This document shows positions 1 to 64,000 of a DNA stretch of 64,000 nucleotides, one piece after another (positions within the stretch are counted from its first letter, which is position 1; the number at the start of each line of letters is the position of its first letter). The DNA comes from Algoriphagus pacificus (lineage in GTDB: Bacteria; Bacteroidota; Bacteroidia; Cytophagales; Cyclobacteriaceae), in assembly GCF_017254845.1 (NCBI RefSeq), contig NZ_JAFKCU010000001.1, positions 889,048-953,047 of the forward strand, read 5' to 3'. The position numbers and the translations under genes are program-made. The notes beneath the pieces are model-generated. The model searched no databases. It was given only the letters and a program-made list of their open reading frames with translations, and had not been told where the DNA came from.

Positions 1-29
1 TCTTTTACTCTTATAGATAAAAATCAATG

Positions 30-104
30 TGGGACCTAGGGGATTCGAACCCATGACCTCTGCCCTGTCAAGGCAGCGCTCTAAACCAACTGAGCTAAGA
101 TCCC
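30..104 (-). tRNA. tRNA-Val (anticodon GAC)
   Basis: Read on the minus strand, a 75-nt cloverleaf is visible. The 7-bp acceptor stem pairs GGGATCT with AGGTCCC (one U-G), followed by discriminator A. The D arm holds the usual TTAGCTCAG start. The anticodon stem is CTGCC/GGCAG with loop TTGACAG, giving anticodon GAC (plus-strand 67-69), which reads valine GUC/GUU. The T loop is GTTCGAATC. The 3' CCA is not encoded, so it must be added enzymatically. An exact 18-bp copy of the 5' end lies just upstream (146-163). Confidence 0.95.
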
Positions 105-163
105 AATAGACAATGCGCTTTAAACCTCCCGATAGCTATCGCGGATGAGCTAAGATCCCAATA
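91..163. repeat. Duplicated 18-bp 5' end of the tRNA gene
   Basis: The 18 bases covering the tRNA 5' end and the first base of its leader (91-108) recur exactly at 146-163. The two copies are in the same orientation and 37 bp apart. Between them sits a 12-bp perfect palindrome, CGATAGCTATCG (130-141). The second copy lacks the rest of a tRNA, so it is a fragment, either a scar of a former upstream tRNA copy or a recombination remnant. Confidence 0.75.
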
Positions 164-291
164 TACTTCTCCTGAATTGCTTGCGAATATAGATCAGCCA
201 AAACAGCTATGCAAGATTGAATAATCAGATTTCAAATCAGGAGATTGTCAAAGAAATACAGAACTAAAAATAATCCTTTAATAAATATCAG

Positions 292-822
292 CTATAAAGT
301 CTCTGCCCGAAAACTATTCAAAATTGCAGTAAAAATGGGTTTGACGTTATTGTATTCGCCGGCAGGTGCCGAACCTACGATTTTGAAGTTCTGATTGAGC
401 TTTTCGAACATATAAAAAACACCAACCTGGTCACCTTTTTCCCCATGTGAAAACTCAACCCATGAAGCTGGACTTTCATCAATTGTTGTATCGCCATTTT
501 TGAGGACAGTGAAATTTTTATAGTCTTCGGGCAGGATATACTGTACCTCAAATAGAAAATCTTCTTCTACCGATTGACTTTCCAAAAGCGACTCAAATTT
601 TTCTGTTCCTACTGCTTTTTCCACATAGGTGAGAGTTAGGTAGGCATCTTTTACGTCTTGGGATTCAATAATGTAATCGTACCCATCATCCCTTACCTGC
701 CATCCTTCAGGTAGAACATAGCTGAATTTAATTTCAGGATCTTTGACCTCAACTCTATTTTGGGCAAATGAGATTAGAGGCAAAAAAGCAAAGGCAAGGA
801 TTAGTAGCAATCGGTCAATCAT
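292..822 (-). CDS. Secreted protein of unknown function
   Basis: This 176-residue protein has a clear signal peptide (Met-Ile-Asp-Arg, a hydrophobic stretch, then LISFAQ with cleavage near residue 20), so it is probably periplasmic or surface-exposed. The mature part begins with a strand pattern, a FSYVLPEGW segment followed by alternating hydrophobic residues, ending in a helix. This recalls small PsbP-like or lipocalin-like single-domain proteins, but I do not recognise a defined family. It is a single gene downstream of uvrA on the same strand, with about 140 bp between them. No catalytic motif is seen. Confidence 0.7.
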   Translation of the reverse strand: MIDRLLLILAFAFLPLISFAQNRVEVKDPEIKFSYVLPEGWQVRDDGYDYIIESQDVKDAYLTLTYVEKAVGTEKFESLLESQSVEEDFLFEVQYILPEDYKNFTVLKNGDTTIDESPASWVEFSHGEKGDQVGVFYMFEKLNQNFKIVGSAPAGEYNNVKPIFTAILNSFRAETL

Positions 823-961
823 GATGAATTTTGAATTAGTTTCAGATTATACCTGAACTAATATATTCATCAGATTTTCCTTCAGAAAATTCTCGCTATA
901 AATTTAAGGTTAATTAAGACTTTAGCTGTTAATAAGTACAGTTTTGTGCTTTCTTCAGTCA

Positions 962-3778
962 CTACACAAAAGACTCCCTCAAATACTTCGCAGTATAATT
1001 TCCTTCTTCCTTCATCATATCTTCTGGGGTTCCTTCGAATGTCAAATGACCTCCTTTGTTTCCTCCTTCAGGCCCTAAATCAATCACCCAATCGGCTGAT
1101 TTGATCACTTCTGTATTATGCTCGATGATGATGACAGAATGTCCCTGATCAATCAATGCATTGATAGAATGAAGCAGTTTTTTGATATCATGGAAGTGAA
1201 GTCCTGTTGTCGGTTCGTCAAAAATGAACAGAATATGATCTCCTGATTTGGTGCCACCTTTGCCAAGGAAGGATGCCAATTTCACACGCTGGGCTTCCCC
1301 GCCGGAAAGGGTATTTGAGCTTTGCCCCATTCCAATATATCCCAAACCTACCTCTTGAAGAGGAAGTAGCTTGTTGACAATTTGTGTTTTGCCCTTGAAG
1401 AACTCAATGGCTTCATCGATGGTCATGTCGAGGACCTCAGAAATATCTTTATCCTTGTATTTGACATCCAAAATCTCATTTTTGAAGCGCTTCCCTTTAC
1501 AGGATTCACATGTCAAGTGGATATCTGCCATAAACTGCATTTCCACAGTCGTAATACCTTCCCCAGAGCAAGCTTCACATCGGCCACCATCTACGTTGAA
1601 AGAGAAAAATGCCGGTTTATAGTTTCGTTGTTTGGAGATTGCCTGTTCAGAAAAGAGTGCCCGAATGGCGTCATAGGCCTTCACATAAGTTACTGGATTG
1701 GAGCGGGAAGATTTACCAATTGGGTTTTGATCTACAAATTCAATTTGTGAAATAGATCGATAATCACCCTCAATTTTGTCATACTTTCCACTTTCATCTA
1801 TGACAGTTCCAAGCATTTTCCCCAAAGCTGGGTACAACACTTTTTTCACCAAAGTAGACTTACCAGAACCTGAAACTCCTGTAACAACTGTAAGGGTATT
1901 CAAAGGGAATTTTACCGTGAGGTTTTTCAGATTGTTCTCCCTTGCTCCTTTGACCAAAATACTGTCTTTCCATTTACGGTTTCCATCTTTCTTGAAAATC
2001 TGCTCCTCTCCTCTAAGGTATTTCGCAGTATAAGTTTGGGCCGAAGCCATCAAGTCTTCGATAGGTCCCTGGAATAGCAATTCTCCTCCATTGACTCCTG
2101 CGTCTGGTCCAATGTCTATGATCTGGTCTGCGGCTTTCATGACTTTTTCCTCATGTTCCACCACAATTACTGTATTGCCCAGATCACGCAAGGACTTCAA
2201 TACGCCGATTAAGCGATCGGTATCTCTAGGATGAAGTCCGATGCTTGGTTCATCCAAGATATACATAGAGCCCACCAATGCTGAACCTAAGGAAGTGGCC
2301 AATTTAATCCGTTGAAATTCCCCTCCAGAAAGCGTAGATGTCAATCTATTCAATGTCAAATAGCCTAATCCTACTTCATCCATGTAAGAAAGTCTGCTTT
2401 GGATTTCCTTTAAAAGACGATTTGCAATTTTGGCTTGATGGGAAGGGAGTTCAAGTTTATTGAAAAATTCCAAAGCCTCATCAATTGGCATCAGAACCAA
2501 ATCAGTGATTGATTTTCCTTCGATTTTCACATAGGAAGCATCTTTTCTAAGTCGCGTTCCTTTACAGTCAGGACAAGTGGTGCGTCCACGGAATCGTGAA
2601 AGCATCACTCGATATTGGATTTTATGTGTTTTGGATTCCAGATCCTTGAAAAAGTCATCCAAGCCTTTGAAATACTTATTTCCAGTCCAAATTAGGTTTT
2701 GCTCTTTCTCTGTAAGTTCGTTGTATGACCGGTGGATAGGGAAGTCAAATTCAATTCCTTTTTTCAATAATGGCTCCAACCAGCTTCTGGAAGATTCCCC
2801 TCGCCATGGGGCAATCGCTCCTTCATAAACTGACATTTCCTTATCCGGAATGACCAAATCTGGGTCTATTCCGAGCACATTTCCAAAACCTTCGCAGGTT
2901 CTGCAGGCTCCATAAGGATTGTTGAAAGAGAAGAAATTCACTGATGGGATTTCGAATTGAATGCCATCTAGCTCAAATCGATCAGAAAAAGTGCGTGTTT
3001 CCTTACCTGGAACAGTAATTTTGCAATCCCCATGGCCTTCAAATAAGGCAGTTTGAACTGAGTCAGCAATTCGGAATTGATTGTCTTCATCATCCTTAAT
3101 CACTGATGCCCGGTCTATTAAGATCTCGTATTTCCCTTTTGGCACTTTCTTTTCGCCCAGCAGATCTTCTACGAAATAAACCTCTTCATCAATCAAAATT
3201 CGGGTATAGCCCTTTTGCAAGAGCAATTCCAATTCCTGCTCGATTTTACGCCCTCTTTCCATTTGAAGGGGACAGGAAATCATGACTTTAGTCCCTTCTT
3301 CAAAAGACTGTACAAAATCAACAATGTCAGTTACTGTATGATGCTTTACTTCCTTGCCAGAAATTGGAGAGATGGTTTTACCGATTCTTGAGAAAAGCAA
3401 CTTCAGGTAATCATAAATCTCAGTGGTAGTTCCGACTGTGGATCTTGGGTTTTTCGTGTTGACTTTTTGCTGAATCGCTATGGCAGGAGCAACACCTTTG
3501 ATGTATTCCACATCCGGTTTTTCCATTCTGCCGAGAAACTGACGAGCATAAGAACTCAAACTTTCCACATACATGCGTTGCCCTTCGGCAAAAAGCGTAT
3601 CGAAAGCCAAAGAAGATTTTCCTGAACCAGATAGGCCTGTGACCACTACCAATTTATTCCTTGGAATGGCCACGCTCAGACTTTTCAGATTATTGACCCG
3701 TGCATTTTTGATGATGATAAAATCCTTCGGATCAAGGGAGTCAATGTCGGTTTTAGCGGATAAAGTGCTCAAAGTCAT
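962..3778 (-). CDS. uvrA: Excinuclease ABC subunit A
   Basis: UvrA is the DNA-damage-recognition ATPase of nucleotide excision repair and loads UvrB at lesions. The protein (938 aa from the ATG at 3778) has the expected double ABC architecture. The first Walker A is GLSGSGKS near residues 48-55 and the second is GVSGSGKS. There are two LSGGE signature motifs and two four-cysteine zinc modules (CRTCEGFG with CPDCKGTR, and CEACSGEG with CESCKGKR). Length is normal for the family. The open frame also allows a TTG start nine bases upstream (3787); the ATG is preferred because neither site has a strong ribosome binding site. It is divergent from pnuC. Confidence 0.97.
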
Positions 3779-3824
3779 AGCTGGCAAAGTTAATCAGGAA
3801 AGAGGGAAAAGGGTAATAAGTCCC

Positions 3825-3858
3825 AAAACTTGTTGATCAAACTTGATAAGTTTTGATC
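3825..3858. promoter_or_regulatory. Inverted repeats in the uvrA-pnuC divergent region
   Basis: The 140-bp region between uvrA and pnuC holds AAAACTT (3825-3831) inverted as AAGTTTT (3848-3854), a perfect 8-bp palindrome TTGATCAA (3833-3840), and a further TTTGATC half-site (3852-3858). It is an operator-like cluster or simply AT-rich chance. No riboswitch pattern was recognised upstream of pnuC. Confidence 0.3.
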
Positions 3859-3918
3859 GGTTTGTTTATAACCAAAGTTTAGAGGGAATAGGTTTAGAAA
3901 ATTTCACTTATTTCGGGT

Positions 3919-4533
3919 ATGGATTTACAATGGTTCCTAGATGGCTTATCCGAAGGACTAAGAAACATGACTTGGCTGGAAGCTGTCGCCGTGTTTTTTG
4001 GAATTGCTTCGGTTTTTTATTCCATGAAGGAGCATATTTGGGTTTATCCTACAGGGATTATCTCCACGCTGATTTATGTTTGGATTTGCTTCCAATATAA
4101 ATTGTATGCTGATATGGGCATCAATGCTTACTATTTTAGTATGTCAATTTATGGCTGGTATGTTTGGACTCATCCCAAAACCGGAGTAGATGTTTTGCCG
4201 GTAACCTGGCTTAAACCAAAAGGCTGGCTTATAGCTTTGGGTATATTTCTGATTTCCTATCTCACCTTATATTTTGTTTTATCCACATTTACCGATAGCG
4301 ATGTGCCTTATTGGGATTCTTTTACCACAGCATCGGCTTTTGTGGGTATGTGGCTAATGGCAAAAAAGAAAGTGGAAAACTGGATTTTTTGGATCATCAC
4401 CGATCTTGTGTCAGTTCCACTCTATTTTTATAAAGGTCTTATTTTGACAACGGTCCAATTTACCTTTTTCACTGTATTGGCTACCATGGGCTTGATTGCC
4501 TGGATAAAATCTGCAAAAGCCTATGAAGCCTGA
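3919..4533 (+). CDS. pnuC: Nicotinamide riboside transporter PnuC
   Basis: This 204-residue polytopic membrane protein belongs to the PnuC family of facilitated vitamin-precursor transporters. It has about seven hydrophobic helices. The family signature region is present around residues 45-90 (IWVYPTGI, then a Q-Y-K-LYADMG segment and the YGWYVW motif). The stop codon overlaps the start of the next gene by 11 bp; that gene encodes a NadR-type kinase. The pairing argues that the substrate is nicotinamide riboside, phosphorylated on entry to trap it as NMN, rather than thiamine. Confidence 0.92.
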   Translation: MDLQWFLDGLSEGLRNMTWLEAVAVFFGIASVFYSMKEHIWVYPTGIISTLIYVWICFQYKLYADMGINAYYFSMSIYGWYVWTHPKTGVDVLPVTWLKPKGWLIALGIFLISYLTLYFVLSTFTDSDVPYWDSFTTASAFVGMWLMAKKKVENWIFWIITDLVSVPLYFYKGLILTTVQFTFFTVLATMGLIAWIKSAKAYEA

Positions 4534-5053
4534 AAGAATCTTAATTTTAGGACCCGAATCTACTGGTAAGAGCACCCTTGCTTCGGACTTATCCACATAT
4601 TATAATGAACCTTGGGTTCCTGAATATGCCCGTGAATACTTGGATCAATTGGGTAGAAACTATGAATATGATGATTTATTGGAAATAGCTAAAGGCCAGG
4701 TTCGGCTTGAAGACCAATTGGCTTTGGAGGCGGATAAGTTCCTTTTTTGTGATACAGATTTACGAGTTATCCACATTTGGTCAGAGCATCGATTTGGGAA
4801 AACCCATCCTTGGGTAATGGAACAGATAGCCAAGCGAGACTATAGTTTGATTTTATTGACAGCTACAGATTTGCCTTGGGAACCAGATCCATTAAGGGAA
4901 TATCCTGAACTAGAGATGAGGCAATATTTTTTTGAAAAGTATCTTAATTTGGCAAAAGCAAGCGGATTTCCTTTCGAAGTAGTCTATGGTAGCGAAAAGG
5001 AAAGGTTAAATCAGGCAATTGAATACATTTCCACCCATATTAATTTGAAATGA
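4523..5053 (+). CDS. NadR-like ribosylnicotinamide kinase (AAA ATPase)
   Basis: This 176-residue P-loop protein has a Walker A GPESTGKS at residues 10-17. It is followed by EYAREYLDQLGR, a segment typical of the kinase domain of NadR. It lacks the N-terminal helix-turn-helix and the NMN adenylyltransferase domain of enterobacterial NadR, so it is the stand-alone kinase form. Predicted role: phosphorylation of nicotinamide riboside to NMN in NAD salvage, in the cytoplasm. It starts 11 bp inside pnuC and overlaps the following sulfatase by 4 bp, implying translational coupling. Confidence 0.88.
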   Translation: MKPERILILGPESTGKSTLASDLSTYYNEPWVPEYAREYLDQLGRNYEYDDLLEIAKGQVRLEDQLALEADKFLFCDTDLRVIHIWSEHRFGKTHPWVMEQIAKRDYSLILLTATDLPWEPDPLREYPELEMRQYFFEKYLNLAKASGFPFEVVYGSEKERLNQAIEYISTHINLK

Positions 5054-6576
5054 AACAGGCATTTATAATCCTCTTCGGAGCATTGGTGTTATTGGGTTGC
5101 AAGCCTGAGGAAGAGAAGAATCGAAAGCCCAATTTCGTCTACATTTTAGCCGATGATTTGGGATATGGAGAGGTTGGCTATCAAGGACAGGTGAAAATTC
5201 AAACTCCAAATATTGACGCTTTGGCTGCTTCAGGGATGGTTTTTACGAACCATTATTCTGGTGCTCCGGTCTGCGCTCCAGCAAGATGTATTTTGCTGAC
5301 GGGCAAACATGGTGGGCATGCCTATATCCGAGGAAATGATGAGTGGAGAGAACGAGGGGAAGTTTGGGATTATGCCAAAGCTGCTGCGGATCCTAATTTG
5401 GAAGGGCAGAGACCCTTGCCAGGGGGAACGGTAACTTTAGCTTCAATTTTGCAGAAAGAAGGATATAAAACTGGAATTGTGGGGAAATGGGGTTTGGGTG
5501 CACCGACTACAGAAAGCATCCCTACCAAAATGGGCTTTGATTATTTTTACGGCTACAATTGTCAACGACAGGCCCATAATCTTTACCCTCCTCACCTTTG
5601 GGAAAACGAGACTAAAGTTCCTTTGAATAATCCCATAGTGGTTCCGAGCACAAAATTAGATTCTTTAGCTGACCCAAATGATCCTGCCAGCTACAAGAAA
5701 TATCAACAGCAGGATTATGCGCCAACTTTGATGCATGAAAAGGCTTTGAGTTTTCTGGAAGAAAATAAAGATGAACCGTTCTTTCTTTACTATGCATCTC
5801 CATTGCCACATGTACCGCTTCAAGCCCCTTTGAATGATGTGGATAAGTATCACGAAGAATTTGGAGAGGAGGATCCTTACACCGGAGTTAACGGCTATTT
5901 TCCAAATAGATATCCACATGCCACTTACGCAGCTATGATTTCGCTTCTTGACCAACAAATTGGTGAAGTAAGAAATAAACTAAAAGAATTGGGTCTAGAA
6001 GAAAATACCATCATTGTAGTCACCAGTGACAATGGGCCCACCTATACCGGAGGAGTAGATTTTGATTACTTCGAAAGTTCAAAGCCTTTTACCAATGGCT
6101 ATGGTCGAACCAAAGGCTTTGTTTACGAAGGAGGGATAAGGATTCCAATGCTGGTGAGCTGGCCTGGAAAGGTTGAAGCTGGATCAAAAACGGATCATAT
6201 TTCCGCTTTCTATGATGTGCTGCCAACGATTTGTGATTTATTAGGAATTCCTGCTCCTGCCGATGCTGATGGCAAAAGCTTTCTTCCCACGCTATTGGGA
6301 AAAGAGCAAGAAGAACATGAATATCTGTTTTGGGAATATCCTGAATATGGTGGTCAACAAGCCGTGAGAATGGGAAAATGGAAGGCGGTTCGCCAGAATA
6401 TAATGAAGGAAGAAAATCTGGAAATTGAGCTGTATGATCTATCCATTGATCCAAAAGAGCAAAATAACGTAGCAGCTGCCAACCCGGATCTTGTGAAAAA
6501 AATGGAGGAGATAATGCAAAAAGAACACTCCACTCCAATATTGGATCGCTTTAAAATGGCTGCATTAGGCGATTAA
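5050..6576 (+). CDS. Lipoprotein arylsulfatase
   Basis: This 508-residue formylglycine sulfatase has a lipoprotein signal with lipobox VLLGC (Cys17). Metal-binding NFVYILADDLGYGEVG follows near residues 28-43. The maturation motif is CAPAR (Cys75 to Arg79), in which the cysteine would be converted to formylglycine. Later motifs include HGGHAYIRGN and VVTSDNGPTY. Family members hydrolyse sulfate esters of glycans or small molecules in the periplasm. A separate anaerobic sulfatase maturase or formylglycine-generating enzyme is needed and is not in this window. Overlap with the kinase gene by 4 bp (ATGA) places it in the NAD-salvage operon, an odd partner. Confidence 0.93.
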   Translation: MKQAFIILFGALVLLGCKPEEEKNRKPNFVYILADDLGYGEVGYQGQVKIQTPNIDALAASGMVFTNHYSGAPVCAPARCILLTGKHGGHAYIRGNDEWRERGEVWDYAKAAADPNLEGQRPLPGGTVTLASILQKEGYKTGIVGKWGLGAPTTESIPTKMGFDYFYGYNCQRQAHNLYPPHLWENETKVPLNNPIVVPSTKLDSLADPNDPASYKKYQQQDYAPTLMHEKALSFLEENKDEPFFLYYASPLPHVPLQAPLNDVDKYHEEFGEEDPYTGVNGYFPNRYPHATYAAMISLLDQQIGEVRNKLKELGLEENTIIVVTSDNGPTYTGGVDFDYFESSKPFTNGYGRTKGFVYEGGIRIPMLVSWPGKVEAGSKTDHISAFYDVLPTICDLLGIPAPADADGKSFLPTLLGKEQEEHEYLFWEYPEYGGQQAVRMGKWKAVRQNIMKEENLEIELYDLSIDPKEQNNVAAANPDLVKKMEEIMQKEHSTPILDRFKMAALGD

Positions 6577-6600
6577 TTCAATTGTACTCAATCGAATTGA

Positions 6601-7686
6601 TTACCATTTTCCTAAAGAGAGTGTTGCTGCCTCTACCAAACGCATCATAACTGGATGGTAATTATTATTCAGAATAATGATGGTTTTATTCTCTTCGATG
6701 TAGCGTACAATAATGGTTTTATAGCCAGGATTATCTCCTGTGTGCATGACCATTTTTCCCAAAGGACTTTTCGGCTCCAATTCCCAACCAAAACCATAAT
6801 AGCTTCTGGTTCCATCATTGAGTTTTGCTGGGGTGAATGCAAGCTCCATGGTTTCTTTAGAAACTAATTTTTCTCCATACAAAGCCTGATCCCACAACAA
6901 CAGATCCTCGGCGGTACTGCTGACCCTTCCAGGGCCTTTTCTATTTCCTAGCCAAACAGTGTAGTCTGATGATCGGAAATTATTGGCATTGACATAAGTA
7001 CCGTTTTCATCTTTGATATGGCCAACAGCAAAATTCTTAACCTTAGCTTTTGCTTCAGGAGATCGAATTGCTGTGGATTTCATATGAAGTGGCTTAAAAA
7101 TCCATTCCTCTATCAAATCCACAAAATCTTTTCCAGTGGCTTTTTCCACAATGCTGGCAAGGAAAACGTAGCCAGTATTACTGTATTGATATTTTTCTCC
7201 CGGCTCAAAAAGCATTGGAGGCTGGTATTTATTCAGGTAGACTAGGATATCTGTATTTCCTGCTACTTTGCTCTTATCCCAATGCTCATCCATTACCGCC
7301 TGATAATCCGGCAACCCACTGGTATGATGCAGCAATTGACGAATGGTGATTCCTTTGTAGGGGATTTCCAGATACTTTTCCACCGGATCATCAAAATTCA
7401 ACAGGCCTTTTTCCTGACACATCATGATCATCATGGCTGTGAATTGCTTTGAAACAGAAGCCATTTCAAATATGTCAGACTTCTTCAATGCCACATGATC
7501 CTCAAAGGATCGCATTCCAATTGCTTCCTCCATTAGGATCTCTCCATCTTGAGCAACTAGGATAACACCAGAAAAACCTTCTGATCTGGCTTTTTCGACA
7601 GCATCAACAAGAATTCGTTCTTGGGCGAACCCCGGAATCATGAAAAAAGAAAATACAAGAAAAGAAAGGGTTAAAAATTTCATCAT
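6601..7686 (-). CDS. Secreted serine hydrolase, class C beta-lactamase fold
   Basis: The 361-residue protein begins with a signal peptide (cleavage near GFAQ, residue 21). It carries the three active-site motifs of the class C/penicillin-binding fold: SVSK (Ser77-Lys80), YSN (Tyr168-Asn170) and HTG (His315-Gly317). Such proteins are esterases, peptidases or D-amino-acid-amide hydrolases more often than true beta-lactamases, and the substrate cannot be read from sequence. It converges on the sulfatase gene with only 24 bp between stops. Related proteins occur at 18478-19569 and 40413-41567. Confidence 0.9.
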   Translation of the reverse strand: MMKFLTLSFLVFSFFMIPGFAQERILVDAVEKARSEGFSGVILVAQDGEILMEEAIGMRSFEDHVALKKSDIFEMASVSKQFTAMMIMMCQEKGLLNFDDPVEKYLEIPYKGITIRQLLHHTSGLPDYQAVMDEHWDKSKVAGNTDILVYLNKYQPPMLFEPGEKYQYSNTGYVFLASIVEKATGKDFVDLIEEWIFKPLHMKSTAIRSPEAKAKVKNFAVGHIKDENGTYVNANNFRSSDYTVWLGNRKGPGRVSSTAEDLLLWDQALYGEKLVSKETMELAFTPAKLNDGTRSYYGFGWELEPKSPLGKMVMHTGDNPGYKTIIVRYIEENKTIIILNNNYHPVMMRLVEAATLSLGKW

Positions 7687-7762
7687 GGGGAAGGCGTTAA
7701 GGTTATAGAAAAATACGAAACCTTTTCTTTTTCCACTAATTGGTACTTAGGACACCATAAAA

Positions 7763-7786
7763 AAAGCCACGAAAAATCGTGGCTTT
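7763..7786 (-). terminator. Intrinsic terminator of the M28 peptidase gene
   Basis: A 10-bp perfect stem AAAGCCACGA/TCGTGGCTTT with a four-base loop is followed on the minus strand by a run of T residues. It lies 23 bp after the M28 peptidase stop codon. Confidence 0.88.
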
Positions 7787-7808
7787 AATTAGTTATTTAA
7801 GAAGGAGA

Positions 7809-9350
7809 TTAATCCATTCCGCCTTTTCTTGTTGGAGATCTTTTGGTTGGCCATTCTGTTGGTTCACCATTTCTTCCAACCGGAATTCTAACTTCTCTGG
7901 AAACCATGTTGTCTTCTTCGCTAGCCAAATATGCCATGATAGCAGCCATGATTACATTGCTTTGCACATCATCAAAAACGATTTTATCATAGGTATCCAA
8001 ATTGGTATGCCAAGTGTAATTGAAATAAGACCAGTTCAAAGAGCTCAAGGAGAAAGCTGGAACACCTGCTGCTACAAAAGAAGCATAGTCAGATCCGCCA
8101 CCGCCAGGATTTCCTGGGAAGTTTGTTTCAATATCACGGGTGATTTCTCTTGGTACTTTAGACATCCATCTGCCTAAGTATTCGTAGCTGTCCACAAATC
8201 CTTGTCCAGAGACATTTGCCACTCGGCCGGTACCATTATCCTGGTTAAACAATACCTGGATTTTTTCCATCATTTCTGGATGATCTTCCACAAAAGCTCT
8301 GGATCCATTCAAACCTTGCTCTTCAGATCCCCAATGGCCCACCAAAATTGTTCTTTTTGGATTTGGATACACCTTTTTCAATACGCGCATCACTTCCATC
8401 ATCATGATTGTTCCGGTACCGTTGTCGGTAGCGCCTGTACCGCCATCCCATGAATCAAAATGAGCAGATAGCATGACATATTCATCAGGCTTCTCTGTTC
8501 CTTTGATTTCAGCAATTGTGTTGAAAGTTGGTACTACGCCAAGATCTTTAGACTGTGCATTCAAATTGATCTGAGGTTTTTCACCACTTTCTGCCAATCT
8601 GAAAAGTAAGCCATAATCTTCTAAAGAAAGGTCGATTGTAGGAACTTTAGTGGTAGAAGCAGAGAAGATTTTATTGGCGCCAAAACCCTGAGACCAATAA
8701 GAAGTAATAATTCCCAAGGCACCAGCATCTTCAAGAGCCAAAGGCAATTCTCTTCTTCCTTTTCCGGTTTTTTGAAGTCTGGCGTTCCAAGCTCTATTCA
8801 TCTCGGTACGCTCTTCTTTCATTTTTTCGAAGGATTCCTCAGTTGCAAATTCCTCCCAGTTGTAATCCGGTCTACCCGTAATCTGTGGAGCGGAGATCAT
8901 TACATATTTTCCTTTGACAGAAGGTAGCCATGCTGCAAAAGCTGCTTCATCTGCCAAATCAGGAATTGTCACTACTTCACCAACTGCACCCCCTTGTGGA
9001 GAAGTTGGGCTCCAAGCCAATTGCTGACCAGCAAGAGATTTGGTCCAAGGAGCGATCATATCGATATGGGTGATTCCTCTTTCCCATCCTTTCCACTCAC
9101 CCCACTGTTCGTTGCGGGCTTCAATACCCCAACCTTGATATTTTTCCACTGCCCAATCATGAGCATTTTTCATTTGAGGAGTGCCAACCAATCTTGGTCC
9201 GATTCCATCCATTAGCTCATGAGCAATCTGCTTCAGCTGAGAATTTTCAGTTTCTTCCTTGATGATTTGGTCTATGGTTTCATCTTGGGCCTGCACTTGT
9301 GACCCAAGGATCAATAGTAATCCAAGACCGAATAGGTAGTTTTTTTTCAT
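7809..9350 (-). CDS. Secreted M28-family zinc metallopeptidase
   Basis: This 513-residue protein has a signal peptide (to about residue 21, VQAQ). A PA-like insert lies around residues 100-250. The catalytic M28 domain carries the co-catalytic zinc set: His297 and Asp309 (SAHFDSWDGG..TDNG), Glu343/Glu344 (GSEEQGLNGS), Asp371 (NQDNGTG) and His448 (WHTNLDTYD). The family removes N-terminal amino acids from peptides or hydrolyses carboxypeptidase-type substrates outside the cytoplasm. It is a single gene with its own terminator, divergent from the glycan operon that begins at 9520. Confidence 0.93.
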   Translation of the reverse strand: MKKNYLFGLGLLLILGSQVQAQDETIDQIIKEETENSQLKQIAHELMDGIGPRLVGTPQMKNAHDWAVEKYQGWGIEARNEQWGEWKGWERGITHIDMIAPWTKSLAGQQLAWSPTSPQGGAVGEVVTIPDLADEAAFAAWLPSVKGKYVMISAPQITGRPDYNWEEFATEESFEKMKEERTEMNRAWNARLQKTGKGRRELPLALEDAGALGIITSYWSQGFGANKIFSASTTKVPTIDLSLEDYGLLFRLAESGEKPQINLNAQSKDLGVVPTFNTIAEIKGTEKPDEYVMLSAHFDSWDGGTGATDNGTGTIMMMEVMRVLKKVYPNPKRTILVGHWGSEEQGLNGSRAFVEDHPEMMEKIQVLFNQDNGTGRVANVSGQGFVDSYEYLGRWMSKVPREITRDIETNFPGNPGGGGSDYASFVAAGVPAFSLSSLNWSYFNYTWHTNLDTYDKIVFDDVQSNVIMAAIMAYLASEEDNMVSREVRIPVGRNGEPTEWPTKRSPTRKGGMD

Positions 9351-9519
9351 TGCTGTTTAGTTTAGAATCTAAAAATATCTTTAGAAAGTGGTATTTCCAC
9401 ACCGCTGGTGGATTTGTGCTTAATCTTATCCTTTTCGGTATTGTTTTAAAAACAGATCAATTAAATTGTGACCCTTTGATTCAATGCACAGCAAATTCAG
9501 CTGAATTAACTTTAGACCC

Positions 9520-10551
9520 ATGTCAATTTTTCTAATCCCCCTTTACTTGTTTTTTTCCTTTTCTGACTTCACCATGGAGCCAGAAGGCATAATTGAAATC
9601 GGAAGAATTTCCTATCAAAACCCGGTTTTTGAGCCGGTTCTAGCAGATCCTTCTGTCATCCAGGTTAAAGATGAATTCTATGCTTATGGTACCGAGGACA
9701 ATTGGGGAGAGGAAGGTGGCTACCATTTGGTTCCGGTTATCAAATCAAAGGATTTGGTGCATTGGGAGCAGGTAGGAAATGCCATGGTCAAAAAGCCGGA
9801 TTGGAAGGCAAAAGGAGGAATCTGGGCACCGGATGTCACCTTGGTTGGGAATCAGTTTTACATGTATTATTCGTTTTCTACATGGGGAGATCCTAATCCT
9901 GGGATAGGATTGGCAATTGCTGATAAACCAGAAGGGCCCTTTATAGATCAAGGATCGGTATTTACCTCCGAGGAAATCGGTGTAAAGAATTCAATTGATC
10001 CGTTTTTTATCGAAGAGAAAGGAGAGAAATTCCTAATCTGGGGGAGTTTTCATGGTCTTTTTCTGACAAAGCTTTCTAAAGATGGAAAAAAGGCAGTAGG
10101 GTCGAAAATCCAATTAGCAGGAAATCATCTGGAAGCTGCCTATGTCCATCAAAAGAACGGATACTATTACCTTTTTGGATCTGCTGGAACTTGCTGCGAA
10201 GGAGCGAAAAGTACTTACAGAGTATTGGTGGGAAGGTCCAAAAAATTGGAAGGACCCTATCTTGATCATGCCGGGAAACCGCTTTTAGAAGAGGGCTCTG
10301 GAAAATTGGTCTTGACTAAAAATAAGGAAGAAAATGGCTATGTAGGGCCGGGGCATAATTCAGAGATTGTGACAGATGCTAAGGGTGAGGATTGGTTTTT
10401 GTATCATGCCATGGATAGTAAAAATGCAAAACTCGCCAACGGAGTGAATAGGCGAGTTCTCATGCTCGATAAAATTCAATGGGAAGAGGACTGGCCTACC
10501 GTAAAAAATCAGGAACCAAGCACGGAGCAGACTGAAGCACCGGTGTTTTAG
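9520..10551 (+). CDS. Glycoside hydrolase family 43 enzyme (arabinosidase/xylosidase type)
   Basis: This 343-residue protein has a short N-terminal export signal. It is a single five-bladed propeller of the GH43 type. The three catalytic acids fit the family: Asp43 (LADPSV, general base), Asp160 (NSIDPFF, pKa modulator) and Glu205 (NHLEAAYV, general acid). Predicted activity is removal of alpha-L-arabinofuranosyl or beta-D-xylosyl units; GH43 motifs do not separate these. It is the first gene of a plus-strand run of five carbohydrate genes, 17 bp before the GH127-like gene. The 169 bp upstream, shared with the divergent peptidase, must hold the promoter. Confidence 0.88.
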   Translation: MSIFLIPLYLFFSFSDFTMEPEGIIEIGRISYQNPVFEPVLADPSVIQVKDEFYAYGTEDNWGEEGGYHLVPVIKSKDLVHWEQVGNAMVKKPDWKAKGGIWAPDVTLVGNQFYMYYSFSTWGDPNPGIGLAIADKPEGPFIDQGSVFTSEEIGVKNSIDPFFIEEKGEKFLIWGSFHGLFLTKLSKDGKKAVGSKIQLAGNHLEAAYVHQKNGYYYLFGSAGTCCEGAKSTYRVLVGRSKKLEGPYLDHAGKPLLEEGSGKLVLTKNKEENGYVGPGHNSEIVTDAKGEDWFLYHAMDSKNAKLANGVNRRVLMLDKIQWEEDWPTVKNQEPSTEQTEAPVF

Positions 10552-10568
10552 CCATAAATTCAATACTG

Positions 10569-12710
10569 ATGAAGTTTAATTATACAATTCAAAAGGCTTT
10601 TTCTATCTCCCTCTTGGTTTTCATTTTTTCATGCGAAAAAAAGAACTCCATCTCGGATGAAGTCACCTTTATTGATCGGATTCCCAATGCCCAAACAAAT
10701 GAGTTTTATGTCAGTAATCGGGCTCCTTTGGCACCAAGTGCTCTGATCAAACTACCTGTTGGCGCAGTCAAACCTGAGGGGTTTCTGAAAGAATATCTCC
10801 TTAGACAAAAAGATGGCTTGACTGGTAATTTGGGAGAAATATCCGCTTGGCTACAAAAGGAGGACAATGCATGGCTCTCTCCTGATGGAGAAGGAAAATG
10901 GGGCTGGGAAGAAGTTCCTTATTGGCTCAAAGGTTATGCAAATATCGGTTATATCCTTGAAGACCCGAAAATCATAAAGGAGGCAATGATCTGGATAGAA
11001 GGAACGCTTAAAAGCCAACGGGAAGACGGGAATTTTGGGCCAAAACACTTTGACGGAGATAATCAGGATTTTTGGGCAAATATGATCATGCTCTACTGCC
11101 TACAGTCCTATTACGAGTATTCGGAGGATCCAAGGGTTTTGGAACTCATGACTAATTACTTCAAGTATGAGCTGAGTGTACCTGATGAGAATTTTTTGGA
11201 AGGCTATTGGCAAAAACTGAGAGGGGGAGATAATCTTCGCAGTGTTTTTTGGCTCTATAACAGAACAGGTGATAAGTTTTTATTAGAGTTAGCAGAAAAA
11301 ATCCACAGGAATACCGCGAATTGGGAAGGCAGAGATTTACCTCTTGACCAAATCAGAAACTACTATGAAGTCAGAGATGGTGGGGAAGTTCCGGATTGGT
11401 ATCGCGATCAGGTCGATTGGCATAATGTAAATCATGCACAAGCATTTCGAGAGCCTGCTCAATATTATCTGCTTTCAAAAAATGAATCAGACTTAGAGGC
11501 CAGCTACGAGAATTTTAAAATTATCCGGGAACATTTTGGACAGGTCCCGGGCGGAATGTTCGGTTCAGATGAAAACGCAAGACCGGGTTATGCCGATCCT
11601 CGACAAGGGGTTGAAACTTGTGGGATGGTGGAGCAGATGAATTCTGACGAACATCTTTTACGGATTACCGGAGATCCATTTTGGGCAGACCACGCAGAGG
11701 AAGTTGCCTTTAATACCTATCCTGCAGCTGTCATGCCTGACTTCAAAGCCTTGCACTACATCACTTCGCCCAATATGGCTCTTTTGGATGCAGAGAATCA
11801 TGCCCCTGGAATCTCCAATTCAGGTCCTTTTCTTTTGATGAACCCGTTTAGCTCCAGATGCTGTCAGCATAACCATTCCCAAGGTTGGCCATATTTTATT
11901 GAAAACATGTGGATGGCTACACCGGATAATGGGGTTGTCGCTGCTCTCTATGGAGAAAATACCGTGCAAGTGAAAGTGGGTGACGGGACAGAAGTGAAAA
12001 TTGAGGAAAGCTCGCATTACCCTTTCGAGGAGGAAATAAATTTTGAGCTTTCGATGGAAAAAGAAGTGAAATTTCCTCTCTATCTAAGAATTCCTGCTTG
12101 GGCAAAAGGTGCTGCAGTATCCATTAACGGAGAGCTTGCAAAAGATAAAATAGACGGAATTGGTTTTGTGAAAATTGAAAGAACATGGAAAAGCCAGGAT
12201 AAAATCACTTTGCAACTTCCCATGGAAATCAGCACAAAGCGATGGGAAAAGAACAGCAATAGTTTGAGTATCATGCGAGGGCCATTGACTTATTCTTTGA
12301 AAATCAGGGAGAAATATCTGAAAAAAGACAGTGATGAAACCGCCATTTGGGATTCTAAATGGCAGGAAGGAGCCGATACAAAAAAATGGCCTTCTTGGGA
12401 AATTCGCCCCGTTACAGATTGGAACTATAGCCTAGTAATTGATGAAAATGACCCAGCTTCATCATTGGAGGTCATGCATGGCAAATGGCCAAAGTCTGAT
12501 TTTCCATTCACGCTTGAGGAGGTTCCCATTAAAATTGTGGCAAAGGCCAAGCAAATTCCAAAGTGGCAACTAGACCAATATGGTTTGGTAGGTGAATTAA
12601 AAGACCTTCCAACCACAAGTGATCAACCGATTGTAGATGTTACCCTGATTCCTATGGGAGCAGCGCGATTAAGAATAACTGCTTTTCCTTATTTGGAAAA
12701 TAACCAATAA
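10569..12710 (+). CDS. GH127-like beta-L-arabinofuranosidase family lipoprotein
   Basis: This 713-residue lipoprotein (lipobox FIFSC, Cys22) has an alpha-helical barrel followed by beta domains. The zinc-thiolate active-site pattern of GH127/GH146 enzymes is visible: Glu349-Thr-Cys351 (GVETCGMVEQ) and the paired Cys431-Cys432 (SSRCCQHN), the expected Glu-x-Cys plus Cys-Cys ligand and nucleophile arrangement. Established members release beta-L-arabinofuranose from plant glycans. The CCQHNHSQGW context differs from the common CCPPN form, so this is a divergent subfamily and another substrate is possible. It is tightly spaced between two GH43 genes (17 and 4 bp). Confidence 0.78.
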   Translation: MKFNYTIQKAFSISLLVFIFSCEKKNSISDEVTFIDRIPNAQTNEFYVSNRAPLAPSALIKLPVGAVKPEGFLKEYLLRQKDGLTGNLGEISAWLQKEDNAWLSPDGEGKWGWEEVPYWLKGYANIGYILEDPKIIKEAMIWIEGTLKSQREDGNFGPKHFDGDNQDFWANMIMLYCLQSYYEYSEDPRVLELMTNYFKYELSVPDENFLEGYWQKLRGGDNLRSVFWLYNRTGDKFLLELAEKIHRNTANWEGRDLPLDQIRNYYEVRDGGEVPDWYRDQVDWHNVNHAQAFREPAQYYLLSKNESDLEASYENFKIIREHFGQVPGGMFGSDENARPGYADPRQGVETCGMVEQMNSDEHLLRITGDPFWADHAEEVAFNTYPAAVMPDFKALHYITSPNMALLDAENHAPGISNSGPFLLMNPFSSRCCQHNHSQGWPYFIENMWMATPDNGVVAALYGENTVQVKVGDGTEVKIEESSHYPFEEEINFELSMEKEVKFPLYLRIPAWAKGAAVSINGELAKDKIDGIGFVKIERTWKSQDKITLQLPMEISTKRWEKNSNSLSIMRGPLTYSLKIREKYLKKDSDETAIWDSKWQEGADTKKWPSWEIRPVTDWNYSLVIDENDPASSLEVMHGKWPKSDFPFTLEEVPIKIVAKAKQIPKWQLDQYGLVGELKDLPTTSDQPIVDVTLIPMGAARLRITAFPYLENNQ

Positions 12711-12714
12711 ACCT

Positions 12715-14247
12715 ATGAACCTAATTAGAATAGGGCTTTTCAGCCTCTTTTTTAGTTTAATAATCAATGCAAATGCACAAATCGGAGGGATTGCAAATCC
12801 GGTTTTGGCAGGAGATAGACCCGATCCAACAGTTGTGAAAATCGGCAATGATTATTATGCCTCGGCCACTTCGAATGAATGGGCACCGCTTTTTCCGATT
12901 TTCAAATCCAAGGATTTGGTTAATTGGGAGCTTGTCAATTATGTTTTTCCAGTCGGGGCACCTGATTGGGCTAAAAATAACTTTTGGGCACCTGAGCTTT
13001 CTTATGATGAGGAGCAAAAGAAAATCTACGCTTACTATACTGCTAGAGATAAGAGCAGCAATCGATTAAGCGTGGCTGTAGCTAGTGCTGATTCTCCGGA
13101 AAGCAAATTTACAGACCATGGACCTTTGGTAGCTCAGGAATATGGATCCATTGATGCTTTTGAAACGAGAGACGAGAATGGGAATCTATATGTGCTCTGG
13201 AAGGAAGATGGAAACAGTAAAGGTCAAAAAACTCCTATTTGGGCCCAAAGGGTAAATGAAGATCGGACAGAATTGATCGGTGAAAAACATGAGCTATTTC
13301 GCAATGACCAGGAATGGGAAGGTCAGCTAGTAGAGGGAGTTGCGATTTTTAGGAAGAATGGCTATTTCTATGCGACTTACTCAGCTCGTGGTTGCTGTGA
13401 AATTACTTGTGATTATGTCACTGGAGTGGCCAGAAGTAAATCGCTTTTAGGTCCTTGGGAGAAATATGATATGAATCCAGTGCTCAAGGATAATGAAAAC
13501 TGGAAATGTGCTGGACATGGTACAGTGGTAGAAAAAGGCGGAGACCTGTTTATGCTTTATCATGCCTATAATAGAGAAGGAAGTGTTTATGTAGGCAGAC
13601 AGGGCGTTTTGGAAAAGATAACTTGGACTGCAGATGCTTGGCCTGTTTTAGCAAACAATGCAGCTTATGAACGAAGCAAAAAATCACTCGAGTTTACAGA
13701 TACTTTTGAAAACCGACTAGATCCTATCTGGCAATGGCGAGTAACTCAGGACATCCAATATGAAACCGGAAAAGATGGACTGAAGCTGCAGGCATCTAAT
13801 GAAAATGAAGGTTTGGGGACATTGCTGGTTCAAGGCACTAAATCTCTAGACTATCAATACGAAGCTACTATAGTTCCCACCGAGGAAGCTCAAGCTGGCC
13901 TAGCTGTAATTGGTGGAGCGAATAATGGATTTGGGGCTCCAGTAGCCGGAATGGGGGTTTCTATCCTAGGAAATGAGATTACACTTTGGGAAACAATCAA
14001 TCAGAGTACAAAAGTCTTGGGAACTCAGACAGTTCCTGCCGGTAAAGAAGTTAAATTGATCCTGAAAATGAAAGATGGATATCTAATGACCACTTCCGCC
14101 GAGGTTGATGGCAAGGAATATTCAATCGGCGAGGAGCAGGACGTCAAGCATTTGGTTCCCTGGGGAATGGGCTTCAGATTGGGCTTGGTAGCCAAAGGAA
14201 GCGATGATTCCTCCGTACAGTTTAAGACTGTCAAAATCCTTTATTAA
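12715..14247 (+). CDS. GH43 glycosidase with C-terminal beta-sandwich domain
   Basis: This 510-residue secreted protein has a signal peptide ending near NANAQ (residue 22). The N-terminal propeller (about 25-320) has GH43 acids Asp37 (DRPDPTV), Asp147 (YGSIDAF) and Glu207 (LVEGVAIF). A C-terminal region (about 330-510) is strand-rich and resembles the beta-sandwich found in exo-acting beta-xylosidase/arabinosidase members. It lies four bases after the GH127-like gene. A conserved cysteine cluster near residue 230 (GCCEITC) may be structural and is also seen in the first GH43 protein (TCCEGAK). Confidence 0.88.
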   Translation: MNLIRIGLFSLFFSLIINANAQIGGIANPVLAGDRPDPTVVKIGNDYYASATSNEWAPLFPIFKSKDLVNWELVNYVFPVGAPDWAKNNFWAPELSYDEEQKKIYAYYTARDKSSNRLSVAVASADSPESKFTDHGPLVAQEYGSIDAFETRDENGNLYVLWKEDGNSKGQKTPIWAQRVNEDRTELIGEKHELFRNDQEWEGQLVEGVAIFRKNGYFYATYSARGCCEITCDYVTGVARSKSLLGPWEKYDMNPVLKDNENWKCAGHGTVVEKGGDLFMLYHAYNREGSVYVGRQGVLEKITWTADAWPVLANNAAYERSKKSLEFTDTFENRLDPIWQWRVTQDIQYETGKDGLKLQASNENEGLGTLLVQGTKSLDYQYEATIVPTEEAQAGLAVIGGANNGFGAPVAGMGVSILGNEITLWETINQSTKVLGTQTVPAGKEVKLILKMKDGYLMTTSAEVDGKEYSIGEEQDVKHLVPWGMGFRLGLVAKGSDDSSVQFKTVKILY

Positions 14248-14287
14248 TGAATTTTTACCTATTTCAATTTTAAATAAACCTATTGTA

Positions 14288-16141
14288 ATGAAGAAAACTT
14301 TGATTTGCGGAGCCCTTTTGGTCTTTGTCCAACAAATGAATCTGGTCCAAGCTCAGGATTGGAAACCTGTAGAGGGGAAAATTATGACTGAGTGGACTGA
14401 GAAAGTCACTCCGGAAAATGCACATCAAGAATATCCTAGACCACAAATGACCCGAGACAATTGGGTTAACCTAAATGGACTTTGGGACTACGCGATACAG
14501 GCGAAAGGAGCTGCAGCTCCATCAAATTTCGAAGGGGAAATTTTGGTGCCTTTTGCAGTCGAGTCTGCACTCTCAGGAGTGGGTAAAACCGTAGGAAAGG
14601 ATCAGGAACTTTGGTACAACACAGAATTTGCAAGCCCAAAAAAATCAATTAAAGATCATGTGATTTTACATTTTGGCGCTTCCGATTGGGAGACTGAGGT
14701 TTTTGTCAATGGAGTTTCTGTTGGAATTCATCGTGGAGGATATGACCCTTTTGAATTTGATATCACATCAGCTTTGAAATCAGGAAAAAGCCAAGTTCTC
14801 CAAGTGAGAGTTTGGGATCCAAGTGATGATGGACCTCAGCCCCGAGGTAAACAAGTCAATAATCCGAGCGGTATCTGGTATACTCCAGTTACGGGGATTT
14901 GGCAGACAGTATGGATGGAAACAGTTCCTTCCAGTTACATTGCAGGGATCAGAAATGCTTCTGATTTAGAATCAAAGCAAATTCTAGTTACACCACAAGT
15001 GACTGCGGCACAAGCAGGCCAACAAGTGAAAGTTTCTGCTTGGAAAGATGGGAACATGCTTGCTGAGCAGACTATTGATCCAAATGGTACAGCGAAATTG
15101 ACTATTGCGAATGCTGAATTTTGGGAACCTGGAAATCCAGTCCTTTATGATTTGAAAGTAGAATTGATCAGCGGAAAAAAGGTGCTAGATGAAGTAGGAA
15201 GCTATGCAGCAATCCGTGAAATCAAAATGGCTCCTGATGCTGAAGGTATTCAAAGAATGATGCTGAATGGTAAGTTTTTATTTCAATACGGTCCTTTAGA
15301 CCAAGGCTGGTGGCCAGATGGCTTGTACACAGCTCCAAGTGAAGAAGCTTTGGTTTTTGATATTCAAAAGACTCAGGACATGGGCTTTAACATGATCCGA
15401 AAGCATGTCAAAGTCGAGCCAGCCAGATGGTACTATGCTTGCGATAAAATGGGAATGCTAGTATGGCAGGATATGCCTAGCGGTGACATGGGCAATGGCT
15501 GGGAAATGAAAGTTGGCGTTTTGGGTAGCCAAACTGATCGAGCTAGAACTCCCGAATCTGAGGCAATCTATCGTACGGAATGGAAAGAAATTATGGATGA
15601 TTTTTACAGCTTTCCTTCAATAGTGGTTTGGGTTCCTTTCAATGAAGCTTGGGGTCAGTTTAAGACAAAAGAAATCACAGAATGGACCGAAAACCATGAC
15701 CCTTCCCGATTAGTCAACAGTGCCAGCGGAGGTAATTTTGAAATGGAAGGCACTAAGATCACTGGAGATATCATTGACTTACATAATTACCCAGATGCGA
15801 AAATGCCGGATCCGGGAATTTTCGGTAAGGAAAATATCATCGTTTTGGGTGAATTTGGTGGTTTAGGACTTCCAGTTGACGGCCACGTATGGCAGCAGAA
15901 GGATAACTGGGGTTACCAAAGTTTCAAGAACGAAGAGGAATTGCTAAATCGCTATGCAGGTCTGATGAAACGATTGGAAGAGCTTATTTCTGATGGATTA
16001 TCCGCTGCGGTTTATACTCAGACTACCGATGTGGAGGTTGAAACAAATGGGTTGATGACCTATGACAGAAAAGTAATAAAAATGAAGGCTGCCCAATTGA
16101 AGCCTTTACACGATAAATTGTATCAAGTTTCAGTAAAATAA
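14288..16141 (+). CDS. GH2 family glycosidase (beta-galactosidase-like)
   Basis: This 617-residue secreted GH2 enzyme starts at ATG 14288, which gives a proper signal peptide (MKKTLICGAL to VQAQ). The frame is open from 14204 but that start lies inside the previous gene. Domains in order are a jelly-roll sugar-binding domain (about 50-210), an immunoglobulin-like domain (210-315) and a TIM barrel (320-615). The acid/base is Glu453 (FNEAWGQF) and the nucleophile is Glu522 (GEFGG). The short form without the large C-terminal domains of LacZ points to activity on a small oligosaccharide. Likely substrate: beta-galactoside or a related linkage in the glycan handled by the operon. Confidence 0.9.
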   Translation: MKKTLICGALLVFVQQMNLVQAQDWKPVEGKIMTEWTEKVTPENAHQEYPRPQMTRDNWVNLNGLWDYAIQAKGAAAPSNFEGEILVPFAVESALSGVGKTVGKDQELWYNTEFASPKKSIKDHVILHFGASDWETEVFVNGVSVGIHRGGYDPFEFDITSALKSGKSQVLQVRVWDPSDDGPQPRGKQVNNPSGIWYTPVTGIWQTVWMETVPSSYIAGIRNASDLESKQILVTPQVTAAQAGQQVKVSAWKDGNMLAEQTIDPNGTAKLTIANAEFWEPGNPVLYDLKVELISGKKVLDEVGSYAAIREIKMAPDAEGIQRMMLNGKFLFQYGPLDQGWWPDGLYTAPSEEALVFDIQKTQDMGFNMIRKHVKVEPARWYYACDKMGMLVWQDMPSGDMGNGWEMKVGVLGSQTDRARTPESEAIYRTEWKEIMDDFYSFPSIVVWVPFNEAWGQFKTKEITEWTENHDPSRLVNSASGGNFEMEGTKITGDIIDLHNYPDAKMPDPGIFGKENIIVLGEFGGLGLPVDGHVWQQKDNWGYQSFKNEEELLNRYAGLMKRLEELISDGLSAAVYTQTTDVEVETNGLMTYDRKVIKMKAAQLKPLHDKLYQVSVK

Positions 16142-16184
16142 CTCCTCCTAGACCAGAAATGGATAGGGAAAAAGCCGCTATGCT

Positions 16185-17306
16185 ATGAAAAAATTAACAC
16201 AATTACTGACACTTAGTGCTGCGATTTTGATAGGCGCATGTGCACAAAAAAAATCAAATGAAATGCCCGTAGAAGCAACTGTAATGAAAGAAAGCCCTTA
16301 TAAAATAATGACTTTGACTAACTCCAATGGAGTAAAAATGACAGTCACCGATCTTGGTGCCAGAGTGATGACTCTTCAGGTTCCCGACAAAGAAGGGAAG
16401 CTGGTAGATGTTGTTTTGGGCTTTGATACACCAGAGGAATACCTAACATCCCCAGAACCATTTTTTGGAACTGCGATTGGTCGCTATGGAAATAGAATTG
16501 CCAAAGGAAAATTCGACCTAAATGGGCAGACCTACTCCCTTCCAATCAATAATGGAGTAAATTCTCTGCATGGAGGACCTGGAGGGTTTCATAATGTTAT
16601 CTGGAATGTCGAGGAAGCTGATGATTCTCACATTGTCTTTACTTATGTTTCCAAAGATGGTGAAGAAGGCTATCCTGGAACACTCCAGGTGAAAATGGTT
16701 TATTTTCTCACAGATGAGAATGAATTCAAAATCACTTACGAGGCCGAAACTGACAAAGCAACTCCAGTGAATTTGACGCATCATTCTTTCTTTAACTTAA
16801 ATGGAGAGGGAACAACTGACGTATTGAACCATGAGTTGATGTTAAATGCCAGCAAATATACACCTGTTGACAGTACATTGATCCCTCTTGGAAGCGTTGA
16901 TCCTGTCGCGGGAACTCCCTTTGATTTTACTTCTGTCAAAGCTATCGGTAAAGACATTGCAGTGGAAAATCAACAGTTAACCTTTGGAGGCGGATTTGAC
17001 CATAACTGGGTCTTGGATAAGAAAGAAGAAGGAGGATTGGAAATGGCAGCAACAGTTTATTCTCCTACGACAGGGATTTCCATGGAAGTCTGGACTACAG
17101 AGCCTGCCATTCAGTTTTACTCAGGTAATTTCCTCGATGGAAATGCAAAGGGAAAAGGTGGAAAGCCTTACGAATTCAGAACAGCACTTTGTTTGGAAAC
17201 ACAACATTATCCGGACTCTCCTAATCAGCCGAACTTCCCTTCCACGATTTTGGAACCGGGAGAAAAATACGAGCAAACTTGTATTTACAAGTTTGGAACG
17301 AAGTAA
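16185..17306 (+). CDS. galM: Aldose 1-epimerase (mutarotase) lipoprotein
   Basis: This 373-residue GalM-family protein interconverts alpha and beta anomers of aldoses such as galactose or arabinose. The conserved histidines are His129 (NSLHGG) and His200 (NLTHHSFFNL), and the catalytic base is Glu338 (LCLETQHYP). It carries a lipoprotein signal with lipobox LIGAC (Cys19), so it works in the periplasm on sugars released by the preceding glycosidases. It is the last gene of the five-gene operon and is followed by a terminator-like hairpin. Confidence 0.93.
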   Translation: MKKLTQLLTLSAAILIGACAQKKSNEMPVEATVMKESPYKIMTLTNSNGVKMTVTDLGARVMTLQVPDKEGKLVDVVLGFDTPEEYLTSPEPFFGTAIGRYGNRIAKGKFDLNGQTYSLPINNGVNSLHGGPGGFHNVIWNVEEADDSHIVFTYVSKDGEEGYPGTLQVKMVYFLTDENEFKITYEAETDKATPVNLTHHSFFNLNGEGTTDVLNHELMLNASKYTPVDSTLIPLGSVDPVAGTPFDFTSVKAIGKDIAVENQQLTFGGGFDHNWVLDKKEEGGLEMAATVYSPTTGISMEVWTTEPAIQFYSGNFLDGNAKGKGGKPYEFRTALCLETQHYPDSPNQPNFPSTILEPGEKYEQTCIYKFGTK

Positions 17307-17314
17307 AATTTAAC

Positions 17315-17971
17315 TTAGGAAAGGGCGGAGACTTTGGTTTTCGCCTTTTTTTTGTCTTTCACCAACAGGTTGATATAAAAAAGGTCCACCACAAAAATGA
17401 TAAGTCCCATGTAAAGGATATGATGGTTGATGCCACCAGCCGTTTTGGAACCGATCATTCCGATGAGTATTGTGGATGAGAAAGTGCCAAAGCATTTAGA
17501 AATTGCAATTAAAAGTGATTGTCCTTGGGATCCGCCTCTGCGATAAAACATCCGAATAAAGAGGAAGGACATGATAAAATTAATGGAGAAACCCACATAC
17601 AAAGCACCTTTAACTATTCCCAACCACTGGTAAGTAAAGTGGTGAATAATGGAGCAAAGAATTATAAAAACAAAGGCCTGCCCATAGAATACTGGCGTAC
17701 TGGCTTTCACTTCTTTTCTTCCGTATTTGAAATAGGTATAGAGGATCCCGATGTCTACCAAAACCCATAAAAAATTGACTATAGTGGAAACATGATAGCC
17801 AAAAACATGATAACCTTGGATGGTATAATGGATTTCCCAAGTGAAATTCAAAGCCAGGGTAATGAAGGGAATGGAGTAGGTTTTATCCTTGAAACCCAAT
17901 CTTAAAGCATCCACGTACGCCACAATCCACCCTATTCCACACAAGGCTATAAACAAAGAACTAACAGTCAT
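17315..17971 (-). CDS. Seven-helix membrane protein resembling transmembrane terpene cyclases
   Basis: This 218-residue protein is almost entirely hydrophobic, with about seven transmembrane segments and a basic C-terminus. The segment ALNFTWEIHYTIQG near residues 39-53 contains the Asn-x-x-Trp-Glu pattern that I associate with Pyr4/PaxB-type membrane terpene cyclases of fungi and their bacterial relatives, and a VNFLWVLVDIG segment follows. The match is by memory of a short motif, so the call is tentative. No terpenoid genes lie nearby to support it. It converges on galM with 8 bp between stops. Confidence 0.5.
   Translation of the reverse strand: MTVSSLFIALCGIGWIVAYVDALRLGFKDKTYSIPFITLALNFTWEIHYTIQGYHVFGYHVSTIVNFLWVLVDIGILYTYFKYGRKEVKASTPVFYGQAFVFIILCSIIHHFTYQWLGIVKGALYVGFSINFIMSFLFIRMFYRRGGSQGQSLLIAISKCFGTFSSTILIGMIGSKTAGGINHHILYMGLIIFVVDLFYINLLVKDKKKAKTKVSALS
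17320..17353 (+). terminator. Terminator-like hairpin after galM
   Basis: An 8-bp stem AAAGGGCG/CGCCTTTT (one G-T pair), a 14-base loop and a following T run lie 14 bp after the galM stop. The hairpin overlaps the 3' end of the convergent membrane-protein gene. Confidence 0.6.
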
Positions 17972-18477
17972 AAATCATTCATTGTAGTAGGCGCTTCAAA
18001 AACCTCTTGGCTTTATGAAAATTAGGATGTGGCGCTTTTAATTTAAAAACTTGGTTTACTCTTTCTGATTAAAATTTCCTCCTCACTTTGACCTCAAGCG
18101 GCATTTTCGTCTTCCGATTCGCCAAAGATAAAATCAATACAGCAATCACTATTCCTGTTTGGCAAAGAATCAGCTCGACAATTTCAGGACTTGCTTTATG
18201 GAAGCTTTGTTCTCTAATTCTACAACTTGGTAAAATCAAATCCCGATACCGCGCCTCAAAAATAGAAGAATCAGATCCAAATCGTAAAATTATTATTGCA
18301 TTTAGCAGTTTAATTTTGGAAAAAGTCTCGGCGCTAACTCTTGCTTTAAGCTTGGATTAGTTCTTTTTTATACTGAAGATCAGTCTCTTATATGAAAAGG
18401 AAATGATGTTTATAGTGGAGAAAGGATTTTAATCATGCGTTTCTAGAGTCTTTGGAAAGCCAAGCCTTTAATGCGCT
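17972..18477. other. 506-bp intergenic region with overlapping unassigned open frames
   Basis: No recognised gene lies here. On the plus strand a 90-codon frame with ATG (18088-18360) is open. On the minus strand a 95-codon frame (18356-18069) is open and looks more protein-like: it ends in a membrane segment (IVELILCQTGIVIAVLILSL) and a basic tail, but it has no in-frame ATG, GTG or TTG near its beginning. Neither is supported by a known family. The minus frame could be a decayed or frameshifted gene upstream of the membrane protein. Confidence 0.4.
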
Positions 18478-19569
18478 TTAAAATTGATCATATTCTTTCC
18501 AGTTTTTCATGATTTCTGGGTTGGAAAAAGTGTAGTCCAAGAGCCGATTCACAATACTAAGCCCATTTTGGCTATTCGTAAAGTAGACGAAGCCTTTTTT
18601 CTGTTGTGGTGAAATGATGAAAAATGCCCTGAAAATCCCATTGTCTCCCCAGTGCCAAATCAGCTCCTCGTTTTCAATGACATTAATTCCTACACCAAGT
18701 CCCCAAGCCAAACTTGAGTCGGATGAATCCATTAGGACTTGTTGTAGGATCATTTGCTCTTGAAGTGATTTTTTTAGACCTATTGGTTGTAAAAGCTCAA
18801 TCAAGAATTTAGCATAATCTTCTGCTGTAGTATGCATGCTGTAGGCAGCATTTGGAGACTTTGGTTTGAATTTATTCCGAGCTTCTTTCTGGGGATTGTG
18901 ACCGACCGCATAATTTTCTGTATCGGGGAAAATCAAAGAACTATTCGCTATTCCCAAAGGCTCAAAGAGCCATTTTTCAGCCAAACTATTCAAGTCAGTT
19001 CCTTCTATTTTTTCCATCACCTTTTGAAGAAAAACAAATCCTTCACCCGAATAACCGAAATGTGAACCAGGATCAAAATTGATTTTCATTTTGTCACTGC
19101 TTCGGTTTGCCCTCCAATTAGGAAACCCTGTGGTATGAGATAAAACCATTCTGGCGGTAATCAATTTATATCTCTCATCCCTCGCCACGTCTGGATATTC
19201 CATGTATTGGTAGAGGGGTTTGTCAAGATCCAATTTCCCAAGTTCAACCATCTTCATGGCGCAATAGGCTACAATCGGTTTGGTTAAAGAAGCCGCCTCA
19301 AATATGGTATTGACATCTATAGCTTCGCCAGTTTCCACATTTTTCACTCCTAAGGCCTCTGAATAGGAAAGTTTACCATTATCAATAAAGGCAATACTGA
19401 TTCCCGGAATAGAAGCAGAATCAATTAGTTCTTTTAAAGGAAAAGCACCTTTTTCCATTGATTGGGATCTGGCAACGCCTGTAACCAATAAAAAAATGAT
19501 CATTAAAAACCAAACGGAATATGATATTGGGTTTTGGAAAGCAGTGAAAAAGCGTTTCATAGGATTCAT
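18478..19569 (-). CDS. Membrane-anchored or secreted serine hydrolase, class C beta-lactamase fold
   Basis: This 363-residue protein has a long N-terminal hydrophobic segment (about 17-35), either a signal peptide or an anchor. Met4 is an alternative start. Active-site motifs are SLTK (Ser94-Lys97), YSG (Tyr173-Gly175, replacing YxN) and HWGDNG. The substrate is unknown; many relatives are esterases or cell-wall peptidases. It begins at the base immediately following the stop codon of the class A beta-lactamase gene upstream, so the two are surely co-transcribed. Confidence 0.87.
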   Translation of the reverse strand: MNPMKRFFTAFQNPISYSVWFLMIIFLLVTGVARSQSMEKGAFPLKELIDSASIPGISIAFIDNGKLSYSEALGVKNVETGEAIDVNTIFEAASLTKPIVAYCAMKMVELGKLDLDKPLYQYMEYPDVARDERYKLITARMVLSHTTGFPNWRANRSSDKMKINFDPGSHFGYSGEGFVFLQKVMEKIEGTDLNSLAEKWLFEPLGIANSSLIFPDTENYAVGHNPQKEARNKFKPKSPNAAYSMHTTAEDYAKFLIELLQPIGLKKSLQEQMILQQVLMDSSDSSLAWGLGVGINVIENEELIWHWGDNGIFRAFFIISPQQKKGFVYFTNSQNGLSIVNRLLDYTFSNPEIMKNWKEYDQF

Positions 19570-20472
19570 TTATTTTTCTTGCATATGCGCATAGATTGTC
19601 TTGGAAATTCCAGCTAGTTGTTCAGTTCCTTTTTCAAAGTCTTCTAGATTTTTAGATAGCAAAACCAAAACATAGGTCTTGCCATCAGGTAGATAGACAA
19701 TCCCAGCGTCATGATGAACTCCCGTGATGGAGCCAGTTTTATGGGCTACTGATACCTCTTCGGGCAAATAAAAAGGGATGATTTCATTAAACTTTTGATC
19801 CTTTAGAATTCCTACCATTTCCTCGCAATCAGCTTCAGTCCCAGCTTTATTTTCTGCGATAGCCTGCATGATGATGAGCAGATCTTTTGCAGTAGTTGAG
19901 TTGCTTAGTCCCAGGTCATAAGCTTTTTGATCTTCCACACCTCGCAAAACTTCAATCTTTTCAGCGCCTAAACTACGCATGGTTGCAGTGACATTTTTAG
20001 CATCTACCAGTTCGATCAAAACATTTGTAGCCAGATTACTACTTACTGTGATCATACTGTAAATCAAATCTTTGATAGCTACTGTAGTTCCGATTTTACT
20101 GTAGATCACATCATCACTGTCATCCCCAATATCCATGCTGTAAGGACTTCCATCAACGATACTTTTAAACTCGTTGACTAAAAGCAGGCTGTCATCAAGA
20201 TTTAGCTTTCCCTCTTCCTCTTGCTTATACAACTCAATCATCACCGGCACTTTCATCGTGCTTGCAGCATGAAACTCCTCATCAGCATTGATAAATAGGG
20301 TATCCGATGGATCTGAAAGATTAATAAATGCCACAGCCACATTGCCTTGGATGGAGTCCATTTGGGAAATGACGATTTCCCTAAAATCAATTTTCTGTTC
20401 TTCTTGTTTTTTGCAGGCTAGGATAGAGCTCAAGACAAGAAGGAAAGTGATTTTTTGTAGAGAAGAATTCAT
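19570..20472 (-). CDS. Class A beta-lactamase-family lipoprotein
   Basis: This 300-residue protein carries a lipobox SILAC (Cys20). The class A motifs are STMK (Ser71-Lys74), SSN (Ser144-Asn146, variant of SDN), an omega-loop-like region with Glu180 (RGVEDQKAYD) and HKTG (Lys245-Gly247). Class A enzymes hydrolyse beta-lactams by a serine mechanism in the periplasm. The SSN variant and the omega-loop without a clear ExxLN mean that true beta-lactamase activity is uncertain. It is first in a two-gene unit with the class C-type hydrolase. Confidence 0.85.
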   Translation of the reverse strand: MNSSLQKITFLLVLSSILACKKQEEQKIDFREIVISQMDSIQGNVAVAFINLSDPSDTLFINADEEFHAASTMKVPVMIELYKQEEEGKLNLDDSLLLVNEFKSIVDGSPYSMDIGDDSDDVIYSKIGTTVAIKDLIYSMITVSSNLATNVLIELVDAKNVTATMRSLGAEKIEVLRGVEDQKAYDLGLSNSTTAKDLLIIMQAIAENKAGTEADCEEMVGILKDQKFNEIIPFYLPEEVSVAHKTGSITGVHHDAGIVYLPDGKTYVLVLLSKNLEDFEKGTEQLAGISKTIYAHMQEK

Positions 20473-20608
20473 GATTTGATTTCTAGAAATGGATAGGAAG
20501 TCATTTGCCCATTCAGATGTAACAGGAAGTAAAAAGATAAGTGAAAATTCTGGTTTTGAAAACCAAAAGTCAAGCCTTCAAGGCCCCGAGCAAAAGATGG
20601 GAATAAAA

Positions 20609-20635
20609 AAATCCCCAGAAATTAACTGGGGATTT
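20609..20635 (-). terminator. Intrinsic terminator of the esterase gene
   Basis: A 10-bp perfect stem AAATCCCCAG/CTGGGGATTT with a 7-base loop is followed on the minus strand by a run of seven T residues. It lies about 30 bp past the stop of the alpha/beta hydrolase gene. Confidence 0.88.
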
Positions 20636-20664
20636 GAGATTTATAGGGATTGAATGATTTACTC

Positions 20665-21585
20665 TTATTCCGCTTTGGCCTCCGTAAATTTATTCACATC
20701 CAACCAGTGAATAAATGCATCGAACCATTTGTTGCTTGTACGATTTGGGTTTCCTAAACCGAAGCCATGACCACCATTTTGATACAAATGAAACTCAACA
20801 GGGATTCCGGCTTTGTACCAAGAATCAATCACTCCAAACTGTCCTCTGAAAAGGAAATCGTCTGATGCAATAACACAAAACATTGGCGGAGCGTCTTTAG
20901 GAACTTCTACCGGTCCCATACCGCCATAGATTGGACCAATAAAAGCCAATTTCATAGTTTTTGAATTCAAAGTAGAATGCATGGTCAAACCTGCCCCTGC
21001 TGAAAATCCAATCATCCCGATTCGGTCAGTATCAACTCCCCATTCCTCAGCACGATCCAAAATCATGGCATAAGCCGCTTCTGCATCTTCCAATTGATTG
21101 GAAAGATCCATAGGTGCAGGGCGTGGAGTAGCATCAGATGAAGCCGCAGGAGTAGCAGGGCGAGGACGATTCATCCAATCGCTAAAGTCATCCAGAGATT
21201 CTGGCGTGGGGTGAAGTCTGTATTTAAGTACAAAAGCAGCATAGCCTTGCTTTGCAAGAGCCTCAGCTACTTCCCATCCTTCATTTCCCATAGATAACCA
21301 TCTGAAACCACCTCCTGGAGCGACAATTACAGCTGCGCCATTTGCTTTTCCAGGCTCTGGTAAAAATGGTGTTAAGGTAGCAGTGGAAATATTTCTGGCC
21401 ATGGGATCTCCCCATTGACGAAACCAGGTTTCTGGTGCTGGCTGATCTTCAACTCCTCCGGTATTCAGAAGGATAGCTTTTGGCTCTGAAGGGTTTTCCA
21501 AAGGATAAATAGTGCCGTCTTGCGCTATAGCTGAGGCAGCAAAAACAAGTAGTCCCGAGAAGAGGACAATTTTTTTAATGTTCAT
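20665..21585 (-). CDS. Secreted alpha/beta hydrolase (esterase, acetylxylan-esterase-like)
   Basis: This 306-residue protein has a signal peptide ending near SAIAQ (residue 22). The fold markers are an oxyanion GGGF (residues 91-94), the nucleophile elbow GFSAGAG (Ser195) and a C-terminal NGGHGFG histidine. A proline/alanine-rich insertion around residues 140-160 is unusual. Such BD-FAE/acetylxylan-esterase relatives deacetylate xylan or remove feruloyl groups, which would fit the nearby glycan operon, but the gene stands alone with its own terminator. General esterase is the safe call. Confidence 0.85.
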   Translation of the reverse strand: MNIKKIVLFSGLLVFAASAIAQDGTIYPLENPSEPKAILLNTGGVEDQPAPETWFRQWGDPMARNISTATLTPFLPEPGKANGAAVIVAPGGGFRWLSMGNEGWEVAEALAKQGYAAFVLKYRLHPTPESLDDFSDWMNRPRPATPAASSDATPRPAPMDLSNQLEDAEAAYAMILDRAEEWGVDTDRIGMIGFSAGAGLTMHSTLNSKTMKLAFIGPIYGGMGPVEVPKDAPPMFCVIASDDFLFRGQFGVIDSWYKAGIPVEFHLYQNGGHGFGLGNPNRTSNKWFDAFIHWLDVNKFTEAKAE

Positions 21586-21683
21586 AGGTTTGTTGGGTTT
21601 AGAGAACTTCCTGAAAGTTAGAAAATTAAAAATATAAGTTTCGCCTAAATAAAAAAATTCTCTTGGAGGCCTAGGGTCAAAAT

Positions 21684-21716
21684 AAAACCCTCTGGAAAAG
21701 ATCTTCAGAGGGTTTT
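21684..21716 (-). terminator. Intrinsic terminator of the amidohydrolase gene
   Basis: An 11-bp perfect stem AAAACCCTCTG/CAGAGGGTTTT lies about 22 bp beyond the stop of the amidohydrolase gene. AT-rich tracts flank both sides, so it might act in both directions. Confidence 0.8.
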
Positions 21717-21737
21717 TATAAGTTAGGACGAGCTTTT

Positions 21738-23315
21738 TTATTTTTCCTGATTTCGGACCATTGCTTTGATATCCTCCCGAAGTTGAACAGCATCGTAAAC
21801 AATTCCATCTTTGATGGTGTATTTTACCCCGCCGACTCGCTCCATCTCTCCGGTCTCATCATTGAGTTTCAAGAAGCCTGTTCCATAAAGCACCTTGAGA
21901 TTTTCTATTGGGTTTTCATCCACTATCACCAAATCCGCCAATAAACCTGGTCGAATTACTCCAAATTCAATCGGTTTTCCTTTTGGCTCAAAGATGGCCT
22001 GAGCTGCATGAAGTGTAGCTCCTCTTATAACTTCCAAGGGATGGAAGCCAGCCTCTTGAAGTAATTCCATTTCTTCAATCAACCCAAATCCCCAAAGATT
22101 ATAGATGAAAGAGGCATCATCACTGACGGTTACGCGACCTCCCGCATTTTTGTAATCATTCAAGAAAGACATCCATACTCTGTAGAAATTTCGCCAAGCG
22201 GTTTCATCCCAAGACGTCCAGTTGTAAAAATAAGACCCATGGTTTTCACGGTTTGGTGTGTAAAAATCCCAAAGTGAAGGCAAAGTATATTCTTTATGCC
22301 ATTCCGCATTTCGCTCTCGCATAAGATCTCTTCCTGCCAAATAAGCCGTCATGGTGGGATCAATAATAAAATCAAGCTCTAGGAATTCCTGAATCAGCGC
22401 GTTCCATTTCTCACTTCCCCTTGGATGGATTTTGTCCCATTGATAAGCTACTTGGCTAAAGCGATGCTGCTCATCATTGTAATTGAACTCAGCTGGCCAA
22501 TGCTGAATGTCTTCATCTTTATACAATGCCTCAAACAATCCGTAATAATGAGTCATGTTGTCAAGGCCCATTCTCGCAGCATCCAAGGCATTGGTTTGCG
22601 CGACCATGGGTTGGGCAATATGTGCGACCGTTCCCATTCCATTTTCATGAGCTGCATCGATAGCTGCCTGAAGTACATCCGGATCATGGTTGAAAAATTT
22701 GATTCCATCTACTCCTTGGCTGGCAGCCCAAGTCACCCATTCTCTGGCTTTTTCTGGAGTATAAACAGCTCCTCCTTTCCAGTTTTCACCTTGTCCCAGG
22801 GTGTGAAAAGCAATGATTCTTGGAGCCACGATTTCGTTGGCTGCGGATCTTTTTTTCTCGCTTTGGGTCCAGGCTACATTTGCAGCTGGCACTCCTCTGA
22901 TGGTTGTGACTCCATGTGCCAAATACAATTTATAGGGATATTCTGCATTTGGGGATTTTCTGGCCTCTCCTATGTGAGCATGTAGATTGATGAATCCAGG
23001 CATGATGTAAGATCCATGCGCATCGATTTCTTTGGTAGCACCTTGGGGTCGAGACTCATCGTCTATTGGGACATTGGGTACGCCAACTTGTCGAATCGCG
23101 ACTATTCTATTTCCTTCAATGACAATATCAGCAGGTCCAGCAGGTGGCGCTCCCGAACCATCAATGACAATAGCTCCTCGGATAATTAAGCGTTCAAAAG
23201 GACCTTCTCCTTCATCTGCTCTTCTGTCTGGCGCAGGATTGAGTTTTACTTCTTGGGCAAAACCATAGGAGCTAGTCAAGAGGAGTCCAAGGCAAAAAGT
23301 AAGTAATTGTTTCAT
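21738..23315 (-). CDS. Secreted metal-dependent amidohydrolase
   Basis: This 525-residue protein, started at the ATG at 23315, gives a clean signal peptide (MKQLLTFCLG to GFAQ). An upstream ATG at 23384 would add 23 residues without export character. It belongs to the amidohydrolase superfamily, with a composite beta-sandwich (DIVIEGNRIVAI) and the metal motif NLHAHIG (His-x-His). The C-terminal part returns to the sandwich (GLLADLVIVDENPI). Relatives include imidazolonepropionase-like and prolidase-like enzymes; the substrate is not readable. Single gene with terminator. Confidence 0.88.
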   Translation of the reverse strand: MKQLLTFCLGLLLTSSYGFAQEVKLNPAPDRRADEGEGPFERLIIRGAIVIDGSGAPPAGPADIVIEGNRIVAIRQVGVPNVPIDDESRPQGATKEIDAHGSYIMPGFINLHAHIGEARKSPNAEYPYKLYLAHGVTTIRGVPAANVAWTQSEKKRSAANEIVAPRIIAFHTLGQGENWKGGAVYTPEKAREWVTWAASQGVDGIKFFNHDPDVLQAAIDAAHENGMGTVAHIAQPMVAQTNALDAARMGLDNMTHYYGLFEALYKDEDIQHWPAEFNYNDEQHRFSQVAYQWDKIHPRGSEKWNALIQEFLELDFIIDPTMTAYLAGRDLMRERNAEWHKEYTLPSLWDFYTPNRENHGSYFYNWTSWDETAWRNFYRVWMSFLNDYKNAGGRVTVSDDASFIYNLWGFGLIEEMELLQEAGFHPLEVIRGATLHAAQAIFEPKGKPIEFGVIRPGLLADLVIVDENPIENLKVLYGTGFLKLNDETGEMERVGGVKYTIKDGIVYDAVQLREDIKAMVRNQEK

Positions 23316-23435
23316 ATGGCTGGGGTTTGGTTGTCCTATGAAAAACGTCAAAAACTCTTTGATTACCAAAGTATTGCAATTCAAAGATCAATTCTGGATG
23401 ATTTTAAATCAATTGAAGTTTAAAACGCAAAAGAA

Positions 23436-23459
23436 AAAGGCTCCGATGAAGGAGCCTTT
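23436..23459 (-). terminator. Intrinsic terminator of the dab operon
   Basis: A 9-bp perfect stem AAAGGCTCC/GGAGCCTTT with a 6-base loop is followed on the minus strand by TTTTTCTTTT. It lies about 60 bp after the dabA stop. Confidence 0.87.
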
Positions 23460-23520
23460 CGTGTATTTGGGAGCTGAATTATTCAGTTTCTAAATTCTGA
23501 TTTTCAGCTAAAGCCACGTC

Positions 23521-26031
23521 TTATGCAGCATTTTGAGCTGTACTTTCCCAATTTAAATCGCCTGCATATCGGTTTGATATTTTTCCATTTTCATCCATGG
23601 CAAAGAGATAGATCCAGCCATTGTCACAAAGATTTTTGACAGATGGATTTCGCTCCAAGATGTTGTTCATGGCTTCCATCGGTGCATCTATAAAGACGTT
23701 TAATCGGTTCGGCTCATGCTGGTAATTTTCTCCATCATGGATTGCCTGAATCGGAAGTCCCACTCTCAGATCTCCTGAAAATCCCTCTAGAACTCCCAGC
23801 CCGGCTGTGACATTGTGTAAGGTTTTGTTTCCCGAACCGAAATTTTTGTTGTCCACTGTCGACCCAAAATATTGCAGGTTGATCCAACTGGTCACTACCA
23901 TCGGCGCGGTCATTATGAGTTCCAGAACTTTAAATCCTTCATCTTTTTTCCAATCGTAGGAGTGGAGGAAGGATTTTCCTTCAAGATTCAAGTTTTTGGT
24001 TTTTTCCCGATTCGCAACTACAAAGGCTGAGCATCCTGCCAGACCCCATTCTGGTCTTGTTTCTGACCAATCCTTACTTTTAGCGAAAATCATCTTTTCA
24101 ACACTAGTCTTCTTTTGATTCGCCATTCGAAGCGATCTTTCTGTTCTCGCGGCATGGCCAGCTCTTTTTAGAGAGTTTTTCAGCTCCTTCAGTTCCTGTG
24201 CTCTTGAAGCTGGAACCTCGTTTTCGTTGAAAATGCTCACCTCATCAGTCGTAGTATCATGTAGACAGGCAAGGAAAATTGTATTGATAGGGATGAAGAT
24301 ATTTTCCTGGAGAAGACCAGTTCTCACTTCTCGGTTATTTAGAACTGTTGCTGCTACTCTAGCATTTGCCTCTCCAGTATGTCCTCCACAAGCCCCGCAG
24401 TCATAGCCTGTAGCATGTGGGTTATTGACGGTGCTAGATCCATGGCCCACGATCAGGACAAATCTTCCAAAATCATCAGATAAAGACATAGCTTTCAGAG
24501 CATTTTTGGCCATTTGGATTTGTTGCTCCAGAGGAATTCCTGCAGTTTCATTTTGGTGTTCATGTGCCTCCAAATTGACCGTTTTGTTTTTTAACAAGTT
24601 GGTGGAAATTCCCACCTGATCAGGATGAGGAACCGGCCTGGTCCATCGGAAGGAGTCGGTAAAGATTTTTGGCAGGTATGAAAGTCCCATTGGGCTGACA
24701 AAGCTGAAGCAGGTGACAGCTCCTGATTTAAAGGACTTCCAGATTTTACTAAGCTGATGGGCAGAAACCCGCTCATTTATTGCCTGCTGGTTCTTTTCAG
24801 AATCTGGGATTTGCTCTAAAATTGTTGGTCCCGTTTTCAACAAAACCGGGCATTGAGCTTCGCCGATTTCATGTCCCAAGGGAACGTAATTGATAGGGAA
24901 AGCGAAGAATCCGGCAAAACCTAAGGTTTCTATTGAGTTGTCCACAAGTTCCAGGTTTCTTCGGAAGACCTCCGAGCGCACATCGATACAGAAAACTGCC
25001 TGAGCTTTGGCCTGCTCTTTTTGAGTCTTAGTTTCAACTTTGACTCTTTCAAATTTTTCTATCAGCTCACGTTGTGTTGCCAAATCGAAAGCTTCCTGTA
25101 GAATTAAATTATGTGCGAGTTGTTGATTTTCTTCTAGACCTTCTTGGTAGGATGCCCATTGCTTTTTTTCTTCTTCCCAAATTTTGAGAAGTTCTTGGTC
25201 TTGTAGGCTTTCCATCAAACAAGCTTCCCAGCAAATCAAGACCGCCAGAAGCTCTATCAATTGTCCATCTTTTCCTCCATAAAGCTCCTGATCCCAATCT
25301 AGTCTTGCGGTATGAGCTGCCCAACCGCCCTGTTTCAGCAGCAATCTATGGAGATAAAAGGAAGAGTTTTCAAGTTCTATCCCTAGCATGTCCAATGCTT
25401 TTTGAGTTGCCGAAATGGGGTTATTAGGAAGAGATTTAACAATTTTTCTAAAATCCTTGAGTCCGCTGAGTTCGGGCGTTCTATCGATTTCAGCTTCAAT
25501 CTTCCAAGCTTTAAAAGGGCTTTCTTTTTGATCAGCAGCTATCCAGATTGCTTGTCCCTTATCAAAGTATGATGCAGCCCATTGTGAGATTCTGGCAGTA
25601 ATAAAGCGATTCCAGTCCTTTTGAGTGACTTGAGTAGCCAAATCCCCAACCGTTGAAATCTGGATCATGGATCCTTCGGAATCTGAAATTTGTTCCAATG
25701 ACTGGATAAATTCTCTATATCCAATCTTGCTATTCTTTTGGTTGAGTACTTTAAGAATGTCTTCTTTTTTCAACTTTCCTTCCTTTATTTTTTGAAGGTA
25801 GAACGAGGAAGGCATGGTCATGTGAATATCTCCTGTCGCAGCAAGTTCCTGTGCTACCCGATCAAATTTTTTCCCAGTAAAACCTAGGTAAGGATTGACC
25901 GCTACAAAATTCTCAAGAGGCCAGACCGGAGCGATTTTCTTACAAGCAGATCGCATGGTATTAACCAAGGATTTCTGTTCTTTTTCCATTTTTTCGATTG
26001 TATTCATGCTTGATGTTTTAGAAGGGATCAT
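23521..26031 (-). CDS. dabA: DabA, zinc subunit of the DAB inorganic-carbon uptake complex
   Basis: DabA (UPF0753/DUF2309) is the cytoplasmic, beta-carbonic-anhydrase-like subunit of the DAB pump. It is thought to hydrate CO2 vectorially to bicarbonate, coupled to ion flow through DabB. The zinc ligand set is complete. Numbering from a TTG at 26067, Cys360 and Asp362 (FCIDVRSE), His542 (GHGSS) and Cys557 (DCGACGG) keep the family spacing (2 and 15 residues). The frame opens at that TTG directly after the dabB stop; ATGs at 26031 (836 aa) and 26007 are likelier because the conserved PVWPLENFVAVNPY begins only afterwards. It follows dabB without a gap. Confidence 0.94.
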   Translation of the reverse strand: MIPSKTSSMNTIEKMEKEQKSLVNTMRSACKKIAPVWPLENFVAVNPYLGFTGKKFDRVAQELAATGDIHMTMPSSFYLQKIKEGKLKKEDILKVLNQKNSKIGYREFIQSLEQISDSEGSMIQISTVGDLATQVTQKDWNRFITARISQWAASYFDKGQAIWIAADQKESPFKAWKIEAEIDRTPELSGLKDFRKIVKSLPNNPISATQKALDMLGIELENSSFYLHRLLLKQGGWAAHTARLDWDQELYGGKDGQLIELLAVLICWEACLMESLQDQELLKIWEEEKKQWASYQEGLEENQQLAHNLILQEAFDLATQRELIEKFERVKVETKTQKEQAKAQAVFCIDVRSEVFRRNLELVDNSIETLGFAGFFAFPINYVPLGHEIGEAQCPVLLKTGPTILEQIPDSEKNQQAINERVSAHQLSKIWKSFKSGAVTCFSFVSPMGLSYLPKIFTDSFRWTRPVPHPDQVGISTNLLKNKTVNLEAHEHQNETAGIPLEQQIQMAKNALKAMSLSDDFGRFVLIVGHGSSTVNNPHATGYDCGACGGHTGEANARVAATVLNNREVRTGLLQENIFIPINTIFLACLHDTTTDEVSIFNENEVPASRAQELKELKNSLKRAGHAARTERSLRMANQKKTSVEKMIFAKSKDWSETRPEWGLAGCSAFVVANREKTKNLNLEGKSFLHSYDWKKDEGFKVLELIMTAPMVVTSWINLQYFGSTVDNKNFGSGNKTLHNVTAGLGVLEGFSGDLRVGLPIQAIHDGENYQHEPNRLNVFIDAPMEAMNNILERNPSVKNLCDNGWIYLFAMDENGKISNRYAGDLNWESTAQNAA

Positions 26032-26067
26032 TCGATGACTTTTGATAGGTTGAATAGTTTTAGACAA

Positions 26068-27735
26068 TTAGGATACTTCAGCAAAGGATTTTTCAAAGAC
26101 CTTCTCCTGTTTGGATTCCTGTTTTAGAGGCTTTGTAACATAGATTGGCTGAGACTTTGGTTTGTGTGTGTATAAGGATCTGACAATTCTATCAAAGAGA
26201 GTATTTATGTATAGTCCGTTTCTCAAGTGGATGGCCAGTGCCAAATAGGCTGGACTAGAGGAAAGTTTAGGTGCCAAAATCTGGATCAAGACCACCCCTC
26301 CAAAGGCTACCAAAACCATCCCGATTAGAACGGTTTCTAAAAGAGTTGGCTGGATGAGTTCCGGAATCTGAGAAGAAAGAAGGAAATGTGCTCCTGATTC
26401 CAGCGAGAAGAATGAGAGGGTGACTAGAACTGATAAACCCGTTGCTTTCAAGATCAATTGCTTTCCTCCATCAGAATCAATTGCAGAGGAAAATAATCTG
26501 GAAAGTCCGAGGATGATCACTCCGCCAATTCCTAATAAGGCTAGTTCTTTTTGGGGGTCAATACCCCAAATCATCGCTACCGCTGTGTATAGTCCTAAGG
26601 CAAGTAAGATCCCGAGAAGAATTCTAAAAGGGCTTCCTATACGTTTAGCGTCTTTGACTTTCGAAGCCCTGATTACTTCGATTACACTTCCAGAGGAAAG
26701 AAAGGAATGTGCTTTATAAAAAGAATGTGCGACTAGGTGAAGCATAGCTGCAGGATAAACTCCCATTCCACAGGTCAGCAAGCTAAATCCCATATGAGCC
26801 ACGCTCGAATACCCCAAGGCAGTTTTGATTGAAGTCTGGGTAAGGAAGGCAACTGATGCGAATAGGGCAGTAAAGCCTCCGATCACTAGTAAAATCAAGG
26901 GAGCATAGCTACTTGCATCCATTACAAAGGCCATGCGGATAATCAGAAATGGACCCGCATTGAGCAAACCCGCATGCAAAAGTGCTGAAACCGGTGTTGG
27001 TGTTTCCATAACTTCAATCAACCAACCATGAGTTGGGAATTGGGCGGATTTTAAAATTGCTGCCAATGCCAAGAGTATCGCAACTGACTCGATACCTGGC
27101 ATGGAGATGCCAGAGGCAAGGTTTGCTTGGATGCTTTGAAAGATTACTTCTAGGTTGCCAGTCTCAAATTGAAAGTAGAGTAGGATACAGGCAGCTAATA
27201 AGCTGACATCTCCAAGTCTTGCCACAATGAATTTTTTACGGGCTGCGATGATTGCTCCAGGTCTATCCTTGTAAAATACCAGTAGTCTATGAAGGGACAT
27301 GCTTGTCAAAACCCAAGAGATAAACAGAATTCCCAAATGACCGGATAAAACCAGCAGCTGAACCGAGGCAATGGCAGAAGCCAATCTTCCGATGAATACG
27401 CCTTGTCGAGCATCCCCGTCTAAGTAATTCAAGCTAAATCTGATTACAATGAATCCTAGCAAAGCAATCATGTTCAGCATTAAAATACTCAGCACATCCA
27501 GTCTGATGACGAATCCCCATGCTGCCAAGCCTTCCATTGGAGTTTCCAATAAAGAATATTTGGCCACAAAAAAACCGCTAATAGCGGCGATTGAAATACT
27601 TAGAATAGAAGCGACAGTCGCCAGTTTTTTCAGAAAGATTGGTCGGATCCCCGGTTGGAACCAAGAAACGATAACAGTCAAAATAAAGACTACCGGGGAA
27701 ATCAAGGTTATAAAAGAAAGTAAGTTATGATTCAT
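26068..27735 (-). CDS. dabB: DabB, proton-conducting NuoL-like subunit
   Basis: This 555-residue polytopic membrane protein is of the NADH-quinone oxidoreductase subunit 5/antiporter family. It shows about 13-14 hydrophobic helices and the conserved region HGWLIEVMETPTPVSALLHAGLLNAGPFLI, equivalent to NuoL helices 7-8. No other complex I genes are present and dabA follows directly, so it is the ion-channel partner of the DAB complex rather than NuoL. It probably couples cation influx to CO2/bicarbonate capture. It starts 15 bp after the small gene upstream. Confidence 0.92.
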   Translation of the reverse strand: MNHNLLSFITLISPVVFILTVIVSWFQPGIRPIFLKKLATVASILSISIAAISGFFVAKYSLLETPMEGLAAWGFVIRLDVLSILMLNMIALLGFIVIRFSLNYLDGDARQGVFIGRLASAIASVQLLVLSGHLGILFISWVLTSMSLHRLLVFYKDRPGAIIAARKKFIVARLGDVSLLAACILLYFQFETGNLEVIFQSIQANLASGISMPGIESVAILLALAAILKSAQFPTHGWLIEVMETPTPVSALLHAGLLNAGPFLIIRMAFVMDASSYAPLILLVIGGFTALFASVAFLTQTSIKTALGYSSVAHMGFSLLTCGMGVYPAAMLHLVAHSFYKAHSFLSSGSVIEVIRASKVKDAKRIGSPFRILLGILLALGLYTAVAMIWGIDPQKELALLGIGGVIILGLSRLFSSAIDSDGGKQLILKATGLSVLVTLSFFSLESGAHFLLSSQIPELIQPTLLETVLIGMVLVAFGGVVLIQILAPKLSSSPAYLALAIHLRNGLYINTLFDRIVRSLYTHKPKSQPIYVTKPLKQESKQEKVFEKSFAEVS

Positions 27736-27750
27736 AGCTATTCCTTTCGA

Positions 27751-28056
27751 TTAAATAAGTTCTAACGAAATACTTGAAGAGACTTTCAGTTTCTTGCCCT
27801 GTTCTTTCGCTTGTTGGATTACTGCATTTAGCGAGGCTTTACAGGCTTTTAGTTCTTGGATCCTTACAACTGAATGTTGATCCACTTCACCAAATCTGAT
27901 TTGACTACTGAAATTTCTACGTTCGTGGAAATTGATCTTTTTGGAGATCATGTGATTGATGATTTCTGAGGCATTATCTGGAGTAAATTCTCCATGAATA
28001 AGGCTTTCTTCACTGATTGATGTGAGTTCCTTTTCTGTCAATTCTGATTGTATCAT
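27751..28056 (-). CDS. Small protein encoded first in the dab operon
   Basis: This 101-residue, soluble, mostly helical protein has no signal peptide, no cysteine pair and no motif that I recognise. Sequence features are an acidic N-terminus (residues 1-30) and a basic middle (HERRNF and a following RFGEVDQHSVV strand segment). It is the first gene of the operon, 15 bp before dabB and divergent from the LysR gene. Position suggests an accessory or regulatory partner of the DAB complex, but nothing in the sequence proves this. Confidence 0.7.
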   Translation of the reverse strand: MIQSELTEKELTSISEESLIHGEFTPDNASEIINHMISKKINFHERRNFSSQIRFGEVDQHSVVRIQELKACKASLNAVIQQAKEQGKKLKVSSSISLELI

Positions 28057-28125
28057 GCTTCAATTATTTTTTGTTTACGCCACAAAGTTTGGGAATCTTG
28101 TTTATAAATTTTTATTTATATTTAT

Positions 28126-28138
28126 TATGATATACATA
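28126..28138. promoter_or_regulatory. T-N11-A LysR operator candidate
   Basis: In the 92-bp divergent region between the dab operon and the LysR gene lies TATG-N5-CATA, a 13-bp imperfect palindrome of the T-N11-A type. It extends by one further A/T pair on each side. It ends 10 bp before the LysR start codon, which fits both autoregulation and control of the dab operon. Confidence 0.55.
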
Positions 28139-28148
28139 AACAAATGTT

Positions 28149-29042
28149 ATGAATTACACGATTCATCAATTGCAGATCTTTCTCAAAGTGGTTCAGACAA
28201 AAAGTATCACGAAGGCCTCAGAGGAACTTTTTATGACCCAGCCAGCAGTTTCTATCCAGCTAAAAAATCTTCAGGATCAGTTTGAAATCCCATTGACAGA
28301 AGTCATTGGTCGTCAATTGTACATTACTGATTTTGGGAGGGAAATCGCGGAAGTTGCCGAGCGGGTAATTCAGGAATTGGATAATATCACTTATAAAACG
28401 CAAGCCTATCAAGGGATTTTGACCGGGAAATTGAGTATTTCCTCAGCTTCCACAGGAAAGTACGTAATCCCCTATTTTTTATCAGGCTTTATGGAAAAGC
28501 ACACAGGTATTGACCTGATTTTGGATGTGACAAATAAAACCCGGGTTATCGAGAGTCTAAAGAATAATGAGATTGATTTTGCGATGGTTTCGGTTGTGCC
28601 TGATAAGCTTCCTGTGGAAGAAGAAGTCTTGATTGAAAACAAGCTTTATTTGGTGGGAAACCAGGATTTGAGAGATGAAAAAAAGCCATTGATTTACCGA
28701 GAGGAAGGTTCTGCCACCCGAATGGCAATGGAAAAATACTTTGAAGAGCATCAAGGGAAAAAGAGAAAGCGAATGGAATTGACATCCAATGAGGCAGTAA
28801 AACAAGCAGTTATTGCAGGATTGGGCTATTCCATCATGCCGATGATAGGGATCCATAATGAATTGGTCTCAAACCAATTATTTGTCCTTGATTCACCGGA
28901 TTTACCCATCAAAACTGAATGGCGCTTGATCTGGCTCAAAGGCAAAAAACTCTCCCCGATCAGTCAGGCATTCCTTGAATTTATTCGGACCGAAAAGCAG
29001 AAGATTCTAAATGATAATTTCAGTTGGTATTTAGATCAGTGA
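28149..29042 (+). CDS. LysR-family transcriptional regulator next to dab operon
   Basis: This 297-residue regulator has an N-terminal winged helix-turn-helix (residues 3-62; HQLQIFLKVVQTKSITKASEEL, then MTQPAVSIQLKNLQ). The periplasmic-binding-like co-inducer domain spans about 90-295. It resembles CbbR/CysB-type members. It is divergent from the dab operon, and LysR regulators next to dab genes are a known arrangement, so it most likely controls carbon uptake in response to CO2 or a metabolic effector. Confidence 0.93.
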   Translation: MNYTIHQLQIFLKVVQTKSITKASEELFMTQPAVSIQLKNLQDQFEIPLTEVIGRQLYITDFGREIAEVAERVIQELDNITYKTQAYQGILTGKLSISSASTGKYVIPYFLSGFMEKHTGIDLILDVTNKTRVIESLKNNEIDFAMVSVVPDKLPVEEEVLIENKLYLVGNQDLRDEKKPLIYREEGSATRMAMEKYFEEHQGKKRKRMELTSNEAVKQAVIAGLGYSIMPMIGIHNELVSNQLFVLDSPDLPIKTEWRLIWLKGKKLSPISQAFLEFIRTEKQKILNDNFSWYLDQ

Positions 29043-29047
29043 ATTTT

Positions 29048-29644
29048 TTAAGCCATATGACTGACCACATTTGCAAAGCCTGCTGCCCAAATGATAAACC
29101 CAACAGCTATTTGCCATTTTAGCTTTTTATGATACCAAATAAAAAGTCCATATATCAGGACAAAAAACAGGATCCATTCTAATCCGAAATCTCCAAATAA
29201 ATGTCCCACGGCACGGTCCCAAGCGGGTTGAATAAGCATGAATGACCCCAACATAATATTTGCCTTGTGTTTATTTGTATCTTTTTTTCTGTTGTAATAG
29301 GCTAATCCAATTAAAATCGATCCAAAAACAAGTTGGCTAAAAACCATGATAGATAATGGCGCGAATTCTTTGAGGTAAAGGGGTAAGGTACTTAAGAGAA
29401 AACCTATGTAAATCAAAAAACCGATTTTCCCCGCTTTTTTATGGGCAGTTATATTTCCTTTTCTGATAAGTCCATTTTGAACAACCAGCATAGTAAACCA
29501 GCTAAATGCAAAAAATGCATGGATGAGAAATTTGGGTTGTGAGTTACTTGGTTGATGAATGTCAGTTAGCCAATTATCAGAAAAACCTATGACCATAATT
29601 ATCCAAAGTACTATGCTGAGGACTATGAAGAAGTATTTTCTCAT
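29048..29644 (-). CDS. Integral membrane protein, DUF2306-like
   Basis: This 198-residue protein has about six hydrophobic helices. A segment near residues 42-75 (His, aromatic residues, VVQNGLI, then AHKKAGKIG) is clearly shared with the protein at 58854-59570 (LVQTTLI, then LHKKLGYFG). The conserved histidines could bind heme or metal, but this is an inference. It converges on the LysR gene with 5 bp between stops. No function known to me. Confidence 0.75.
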   Translation of the reverse strand: MRKYFFIVLSIVLWIIMVIGFSDNWLTDIHQPSNSQPKFLIHAFFAFSWFTMLVVQNGLIRKGNITAHKKAGKIGFLIYIGFLLSTLPLYLKEFAPLSIMVFSQLVFGSILIGLAYYNRKKDTNKHKANIMLGSFMLIQPAWDRAVGHLFGDFGLEWILFFVLIYGLFIWYHKKLKWQIAVGFIIWAAGFANVVSHMA

Positions 29645-30241
29645 TTTATCAGATGTTTTTAAGTTTTTTTCAAATCCTACGGTTTATTTCATTCTAATTT
29701 CTTCCTCAAGTCCAGTCTATTATTTTGTAAAATACTCATTTTTAGGAATATCCATCAATATTTTGGTACTATGCAATTAGGGGTTTATTGAATCCTAGTG
29801 AAAAGGCGTTTTGTATTCTATTCATTTTTCCTCTTCCCTTTTTAGCCAGTTTTCTGTCCAAGCAAAAACTTAAAGATTGTCGAATAATTGATCTTTTGAA
29901 CCAATACAATGGAGTAATTTTTCGGCCTATTTATCTGGTTTTCAGTACATCTAATCATATCACACAATTGTGTGATTTTTAAAAATCACTCATTAGAGTG
30001 TAGTATGCCCTTTGTCTTCTTCCCAACTTTGAGCAATCAGAAATTACTTTTTTGACCTGAAGAAAAGGGCTTCTGGTATCAAGCTTTCAAATTCAATTTT
30101 AAACAAAAGGGTAAAGAGGAATTAGGACTATCTGGTAAATCAGGGAAAGATCTAGGTTTGATATAGATCATTTTGCGGCTAAGAAGTCTCTTCCTCGAAA
30201 AGGCATTTTTAATCAATTCAAATCTCAAAACATTATTTATC
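29645..30241. other. 597-bp intergenic region
   Basis: AT-rich sequence between the membrane protein and the Tat-protein gene. Only short low-complexity open frames are present (one of 64 codons at 29788-29982), with no protein character. The notable content is the run of three inverted repeats at 29959-30000. The right end must carry the promoter of the Tat-protein gene. Confidence 0.6.
29959..30000. promoter_or_regulatory. Three consecutive inverted repeats
   Basis: A perfect 18-bp palindrome ATCACACAATTGTGTGAT (29959-29976) runs into a perfect 14-bp palindrome GATTTTTAAAAATC (29974-29987). That in turn shares its last base with CACTC-atta-GAGTG (29987-30000). The first resembles a CRP/FNR-type TGTGA/TCACA operator in symmetry, but the half-sites touch. 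Confidence 0.55.
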
Positions 30242-30952
30242 ATGAAAGAGGAAACATTACAATCACGCAGAAATTTTATTGGACTATTCGCCACAGGTGC
30301 CGTTGCAACGGGAATCAGTTTACTTCCGAATAGCCTACAGGCCAAGATCAAAACAGATTCATCTCCTGATTTTGCCATGAAAAATTTGGGAGCGGGAGGA
30401 GCTGAACTGGATGAGGAAATCAAAAAGATAGGGAAAAAACAACATCCAGTTTCTTATGATATTTCCCAAGCCAATCATTGGGGATTTATCTGGTCTAATG
30501 TGTACTATATGACCAATGCGGAAACCGGAACTCCAGGTGAGCAGCTGGGGATTTTCAATGTTCTTCGCCACCATGGGATGTTATTTGCCCTGAATGATCA
30601 GACAATTGCAAAATACAAGTTGGGTGAATTTTTTGGTTTCAATGACCCTATCACCAAGAAGCCGACATTGAAGAATCCATATTATATCCCTGAAGACGGA
30701 GTATTTCCACTTCCTGGACTCGCAGGAATTAAAGACTTGCAGGAGCAAGGCGCGGTCTTCTGCGTCTGTGATATGGCTCGGAAAGTAAATTCAATGTTTG
30801 TCGCTCAGAAAATGGGCTTGAACCAAGAGGAGGTATATCAGGATTTTGTAGCTGGGACGCTTCCGGGAATCTTGCCTGCTCCATCCGGAGTTTGGGCTTT
30901 GGGTCGCTTGGCAGAAAATAAAATTGCATACATCGATTCTAGTATTGGTTAA
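30242..30952 (+). CDS. Tat-exported protein of unknown function
   Basis: The protein starts at ATG 30242 (236 aa). This puts the twin-arginine motif SRRNFIG at residues 8-14, followed by a hydrophobic stretch to LPNSLQAK. The mature part, with HGMLFALNDQTIAKYKLGE and later EQGAVFCVCDMARKV, recalls DsrE-like sulfur-relay folds, though I cannot confirm membership. Tat export implies a folded protein, possibly with a cofactor. It converges on the molybdoenzyme genes, which are also Tat-exported, and shares a bidirectional terminator with them. Confidence 0.75.
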   Translation: MKEETLQSRRNFIGLFATGAVATGISLLPNSLQAKIKTDSSPDFAMKNLGAGGAELDEEIKKIGKKQHPVSYDISQANHWGFIWSNVYYMTNAETGTPGEQLGIFNVLRHHGMLFALNDQTIAKYKLGEFFGFNDPITKKPTLKNPYYIPEDGVFPLPGLAGIKDLQEQGAVFCVCDMARKVNSMFVAQKMGLNQEEVYQDFVAGTLPGILPAPSGVWALGRLAENKIAYIDSSIG

Positions 30953-30960
30953 AGAAAAAA

Positions 30961-30992
30961 CACCTTCTGAAGTGAATTTTCTTCAGAAGGTG
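30961..30992. terminator. Bidirectional terminator between Tat protein and iorB
   Basis: A 12-bp perfect stem CACCTTCTGAAG/CTTCAGAAGGTG with an 8-base loop has a T-rich tail on the plus strand (GCTTTTGATT). On the minus strand it is followed by GTTTTTTC. It sits between two convergent genes. Confidence 0.9.
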
Positions 30993-31022
30993 CTTTTGAT
31001 TATTTTGAAATTGCTTTGAGCA

Positions 31023-33206
31023 TTAAGAATTCAAAGCTTCTAAAACCCGCTCTGGGGTGAATGGCATATGCCTTAAATGTTTTCCGGTTAATTGAAGGAA
31101 AGCATTGGCAATGGCTCCTGCCACCATGGGGGTGGCTGTTTCTCCAACTCCTTGGGGAGTTTCTCCAGATGGAATTAAAACTGTTTCAATGCTATCAGGG
31201 GAATCCTGCATTCTCAACAAAGAATAATCATTGAAATTACTTTGCTGGATCTGACCATCCACTACAGAAATTCTTTCTTTGAGAGCACTGCTGATGCCCA
31301 TGATAATTCCTCCTTCCATTTGGGCTTTGACATTGTCAGGTTGAATGATGGTTCCGGCATCCAAAGCAATCCAAACGCGATGCACTTTGATTTCACCAGT
31401 TTCCTTATTCAGAGAAATCTCACAAACTCCAGTACCCAAAGAACCATGTTCCACAAATGAAATTCCTTTGGCATAACCCTCAGGTGAAGGTTGGGCCCAA
31501 TTGGAAATTTCTACTGCTTTCTCCAAAGTAGCCAAAGCCCTAGGAGAATTGACCATTAGCTTTCTCCTAAGATCGACTGGATCCATTTTTTGGTCATTGG
31601 CAATTTGATCTAACATGGATTCGATGGCGAATTTATTCGGGCCATGTCCAACCGAACGCCAATGCTTCAATCGAACCCCGTGGGTAGTTGATCTCCAATC
31701 GGCAAACTGGTTCGGAATGGCATAGTGATCATTTTGGATTCCACTGGCTACCAAGTTTCCTCCATCTCCCACAACTGTATGGGAAAATGCATTGATATTT
31801 CCTAAAGCGTCAACACTTGCTTTGATACGTTGCAGCGACATCGGTCGGTAAGTACCATAGCGTAGGTCATCTTCTCTGGTCCAAATGAGTTTGACGGGTT
31901 TTGGAGCTACTTCTTTTGCTAAAACAGCACATTCTTCCACAAAGTCACTAAGGCTTCTTCTTCCAAAACCGCCTCCCAAATACTGCAAATGGACATTGAC
32001 ATTTTCAGGTGGGATTCCCAATACTCTTGGGACACCGAGTTTCGTATCCATTCCTTGTTGGCTGCCGACCCAAACTTCTGCTTTCTGCAAATCTTCCGAC
32101 ACTTGGATCACTGCATTCAGTGGCTCTAATTGAGCATGATAAACGTAATCGTTTTTATAATCGGCTTGGTAAACTTTGGAAGCATTTCGAAGGGCGTTTG
32201 AAACATCTCCTTCTTCTGTGATGACCTCTCCTGCTTGATTTTGAGCTGCAATTTTTTCGTATTCCTGATAGATTTCTTCGGAATTGAAGCCTGAAGCATC
32301 TGAGCTGCTCCAATCAATTTTGAGTTGGCTTTTCGCTTTCAAAGCTTGCTCTAATTTGGAAGCTATCACACCGATGGCATAATCATAGGGAACAACTTTG
32401 ATCACTCCTTCCATACCCAAAATTTCAGATTCATTGAGCAAAGTAGGTTTTGCGCCATGGAGATTTCCTCTTTCCAAAACTCCATAAACCATGTCAGGAA
32501 GGCGGACATCAATGGCAAACTGCGCAGTGCCATCAACTTTTGAAGGTATTTCTGTCCTTGGGATTTCTTTTCCAATTAACTTGAATTTATCCGGGGCTTT
32601 CAGAGGTACCTCTGATATATCCGGCATAGACTCTACCGCAACTAAATAGGGAATCAACTCTCCGTAAGTAATCGTTTTATCCGAGCCAGTATGGGAAACC
32701 ACACTGTTTTCCGCACTCAACTCTCCTACAGGCACTTTCCAATGCTGAGCTGCAGCATGGAGCAAAATAGCTTTTGCTTGGGCACCGGTTGTTCGCATCG
32801 TATTGAAATAGCTATTGGTAGTTCTGCTGCCTACCGTAAACATCATTTTACTGCCCGGAGCCCAGCCCGGAGAACCGTAAGTTTCACTTTCCTGAGGGGA
32901 AAACTCCACTTTTACTTTGGACCAATCGGCATCCATTTCTTCTGCAAAAATCAAGGGCAAAGAAGTCATGGAACCCTGGCCCATTTCTGATGCAGGATTA
33001 TAAATTATGATCTGACCATCTTCTGAAATCTTTACCCAAGCTGTGATAGCATGCTTTTCGAATTGTTCTTGGATTTTCTTTGAGTCTGAACAGGAAACCA
33101 GTGCAGGGAAAATCCCAGAAGCTCCAATAAATAATGCGATTCCGCTTGATGATTTTAGAAATTCTCTACGGTTCAAGGTTCCGTTATTTTTTGATGTTGA
33201 AAGCAT
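31023..33206 (-). CDS. iorB: Molybdopterin-binding large subunit of an isoquinoline-1-oxidoreductase-type hydroxylase
   Basis: This 727-residue member of the xanthine oxidase/aldehyde oxidoreductase family has a Tat signal (LNRREFLKSSSG near residues 11-23), so it acts in the periplasm. Molybdopterin-binding segments include GGGFGRRS and GGNLVASG, and the catalytic glutamate lies in PQGVGETATP near the C-terminus. With the 2Fe-2S subunit encoded immediately upstream it forms a two-subunit enzyme. Relatives oxidise N-heterocycles or aldehydes. The usual cytochrome subunit and the XdhC-type maturation factor are absent here. Confidence 0.88.
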   Translation of the reverse strand: MLSTSKNNGTLNRREFLKSSSGIALFIGASGIFPALVSCSDSKKIQEQFEKHAITAWVKISEDGQIIIYNPASEMGQGSMTSLPLIFAEEMDADWSKVKVEFSPQESETYGSPGWAPGSKMMFTVGSRTTNSYFNTMRTTGAQAKAILLHAAAQHWKVPVGELSAENSVVSHTGSDKTITYGELIPYLVAVESMPDISEVPLKAPDKFKLIGKEIPRTEIPSKVDGTAQFAIDVRLPDMVYGVLERGNLHGAKPTLLNESEILGMEGVIKVVPYDYAIGVIASKLEQALKAKSQLKIDWSSSDASGFNSEEIYQEYEKIAAQNQAGEVITEEGDVSNALRNASKVYQADYKNDYVYHAQLEPLNAVIQVSEDLQKAEVWVGSQQGMDTKLGVPRVLGIPPENVNVHLQYLGGGFGRRSLSDFVEECAVLAKEVAPKPVKLIWTREDDLRYGTYRPMSLQRIKASVDALGNINAFSHTVVGDGGNLVASGIQNDHYAIPNQFADWRSTTHGVRLKHWRSVGHGPNKFAIESMLDQIANDQKMDPVDLRRKLMVNSPRALATLEKAVEISNWAQPSPEGYAKGISFVEHGSLGTGVCEISLNKETGEIKVHRVWIALDAGTIIQPDNVKAQMEGGIIMGISSALKERISVVDGQIQQSNFNDYSLLRMQDSPDSIETVLIPSGETPQGVGETATPMVAGAIANAFLQLTGKHLRHMPFTPERVLEALNS

Positions 33207-33209
33207 TGC

Positions 33210-33671
33210 TTATTGGTTTTGGGCTGCTAATTGGATCGCTTGTACTATTCTCAAATAAGTGCCACAGCGACAAATATTTCCATTCATATGCGCCTTGATT
33301 TCCTCTTTGGATGGACTTGGATTGTTTTCCAATAAGGCGGCAGCTTGCATAATCTGGCCTGAGTGACAGTAGCCGCATTGAGGTGCCTGAACTTCTACCC
33401 AGGCTTTCTGAAGTGGATGATCTCCTTGTTCAGATAAGCCTTCTATGGTTTTGATTTTTTCTCCATTCGAAAAATCCTCCACTGAAAGTACACAGGCCTT
33501 CATAGGCGAGCCATCTACATGAATGGTACAAGCACCGCATTGCGCAATACCACATCCATATTTGGTTCCTGTCAAACCTAAATGTTCTCGAAGCACCCAA
33601 AGCAGTGAGGTGCCTTTATCTACTTCTACTGTATGATTTTGATCGTTGACCGATAGTGTATAGGATGGCAT
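33210..33671 (-). CDS. iorA: 2Fe-2S small subunit of the molybdenum hydroxylase
   Basis: This 153-residue ferredoxin-type subunit has eight cluster-binding cysteines in the standard arrangement. The plant-type 2Fe-2S set is Cys40, Cys45, Cys48 and Cys60 (YGCGIAQCGAC). The C-terminal helical 2Fe-2S set is Cys99, Cys102, Cys134 and Cys136 (QCGYCHSG and ICRCGT). It passes electrons from the molybdenum centre of the large subunit to an outside acceptor. It has no signal of its own and presumably hitch-hikes on the Tat signal of the large subunit. The gap to iorB is 3 bp. Confidence 0.92.
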   Translation of the reverse strand: MPSYTLSVNDQNHTVEVDKGTSLLWVLREHLGLTGTKYGCGIAQCGACTIHVDGSPMKACVLSVEDFSNGEKIKTIEGLSEQGDHPLQKAWVEVQAPQCGYCHSGQIMQAAALLENNPSPSKEEIKAHMNGNICRCGTYLRIVQAIQLAAQNQ

Positions 33672-33984
33672 AAATTGACTTGTTTAAATTTCAAATTACT
33701 GAAAATAAGCTGTTTGGTTAGCTTCTTTTAATGATTTCCAAGTCAATCAATTTACAATTTTGATTCGAGAAAGCAGCAATTTTCATCAATCCCTTCTATT
33801 ATTCTAAGATTCCTTGCACTCAGTAAAGAGATTGAAATTTAATGGAACGATCCCCGGCTTAAGACCCTTGTATAAGTGGATGTCTGACTTATCGACTGTT
33901 CTGTCCAATTCTCTTTAACACAAGCCTGTGTTGCTGGAGACATCCGAGTAAATCAGTTTTTTAACCCCTAAATCCAATTTTATC
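33672..33984. other. 313-bp intergenic region, divergent promoters
   Basis: This stretch separates the minus-strand molybdoenzyme genes from the plus-strand ATP-grasp cassette. It holds no open frame of note. The right third carries the nested inverted repeats described separately (33878-33945) and a T6 run (33957-33962). Confidence 0.7.
33878..33945 (+). promoter_or_regulatory. Structured leader candidate before the ATP-grasp cassette
   Basis: An outer 8-bp perfect stem, GGATGTCT (33878-33885) with AGACATCC (33938-33945), encloses a 6-bp hairpin AACACA-agcc-TGTGTT (33917-33932). The structure ends 39 bp before the ATP-grasp start codon, and a T6 run follows 11 bases after it. The nesting suggests an RNA element (riboswitch or attenuator-like leader). 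Alternatively the inner repeat is a DNA operator. No known riboswitch class was recognised. Confidence 0.45.
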
Positions 33985-35208
33985 ATGGCTAAATGTTTCG
34001 CATTAATGGGCTGGAGTTTGCCCGTCATAGAAAGTATGCAAAAAACAGGAAGACCTTTTGTAGTGGTTTCCTTTCCAGATTTTGAATCCTACGCACAAGA
34101 AAATAATATCCCTTTCCTTCCTTATCAACTTGATGAGTGGAGTGATACTTCCAACTCTTTAGATCTTTTTGAAAAGCTTAAGGCATTTGATGCTGATGTT
34201 GCGGTGCCACTTTATGAAGAAACGGTAGAATGGGCAGGTGCTTTAAATTCAATCTATAGAGGAGATCCTAGAGTCTTAAACAGAGCCTTCCTTTTCCGTA
34301 ATAAGGCAATGATGAAGCGAAAAGCCTTGATTGGAGGTCTTCGTGTTGGACTTTTTGAAGAGGTGTTTAATAAAGAAGGTGTGAAAGCCTTTATGAAGCG
34401 TCTGAATCAGGCTAATCTTCAGTTGGACGGAGAAGAAGATAGCTGGGTACATATCAAACCTTTCGCTTCAGCCGGAACAGTTGGGCACAGACTACTTCGC
34501 TCCATGAGTGATGTCGATGAGAAATGTGAGGATAGCGATTTCCCATGTTTGGCAGAAAGTCACTTGCCAGGCCGGGAGTTCTCCTGCGAGGCCTTTATTA
34601 ACAAAGGAAAAATCAGATTCCTCAATATCACAGAGTATGTGAAGTTGGGTTATTCAAACTTTATCCCTGAAGGAAGATATCTGGAAAGTAAGCGAGATCT
34701 GATCCATAAAGAAGTGCAGAAGATGGTGGACATCTTTGGAATTGAATATGGAATGGTGCATCCAGAATGGTTCCTGACAGAAAAAGATGAGCTTAACTTC
34801 GGGGAAACAGCCTGCAGAATTCCAGGAGGGCACATTTTAGAACTCTGCTCCAAATCCTATGAATTTGATGCTTTGGCAGCTTTTGTGATCTGTCATGATC
34901 CGAATATTACGGAAGAGGAACTGGATGAAATCTTCCCTGCGAAAGACTTTAAGCCTAAAAATTATCATGGAAATGTGATGATTTATCCTCAGAAGCGCCA
35001 GTTCTCAAAATTGGAAATTCCAGAGTCTCTTAACAATGAACCGTATTTCGTTGAGCATACCTTGATTGCTCCTTATGAAGGCCAGAAGTTGAGTGCTGAT
35101 CGAAATGGTTTCGGGAATCACTTTGGTACGATCAATTTCAAAGGAGAAGATCCAGATCGTATGACTGAGTTGCTCAAGCATTACGAAGAGGAAGAATTTT
35201 ATGTATAA
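33985..35208 (+). CDS. ATP-grasp domain ligase
   Basis: This 407-residue cytoplasmic protein has an N-terminal pre-ATP domain (1-105) and an ATP-grasp core. Visible core features are the lysine strand HIKPFASAGTVG (Lys158), the hinge AESHLPGREFSCEAF (Glu191), VHPEWF (259-263) and a magnesium-binding segment NFGETACRIPGG (Glu274). The family joins a carboxylate to an amine or thiol through an acyl phosphate. The substrate is unknown. It is first of three closely spaced genes, followed at 13 bp by the Cys/His/Asn protein and then by an alanine-racemase homologue, suggesting synthesis of an amide or peptide that contains a D-amino acid. Confidence 0.85.
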   Translation: MAKCFALMGWSLPVIESMQKTGRPFVVVSFPDFESYAQENNIPFLPYQLDEWSDTSNSLDLFEKLKAFDADVAVPLYEETVEWAGALNSIYRGDPRVLNRAFLFRNKAMMKRKALIGGLRVGLFEEVFNKEGVKAFMKRLNQANLQLDGEEDSWVHIKPFASAGTVGHRLLRSMSDVDEKCEDSDFPCLAESHLPGREFSCEAFINKGKIRFLNITEYVKLGYSNFIPEGRYLESKRDLIHKEVQKMVDIFGIEYGMVHPEWFLTEKDELNFGETACRIPGGHILELCSKSYEFDALAAFVICHDPNITEEELDEIFPAKDFKPKNYHGNVMIYPQKRQFSKLEIPESLNNEPYFVEHTLIAPYEGQKLSADRNGFGNHFGTINFKGEDPDRMTELLKHYEEEEFYV

Positions 35209-35221
35209 TCTGAAGCAATAA

Positions 35222-37210
35222 ATGGGATTGACGACCGATAAGGTATTTATTAATTTCGACCAAAGCCTTCAAGAGTTTGTCGACTCTGGAGCACTGTCCA
35301 AAAAAGAAAAGGCCACCAAATTAGCCAGTCACATTGATATTTTGAGTTTGACTCGGTCAGGGCTTGCCTACCTCTATCATAAAAGTGTGGAGTTAGAGCA
35401 AGCTGGCTTTTTCCAAGGGACTTCCTGGAATGACCCTGATAAATTGGTTCCTTTTTTAGTGAAAGGTACGCTCAAATATGGACATCCTTCTTCAAGTTTT
35501 GAAGCCCTATCCGAATTGAGAATGCTTCGATATGCCAAAGGAGAAGATGTCCATGAGCTGCTTTCTGCCGGTGATGCACAGAGTTTCATGGAAGAAGTGC
35601 TTGTTCATAATTTGGAGTTTGCCCTGCGTGAACCGACGGAGGAAACTCGCATGCGAATGACCGAACGTGAGTTGAAAAAAGCTTTTAATCTTTTTGGTTT
35701 TATCATGTCCGAAATGGACTTGAAAGGAGTCTATGAAAAGTTGGTCGACGAAGTGCGGATGCTTTGTGAGCAGCGACCGATCCGAACTCAAAAAGCTCGT
35801 GAACTGATCAGTTTAGTGAATCGGAGGTTTGACACTTCCGGTAATTCTGAAAAAGACAAAGCGATTCAAGTTTACATCCATGCTTTGTTTTCACCTTCCA
35901 AGAACTCTGAAAAGCATCAAGACAGAGATGCATACCAGCAATTTTTGGAAACAGCCAATGAAACAGCTTTAGCCTCAGAAGCTCATGAAATGGGAGAATA
36001 CATGAATGCAACTGGATTAGTCAGTGGCTACCATGCACTTCTCCTGTTACATATTGTAGAAAAGAATCCAAACTTGGTTCCTATCTGTTTGGATCTGAAC
36101 GATCGGGGAATTGCCGAATGGGAGAAATTCCATGAGTTGGTTTCGGTTCTGATTCTCGAGACAGTGAGCTGGGATAACTGCCAATGCATTTATGGTTTGG
36201 CAAGGATGCTTGGGAAAAACCTGTTCTCTAGAAGACCTGTCAGAGTGGGTTTGGAAAATCTCAGGAAAATCAAAATCAACCCTCAGGTAGAAAAGAGAAT
36301 TCTGAAGTCGCTAACCGATCCAGATATGGATGTGACGGCTCTTCAGTACCTCATCGGAGGGACGATCAAGGTTTTGGGTCAGCCGCTAGGAGTTGGTCAG
36401 GGAAATAATCCGACTTGCCAATCCGCAAGAGGGATCAGCATGTGGAGTCAGCATTCACCTGCCAAATTGATCGATATGATCATTACGGTATCCACCCAAA
36501 ATAACCTGATCATGCGATTTGAGAATCAAAATCTGATTTCCAATAATTTGATCAAAGGCTTAGTGGACCAGCTGGATTATAATCTGGATGTGGTTTCGGT
36601 GGTTTTGGTGCCTCACTTGGACAAGATCTACAATGAAATGATGCGGCTTTCCACAGGCAGATTGGATGATCCGCATAAATGGGTCAATCCAGCCATGTAT
36701 GGTCAGTGGATTCAGGTAGGTTTTGCTTCCTGTTACGATTACATGAGTAACTCCATCATGGATTATCCCGGATATCTCAGAATCTTTTACGGGGCTTTTC
36801 ATCCCAAGTACAATGGAAACCAGCAAATGGTTTATCCTAATCCGGTAGGGATTTTCATCACAAGCAATAAGGGAGATATGATAGGTTTTCACGCCATTTC
36901 ACTCCTACGTGTGGAGGAAACCGATGCTGCGGAATTACGGGCTTATTTCCTCAACCCCAATAACGAAGGAAGGCAAGATTGGGGACAGGGAATCCGTCCT
37001 TCGGTGCATGGTAAAGGCGAAAAACAGGGGGAATCCTCTTTGCCTTTTCATCATTTTGCTGCACGAGTTTATGCTTTCCACTACAGCACCTTAAATGTGA
37101 GAAGCAAGCTGGATGAGGTGCCGCAGGAAGAAATCAACCAAGTGGAAAAGCTAGCCAAAGAAAGCTGGGGAAAATCATATCTATGGAATCAACAAACAAA
37201 ATTATGGTAA
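35222..37210 (+). CDS. Large protein with a C-terminal papain-like Cys/His/Asn pattern
   Basis: I do not recognise this 662-residue soluble protein as a named family. The first 380 residues are helix-rich. The C-terminal third shows a cysteine-peptidase-like order: NPTCQSARGISMW with Cys399, GFHAISLLRV with His557, and YFLNPNNEGRQDWG with Asn578. This is like the Cys, His-Ala and Asn...Trp-Gly segments of papain-like and transglutaminase-like folds. It could hydrolyse or transfer an amide made by the neighbouring ATP-grasp enzyme. No signal peptide is seen. The alanine-racemase gene begins inside its 3' end (overlap up to 28 bp), so the two are translationally coupled. Confidence 0.7.
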   Translation: MGLTTDKVFINFDQSLQEFVDSGALSKKEKATKLASHIDILSLTRSGLAYLYHKSVELEQAGFFQGTSWNDPDKLVPFLVKGTLKYGHPSSSFEALSELRMLRYAKGEDVHELLSAGDAQSFMEEVLVHNLEFALREPTEETRMRMTERELKKAFNLFGFIMSEMDLKGVYEKLVDEVRMLCEQRPIRTQKARELISLVNRRFDTSGNSEKDKAIQVYIHALFSPSKNSEKHQDRDAYQQFLETANETALASEAHEMGEYMNATGLVSGYHALLLLHIVEKNPNLVPICLDLNDRGIAEWEKFHELVSVLILETVSWDNCQCIYGLARMLGKNLFSRRPVRVGLENLRKIKINPQVEKRILKSLTDPDMDVTALQYLIGGTIKVLGQPLGVGQGNNPTCQSARGISMWSQHSPAKLIDMIITVSTQNNLIMRFENQNLISNNLIKGLVDQLDYNLDVVSVVLVPHLDKIYNEMMRLSTGRLDDPHKWVNPAMYGQWIQVGFASCYDYMSNSIMDYPGYLRIFYGAFHPKYNGNQQMVYPNPVGIFITSNKGDMIGFHAISLLRVEETDAAELRAYFLNPNNEGRQDWGQGIRPSVHGKGEKQGESSLPFHHFAARVYAFHYSTLNVRSKLDEVPQEEINQVEKLAKESWGKSYLWNQQTKLW

Positions 37211-38361
37211 GACATTCGTCGAGAATAGAACTAAGTCAATCTTCGCTGACGAATAATATTAATTTCATCAGAAAGAAGATCGGAGAGGGAGTGAGAATTT
37301 CCTCTGTGGTGAAAGCCAATGCCTATGGTCATGGGATCCGGTCTTTTGTTAAGATGGCCGAAAAAGCTGGGGTGGGGCATTTTGCTACCGCCTCTGCTTT
37401 TGAAGCGGAAGAGGTTTTGGATGCTAAATCAGATTCCAGTGATGTGATGATCATGGGGATTCTGTATGATGAGGATATTGTATGGGCTGTGGAAAATGAA
37501 ATTGAGTTTTATGTCTTCAATTATGAACGCTTGGCACTTGTGCTGGAAGCCGCCAAGAAAACTGGAAAGCAAGCCAAAGTGCACATTGAAGTGGAGACAG
37601 GAGCTAATCGAACAGGGCTGACTAAGGTGGATTTTTTGCCAACCTTGGCATTTTTGAAGAAGCATTCCAAAGAAATCGCTTTCAAAGGACTTTGCACCCA
37701 TTTTGGCGGGGCGGAGAACTTTTCGAATCAGTTTAAAATCAACATGCAGCATGAGCGCTTCAAGAATTTCTTAAAGCAATGCCATCAGAAAAATATCGTA
37801 CCCGAGATCCGACATATTGCCTGTTCGGCGGCGGCTTTGGCTTACAAGGATACCGTGTATGACATGGTTCGGATCGGAGTGGCCCAATATGGCTTCTGGC
37901 CAAGTCCGGATATTTACTATTCCCATTTGCAGGAAATCGGGAAGCAATCCGATGGAGCGTTAAAGCGGATTTTTACTTGGAAAACCGATGTAATGGATGT
38001 TCGTGATGTTGAGGCTGGAGAATTTATCGGCTATGGTACTTCCTACCAAGCCTCGCAAAATATGAAAGTTGCCGTGATGCCTTTAGGCTATTCTAATGGT
38101 TACCCACGAGCCCAATCCAATAGAGGACATGTGTTGATCAAAGGGAAAAAAGCCCAAGTTGTGGGTTTGATCAATATGAACCTGTTTATGGTGGATGTTT
38201 CCCATATTCCGGATGTACAGGTGGGTGATGAAGTGGTGCTAGTTGGTAGACAGAATAACAATACCATTAATATCAGCTCATTTACGCAGGTGACCCAGCT
38301 TTTGAATAATGAGATGCTGAGTAGATTGCCTTCAGCTATTCCGAGAAAAGTGGTGAAGTAG
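37183..38361 (+). CDS. Alanine-racemase-family PLP enzyme
   Basis: This 392-residue fold-type III PLP enzyme may start at 37183 or at the internal ATG 37204; both overlap the upstream gene. Typical racemase features are the PLP lysine VVKANAYGHG (Lys44), the pyridine-nitrogen arginine VRIGVAQYG (Arg230), the catalytic tyrosine FIGYGTSY (Tyr284) and LGYSNGYPR. The family segment usually reading Met-Asp near the active site is Met-Asn here (INMNLFMVDV), and the usual GYADGYPR is GYSNGYPR, hinting at a substrate other than alanine. Its place as third gene of the cassette suggests it supplies or modifies a D-amino acid. A housekeeping alr elsewhere is likely. Confidence 0.82.
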   Translation: MESTNKIMVRHSSRIELSQSSLTNNINFIRKKIGEGVRISSVVKANAYGHGIRSFVKMAEKAGVGHFATASAFEAEEVLDAKSDSSDVMIMGILYDEDIVWAVENEIEFYVFNYERLALVLEAAKKTGKQAKVHIEVETGANRTGLTKVDFLPTLAFLKKHSKEIAFKGLCTHFGGAENFSNQFKINMQHERFKNFLKQCHQKNIVPEIRHIACSAAALAYKDTVYDMVRIGVAQYGFWPSPDIYYSHLQEIGKQSDGALKRIFTWKTDVMDVRDVEAGEFIGYGTSYQASQNMKVAVMPLGYSNGYPRAQSNRGHVLIKGKKAQVVGLINMNLFMVDVSHIPDVQVGDEVVLVGRQNNNTINISSFTQVTQLLNNEMLSRLPSAIPRKVVK

Positions 38362-38418
38362 GGAAATTTACCTTTGCTTTTTTTATCGATTGGAATTTGA
38401 ATTTTTTAAAATTGGGAT

Positions 38419-39588
38419 TTATTTCCCTTGGCTTAAAATTTCAATTTTGTTTTTGGCATGTTCATGGGAGGGATTAAGATTCAGTGATTGCTGATAACTC
38501 TCAATTGCCTTTTTAGAATCACCCAGAGTTTCATAAGCTTCACCCAGACTATCAAAAGCATTGTAAGATCCAGGGAAGTTTTTAGTATTTAAGAGAAAGA
38601 AGTCTAAAGCTTGAGCTTGCTCTTCTTGGTTTCTGCTTTGAAGGAAAGTGTAAGCGATTTGATTGACCAGAGATTCTGGTGGGGAGAAATCATAGGAAAG
38701 TCGTTGGGAAATCAATTGATAGTGCTGAAGCAATTGATCCAGGCTATTTATATCTCTGTAAGAGATCCCATATCCATCAAACATGCTGGAGATGCCCTGA
38801 TAAAAAGCAATCGGAGGGACAGAACCATGATTTTCATTTTCGAAATACTCCAACTTGGCAGGGAATTCACCTGGGCTTTTGCTGTTCAAAGACTCATATA
38901 ATCTCACATGTCGATCACGGTTTCGGATATTTCTTTTGCCCCAGTTTGCAGTTGCCAGATACAGGTATCGTTCAAAAGACTGATCGGTTACAGCCTCGAG
39001 TTTTTGGTCCATGGTTTCCGCATCCCAAGTTCCAAAGCTTGGATCTACTGCTATAAAGGCATTAAACAGCGTTTTTTCTTTCATATAGGCATGGGTCGCC
39101 AACAGACCTCCCAAGGAATGGCCGAATAGGATGCGATAAGAACCCGTTCTGTAGTTTGCATCCAGCTCAGGAATGAGTTCTTCTTCCAAGAAGCCTAAAA
39201 ATTTCTCGCCGCCTCCGGATTTATTTTCTCGGACTGTGATGATTTTGTCTGGAGTAAAGTCCCTTCTTCTATCCACATTCTGAATGGCTACGACGATCAT
39301 TTCCGGAATAACCCGATTGCCATTGTATCCCGAACTCATGTAGTTTACCATCCCGGTGATGGATCGAAAATGTGCATTTCCATCCAACAGAATCAGAAGT
39401 GGATATCTTTTGTATGAGTTGCCTTCTTCATGGTAAGATTCGGGTAAGTTGACCCAATATTCCCTATCCTCGTTGAGCTGATTGGAGTGAATTTGGTGAA
39501 CAGTTCCGATAGAGATTTCTTTTGTTTCTTGGGCTTTGGCAAACTGAATGACTACAAGAAAAAATAGAAGTAGGATGTTTTTACTCAT
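38419..39588 (-). CDS. Secreted esterase with C-terminal TPR
   Basis: The ATG at 39588 gives a 389-residue protein with a proper signal peptide (MSKNILLLFF to FAKAQ); an upstream ATG at 39618 would add ten residues. The N-terminal two thirds is an alpha/beta hydrolase of the esterase D/enterochelin-esterase type with nucleophile elbow GHSLGG. The C-terminus has TPR-like helices (AFDSLGEAYETLGDSKKAIESYQQSL). The same layout recurs in the truncated gene at the right edge of the window. Substrate unknown. Confidence 0.87.
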   Translation of the reverse strand: MSKNILLLFFLVVIQFAKAQETKEISIGTVHQIHSNQLNEDREYWVNLPESYHEEGNSYKRYPLLILLDGNAHFRSITGMVNYMSSGYNGNRVIPEMIVVAIQNVDRRRDFTPDKIITVRENKSGGGEKFLGFLEEELIPELDANYRTGSYRILFGHSLGGLLATHAYMKEKTLFNAFIAVDPSFGTWDAETMDQKLEAVTDQSFERYLYLATANWGKRNIRNRDRHVRLYESLNSKSPGEFPAKLEYFENENHGSVPPIAFYQGISSMFDGYGISYRDINSLDQLLQHYQLISQRLSYDFSPPESLVNQIAYTFLQSRNQEEQAQALDFFLLNTKNFPGSYNAFDSLGEAYETLGDSKKAIESYQQSLNLNPSHEHAKNKIEILSQGK

Positions 39589-39693
39589 GCTTTTGGGCTG
39601 GGGTGATTTACTTCCCAAATATAAAAGAGTTTTATTTTTAGGCTTTATTCCGAATTGGGATCAAAATTATTGACGGGAATTGGAAGGGGAAGG

Positions 39694-40410
39694 TTAAAAA
39701 CTTTTTAACCTCATGTATTTCCGTTGTATACCACGATTGCTGTCGGAGATTCCAGTCATTACTAATTCCTTTTCACTCACTTCGATTTTCCAGCTTTCGG
39801 GGCCTTTATCTCCTTGATGGGGAAGTAAGGTGATTTCTGGTCTATGCCCATTGATATGCCAATAGCCCGACATCCTTTTCCCTTCAGAAGTAAAATTATT
39901 GTAAATTCTGTCCCATCGAATAAACAACTTATGCTTGCCCTCTCCATCGAATTCACTTAAAATGGATTGCCCATTTTCCGTGATTTCCACCAAATCCCAA
40001 AACCCTTCGAGGTAATCAGTAGGTGACATCGGTAATTTTTCGATGGGTACTAACATCACTTTTACATGCATGCCTTCTTCCTCACGTTCGAAAATCATTT
40101 TTTCTCCAGTAAACGAGACGTCAAAAGCTCCGAATTCATCCCCCACATCTAAATCATCTTGTGCAGCATACTTATTTGTTTTCGAATCGTAATCCCATTG
40201 ACCTTCTCCATTTTGTAGCCAGCCATTACCTGTTTGGTAGGTTCCATCTTGGTTTATTTTAAACCATTTGGCAACAGGCGTCATGTTTTCTTCCCCAACC
40301 GCTACATTTTCCACTTCCCAAAATCCGATGACCTTTTCTTTTTGCGCTTGAGCAGGGATAGAAAGGAGTAAGAGGATACATCCCAGAAGGTAGTTCAATT
40401 CTTTTTTCAT
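39694..40410 (-). CDS. Secreted lipocalin-like protein
   Basis: This 238-residue protein has a signal peptide ending near PAQAQ (residue 22). It shows repeated patterns of a Gly-x-Trp strand start (IGFWEVENV, EGFWDLVEI, SGYWHING), as in lipocalin-like DUF domains of Bacteroidota. Two related halves of about 110 residues can be traced, so it may be a duplicated barrel. It sits 3 bp after the serine hydrolase gene upstream and is likely co-transcribed with it. Confidence 0.75.
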   Translation of the reverse strand: MKKELNYLLGCILLLLSIPAQAQKEKVIGFWEVENVAVGEENMTPVAKWFKINQDGTYQTGNGWLQNGEGQWDYDSKTNKYAAQDDLDVGDEFGAFDVSFTGEKMIFEREEEGMHVKVMLVPIEKLPMSPTDYLEGFWDLVEITENGQSILSEFDGEGKHKLFIRWDRIYNNFTSEGKRMSGYWHINGHRPEITLLPHQGDKGPESWKIEVSEKELVMTGISDSNRGIQRKYMRLKSF

Positions 40411-40412
40411 CT

Positions 40413-41567
40413 TTAGTTTATTAGAATGTTTACAATTTCTTTAGCGAGTTGGATTTCATTTGTTTTACTTCCCACATTACTCAGGAAGCTGATTACATAA
40501 GCTCCATGATTGATGTTAATGAGCATGGCTTTGTATCCTTCCGTACTCCCCCCATGAATGATGTAGGGTTGGCTTATTCCCAAATCCACCATTCTACTCT
40601 TGTTTTCTTCGTCTATGATCACCCATCCATAGCCATAGCTGAAATTTTGATCTATGGTAGCTTGGTGATTTTGCTGCATCAAGGTCAAGGATTCTGCGGT
40701 GAGCCATCCCGGGTTATCCATGACCTGGGCCCATCGGTTCAAGTCAGAAGGGGTAGAAAATATCCTTCTTCCTAAGCTTAGGTCAATGAACCGATTCTCA
40801 TGCCAGCTTCCTGTCTGCTCTTGGTAGTTATAAGCTCTGGCTAGTTGTGGGATGATGACTTCGTTTTGACTTTCAGAGATCGTATGTTCTAATCCCAAAG
40901 GACGAGTCAGTTTTTCCTTCAACAGCTCTGCAAAAGGCATTTCATAAGTTTCCTCCAAAAGGATTGCTAGGAGGTGATATGCAAAATTGCTGTAGTAAAA
41001 CTGCTGGCCGGGGCTGTTGATCGGCTTCAGAGTACTGATGAAATCAACATAAGCTTCATTCGTAAATCGCAAGCGCTTAAAGGGCAAAAAGAAATCTTCC
41101 TGCAATTCTTTGGGTACCCCATCATAGTCAGGTAATCCCGAACTGTGACTCATCAGGTGATGTAAGGTAATGTCTGGGTGAAAACTTCCATGGTAAGAAA
41201 ATGGGGAGAGTAAATCCACCAGTTTGTCCTCCAGGTTGAATTTGCCTTCTTCTACCCCTTTTAAAACAAGTGCAGCAATCATGGATTTGTTGACCGAGGC
41301 AATATCGAATTTGGTGTCATTCGCCACGGGTATTCCCCAGGTTCTATCTGCCAGACCCAGGTAATTTTCGTAAAGAGTTTCTCCTTTTTCAGTAATTACT
41401 ACTCCCCCATGAAATTGGTCTTGTTGAAAATGTGCCTGGATCAGAGAATCTATTTTTTGAGTTCGATCCGGCAAAGAATCAAGAGATCCATCCTCTTTTT
41501 TTGATTGGCAGCCGATTGATAAACTCAAGAAAATTCCTAAAAACAGCAGGTTTAAAATGTTCTTCAT
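40413..41567 (-). CDS. Lipoprotein serine hydrolase, class C beta-lactamase fold
   Basis: This 384-residue lipoprotein (lipobox LSIGC, Cys20) has the motifs SVNK (Ser91-Lys94), YSN (Tyr192-Asn194) and HGG near the C-terminus (YIIHGGSTEG). It is the third protein of this fold class in the window. The substrate is unknown; esterase or D-stereospecific peptidase activity is as likely as beta-lactam hydrolysis. It precedes the lipocalin-like gene by 2 bp and lies downstream of a LytTR regulator. Confidence 0.88.
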   Translation of the reverse strand: MKNILNLLFLGIFLSLSIGCQSKKEDGSLDSLPDRTQKIDSLIQAHFQQDQFHGGVVITEKGETLYENYLGLADRTWGIPVANDTKFDIASVNKSMIAALVLKGVEEGKFNLEDKLVDLLSPFSYHGSFHPDITLHHLMSHSSGLPDYDGVPKELQEDFFLPFKRLRFTNEAYVDFISTLKPINSPGQQFYYSNFAYHLLAILLEETYEMPFAELLKEKLTRPLGLEHTISESQNEVIIPQLARAYNYQEQTGSWHENRFIDLSLGRRIFSTPSDLNRWAQVMDNPGWLTAESLTLMQQNHQATIDQNFSYGYGWVIIDEENKSRMVDLGISQPYIIHGGSTEGYKAMLININHGAYVISFLSNVGSKTNEIQLAKEIVNILIN

Positions 41568-41667
41568 TGACTTTCGTTTTTTACAAATATGAAAGCCTAG
41601 AATGCTGTTTAGCGAATAATTTGGCCCTTTTGGGGCGAAAAATTAACTGGAGGGACGAAACGAATGG

Positions 41668-42462
41668 TCAGTTGAGAAAGAGTTCTTGAAACTGCTTGGA
41701 TACAGGCAAACTGTGACCATTTATTTCAACATGCACTTTCCCTTTGAGTTGCTTGATGGCTTGAATATTTCTTCTGTTTACCAAATAACTTCGGTGCGAA
41801 CGCTCAATTTCGGCATGGTCTTTTAATTCCTCTTCCAGCACTTTTAAGGGTTTGCGGATCAGATGCTGCCTGCTTTGGTTTTGTGACAAATAAAAAATAG
41901 TGATGTAGTTATCCGAGGAGTTTGCAAACATAAAGTCACTCAACTTCACTTTCAGTAGGTCTTTGCCATTTTCAGATTGGAATAGTAGATAATCCGAGTC
42001 GATCCCTTTTGGTTTGGTCATGGCTTTTAGAACCAAATAAAAAGAAAGCGGAAGAACCATCATCAGCGGAAATTCCTTCATGATCAGTCCATAGGCTTCC
42101 AGGTTCCATTCCTGCCAGTTCCAGAAATAATTGAAAAGGAGAAAGATGAGATGGCTGCCTAAAATCACCAAACCGGCATACCAGAGTAATTTATTTTGCC
42201 AGCGTGCACTTGCCCATTTTGGCTTAAGCCAAGTTTCAAATAGCGTGAGATAAGAAAAAGTAAGCACTCCAAAGCTGATACTTCGAAATAGGTGGGAATG
42301 GCCCGAATAGGATAATCCTTTTTGAATGCCATAAGCCTCAAAGAAATACAGGAAAAAGAAAACCGAAAAGCCCGATAGAAGGCCAAGAATTATTGAAAAA
42401 TAGGCAGAGGAAAAGAGTTTTTTTGAATAGAAATATTCTGATGTCAGAAAGTATTTGTTCAT
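41668..42462 (-). CDS. Membrane-anchored LytTR-family transcriptional regulator
   Basis: This 264-residue protein has four predicted membrane helices (residues about 15-150) followed by a LytTR DNA-binding domain (about 165-264; KVKLSDFMFANSSDNYITIFY, IERSHRSYLVNRRNI, LPVSK). This one-component layout, sensing in the membrane and binding DNA directly, is common in Bacteroidota. The signal is unknown. It lies upstream of the serine hydrolase/lipocalin pair on the same strand and is a plausible local regulator. Confidence 0.9.
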   Translation of the reverse strand: MNKYFLTSEYFYSKKLFSSAYFSIILGLLSGFSVFFFLYFFEAYGIQKGLSYSGHSHLFRSISFGVLTFSYLTLFETWLKPKWASARWQNKLLWYAGLVILGSHLIFLLFNYFWNWQEWNLEAYGLIMKEFPLMMVLPLSFYLVLKAMTKPKGIDSDYLLFQSENGKDLLKVKLSDFMFANSSDNYITIFYLSQNQSRQHLIRKPLKVLEEELKDHAEIERSHRSYLVNRRNIQAIKQLKGKVHVEINGHSLPVSKQFQELFLN

Positions 42463-42624
42463 CCTATTTTCACCAGGTTTGAAATGTTTTTCTAGTACTC
42501 GTATTATACAAAGTTCTTATGATTCTTTCGTAATCAAAGACTTTCCAATCTCGGAAACCAAGGTAAAACCTTGCTGACAGCTCTCCAATTCCTTTTTTGC
42601 AAAAATGTTTTTGTTCCTAGACCT

Positions 42625-43158
42625 TTATTTTTCAATACTGTAAGTCAGGATTTTTAATCCTTCATCAAATGATTCTGTTTCAATCAGGTCCAATTTTTTA
42701 TTAACTGTTGATTTTCCAAAAAGCCGAATTCCATTTCCAAGGATTATTGGATTCAGTTTCATTTTCACTTGGTCAATCAGATTATTATCCAGCAGCCAGC
42801 CTGCGAATTCTCCTCCACCACATAAATAAATGTCGGTTTTTGCCGTCTCTTTGATTTCAATCACTCGAGCTAAGGAGATTTTCTCGATATGGACTGATTT
42901 AGCCAGATTTTCAATTTCCAATGAATTGGAGAAAATGAAGTGTTCCATATGAGGATATGCGGGTTGTCCTGGTTCAAGTCCAAATTGATATCCAAATTCA
43001 TAAGTTCTACGACCCATTATGACCGTATTAAACTTTTTTAGGTCGGATAAGTATTTATCGATACCCTTTCCTCCAATAGTATAGCTACTGATATCATCGT
43101 TTGGCCCAGCAATGAAACCGTCTATAGAACTGGCCACATAGTAGATAATTTTTGCCAT
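42625..43158 (-). CDS. RibD C-terminal/dihydrofolate-reductase-like protein
   Basis: This 177-residue protein begins KIIYYVASSIDGFIAGP. It contains NTVIMGRRTYEFGY and IYLCGGGEFAGWLL, the signature regions of the YyaP/YwjB-type reductase fold related to the RibD C-terminal domain. Members bind NADPH; few have a proven substrate. Normal length for the family, no signal peptide. It is a single gene with no clear partner. Confidence 0.88.
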   Translation of the reverse strand: MAKIIYYVASSIDGFIAGPNDDISSYTIGGKGIDKYLSDLKKFNTVIMGRRTYEFGYQFGLEPGQPAYPHMEHFIFSNSLEIENLAKSVHIEKISLARVIEIKETAKTDIYLCGGGEFAGWLLDNNLIDQVKMKLNPIILGNGIRLFGKSTVNKKLDLIETESFDEGLKILTYSIEK

Positions 43159-43461
43159 TGGTTCTTGTTTTTGTGTTAAATGCGAAGACCTGATTTATCC
43201 TAAAATACCGAAAACTCCTTGCCTTGGTATTTGAATTATCCCCAATTTTTCTGAGGATGGATAGTCTAATTTAAGGAATTCGCCTGAAGTTGATTTTTAG
43301 CGAGTTTAAAATCCACCCTAAGTCTGAGGAGTATGAGTTGAAGCTCCGAGACTTTTCTGTTTATCAATTCCAAAAGATAATAAGTCAGTGTGCTTTTGTG
43401 AGCAATTGTCTGACATCCATAATGTTTTTCAGGATTTAGTCGGCTAACAAGCCAATATTAA

Positions 43462-43860
43462 ATGATTTCAATCTCCAAAAAGCAAAAAGTATGCTTAACG
43501 ATTGCATCAAAAATTGAGAGGGAGGAAATCTATAAGATCCGTCATTCTATCTGTGCTCAATAGCTATATAAGCATCCTATAAACACCAGCGAGCAGCTTA
43601 TTGATAAGCTGGATGATGAGAATGATTATTTCGTAGCCAAACAAGGTTACCAGCTATTTGGATTTATGAGCATTGCTTCTTCCATTCCTGAAAAGTACTC
43701 TGATGAAAAGGACTTTTTCCGCAAAAGCATCCCTGTTGAAATTGATGAATATCAGCATGAAATCCATTTGCATGCGGTTTTCATAGAAAACAGGAACAGT
43801 ATAACAGCCCTATTTTTAATGTTAGCGCCAATTTTTCTTTATCAAATCTCTATTGCCTAA
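43462..43860 (+). pseudogene. Truncated, decayed copy of the GNAT-aminotransferase gene
   Basis: The frame from ATG 43462 matches the first 120 codons of the gene at 46051 (MISISKKQKVCLTIASKIER versus its homologue). It is broken by TAG at 43561-43563 and loses similarity after about 43831. After the stop the frame stays open to TAA 43858-43860 with many substitutions. The whole aminotransferase part is missing. Its last bases overlap the stop codon of the convergent sheath gene. Confidence 0.9.
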
Positions 43861-45428
43861 TCAGTAGTTGGTAATTGAAGTTCGAATGAAAAAACGATAA
43901 ATTCTGCGGGACGAGTTAGTGCAACTCCTACTGATACTATCAAAATTCCATTTTCTATATCCACCGATGTCATGGTTGAGCCTAAGCCACATTGTACCGA
44001 AAATGCATCAGATGCTTTTGCACCCATTAATCCACCTTCTCTCCAAATTCCAGTGAGAAAAGATCCGATCATAGATTTGATTGAATCCCAGGTATTTTTA
44101 GTATTCGGCTCAAAAATATAGGCTTGAGCCGCTGATTTACATGATTGCTCTAAGAAAATCAAGGTTCGCCTTATTGAAATATATTTCATTTCTTGGCTGT
44201 TGCCATCCAATGTTCTAGCTCCCCAAATTAAAATCCCTTTTCCATTAAAAAACCGAATAGCATTAATAGATTTTCCAGAAACGACATCAACATTTAAGTC
44301 CTCTTGTTGCTCATTGGTAATTCTGATTGGTAAATCCACTGCTCCAAAAATTGAGGCGTTAGCAGGAGCTTTCCAAACCCCTTGCTGGATATCAGTTCTT
44401 GTGATGACTCCTGCGATTCCCCCACTTGCAGGCATTACATTGATTGATTTTAAAACTTCATTGATGATTGAGTTATAAGTTTTACTGGCAATCAGGAGCG
44501 ATTTATGGTATTGAGTTATCGAAATCCGTAAGGAAGGATTTTTAATTTCATCTAAAAGTTTTGAAATCTTTGGGTTTTGATTGTCGGCAGGGTTAATAAT
44601 AGATTCAAGCTGGCTAATATCTCCTCCAAACAAATTGGTAAAATCCACATCGGAGGCTTGCATGATTGTGGTTTCAATAAATGGGTAGTACGCAGCGCCA
44701 TAACTCAACCCAATTTCTCCTGTATTATTTCTAAAATTTTCTATATCCTTTGTATAGAGTGTTGGGTCTGGGTTTCTGCCTCCAATCACATCGAAAATAC
44801 TTATCGCAGTTTGAACTTCAGTATTTTGACGTAACATCTCCTGCATTAAAGTTCCATTTTCTTCTATTGATAGGAGTGTCGCTTCAGGACAAATGTACAT
44901 CGTTGGCTCTTTCTCATTCTTTAATGAAGCGACTCCATTAATCAAGGCATTTAATTGAATATTTGGGTTTACAATTTGTTTGCCTGGATTGATTGGTTTT
45001 TTGGAAGGCTGGCCGTAGGTTCCAACAGAAACGATATATGCTTCGCCTCCACCATTTTCATAAAAAAGTCTAATGCTATTGTATAGGTAGTAAATCGTAT
45101 TTGGATCAGGTAATACCGAATAGAAGCTTCCATCTATTGAGATAAAGTTGTCTTTTTTTGGTTGATTTTTTTGCTTTACAAGGTAATACTCAGGACTATA
45201 TTGCTTAGCAGGATCTAGGGCTTTGGGAAAGTCAGAATAACCATAGATTTCTTGAAACTCTGCAAAAGAGCTGATTTTCTGAGGGACATTTTTATAAGAT
45301 TTCTGCTTGAATTTTACCCTAGGTGTATATCCGATAAATGCTGGTATGGCAGTAGGGACTGGAACAACCGAATTTGGAAATGAATTAATTTCGGTAATAT
45401 AAACGCCAGGCTTTTTGATTTTACCCAT
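43857..45428 (-). CDS. Contractile-tail sheath protein (phage or phage-derived)
   Basis: This 523-residue protein matches the tail-sheath family. The N-terminus KKPGVYITEINSFPNSVV followed by AFIGYT is the classic sheath start. The C-terminal region (WREGGLMGAKASDAFSVQCG, then VGVALTRPAEFIVFSFE) is the conserved domain that interlocks neighbouring subunits. Sheaths contract in myophage tails, extracellular injection systems and type VI-like machines. No tube, baseplate, spike or ATPase gene is found within the window, so this copy is isolated. It lies antisense between the two direct repeats. It has no frameshift and looks intact. Confidence 0.9.
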   Translation of the reverse strand: MGKIKKPGVYITEINSFPNSVVPVPTAIPAFIGYTPRVKFKQKSYKNVPQKISSFAEFQEIYGYSDFPKALDPAKQYSPEYYLVKQKNQPKKDNFISIDGSFYSVLPDPNTIYYLYNSIRLFYENGGGEAYIVSVGTYGQPSKKPINPGKQIVNPNIQLNALINGVASLKNEKEPTMYICPEATLLSIEENGTLMQEMLRQNTEVQTAISIFDVIGGRNPDPTLYTKDIENFRNNTGEIGLSYGAAYYPFIETTIMQASDVDFTNLFGGDISQLESIINPADNQNPKISKLLDEIKNPSLRISITQYHKSLLIASKTYNSIINEVLKSINVMPASGGIAGVITRTDIQQGVWKAPANASIFGAVDLPIRITNEQQEDLNVDVVSGKSINAIRFFNGKGILIWGARTLDGNSQEMKYISIRRTLIFLEQSCKSAAQAYIFEPNTKNTWDSIKSMIGSFLTGIWREGGLMGAKASDAFSVQCGLGSTMTSVDIENGILIVSVGVALTRPAEFIVFSFELQLPTTD

Positions 45429-45811
45429 TATAATGTCTTTGAGAAAAAGTTTAATTTTTAAAATTAAAGGGGATTTTTAGTGATAATCAAAACTCCCTAA
45501 CAACAGGATAAATGCTCAATCTATTGCTATAATCCTTAAGGTAGGATTTATTAGAGAATAAAAGTTTAGTTTACCATTGGTTATTTCAATCCTCTGGTTA
45601 AAAACTTTATGATTAAGATGAACTTACTTGTAATGGATTTCAATCCATTTTTTCATTTTCAAATATCTATCTAAAGGATTATAAGGATCCTCCTGTCTTT
45701 CGAAAGCCGCTCTGATTTTTTGTTTGTCTTCAACTCTTGTCGCAGATCTGTTAGGATCTTTTTTCCCATTTTCCTATCTATTAGGTCTTGATTCTAGGTA
45801 TTTAACTGTGC
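45429..45811. other. 383-bp region with a coding fragment
   Basis: Upstream of the sheath gene, minus strand 45773-45624, lies an open frame of 49 codons with protein-like composition (DPNRSATRVEDKQKIRAAFE, ending in a Trp-rich basic tail). It has no start codon in frame. An ATG preceded by AGGA sits just upstream (45769) but is one base out of frame because of an A6 run. It may be a remnant of a lost gene or a real 48-residue protein hidden by a single-base error. The rest is featureless. Confidence 0.45.
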
Positions 45812-46050
45812 TTTGGTATTTGAATTATCCCCAATTCTTCTGAGGATGGTTTGCCTAATCTAAGGTATTCTCCATAAGTTGATTTTTAGTGAGTTTAAAA
45901 TCTACCCTTAGTCTGAGGAGTATGAGTTGAAGCTCCGAAACTTTTCTGTTTATTAATTCCAAAAGATCATAAGCATTGTGCTTTTGAGGTCAGATACCTG
46001 ACATCCAATAATGTTTTTCAGGATTAAGTCGGCTAACAACTCTATATTGT

Positions 46051-47796
46051 ATGATGTCAATTTCCAAAAAGCAAAAAGTATGTTTATCGATTGCATCAAA
46101 AATTGACAGAGAGGAAATTTACAAGATCCGTCATTCTATCTATGCTCAAGAGCTTAATCAGCATCCTGTAAACACCAGCGAACAGCTTTTTGATAAGCTG
46201 GATGATGAGAATAATTATATCGTAGCCAAACAAGGTGACCAGCTACTTGGATTTATTAGCATTACTTCTCCCATTTCTGAAAAGTACTCTGTTGAAAAGT
46301 ACTTTTCCCGCGAAAACATTCCTGTTGCATTTGATGAATACCTGTATGAAATCCGTTTGCTTACAGTTCTCAAAGAAAACAGGTACAGTATAACAGCCCT
46401 TATTTTAATGTTTGCGGCATTTCGCTGGGTTCAATCACATGGAGGAAAGCATATAGTAGCTATCTGCCGTTCTGATTTATTGGATATGTATCGCAAAGCC
46501 GGTCTTCAACCACTTTCGCTCCGCACGCAGTCAGGAAAAGTCACCTATGTGTTAGCAATTGCTTCGGTTGAAAATTTACAAACGATTGTCGAAGAAAATC
46601 AGACTCTCTATGAATCATTGAGAAAAAAAATAGATTGGCAACTCCCCTTTCTATTTTTTGCCGTTTCCCCTTGTTATCATGGAGGGTCTTTTTTTAAAGC
46701 GATTGGCGAGGACTTGCAAAAGCTCAATCAGGCAAGTCAAATAATCAATGCGGATGTTTTGGATGCATGGTTTCCTCCTGCACCTAAAGTCTTGGAAGCT
46801 CTTCATGAAAATTTAACTTTTTTGATTCAAACTTCCCCACCGACCTATGCCGACGGGATGATCAAAAAAATTGCAGAAGCCAGAGGCATACATCCCCAAT
46901 ATATTTTTCCTGGAGCAGGATCCTCAGATTTGATTTTCCTATCGCTGACCAGCCTATTAAATTCAAGTTCCAATGTATTAATCATCGATCCATGCTATGG
47001 AGAATATATCCATGTTTTGGAAAATGTGATTAAATGCAAAATCACACGATTTAAACTCACTCTCGAGACAGGATTTGCTATAAATACAAGCCAATTACTG
47101 AATGAAATCAATAAGGGGTATGATCTGGTGGTATTGGTAAACCCAAATAGTCCAACAGGCGTGCATACTCCAAAAAAGGAAATGGAGGAGCTAATTCACC
47201 AAGTACCTAAATCAACCCTAGTTTGGCTTGATGAAACCTATGTAGAGTTTGTAGGCTCAGCACATTCTCTGGAACAATTTGCTGTCAAAACTGAAAATTT
47301 GATAGTCTGTAAATCGATGAGTAAGGTTTATGCACTTAGTGGTATCAGGGCAGCCTATTTATGCTGTTCTCCTCATTTTATAGAAATTTTCAAACAGTTT
47401 TCTCCCCCTTGGTCGGTCAGTTTACCTGCGCAGGCAGCTTCAATTGCTGCACTTCAAAGTGAGGAATATTATCAAGAACAGTATGCACTGACGCACCTCT
47501 TAAAGGAGAAACTTATCGAAAGTTTGAAGCTATTGGGTATCACCGAAATAGTGCCTGGCGTGGCAAATTTCTTATTGTTTTACCTACCCGCTAATTTTCC
47601 AGAGAAAGGTGAATTGTTGGAATCTTGTAGACAAAAAAACCTCTACATGAGAGATGTTGGAAACATGGGTGAAAATTTGGCAGGGAATGCAATCAGGATC
47701 GCGGTGAAAGATGAACTGACCAATGCTCGAATTATCCATATCCTTAAAAAATCATTGGCTGAGTTGATGGGGTTAAATTTGGGATCATTTTATTGA
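46051..47796 (+). CDS. GNAT/acyl-synthase-like domain fused to a PLP aminotransferase
   Basis: This 581-residue fusion has an N-terminal acyltransferase-type GNAT domain (about 10-175; IRHSIYAQELNQHP and later ITSPISEKYS resemble autoinducer-synthase or FeeM-like N-acyl amino acid synthases). The C-terminal fold-type I aminotransferase (about 225-575) is of the HisC/CobD kind. PLP-site residues are visible: Asn364/Asn366 (NPNSPTG), Asp394 and Tyr397 (LDETY), the Schiff-base lysine Lys425 (SKVYALSG) and Arg433. A bifunctional enzyme that makes and N-acylates an amine or amino acid is a reasonable guess. A truncated copy of its 5' half lies 2.6 kb upstream. Confidence 0.8.
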   Translation: MMSISKKQKVCLSIASKIDREEIYKIRHSIYAQELNQHPVNTSEQLFDKLDDENNYIVAKQGDQLLGFISITSPISEKYSVEKYFSRENIPVAFDEYLYEIRLLTVLKENRYSITALILMFAAFRWVQSHGGKHIVAICRSDLLDMYRKAGLQPLSLRTQSGKVTYVLAIASVENLQTIVEENQTLYESLRKKIDWQLPFLFFAVSPCYHGGSFFKAIGEDLQKLNQASQIINADVLDAWFPPAPKVLEALHENLTFLIQTSPPTYADGMIKKIAEARGIHPQYIFPGAGSSDLIFLSLTSLLNSSSNVLIIDPCYGEYIHVLENVIKCKITRFKLTLETGFAINTSQLLNEINKGYDLVVLVNPNSPTGVHTPKKEMEELIHQVPKSTLVWLDETYVEFVGSAHSLEQFAVKTENLIVCKSMSKVYALSGIRAAYLCCSPHFIEIFKQFSPPWSVSLPAQAASIAALQSEEYYQEQYALTHLLKEKLIESLKLLGITEIVPGVANFLLFYLPANFPEKGELLESCRQKNLYMRDVGNMGENLAGNAIRIAVKDELTNARIIHILKKSLAELMGLNLGSFY

Positions 47797-47816
47797 TTGC
47801 CACTCTTCTGAGTGCT

Positions 47817-48596
47817 TTATTTTTCCTTTAATTCCTTCTCGATGAGGGCAATCATTTTTTCAATATTGCCTTGAAAAATAGCTTCATCAATCACATTTTC
47901 TTTTCTCCAGGCAACAATATTCGCTAAGAGATCTTCCATTTCCCTATTACTGAAAAACCAATAATAATCTGAGGAATAGGTTCCTTTTGGAAACTCATCA
48001 TACCTTCCGGTAGTAGCTAAGCCATTTAAAGCACTGAGTTTGCCATCCGAGGCTGGCCAAAAACGCTCATTAAGTAATCTCCTTACAAAATCATCTTCTT
48101 GAACGCCATCTATAATCATAGATTCAAAAGAAGAAATGTATGATTTCAATTCAGAGTTTTGGATGTAATCAATTTTGTTTGATGAAATAAGGGACTTGAT
48201 GTAACCATCTTTTGCTTCGAAGGAAAATCCACTGAGGACATTTGAAAAAAGTGAGTCTAGCTCCCTTACGGGCCTACCCGAAATATCAGTCCCAAAAAGG
48301 CTTAGAAGGTAAATTCCATTTTCCAGCTCTATTTGATGAGTCTCATTGATGGCTTTGAGTTCATTAAGATTGGATTGTAATTCTTGGTTTAGATTTTGAA
48401 GAATCTCAACTTCAGTATTTCTGATTTTTCGTTCTTCATTCCAAGTATTGATAGACAAGGCAATCAAAATTCCGATCACAACCAAAATTATTTCCCCGAT
48501 TGCATACTTCAGATACCTGCCTACCGGCCAGGCAGGCCTGCCGGTATTTCTTTCCGAAAGTAGCTGTTGTCTGATTTTTCTGAAGAATTTTATCAT
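47817..48596 (-). CDS. DUF6090 family membrane-anchored protein (array copy A)
   Basis: This 259-residue protein is of the DUF6090 type. A basic amphipathic head (MIKFFRKIRQQLLSE) is followed by a single transmembrane segment (about 33-55, YAIGEIILVVIGILIALSIN) and a long, mostly helical ectodomain that differs from the other copies. Eight extra residues, RPAWPVGR, interrupt the otherwise invariant head, produced by a palindromic 24-bp insertion. Function unknown. It is last of the contiguous minus-strand run A to E. Confidence 0.88.
   Translation of the reverse strand: MIKFFRKIRQQLLSERNTGRPAWPVGRYLKYAIGEIILVVIGILIALSINTWNEERKIRNTEVEILQNLNQELQSNLNELKAINETHQIELENGIYLLSLFGTDISGRPVRELDSLFSNVLSGFSFEAKDGYIKSLISSNKIDYIQNSELKSYISSFESMIIDGVQEDDFVRRLLNERFWPASDGKLSALNGLATTGRYDEFPKGTYSSDYYWFFSNREMEDLLANIVAWRKENVIDEAIFQGNIEKMIALIEKELKEK
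48516..48545. repeat. In-frame palindromic insertion in DUF6090 copy A
   Basis: Relative to the other copies, 24 extra bases occur between the GNTG and YLKYAIGE codons. The segment contains the perfect 12-bp palindrome GGCAGGCCTGCC (48531-48542) and overlapping inverted CCTGCC/GGCAGG elements. It keeps the reading frame. Confidence 0.8.
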
Positions 48597-48667
48597 TGTG
48601 ATTTTTAGTCAATTGGAGGACAAAACCGATTTCACTCAGTTTTCTCAAAGTTGATATATTACTTTTT

Positions 48668-49435
48668 TTAATTGTTTTTCATATTGGATTCCAAAAGAGC
48701 AATTACCTGTTCGATATACTCCAACAAGGTGACTTCATTACTGGTGGTATAGGATTGGTTTAAGTAGATTTCATAGATCGCTCCATCTACTTCCAATGAT
48801 GAAAAAAAGTCTTCATAATTAGATTTGGGAACTTCGATTGGATTAATTCTTAGCTCTCTTAAATAATCATTCCTGTCATAAGCTTTATCAAAATTTCGAT
48901 AAGGAATATACTTTCTGAAAAGAGGGGAAGCATTATGAACAATATGATCTCTCCGAATAATGGCATCTTCTCCTAAATCTTTCAATTTTCCAGTCCAAAG
49001 GCTCAAAAGGGTTTTTAGGCTGTCATTTTGAATCAATCGCATCTTTCCAGAAGCAATAGTTTCGTCAAATACTCCCGTGCGGGCATCAAAAGTGGCATAA
49101 TTCAATGCGGTGCCGATCAGGCTGTCCACCTCAGATGAACTCAAATCGCTTCTATTTTCCTGCAACAATGCATACCCTGCATCTAAGGAAGCTTGGTTCA
49201 ACTTATGGTCTTTGTTGAGTTCTGTGAGGTTTATTTTAAATTCATTAGCCAGGCTTTTTAAGACATTCTGCTCTATTTCCCTATCGTTTTGGAGAGAATT
49301 CCAATTGTTGATTTGCAAGGCCAATAAGATCCCTATCACTACCAGAATGATTTCCCCAATTGCATACTTCAGATACTTGCCGGTATTCCCTTCTGAAAGT
49401 AGCTTCTGCCTGATTTTTCTGAAGAATTTTATCAT
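48668..49435 (-). CDS. DUF6090 family membrane-anchored protein (array copy B)
   Basis: This 255-residue paralogue has the invariant head MIKFFRKIRQKLLSEGNTG, a transmembrane segment (about 24-46) ending in LQINNWN, and a helical ectodomain with no close match to the others. The 5' leader, including GTGATTTTTAGTCAAT just upstream of the start, is shared with copy A. The gap to copy A is 71 bp. Topology is predicted as a short cytoplasmic head with the C-terminal domain outside the inner membrane. Confidence 0.9.
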   Translation of the reverse strand: MIKFFRKIRQKLLSEGNTGKYLKYAIGEIILVVIGILLALQINNWNSLQNDREIEQNVLKSLANEFKINLTELNKDHKLNQASLDAGYALLQENRSDLSSSEVDSLIGTALNYATFDARTGVFDETIASGKMRLIQNDSLKTLLSLWTGKLKDLGEDAIIRRDHIVHNASPLFRKYIPYRNFDKAYDRNDYLRELRINPIEVPKSNYEDFFSSLEVDGAIYEIYLNQSYTTSNEVTLLEYIEQVIALLESNMKNN

Positions 49436-49565
49436 GGTGATTTTTAGTCAATAGGAATGGAAAATATGAATAAAGATGTTTCTACTTCTGCGAAATGGAA
49501 TCATCAAAAGTGTGAGCAAATAGGAGCTTATATTTTATAAGAAGCCTTAGTTCAAATTGACGGAG

Positions 49566-50324
49566 TTAGTGGTATTCAGCCATCACCTGATATAAATTCT
49601 CCAAATATGTTTTAAGTCTTTTATAGCTTTTGAGTTGACCATTTGTGCTATAAAATCGATTATCTATTAAGTTTTCAAACTCCAATGAATTAAGGACATT
49701 TAAATTGCTGTGATCACTGAATTTAGATTGACCTAATTGATCTGCATAGTCAGAAAATTCGCCATCCATTTGCCTAAAGCTAAAATGCTTATAGATAAAT
49801 GGATAGAAATATTCATTTAGGTCTTCATTGTTATAGGCTTCTAATTTTCTAGTCTCTTCCAAGAGTGATGGTAAGCCATACAAGAGAGTTTTTAAAGAAT
49901 CGGATTTAATAAGGGCCACTGTTCCGGTATTTAAACCTTCATTTAAGGTCCCAACCTTAAATTCCATGTTATTATTTGACATGGTGATGAAAATAAGGCT
50001 GTCCAAAGTCCGGGATGAAAGTTGTGTCTGATCTTCCTCATCAAACATTTTTAAAATAGCCAGTGAACTCTCAATTTCATTTTCTTTTCGTTGGATTTCT
50101 GCTTTTGTAAAATTGATATTACTCTCGATTTCTCCTTGAAGCCTTTTTACAAACTCTTGGGATTCTTTCAAATTATTGTGATTGACATTCCAATTGTTTA
50201 TCTGTAAGGCAAATAGAATCCCGATTATCACCAATACAATTTCCCCAATTGCATACTTCAGGTATTTACCGGTGTTCCCTTCTGAAAGTAGCTTCTGCCT
50301 GATTTTTCTAAAGAATTTTATCAT
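49566..50324 (-). CDS. DUF6090 family membrane-anchored protein (array copy C)
   Basis: This 252-residue paralogue has the same head (MIKFFRKIRQKLLSEGNTG) and transmembrane segment but a divergent ectodomain (residues about 50-252) with helical coiled-coil-like stretches such as RLQGEIESNINFTKAEIQRK. Its start codon overlaps the stop of copy D by four bases (ATGA), so C and D are translationally coupled. Confidence 0.9.
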   Translation of the reverse strand: MIKFFRKIRQKLLSEGNTGKYLKYAIGEIVLVIIGILFALQINNWNVNHNNLKESQEFVKRLQGEIESNINFTKAEIQRKENEIESSLAILKMFDEEDQTQLSSRTLDSLIFITMSNNNMEFKVGTLNEGLNTGTVALIKSDSLKTLLYGLPSLLEETRKLEAYNNEDLNEYFYPFIYKHFSFRQMDGEFSDYADQLGQSKFSDHSNLNVLNSLEFENLIDNRFYSTNGQLKSYKRLKTYLENLYQVMAEYH

Positions 50325-51115
50325 TCTAAATCTGTTAATTCACTACTTATAATCTGTAGAATTTCACCTATTCTATTTTGTAAACTCAGGGACTGAACGT
50401 TTGCAATTTTTGCATCTGTCGCACATACCGCGAGGTGATCTTCAAAAGCAGGATTCTCAAAAATGTCTAAGAAATCCATTGAGATAGAGGATTTTTTCAA
50501 ATCAAATTTTGCTACGGTTCCTCGATCCAAATAAAAGGTTTCCATAGCATTCTGTTCCCAATATTGGTTTAGCACAGATCGCATCGAGCCATATTTTACC
50601 AGAAAGGGAGTATAGGAATGTATATTATATTCTCTCCAGCTTATTTCCTCCTCAGTAACCTGAACTATTTCGCTTGTCCACAGGGTTAAAAGTTCTTTTA
50701 ATCGATTGTTTTGAATGAGTTGTATTCTTCCCGAGCTTATGATGTCATTGATGATGGGGTCAAAGGTTGGAACCATGACAGTATATACTAGATGAGTATT
50801 GACACTATCCAAATTCCGTTTTTCTGGGTAATCTATATAATCCAGCAGACTCAATGAGGCAGAGATCATATTGTCTCGAATCGTAATTTTATCGTTTAAC
50901 TGGCTTTGGTTACTTTCAAATTCGGAGTACAGCTGCCTTAGCAAAGCCTTTTCTTCTATTCGCTCTTTCCGATCCTCGTTCCAGTTATTGATTTGCAGTG
51001 CGATGAGAATTCCTATTACCACCAGAATGATTTCCCCAATTGCATACTTCAGATACTTGCCGGTATTGCCTTCTGAAAGTAGCTTCTGCCTGATTTTTCT
51101 GAAAAATTTTATCAT
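50321..51115 (-). CDS. DUF6090 family membrane-anchored protein (array copy D)
   Basis: This 264-residue paralogue has the common head and anchor (LKYAIGEIILVVIGILIALQ) and an ectodomain of its own. Weak common points in the ectodomain of several copies are a central ISSGRIQLIQNNRLKELL-type segment: copy B has IASGKMRLIQNDSLKTLL and copy C has NTGTVALIKSDSLKTLL. It overlaps copy C by four bases. Confidence 0.9.
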   Translation of the reverse strand: MIKFFRKIRQKLLSEGNTGKYLKYAIGEIILVVIGILIALQINNWNEDRKERIEEKALLRQLYSEFESNQSQLNDKITIRDNMISASLSLLDYIDYPEKRNLDSVNTHLVYTVMVPTFDPIINDIISSGRIQLIQNNRLKELLTLWTSEIVQVTEEEISWREYNIHSYTPFLVKYGSMRSVLNQYWEQNAMETFYLDRGTVAKFDLKKSSISMDFLDIFENPAFEDHLAVCATDAKIANVQSLSLQNRIGEILQIISSELTDLE

Positions 51116-51212
51116 GGTTATGAGTTATTCTTCACCTAAGCTATTTTGTTAGCTGATGACTAGTTATTGTTTGGGTAAAGGAAATCACCCCTGCTAATCA
51201 GAATTTAGATTT

Positions 51213-51938
51213 CTAATTTTCAGTACTTAGTTCTTGATCCAAATCCTTAATCAATGCTTCCATGGAGAGCATCGTAGCCTTATACATTCTTAGGCCACTT
51301 TCTCTTTGGGAGATTATTTTTGCCAGAATATTGCTGAATTCCGTGTTCTTTTTCAGCTATTCAAAATCATTAGGCTGGGCTGTTTGCTTCGAGTTTTTAG
51401 GCCGGATATGTTTATTCAAGAATACATTGGAGTTTTGAATGATTCCCCATTCTCCTTTGTCATAGTCGTTGTACAGGACGACGAACTCAAAATCGTAAAG
51501 GGTAGCAATTTTATTTCGCAAGGGTTTATTGGATATGAGATCCAATCCCTTCGTTTTTAAAGTTGAAAATGCTGTTGTAATAGGATAAGGGCTTTGCCAC
51601 TGACCAAATAATCCAAAAGCTTGATCCAATTCAGGGTCATAGGGAAGATCTTCTTCTATGTAACGTTCAATTTTCCGCAGTTCAAAAATATTCTCTGTGT
51701 TTAAAAGCGTGTCGTTTTGGAAGTTTATTAAGGTGACCTCCAGATTTGATTTTAATTCATTTAAAAGTCTGAATTCTTCGTTTTTAAGCTTTCTTTTTTC
51801 ATTCCAGTTATTGATTTGCAGTGCAATCAAAATTCCTATAACCACCAGTAGTATTTCACCGATTGCATACTTCAGATACCTGCCAGTATTCCCTTCTGAA
51901 AGTAGTTTCTGCCTGATTCTTCTGAAGAATTTTATCAT
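51213..51938 (-). pseudogene. DUF6090 copy E interrupted by an in-frame amber codon
   Basis: The head and anchor are normal (MIKFFRRIRQKLLSEGNTGR). The first 193 codons end at TAG (51357-51359), but the same frame continues for 47 more sense codons (from LKKNTEFSNILAKI to LDQELSTEN) to a second TAG at 51213. The extension looks like the usual C-terminal helix of the family, and the restored length (about 241) matches the other copies. Either a recent nonsense mutation or a sequencing error is the simplest reading; suppression is possible but unsupported. Confidence 0.82.
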
Positions 51939-52013
51939 ACATCATTTCTTATAAGACAACTCTATTTAGAAAAATCAGGCATTCTGTTGACTCTCCTTGA
52001 TTCCAACCATTAA

Positions 52014-55000
52014 TTAATTCTTTCCTACTTTCTCAATTTCAATTCGTCTGTCTTTAAGCTCCAGAGCTTTATTGAATTCCTGAATATCATTATTGATCAA
52101 CTCAGAAAATTGAGTTATTGCAGCCTGCAATCGTACATCCAATACCTTGTACACTTCGCCTTGCTGGTTGGTTGGGCGATAATCAATTCCACTTGCATTG
52201 ATATCACTGGCCAAAGCACTTAAGCGACCATAAAGTTTGATAGGAGAGCGGAAGGCATCTTCACGTGCTCCCGTCAGGTGGATGTCATAGAGTTTGGAGG
52301 CAACTTCTTCTGCCGCTGCTTTTAGCCTTAAAGCTTCTTGCTGAGTTTTTCGGTCTGATTCTTCGGCAAGGATGATATCAAGTTCCTTTCTTAAATATTC
52401 CACCGCATTGATATTACTTACTGCCAAATTCATAGCATCTCTTAATTGTAAAGAGAAAGCAACCTGGGCCTGCAAATCTTCCAGACTTCCTTCTGCATGG
52501 GGATCTTTCAAGACCATAAATTTTGTGGAGGTATTAGCCACCTCTTTCCCCGTTGTATCTGTCAAGATCAAAGTAGCAGAATACTCACCAGGAACTACTC
52601 TAGGGCCATATTGGCCTGCCATGAGATCTAAATCCCATTGCACCAGAGGTCTCCATCCTTCGCCGTTGAGCTGAACCCAAGGTCTACCAGGAGGAGCTAC
52701 TCGAAGTTTCGGGGTGTAGGTAGGTTCGTATCTCAAGTCCCATTGAACTCGGTTGGCGCCCACTTTTTTATTTGCCGGTAGACTTCGAATCAATTCGCCT
52801 TTAGAATCTTTGATCTCGATTTTAGCATCGCCGATAAAAGTCTCAGGTAAATGATAATTCAGGCTGGCTCCATAAGATGGGTTCCGGCCTGAATTAAAAC
52901 TTGCACCATCCGTTTTAATATTCTCCTTTTCATTGAATCGATAGGCATCCCTTACTTCATAGAATGCGATATCTTCTGTTTTATCCAGATTCCTGATCGC
53001 TGCCAAGTCATCCAAAATGTAATATCCGCGACCGTAGGTACCGACCACCATGTCATCAAAACGCTCCTGAATCTCCATCCAATAAACAGGAGCAGGGGGA
53101 AGATTGAGTTTTAGACGACTCCAGCTTTGACCATCATCATGACTGACATAAATGCCTTTGTCAATGCCGGCATAGAGTAATCCTTTTCGTTTTGGGTCTT
53201 CTTTTACCACATGAACAAAGCTTGACTCAGAGCTTGGAATACCCTCAGAAATCTTGCTCCAGCTTTGCCCATAATCAGTCGTTTTGAAGATGTATGGATC
53301 AAAATCTCCCATTTGGTGTAGATCCACTGTGATGTATGCAGTGGCTTTGTCATAGCGAGAAGGCTCAATGTTGGCGATCGTACCCCATTCTGGAAGATCA
53401 GGAATATTTGATGTCAAATTAGTCCAATTTTCGCCTCCATCTTTGGTTAATTGAACCTGTCCGTCATTGGTGCCTACCCAAATCACATCTGCTTCCAGCT
53501 TCGATTCTTCAATGGCAAAAAGAGTAGCCCCATCAAAAGTCATCAAGTTGTCAATGGCAACTCCACCAGAGCTTTGCTGATGATCTTTTAGGTTCAAAGT
53601 CAAGTCTGGAGAGATGATCTGCCAACTTTGGCCATCATCATCTGTCTTATGCACAAATTGGCTTCCCACATAGACTCTTCCCTTGGTATGAGGAGAATGA
53701 GCCAATGGAAAATTCCAATGCCAACGGTATTTCATATCGGCAGGAGCCCATCCATAGCCTGCTTCCGGCCATACGCGTACCTCCCTAGAATAACCTGTTC
53801 TCAGATCATGTCTTTCCAATCCGCCATCGTAGCAGCCAGACCAAATGATATTATTGTCAACCGGATCTGGCTTGGAAAAGCCACTTTCGCAGCCTCCGAC
53901 ACCTTTCCATAGTCCCAAAGGAATATATCCAGCTAAAGAATTGCTTGGTCCCATGTAAGACCAACCATCCTGTCTATTTCCAAATACATTGTAAGGGATC
54001 TGATCGTCGACAGCCACATGGTACATCTGAGCAATAGGTATGACAATCCGCTGAAAAGTAGCTCCGTGGTTATAGCTGATGCTTACTCCTCCGTCATGGG
54101 CAACCATGATACGATCCGGGTCACTTGGGTCTATCCATATGTCATGATTATCTCCACCACCACGAGGAGGTCTAGGATTCTTTGTTTTGCCACCGTCTAG
54201 GGAATGAACAAAGCGAACAGACATCGAATAAATTTCATTGGGATCACCGGTATTCACTCGGAGACGGGTGTAATAAGGCGCACGCTCGTTCCAGTCATGG
54301 TCCTGACTCATCAATTCCCAGCTCATTCCCTTATTTTCTGAACGCCAAACTTCTGGGCTTTCGGCCTCAAAAAGTGCATAAACCACATTCGGATCACTAT
54401 GTGAAACAGCCACAGAAGTTTTACCAACTGGCCTTTCAGCCCCAAAAGTCAACCCATTCTTGCTCATTGGTTCCCAAGTGTCTCCACCGTCTGTGGACTT
54501 ATAAATGCCACTTCCAGTTCCACCTGAGTTGAGCCCCCAAGTATTGATATGGATGGACCACATGGCTGCATAGAGAATATTGGGATTAGTTGGATCAATC
54601 GCTAAATCTGAAGCCCCGGTTCCCTCGTCAATAAAGAGTACTTGCTCCCAGGTATTACCACCGTCTTTCGTACGATAGATTCCTCTTTCTTTTTGGGGTC
54701 CATAGGTATGTCCTAGAGAGGCAGCATAAACTGTTTTGGGATCAGTCGGGTGAACTAAGATCCGACCTATTCTGCCAGTTTTCTCCAAACCTTTATGTTC
54801 CCAGGTTTTGCCTGCATCGGATGAAAAATAGATCCCATTTCCCATGGCGTGAGCAGGTCTAATAACAAATGTTTCTCCGGTACCCACCCAAACTTGTTTG
54901 GGATCAGAAGGCGCCAACTCCACCGCTGCAACTGAAGAAATATCTTGATCATCGAAAATTGGTCTCCAGTTGAAGCCCATGTCTTCTGTTTTCCAAAGAC

Positions 55001-55190
55001 CTCCGGAAGCAGCACCGATATAGGCTACCTGTGGATTGCCTGGCTCACCAATCACGGCGATGGCACGATTGCCTTCGGGTCCGATAAAACGAAATTGATG
55101 ATTATTCAATTGCTCATCGAGAGAGGTCTGAGCTAGTGAAATGGATGAGATCAATAAGAGTGATAAAAAACTGAGTAAAGCTCTTCTCAT
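52014..55190 (-). CDS. Large secreted beta-propeller protein (VPS10/sortilin-like, BNR repeats)
   Basis: This 1058-residue protein has a signal peptide (MRRALLSFLSLLLISSISLAQ). Many repeats follow of the form S-x-D-x-G-x-T-W (TEDMGFNWRPI, SSDAGKTWEH, TKDGGNTWEQ, SEDKGMSW-like, THDDGQSWSR), which are Asp-box/BNR blades. Two propellers fill residues about 25-700, followed by immunoglobulin-like strands and a helical tail (about 900-1050). Such WD40/YVTN/BNR proteins are abundant in Bacteroidota and are probably surface or periplasmic binding proteins or glycosidase relatives. It interrupts the DUF6090 array between copies E and F. Confidence 0.9.
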   Translation of the reverse strand: MRRALLSFLSLLLISSISLAQTSLDEQLNNHQFRFIGPEGNRAIAVIGEPGNPQVAYIGAASGGLWKTEDMGFNWRPIFDDQDISSVAAVELAPSDPKQVWVGTGETFVIRPAHAMGNGIYFSSDAGKTWEHKGLEKTGRIGRILVHPTDPKTVYAASLGHTYGPQKERGIYRTKDGGNTWEQVLFIDEGTGASDLAIDPTNPNILYAAMWSIHINTWGLNSGGTGSGIYKSTDGGDTWEPMSKNGLTFGAERPVGKTSVAVSHSDPNVVYALFEAESPEVWRSENKGMSWELMSQDHDWNERAPYYTRLRVNTGDPNEIYSMSVRFVHSLDGGKTKNPRPPRGGGDNHDIWIDPSDPDRIMVAHDGGVSISYNHGATFQRIVIPIAQMYHVAVDDQIPYNVFGNRQDGWSYMGPSNSLAGYIPLGLWKGVGGCESGFSKPDPVDNNIIWSGCYDGGLERHDLRTGYSREVRVWPEAGYGWAPADMKYRWHWNFPLAHSPHTKGRVYVGSQFVHKTDDDGQSWQIISPDLTLNLKDHQQSSGGVAIDNLMTFDGATLFAIEESKLEADVIWVGTNDGQVQLTKDGGENWTNLTSNIPDLPEWGTIANIEPSRYDKATAYITVDLHQMGDFDPYIFKTTDYGQSWSKISEGIPSSESSFVHVVKEDPKRKGLLYAGIDKGIYVSHDDGQSWSRLKLNLPPAPVYWMEIQERFDDMVVGTYGRGYYILDDLAAIRNLDKTEDIAFYEVRDAYRFNEKENIKTDGASFNSGRNPSYGASLNYHLPETFIGDAKIEIKDSKGELIRSLPANKKVGANRVQWDLRYEPTYTPKLRVAPPGRPWVQLNGEGWRPLVQWDLDLMAGQYGPRVVPGEYSATLILTDTTGKEVANTSTKFMVLKDPHAEGSLEDLQAQVAFSLQLRDAMNLAVSNINAVEYLRKELDIILAEESDRKTQQEALRLKAAAEEVASKLYDIHLTGAREDAFRSPIKLYGRLSALASDINASGIDYRPTNQQGEVYKVLDVRLQAAITQFSELINNDIQEFNKALELKDRRIEIEKVGKN

Positions 55191-55307
55191 GGTTTTAAAG
55201 GTTAGCGAAGCTCAAAATAAGGAATATTCTTTTAGCATGGATTGGGACTAGCTCCATCTCCACTTCGATCCGGTCCTGTGGAATGGGGAAAGGTAAAAGC
55301 ATGGGAA

Positions 55308-56075
55308 TCATTCAATATTGGAGTCAATTATTTCTAAAGTTTCTGTCAGATATTTTTGAAAAACCTTATATGAATTCAGGACATACATGTAGTTCAAAGC
55401 ATTATTGTACACTTCGTTTTCAAACTCAAAAGACCGAATAGTTTTCTCATAGTCCGGCTGAAACTCTGACTTGGAAATAGGAGGTAAGTCAAGATCTTCT
55501 TCGAAAAAGTCTGGAACAGACATGTTTCTCATTCGAACTTTGTCCGTCAAAGAGGGGATAAAAAAGTTGAATAAATAGTCCCGATAAATTACGATATCAT
55601 CTTCTGTGTCGGAATAATAAAAAGACCAATTGGATATTTGTTTTCTAAGTGATGGGTCCTGGATTAAATTTAAAGCACCGGTATTGAAGATTTCATTGAT
55701 CGATCCATTGATCAGGTCAAAGGACATGGTTTTATTCACAATTATATCAGTCAAATGCTCTACTTCTTCCGGATTGATATCCTGATCGCCTTTGATTATT
55801 TCGAGCAAATCAACCGAGGCTTGATATGCTTCCACAAAACTTTCAGAGGCCGTTTCTAGGTTTGCGATATTGTTTTGGAAATCTATCTGAAGGTTTTTTA
55901 AAATTGCTTGTTCTCTTAATCTGTCCAATCGCTGACTGTTCCAATTGGTCACCTGTAGGGCCAAAAGAATACCAACCATCACAAGCACAATCTCTCCTAT
56001 TGCGTATTTCAGATATTTACTTGAATTGCCTGCTGATATGAGTTTTTGTCTGATTTTCCGGAAAAATTGTATCAT
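55308..56075 (-). CDS. DUF6090 family membrane-anchored protein (array copy F)
   Basis: This 255-residue paralogue has a slightly diverged head (MIQFFRKIRQKLISAGNSSK) and the anchor LKYAIGEIVLVMVGILLALQ. Its ectodomain contains LINGSINEIFNTGALNLIQD, the equivalent of the central segment in copies B to D. It is separated from the main run by the propeller gene. Confidence 0.9.
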   Translation of the reverse strand: MIQFFRKIRQKLISAGNSSKYLKYAIGEIVLVMVGILLALQVTNWNSQRLDRLREQAILKNLQIDFQNNIANLETASESFVEAYQASVDLLEIIKGDQDINPEEVEHLTDIIVNKTMSFDLINGSINEIFNTGALNLIQDPSLRKQISNWSFYYSDTEDDIVIYRDYLFNFFIPSLTDKVRMRNMSVPDFFEEDLDLPPISKSEFQPDYEKTIRSFEFENEVYNNALNYMYVLNSYKVFQKYLTETLEIIDSNIE

Positions 56076-56319
56076 TTTATTTGATTGGAACCTGAGGATT
56101 TAAAAGAACTCAAGTCTATTTTTTTATTGAATTCTTCCCCAAAAACAATTCAATAATGCCAAACTCACTGAGTGAAGAAAAAAAACGCTTCCCACTATTG
56201 CTTGATTTCTAAGGCTTTTCCAATGAATATAGGCTAAAAAGATTAGCGTTCCAATGACTGATAGTGTTTGTACGAATCCTTAAACTTCGGAGCATGGCAA
56301 TGCCAATGAAAAAATTGTC

Positions 56320-56583
56320 TTAGTCTAGATTTAATTTTTTCAAATTGCGTTTTTTCAATTCAGTCTGTATTGCCGCGTATTGCTTAGGTTTCTTCAAAAA
56401 CAGATAAATAAGAAATAAAGGAATCAGGGTTAGCAATCCCCAAGTGTTTGCGGCAATGCTGTAAATAATAATCCCTATTAAAAACCCAATGAAAAAGGCA
56501 TCGATTAGGGGTGAGGGTTTCGAGCTTTTTGCTACCTCCAGGAGCTCTTTGTCTGATAATTGGGAAAGTTCTTCTTGGCTCAT
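56320..56583 (-). CDS. Small two-helix membrane protein
   Basis: This 87-residue protein has a polar N-terminal helix (MSQEELSQLSDKELLEVAKS), two adjacent hydrophobic helices (about 26-63, IDAFFIGFLIGIIIYSI and GLLTLIPLFLIYLFL) and a basic tail. Similar small proteins are common in Bacteroidota, without known function. It is a single gene. A 10-bp perfect inverted repeat lies downstream (56124-56133 with 56147-56156) but lacks a T run on the correct side. Confidence 0.75.
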   Translation of the reverse strand: MSQEELSQLSDKELLEVAKSSKPSPLIDAFFIGFLIGIIIYSIAANTWGLLTLIPLFLIYLFLKKPKQYAAIQTELKKRNLKKLNLD

Positions 56584-56653
56584 AAGTTCTATTTATACAG
56601 GTTAACTCTTAAAAGATAATTGATTCTCTACATGATTCCTGCAGTTGGACTGC

Positions 56654-57256
56654 CTACATCTCTTCAAGATTTAAGTCTGACTTTTCGTATCTCACAAATC
56701 CGTCTTTGGTAGGTAGTTGCTTTTTGAGCATCCAATATTTCCGGACAGAATCTATATTCTTTTCAGGATTGTCTTTAAGAAAATCTCTGGTGTATTGATT
56801 AAACATATTGTTGTCCGCAATCTTTCTTTCAAAATTTGGGTCCTCTTTTCTCTTCTCCAGCTGGTGATATTTTTGGATGGCATTTTCCAACGTTTTTCCT
56901 TCATTTTCTTTGACCCAATCCATAAAATCGCTTGTGCAGGAAAAACTATTTCCAATCTGACTTTTCATAAATGTCCTGAAATTCGGTCCAAAGGATACAT
57001 TGTCAGTGATTTTGGTTTCTAAGCTTAAGTCCGCTTTTGCCCAATTAAACTTTGACCTCGGATTTTGCTTTTTAGGTTCTGCTTTTAGTTCTCCATTGTT
57101 ATCCAAAGCATGCATAATCCTATCTCTGAGGTCGAATTTTCTACCAGTTGAGGGTAAACCTGAGCTTTTACAGATTGCTACCATTTCTTCCTTCAGCCAA
57201 TACCATTTGTTGAATTCCTCTCCGGACTTAATACTTTCAAAATCTGGTCTTCCCAT
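56654..57256 (-). CDS. SAP-like/DUF6434 domain protein
   Basis: This 200-residue soluble protein begins with a SAP-like helix-turn-helix region (ELKEEMVAICKSSGLPSTGRKFDLR-type pattern, residues about 15-55). A DUF6434-type middle part follows (FNWAKADLSLETKITDNVSFG). The C-terminal half repeats a pattern (NFRTFMKSQIG..WVKEN and YTRDFLKDNPEKN..YWMLKK). SAP regions often bind nucleic acid. It lies 24 bp upstream-facing of the VOC gene on the same strand. Confidence 0.75.
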   Translation of the reverse strand: MGRPDFESIKSGEEFNKWYWLKEEMVAICKSSGLPSTGRKFDLRDRIMHALDNNGELKAEPKKQNPRSKFNWAKADLSLETKITDNVSFGPNFRTFMKSQIGNSFSCTSDFMDWVKENEGKTLENAIQKYHQLEKRKEDPNFERKIADNNMFNQYTRDFLKDNPEKNIDSVRKYWMLKKQLPTKDGFVRYEKSDLNLEEM

Positions 57257-57280
57257 TAATTTTTGATTTAAACTCAGTTG

Positions 57281-57643
57281 CTACCATTGCTGGAACCTTA
57301 TTCCAAGCTGCATATCCATTATGGCGAACTCTTTAGCACCCCAAGGTCTCAAGGTTACCTTGTCTAAGTTTGGATGTAATAATTCTGGATAGAATTCTGA
57401 GATTCTTGTATAGACCTCATCGATGGAATTTGTCACAAGCCTCAATTCTGGATGATGTTCTTTTGCTAATTTCTCATCTTGGAAAGCCATGAGGCCTATA
57501 CCATCTTTTCCGAGTACACAGTAGGGATTTGAAATAGTCAACTCTTGATGTGTGATGGTAAATTGGAGGCAATCGACAAATAATTTCTTTGCGTCAGCAA
57601 GATCTTTATAAAAGATGCTGGGTACCAGTTTTGTAAAATTCAT
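57281..57643 (-). CDS. VOC (glyoxalase/bleomycin-resistance) superfamily protein
   Basis: This 120-residue single-domain protein has the paired beta-alpha-beta-beta-beta layout: FTKLVPSIFYKDLADAKKLF at the start and TLRPWGAKEFAIMDMQLGIRF at the end. The metal-ligand positions of true glyoxalases are not clear. A role in binding or metabolising a small toxic compound is possible; the substrate is unknown. It precedes the DUF6434 gene by 24 bp and may share its transcript. Confidence 0.8.
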   Translation of the reverse strand: MNFTKLVPSIFYKDLADAKKLFVDCLQFTITHQELTISNPYCVLGKDGIGLMAFQDEKLAKEHHPELRLVTNSIDEVYTRISEFYPELLHPNLDKVTLRPWGAKEFAIMDMQLGIRFQQW

Positions 57644-57890
57644 TTTCCTTAGATTTTAATAGTCCTATCCAGAAATTAAATTTTTCTAATTGATTTTTCT
57701 TGAATTCTGATGAAAGAATTTTCTAAGTTAATTGGGTTTGGTGGAGGTTGATTTGAATGTCTTGTTTGTGATTTGCTGTTACTTATAAGTTGCAATAGTT
57801 CTATCATGCATGGTAATGTCAATAAGCAATTGCTGCTATTTCCCTTCTAAACTCAATATAAGCAAAACGGATTATTCGAAGTTGCTCTCG

Positions 57891-58646
57891 TTATTTTTCA
57901 ATCATATTACTTATCTCTTCAGCAAGTTCAATAGTCTTGGTATATAAATCAGTTAATATTTGTGCTTGATATCTTCTGTGATTTACCATTATTTCAAACC
58001 TCTTATTTTCTATAACACTTTTCAATTTGCTGTCAATATTTTCTACAGGTCTAGGGTCATCTTTATACATATCTGCTTGTCTGGGCCATGGATTTGTTTT
58101 GTTGTAAATCCAGTAAAAATTTGCCTTCACATAGGGCTCATACATTGTTTTTATTTCAGTATTGGCATTGATTTCTCTACTTTTTAACTGCTCGATATGC
58201 CTGTAATAATTTAATATTTTGACTTGTAAATCTTCATCTACAAATGCCATACTGTTAGAATTTAATAATGCAGTAAACCCACTGTCATTTACTTCAATAT
58301 TCCTTTCGAACATCAGATAGATAATATACATCTGGATATTATTGTCAAATGGTTTTAGGGTCTTGAATTGGTCTAAAAAAATATTTGAATAATCAACCGT
58401 AGTCTGAGATTCTGCGAGTAGATTTTGCGCTTGAATTATGTCGTCATTAAGGTTTAGGCGAATTGTTTCCAGATGTTTATTCGCTTGATTTATGTTGTTT
58501 TCTTTTTCGTTCCAGTTATTAATTCCTAATGCGATCAAAATACCAATCACAACAAGAATTATTTCCCCAATGGCATAAAGCAGGTATTTACTTACTCGGT
58601 TATCCTTGATCATATTTTGACGTATTCTTCTAAAAAAGTTTATCAT
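57891..58646 (-). CDS. DUF6090 family membrane-anchored protein (array copy G)
   Basis: This 251-residue member is the most diverged of the seven. Its head is MINFFRRIRQNMIKDNRVSK and its anchor is LLYAIGEIILVVIGILIALG ending INNWNEKEN. The helical ectodomain is rich in Asn, Ile and Lys and its AT content is higher than in copies A to E. It stands alone, outside the contiguous run. Confidence 0.88.
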   Translation of the reverse strand: MINFFRRIRQNMIKDNRVSKYLLYAIGEIILVVIGILIALGINNWNEKENNINQANKHLETIRLNLNDDIIQAQNLLAESQTTVDYSNIFLDQFKTLKPFDNNIQMYIIYLMFERNIEVNDSGFTALLNSNSMAFVDEDLQVKILNYYRHIEQLKSREINANTEIKTMYEPYVKANFYWIYNKTNPWPRQADMYKDDPRPVENIDSKLKSVIENKRFEIMVNHRRYQAQILTDLYTKTIELAEEISNMIEK

Positions 58647-58853
58647 TGGTTAAAGGTTATGGTTGTTTAAGCAAATTGATTTGGTCTCAGAGAGTATTCC
58701 TCCTTAGGACTCTCCAGCAAAGGAATCAATCCGCTTAAATTTTTATTTTTTGGTTATAAACTGGCAACAAGCTAAATCAAAGCAATTGTTGGAATTTATT
58801 TTCTTTATTTAACCTAATCCTTGTTTTTAAATTTCAAGTTCCAGCACTTATTT

Positions 58854-59570
58854 CTAGAAGCTTCCGCCAGCCAAACGGAAAACATAAGCTGCAAAATCCA
58901 TATAAAATTTACTTTCCGAGAATAACACTTGGAAGCCCTGTTCAATTATCACAGCAATTCCAACATATAGCATAACGGGATGTATTTTTCTAAAATAGGA
59001 GTATTCAATTAGCCAAAAAATTGGGATAGGTAACATGGCAAGGCCAAATCCAAACACATCGAAATTACCTTCAAAAGGTGGGAAGTAATATCTCAAGCGA
59101 ACCCAAGCAACCCACAATAAAAGGATGGTGGCAAGCAGCATCAAGCGCTTGTGTATTTCAATTCTTTTTCTTTTAATAGTGCCAAATAATACCAAAATTC
59201 CGAATGTGAGGGAATCCAGAATTGTTCCTAGAAACGTTACTACATTATCGCTTCCCTCTTGCACCAGTATCCCAGACTGGGTGAAACCAACCAGTTGCAA
59301 AGAGATTACCAGGCCAACCATTATAAATAAGCCGAAGTATCCCAATTTCTTATGCAATCCTACATTTTGCTTATTAATTAATGTAGTCTGAACTAGGAAG
59401 AGAATCAACCAACAAGCTGCAAATAAACCGTGAAAGTGAAAGACCAATCCAAACTTTTTAGCTTCTAATAATGGTCTAAAATAAGTGGGTATAAATCCAA
59501 CAATGGTTACCAATATCCCTATGATAGCAAATGTCAAGTAGGCTTTTGAAAGGTTTTTACGCTTGTTCAT
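58854..59570 (-). CDS. Integral membrane protein, DUF2306-like
   Basis: This 238-residue protein has about seven membrane helices. The shared pattern with the protein at 29048-29644 is a His-rich helix start (HFHGLFAACWLILFLVQ) followed by LHKKLGYFG. It may form a small membrane family with histidine ligands. It sits 37 bp after the amidohydrolase gene upstream and is probably co-transcribed with it. Confidence 0.78.
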   Translation of the reverse strand: MNKRKNLSKAYLTFAIIGILVTIVGFIPTYFRPLLEAKKFGLVFHFHGLFAACWLILFLVQTTLINKQNVGLHKKLGYFGLFIMVGLVISLQLVGFTQSGILVQEGSDNVVTFLGTILDSLTFGILVLFGTIKRKRIEIHKRLMLLATILLLWVAWVRLRYYFPPFEGNFDVFGFGLAMLPIPIFWLIEYSYFRKIHPVMLYVGIAVIIEQGFQVLFSESKFYMDFAAYVFRLAGGSF

Positions 59571-59607
59571 GTAGTCATCTAAAGGGGGTTAAAGCACTTA
59601 TTTTTGC

Positions 59608-60783
59608 TCATTTCGTAGACCCGTTTTTCCATACCTGTTCTACTTTTCTAAGATTGGAAAGGTCAAGCAAAGGGTCGGCATTGAGAAGGACAAAAGTTGC
59701 CGGGCATCCTTCTTTTATTTCCCCTATTGGTAATTCAAATGCCTTGGCGGCATTTCCTGTAGCAGTTTTAAGAATTTCAAGGTTGGACAATCCTGCCATT
59801 TTATATAATTCTAGTTCCAAAAAATAGTCTTCCCCGAAATCCATTTGGCCTTCTTGAGAATCAGTACCTGCAACAATTAGTATCCCAGCTTCATGCATTT
59901 TTTTTACTATCTCAGCACTTTCTTGAGCATCCAGCAAATTGCTTGAAATCCATTCTTGCATAAATGGCGGAAGGCCTTCCGTCGGTTTTAAATTAATTCC
60001 AGCAGTAGGAATGACGAAAGCCCCACTCTTTGAAATAGCTTCGTAAAAGCTTTCTTCAATTGGAAGATCCTTTTTCATATTCAACATATGAACAAACCCA
60101 TCTGGGTTAAACTTCGCGATAGTCTCCATTTCTTCAACATCTCCGACGTGAACCACAGCTTTTAATCCTTCATTATGTGCCTCTTGAATAAGATCATTTA
60201 TTTGATCATATGCCAAAGTAGGGGGGGCTGGATCACCCATAAATCCTCCGTTGGTATGGATGATTTTTATGTAATCTACCTTTTTTGAAATCCGATGATT
60301 GATCCAATCTTCAATAGAAAGAGAGTCATTGATTGTTTCCATATCTGGACTGAATTGGGTGGGATGTCCACCTGGCACGGTGGCAGCATAACCAGCTCCA
60401 TAAAGTGTAGAAAAGCCAAGGGAATCTTTCGTCATGGTCTTCCAATCAAGTTCCCGATCCTCCAGACCAGTATGCATGTTTAGCAGTGTCAAGATCCCTA
60501 ATGAGTAACCTGCTTTTAAGTCTTCTAAGCTATTGACATGTACATGCCCATTGACCAGTCCGGGAATCATGAATTTACCTGATCCATCTATGATTGAATC
60601 CGCATTTAGTTCGTTGATGCTAATCGCAGCTATGGTATCATGATTAATAGCCACATTTACGGTTCCTAGGTCTTCATACCCATCAAATAAATTTACTTTT
60701 TCTATGACTATATCATATTTGGGTGATTCCTTACAACTTACTAGAATCAAAATAATTAAACTGAAAAATAGTAACCTTTTCAT
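59608..60783 (-). CDS. Lipoprotein amidohydrolase
   Basis: This 391-residue lipoprotein (lipobox LVSC, Cys17) belongs to the amidohydrolase superfamily. Metal motif NGHVHV gives His80 and His82, later metal-site regions are VVHVGDVEEM and IVAGTDSQEG, and the sandwich returns at the C-terminus (FVLLNADPLLDLSNL). The carboxylated-lysine region may be DYIKIIHTNG. The substrate is unknown; relatives act on cyclic amides and dipeptides. It is followed at 37 bp by the DUF2306-like membrane gene. Confidence 0.87.
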   Translation of the reverse strand: MKRLLFFSLIILILVSCKESPKYDIVIEKVNLFDGYEDLGTVNVAINHDTIAAISINELNADSIIDGSGKFMIPGLVNGHVHVNSLEDLKAGYSLGILTLLNMHTGLEDRELDWKTMTKDSLGFSTLYGAGYAATVPGGHPTQFSPDMETINDSLSIEDWINHRISKKVDYIKIIHTNGGFMGDPAPPTLAYDQINDLIQEAHNEGLKAVVHVGDVEEMETIAKFNPDGFVHMLNMKKDLPIEESFYEAISKSGAFVIPTAGINLKPTEGLPPFMQEWISSNLLDAQESAEIVKKMHEAGILIVAGTDSQEGQMDFGEDYFLELELYKMAGLSNLEILKTATGNAAKAFELPIGEIKEGCPATFVLLNADPLLDLSNLRKVEQVWKNGSTK

Positions 60784-61311
60784 TTCATTGGTTTAATGTT
60801 TTGCAACACATCTGAGCACTCAAGTCTGACCAAACTTTTGCTCGGTAATTAATATTTACCACAAGGGTTTGGGTTTAAAATAAGAATTTCATGCCTCTCA
60901 TCCTTCCCTTTTATAATAAAAAATTAATCTAAGGGTTTGAAATTCAAGGAGTATATGGTCAGGAATTAGAAAACAATGACAGGTACTTGCAAGCTGTAAA
61001 ATCATCTGTTTTGAATCTTGTTTACTCCGATTCTTGTACGAATTCCTATCGAAGGAGCATCGAAGGAAAGTCGTAGCAATGTCGTAGGAGAGTCGTAGCA
61101 ACCCAAGAGTATTTGGGGAAGTGCTTAGTATAGGGGTTTGGAAGCCTTCATTGGGTTTTAATGATTTCTATAAAATTAGTTGCCTTCTCTATTAGAAAGA
61201 AACCAAAATGAACTATCATCATTTATTTCACTATCAAATTTTTCAGTAAGTAAATCCCTTTCAATTAGTTTTGTCAAATGTTGACAACATATGTAAGATT
61301 TGTTCTTTTTT
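60784..61311. other. 528-bp intergenic region
   Basis: No credible gene is present; a 67-codon frame (60898-61101, minus) lies partly over the tandem repeat and has no protein character. The only structured element is the 11-bp tandem repeat (61049-61103). Confidence 0.65.
61049..61103. repeat. Five tandem copies of an 11-bp repeat
   Basis: Units TCGAAGGAGCA, TCGAAGGAAAG, TCGTAGCAATG, TCGTAGGAGAG and TCGTAGCAACC follow one another without gaps, with consensus TCGWAGSARNN. The TCG triplets recur exactly every 11 bases, about one helical turn. Confidence 0.85.
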
Positions 61312-62553
61312 TTAAAAAGTTGCCCCAAAGGGTTGGTTATATGTTAAACAATGCAGTCCACCTCCTCCATTGTTATATCCTTCCATATCGATTTGAATAA
61401 TTTTCTTATCAGGGAATGCTTTGCTAAAAATATCGAAAACTTGTTTATCCTTGATTTTCTTGGCCTCCTCTCTACCTTCACGCCAGTATTTTGCCGTAAT
61501 AACGGCATCATTTACAATTAAAAAATTTAAATAGCTGGAAGCGGCAATAATGTTTATTGTATCGCCCTTATTGGCTTTTGGAAAATATGAACGGTTATAA
61601 GAAATGATGTCCTCGTATTTCATTTGAAAAATATAGTGTTCAGGCATAGGTACTCGGATAATTGAAAATGGTTTTCCATTTTGGTCAGTTGCATTTTTGA
61701 GAATTAAATAATTTTCCTCCATCCGCTTATAATTTTCAGCAGTGATCAAGTCTTTGTCCTTTTCCTCCTCCGGAACATAAGAAATCATTATTGTGCTGTC
61801 ATTAACAAACCGGCAAAATTCATCGATATGAGCACCAGCTCCAATTGGCCAAATGTTACCCGGCAGTTCAACTCTATACTCGTCTTCCAACAAACCCTTC
61901 TTTAGCCATATTATTTTTTTCAGATTAAGTTTCCTTTTATACTCTTTCTCAATAGAGTCTTTAGAAAAATCAGGGTTTCGCTGAAACTCATGTTGTTCAA
62001 CTAGAAGAAGTGTCCCCTTACTATTATTTTCTTTACCTCCTCCCTCCCAAACAAGATTTGACTTATCTATTACAGGAATGCTAAGGCTTTCTGCTAGTTT
62101 TACATCAATATTAGTATCCGAAAACTTAGCACACTCTTCCTTAGAGGAGGTAAGTCCATAACAAGCCCAATCAAAATCTACTGTTGCTAGCTCCCCTTTT
62201 TCATTTGTAAGAAATAGTGGACTAATATCTGTGGTTGCCCCAGGTGGATCTGCCTTAAGAAATCGCACTCTGGTTGTGTCTATTCCTTCCTGAATGAATC
62301 TCGATTTTATGATCTCAATAATAGATTCATCTGGAATTAATATAAGAATCTTAGAATAAGGTATTACTTCCTTACAAAGCTCAATAATGAGTGGATCAGC
62401 TGGGGGCATGCTCTTGTCAATCACACCTTCCATCCATGGAATCCAAACGTATTCAGTTGGCTCATATTCTGCAATTAGCCGATAACTATTAGGGTTTTTT
62501 AGATCACCACATCCAACTATTAAGATCAATAGAAAGGCGACTAGACTTTTCAT
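61312..62553 (-). CDS. Agmatine deiminase/bacterial peptidylarginine deiminase-family lipoprotein
   Basis: This 413-residue lipoprotein (lipobox LIVGC, Cys15) has the pentein fold used by agmatine deiminases and Porphyromonas-type peptidylarginine deiminases. Visible active-site residues are His242 and Asp244 (GAGAHIDEF), an EGGG segment (Glu170) and the nucleophile Cys402 in GGGLHCLTYNQP. The N-terminal YEPTEYVWIPW is also typical. Family members hydrolyse a guanidinium group to a ureido group, releasing ammonia. A lipid-anchored location favours an extracytoplasmic peptide or agmatine substrate. Single gene. Confidence 0.85.
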   Translation of the reverse strand: MKSLVAFLLILIVGCGDLKNPNSYRLIAEYEPTEYVWIPWMEGVIDKSMPPADPLIIELCKEVIPYSKILILIPDESIIEIIKSRFIQEGIDTTRVRFLKADPPGATTDISPLFLTNEKGELATVDFDWACYGLTSSKEECAKFSDTNIDVKLAESLSIPVIDKSNLVWEGGGKENNSKGTLLLVEQHEFQRNPDFSKDSIEKEYKRKLNLKKIIWLKKGLLEDEYRVELPGNIWPIGAGAHIDEFCRFVNDSTIMISYVPEEEKDKDLITAENYKRMEENYLILKNATDQNGKPFSIIRVPMPEHYIFQMKYEDIISYNRSYFPKANKGDTINIIAASSYLNFLIVNDAVITAKYWREGREEAKKIKDKQVFDIFSKAFPDKKIIQIDMEGYNNGGGGLHCLTYNQPFGATF

Positions 62554-62962
62554 TTTTTATGAATGGTTTAGGAAAATCTTCACTCAGATTTATGGTATTG
62601 ATATTTTGACAAAATAATTCAAGAAATTATAATTCAATTTTACTTTTTTGCCCTAATGTTAACACCTGAGTAACCGAAGTCTATTAGCCTATTTTATCTC
62701 TATTGACCTTATGATTAGGGGTTTATGAGGCGAAATAACCAAATTAAGAATTCTAGGGATGACTTCAATGGGGATTTTTAATTGCATAGAATTAATCTTT
62801 CTATTTCAAAAAGTTTTCGATTGGAATTTCATACTCTTAAAAATAGAAAAGTGTAGATGTGCTTAACAGTAATCGTGGTCAACGCCTATCCTGGGGCTAA
62901 GAATATTGATTTTTGCTTGACTTATAGACCCGGAAATTTTCTTAGAAAACTTCCTTTTTCCT
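62554..62962. other. 409-bp intergenic region
   Basis: AT-rich sequence between the deiminase gene and the edge esterase gene. I see no gene, hairpin terminator or repeat. It must carry the deiminase promoter. Confidence 0.6.
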
Positions 62963-64000
62963 TTATTTTCTTAACTGCTCTAAACGTTTTATGGCGTTTT
63001 CATTTTGAGGATAAAGCTGCAGAGACTTTTCAAAGCTTGCAACAGCATTTTCTTTTTCTCCTAAGTACAAATAGCCTTCTCCTAGACTATCGTACAAGTT
63101 CGCTGAATTAGGATAAAGTCTCACAGCAAACAGGAATACCCTGATTCCCTGAGATGGATTATTGGGGTTGAAAACCAGCTGAAGTCCAAGGGTATTTAGG
63201 TTGCCTTCAGGAATTTCAAAAGAAGGATGCTTTTTGAGCACTGAATCATAAAGTGTTTCCAGGTTTTCATAATCTTGTCTGGATGCTAAATCATTAAAGT
63301 CCTGAAAAGTGAATGATTCTTCTTCTGCTCTTTTGACTTCTTGGGATATCAATTCCTTTGCTGAAGCTGCATAGTTATTTTCAAGAAAATTGGCTCCTTG
63401 AGGATCATCTTTTAGGGTTGCGTTAAAAAAATTCAAGACATAATTCGACATTAGCTTATAGGATTCCATTATTTCATAATCGGTCTTGTCCTGTCTTGGA
63501 TCCCGATCAGCGAAGAGGACTCCCAAAGTGCTGAAATAACTATGTGTAAGCTTGTGAAATTTTAATTTATAGGCTGGGCTATGACTGAGGCTGTCGAAAA
63601 GCTGGAATTTCGTATTGAGGACAGCATCTATTTTATCTTCCTGCAAAACATTTTCCGGAATATCTTTTTGTGCCATGTGTATGTAGGGTACATCTAAGTT
63701 GCGAGGGTCAAAAAATGGGGATTGGCTCAATAAGTCATATTGATATCGCTCGGTTCCGTCCAAACTTACTAAAGCTTTTACTAGATCATTTCGATTCTGT
63801 GTGATTATCGCGCCTAAGCCCCCAAAGCTAAAGCCCATCAGGGCAATTTTGTCGGTTTCGGAAAGGGGAAACTGACCCGCTTCTTTCAGTAAAAACTCCA
63901 CATCTCTTGCCTGGGTTTCCATTTCCTTGGATAGCTTATTGCTAAACCAACGAGTTTCGGTTCCCCGACTGGGACTTGACAATACTACAAAACCATGGCT
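62963..64000 (-). CDS. Esterase-TPR protein, 5' end cut by the window
   Basis: The frame is open through the right edge: the codons before the first internal start read SHGFVVLSSPSRGTE, a typical alpha/beta-hydrolase strand, so the gene begins outside. Visible are the nucleophile elbow MGFSFGGLG, a middle helical region and a C-terminal TPR (SANLYDSLGEGYLYLGEKEN, then AVASFEKSLQLYP). The layout matches the esterase-TPR gene at 38419-39588, though the catalytic domain is of a different, dienelactone-hydrolase-like type. Confidence 0.85.
   Translation of the reverse strand, partial: SHGFVVLSSPSRGTETRWFSNKLSKEMETQARDVEFLLKEAGQFPLSETDKIALMGFSFGGLGAIITQNRNDLVKALVSLDGTERYQYDLLSQSPFFDPRNLDVPYIHMAQKDIPENVLQEDKIDAVLNTKFQLFDSLSHSPAYKLKFHKLTHSYFSTLGVLFADRDPRQDKTDYEIMESYKLMSNYVLNFFNATLKDDPQGANFLENNYAASAKELISQEVKRAEEESFTFQDFNDLASRQDYENLETLYDSVLKKHPSFEIPEGNLNTLGLQLVFNPNNPSQGIRVFLFAVRLYPNSANLYDSLGEGYLYLGEKENAVASFEKSLQLYPQNENAIKRLEQLRK

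Follow-up and report, generated by a model that had tools for sequence, protein, structure and literature searches.

In butirosin biosynthesis, the ATP-grasp ligase BtrJ is paired with the enzyme BtrH, and clusters of the vanC-vanXY-vanT type present the order ligase, peptidase, racemase. A ligase, a papain-fold enzyme and a racemase form a usual tool set of small-peptide pathways. Free L-ornithine is the end product of the enzymes ArgB, ArgD, ArgC and ArgJ (ArgBDCJ), which start from glutamate; the acetylornithine route to arginine releases no free ornithine. According to a passage of PMC10318531, BtrH is a papain-like acyltransferase. A passage of PMC4187189 presents ornithine as the presumed precursor of N-delta-acetylornithine in Halobacillus halophilus, by a route requiring an acetyltransferase which that passage gives as not identified in this species.

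The window analyzed here is a whole stretch of 64,000 nucleotides from an Algoriphagus genome (G000 C1:889048-953047), and it contains a three-gene cassette that probably builds a small ornithine-containing compound, because the cassette travels with ornithine-making genes; the compound possibly aids life in salty water. The cassette resembles BtrJ/BtrH in pairing both chemistries, a likeness by description and not by sequence comparison, and differs from butirosin in that no carrier-protein family is found among its recurrent neighbours. With the N-delta-acetylornithine solute it would share the presumed ornithine precursor, yet it has a ligase and a papain-fold enzyme instead of an acetyltransferase. 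Phytochelatin synthase and BtrH, papain-fold enzymes with finishing roles in their own pathways, may serve as a model for gene 2. A preliminary description had not recognised the combination as a described system, and our literature search agrees, having found no paper describing a ligase, a papain-fold protein and a racemase together; the amidoligase survey of Iyer et al. 2009 might mention one. The features of the cassette are as follows.

33985-35208, plus strand: gene 1, homologue of ATP-grasp carboxylate-amine (L-amino-acid) ligases, 407 aa (open reading frame and match to 4wd3)
35222-37210, plus strand: gene 2, 662 aa, helical residues 1-370 and a predicted papain-like C-terminal domain at about 370-662 (open reading frame)
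36398-36400, plus strand: Gln393 of gene 2, candidate oxyanion-hole Gln, six residues ahead of Cys399 (60/60)
36416-36418, plus strand: Cys399 of gene 2, candidate nucleophile at the N-terminus of predicted helix 399-411 (60/60)
36890-36892, plus strand: His557 of gene 2, within predicted strand 553-566 (60/60)
36953-36955, plus strand: Asn578 of gene 2, just past predicted strand 572-577 (60/60)
37204-38361, plus strand: gene 3, PLP enzyme of the alanine racemase family (TIGR00492, ATGGTAA overlap); 37204 is the likelier start, the first ATG is at 37183 and would give 392 aa
38095-38097, plus strand: Asn298 of gene 3 (numbered from ATG 37204) in GYSNG, Asp in MurF-Alr fusions (N in 66/66 versus D in 10/10)
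38173-38181, plus strand: Asn324-Met325-Asn326 of gene 3, Cys-Met-Asp in MurF-Alr fusions (66/66 versus 10/10)

The layout of three plus-strand genes with a 13-bp spacing and an overlap, as first reported, was found again at 33985-38361: genes 1 and 2 are 13 bp apart, and genes 2 and 3 overlap by 28 bp when counted from the first ATG of gene 3 (37183). The internal ATG at 37204, inside ATGGTAA, is the likelier start of gene 3, given that the ATGGTAA overlap recurs in 53 of the 69 loci holding both genes. The genome is close to A. aestuarii, whose gene 2 has 98% identity to that of the window. No Rfam RNA motif reached the gathering score near the cassette in eight loci, and promoter-like sites numbered 10, against 9.3 in shuffled sequences. 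Elsewhere in the window, two minus-strand open reading frames adjoining the cassette (31023-33671) resemble by eye the large subunit and the 2Fe-2S small subunit of a molybdenum hydroxylase, and a 523-aa one (43857-45428, minus strand) resembles, also by eye, a contractile tail-sheath protein of a phage-tail-like or extracellular injection system.

The best PDB match of gene 1 is the L-amino acid ligase 4wd3, which we take to be RizA, with E 6e-9 over residues 61-313. Gene 1 exceeds no curated family cut-off in Pfam or NCBIfam: ATP-grasp_4 (PF13535) is matched weakly (E 6e-4), and PRK02186 (E 3e-8) and PRK07206 (E 6e-6) are likewise matched below their cut-offs. Residues K158, E191, E261, E274 and R278, presumably those binding ATP and metal, are kept in at least 98% of 75 aligned rows, as in an ATP-grasp domain. 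Despite its likeness to the L-amino acid ligases RizA and BacD, gene 1 departs from them in its partner genes, in its score of 11.7 bits on the BacD model AAntcapLigBacD, far below the cut-off of 850, and in position 276, which is Ala where ExN ligases have the Asn of their motif.

Gene 2 had been described as fitting no known family, and the searches bear this out: nothing exceeded the cut-off in Pfam, where the best match is NuiA_2 (E 0.036), and no match was found in NCBIfam, PADLOC or PHROGs. Its predicted structure presents a helical half (residues 1-370) followed by a papain-like domain, in agreement with the papain-like order of Cys399, His557 and Asn578 previously noted. These three residues, together with Gln393, are invariant in the 60 aligned relatives and lie inside the predicted papain-like domain, and the Gln393/Cys399 spacing is comparable to that of papain Gln19/Cys25. 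Judging by secondary structure and fold alignments, these residues may come together in space. Both the predicted C-terminal fold and the conserved Gln-Cys-His-Asn order are those of clan CA (calpain core, staphopain, phytochelatin synthase Alr0975), from which gene 2 differs by its 370-residue helical N-terminal part and by the absence of any significant sequence match to solved structures. The fold likeness is distant, with Z below 8 throughout and a Foldseek E value never below 0.001; Foldseek against viral structures likewise gave nothing below E 0.001.

Gene 3 belongs to the alanine racemase family, which includes broad-spectrum and ornithine racemases: it scores 288 bits on TIGR00492 alr (cut-off of 168), and the active-site Lys, Tyr and Arg are retained in all 66 cassette racemases. 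It differs from that family in its pocket, where all 66 cassette racemases have N, N, N at three positions and all 10 MurF-Alr fusions D, C, D, so that gene 3 has none of the MurF-Alr pocket residues. The changed motifs GYSNGYPR and NMNLF pointed out in the preliminary description are hence real, although NMN is also common to a second alr paralogue and only the Asn of GYSNG was seen in cassette copies alone. Given that each of 11 cassette-bearing non-Bacillota genomes has three proteins matching the alr model over its cut-off, gene 3 is not the housekeeping racemase there. Most likely it acts on an amino acid bigger than alanine, and probably this is ornithine.

A scan of named genomes for gene 2 yielded 218 relatives; the best 80 of these served for the locus counts, which ignore kinship. 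Among the best 80, a ligase lies just upstream of gene 2 in 73 of the 74 loci with room to see it (the exception is L091), a racemase lies downstream in 69 of 78 testable loci (it is missing in L032, L076, L082, L083, L084, L085, L089, L091 and L092), and both flank gene 2 in 64 loci. This order exceeds chance by far, and the three genes are conserved neighbours. The proposal of a three-gene unit holds in most loci but not for the racemase in Bacillota, Gemmatimonadota and Halomonas: three additional Bacillota loci lack gene 3, as do Gemmatimonadota loci and, by reading of open reading frames only, Halomonas. Because of these absences the core is the pair of ligase and papain-fold protein, and the racemase occurs in Bacteroidota, Balneolota and Rhodothermota (tree labels). 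In two of the Bacillota loci, a beta-lysine N-acetyltransferase of AblB type (TIGR03827, over cut-off) is convergent to the two-gene form (L092 7878-8714 and L145 9275-10162).

Counting the window's own genome, gene 2 is present in 6 of 98 relatives, in 5 of 60 genomes of the genus and in 4 of 395 sampled genomes of the phylum, and in these same six a close homologue of gene 1, 84-100% identical, is present as well. A tree of 84 gene 2 proteins was built by a quick method with SH-aLRT support only, with L013, a 98% relative, standing for the window; in it Algoriphagus groups with Imperialibacter and Marinoscillum and apart from two members of its own family, Belliella and Cyclobacterium, a placement that suggests horizontal transfer. 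One plasmid record has a cassette relative (Halomonas sp. PA16-9). A viral origin was rejected: no relative was confirmed in IMG/VR with two peptide patterns, tblastn against phage records returned none, and genes 1 and 2 had no PHROGs match. A role as a defence system was rejected, there being no PADLOC match. Locus L020 is labelled Rickettsiales and is probably mis-binned, since the tree places its gene 2 next to that of Marinoscillum pacificum, with which its neighbouring genes agree as well. In G001 (L137, contig C205), a genome in which gene 2 was not found, two short adjoining stretches match residues 1-31 and 317-356 of gene 1 at 97-98% identity. Genes of about 270-290 aa lie directly 3' of gene 3 in Marinoscillum and Marivirga (f20 in L019, L021 and L022; f14 in L035, L042, L047 and L061); one of each was compared with Pfam, and no family exceeded its cut-off.

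When the neighbours of the 80 loci were clustered, ArgC, ArgD and ArgJ emerged first, and this link between ArgBDCJ and the cassette is new here. ArgB, ArgD, ArgC or ArgJ is near the cassette in 10 of the 80 loci (best 80 of 218) and in two further genomes, and family checks of representative neighbours agree with these assignments. The set ArgB-D-C-J is 3' of the cassette in Marinoscillum (L019, L021 and L022, and L020 without ArgB), in G068, and in L064 and L065 with one member each uncalled; it is 5' on the same strand in L030 and G319, and likewise in L028, where the contig end cuts it; it is divergent in L033; and in L077 ArgJ is within about 3 kb. Seven Cyclobacterium loci present a divergent ordinary arginine operon with ArgG beside the cassette instead, and one of these genomes (G491) has a separate ArgBDCJ as well. 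Of the 80 loci (best 80 of 218), 63 have no called Arg gene; in the Algoriphagus genomes G000, which is that of the window, and G009, ArgBDCJ is present away from the cassette. ArgJ was found in 14 of 15 cassette genomes tested (the exception is G492) versus 8 of 92 cassette-free relatives, kinship being uncorrected. These eight are Algoriphagus, and the three that were read (G021, G037 and G053) have the same ArgBDCJ operon.

Eleven cassette genomes were examined for the steps from ornithine to arginine. Six of them (G000, G009, G319, G488, G491 and G493), all with ArgBDCJ genes, have a carbamoyltransferase nearest to N-acetylornithine carbamoyltransferase, the matches in G000 (273 bits) and G009 (269 bits) falling short of the 288-bit cut-off. 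A passage of PMC4581275 places that enzyme in a modified arginine pathway via N-acetylcitrulline, and a pathway of this type needs no free ornithine. G303 and G199 have a true ornithine carbamoyltransferase, with no Arg gene in the 6-8 kb read beside the cassette. In G068, G490 and G492 only aspartate carbamoyltransferase was found and no carbamoyltransferase of arginine type. ArgG was not found in these three either, the best ArgG-like match being GMP synthase (in G068 and G492 its score nominally passes the cut-off), besides which G492 has a second, weaker ArgG-like match. Both an arginine-type carbamoyltransferase and ArgG were found in the other 11 of the 14 genomes searched. Despite the missing arginine steps, ArgBDCJ adjoins the cassette in G068 (one contig, 98% complete) and in G490, a metagenome bin of completeness not given, in which absences weigh less than in G068. 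Since neither step was found there, ArgBDCJ in these two genomes cannot serve arginine, and the simplest reading is that it feeds the cassette. G492 (Marivirga arenosa), which carries the cassette without ArgJ and without an arginine-type carbamoyltransferase, is either a counter-example or obtains ornithine by another way.

From the gene order, its conservation, the invariant residues, the predicted fold and the ArgBDCJ link, we infer substrates, direction, product, activity and role as follows. The cassette would be a small biosynthetic pathway using ornithine, its product probably a compatible solute or related metabolite; we put the probability of this reading at about 0.48. In Bacteroidota, a dedicated ArgB-ArgD-ArgC-ArgJ set would convert glutamate to free L-ornithine; gene 3, with its altered pocket, would take as substrate an amino acid bigger than alanine, with ornithine the probable one; gene 1 would join amino acids into an amide (a dipeptide or an amino-acid amide); and gene 2, through its putative Cys-His-Asn site, would complete the product, whether by acyl transfer, by cyclisation or by trimming. 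In saline and alkaline habitats the product, which may contain a D-amino acid, would probably build up, serving as a compatible solute or a related small metabolite. Against this reading stand the cassette of G492 without ArgJ, the ArgBDCJ operons of cassette-free Algoriphagus, the 63 loci without a called Arg gene, the arginine operons with ArgG in Cyclobacterium, the weak osmotic link, the widespread Orr-like genes, the NMN motif common to a second alr paralogue, the distant fold likeness of gene 2 and Ala276 of gene 1. The preliminary description had proposed a pathway making, and trimming or transferring, a D-amino-acid-containing peptide or conjugate; its conserved unit, its amide-forming ligase with a racemase and its papain-like domain stand, and the ArgBDCJ link adds a precursor, probably ornithine. 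Such a pathway would provide the 662-aa enzymes, a family for which Pfam and NCBIfam have no model, with a role that can be tested. It would also account for the ornithine-only arginine gene set that some Bacteroidota carry alongside the arginine pathway or in its stead. The fuller proposal of a new solute class, a (D-)ornithine-containing dipeptide or lactam whose synthesis from glutamate would involve ArgBDCJ, an amino-acid ligase of the ATP-grasp fold and a new family of papain-fold acyltransferases, and which horizontal transfer would have carried across several phyla of saline and alkaline bacteria, is speculative and on balance doubtful. If the product is an osmolyte, soda-lake and marine bacteria would gain an added class of solute.

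The compatible-solute role, which we favour, is suggested by the salt-lake distribution: soda-lake sample codes appear in 20 of 80 record titles (best 80 of 218 relatives; kinship uncorrected). Passages of two papers reporting 871 and 1032 genomes tie such codes to Siberian soda lakes, and on their figures no more than 1903 of the collection's 84,980 species, about 2%, could bear one. Mechanosensitive channels are near the cassette in L023 and L047 (2 of 79 loci scanned), in G068 and in Halomonas, which makes for a weak osmotic link.

The same chemistry could serve without any osmolyte, in an ornithine-containing reserve, siderophore-like or antibiotic peptide. The three enzymes are those usual in small-peptide pathways, and the patchy distribution within genus and phylum, as well as the horizontal spread suggested by the gene 2 tree, fit such a product; yet no family, whether transporter, regulator or tailoring enzyme, recurs in more than 4 of the 118 other neighbours, and we consider this explanation possible but rather unlikely. 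Given that the order of functions is that of vanC-vanXY-vanT, and that gene 3 matches the VanT-like model NF033131 (239 bits, below the cut-off of 460), the cassette could also remodel the cell wall by making and editing a peptide containing a D-amino acid for peptidoglycan. This is improbable, because gene 1 is nearest to an L-amino acid ligase and has no D-Ala-D-Ala ligase match in Pfam or NCBIfam, where genes 1 and 2 match no D-Ala-D-X ligase or D,D-peptidase family; gene 2 is papain-like and no zinc peptidase; the racemase is missing from Bacillota and Gemmatimonadota loci; and the ornithine operon is left unexplained.

A variant or regulator of arginine metabolism, forming no new product, would agree with the divergent arginine operon of the seven Cyclobacterium loci, but against it stand G068 and G490, which hold the cassette and ArgBDCJ and in which the later arginine steps were not found; it is given little credence. 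The solved folds nearest to gene 2 are proteases, as would be expected if it were a peptidase maturing or regulating another protein and linked to its neighbours for other reasons; its almost constant linkage to a small-molecule ligase (73/74) renders this highly improbable. With the ornithine-using pathway retained as the preferred reading, the cassette gains a probable precursor.

Several further genes were observed around ArgBDCJ. Arginase-family genes are present in 14 of 14 genomes and are therefore uninformative. An Orr-like gene beside ArgBDCJ in L126 was considered as support for ornithine racemization and dropped, since such genes, all below the curated cut-off, are found in all 23 non-Bacillota genomes searched, with or without the cassette; given this ubiquity, gene 3 may be dispensable for making D-ornithine. 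Upstream of ArgBDCJ in L126 (1-3329) lie an M20 amidohydrolase, a second alr-type racemase and this Orr-like ornithine racemase. In L120 (Algoriphagus, 8484-13346), genes resembling, by eye, those of 4-hydroxyproline epimerase and catabolism lie beside ArgBDCJ, and a similar hydroxyproline-type set is next to ArgBDCJ in the cassette-free Algoriphagus loci L122, L129 and L130.
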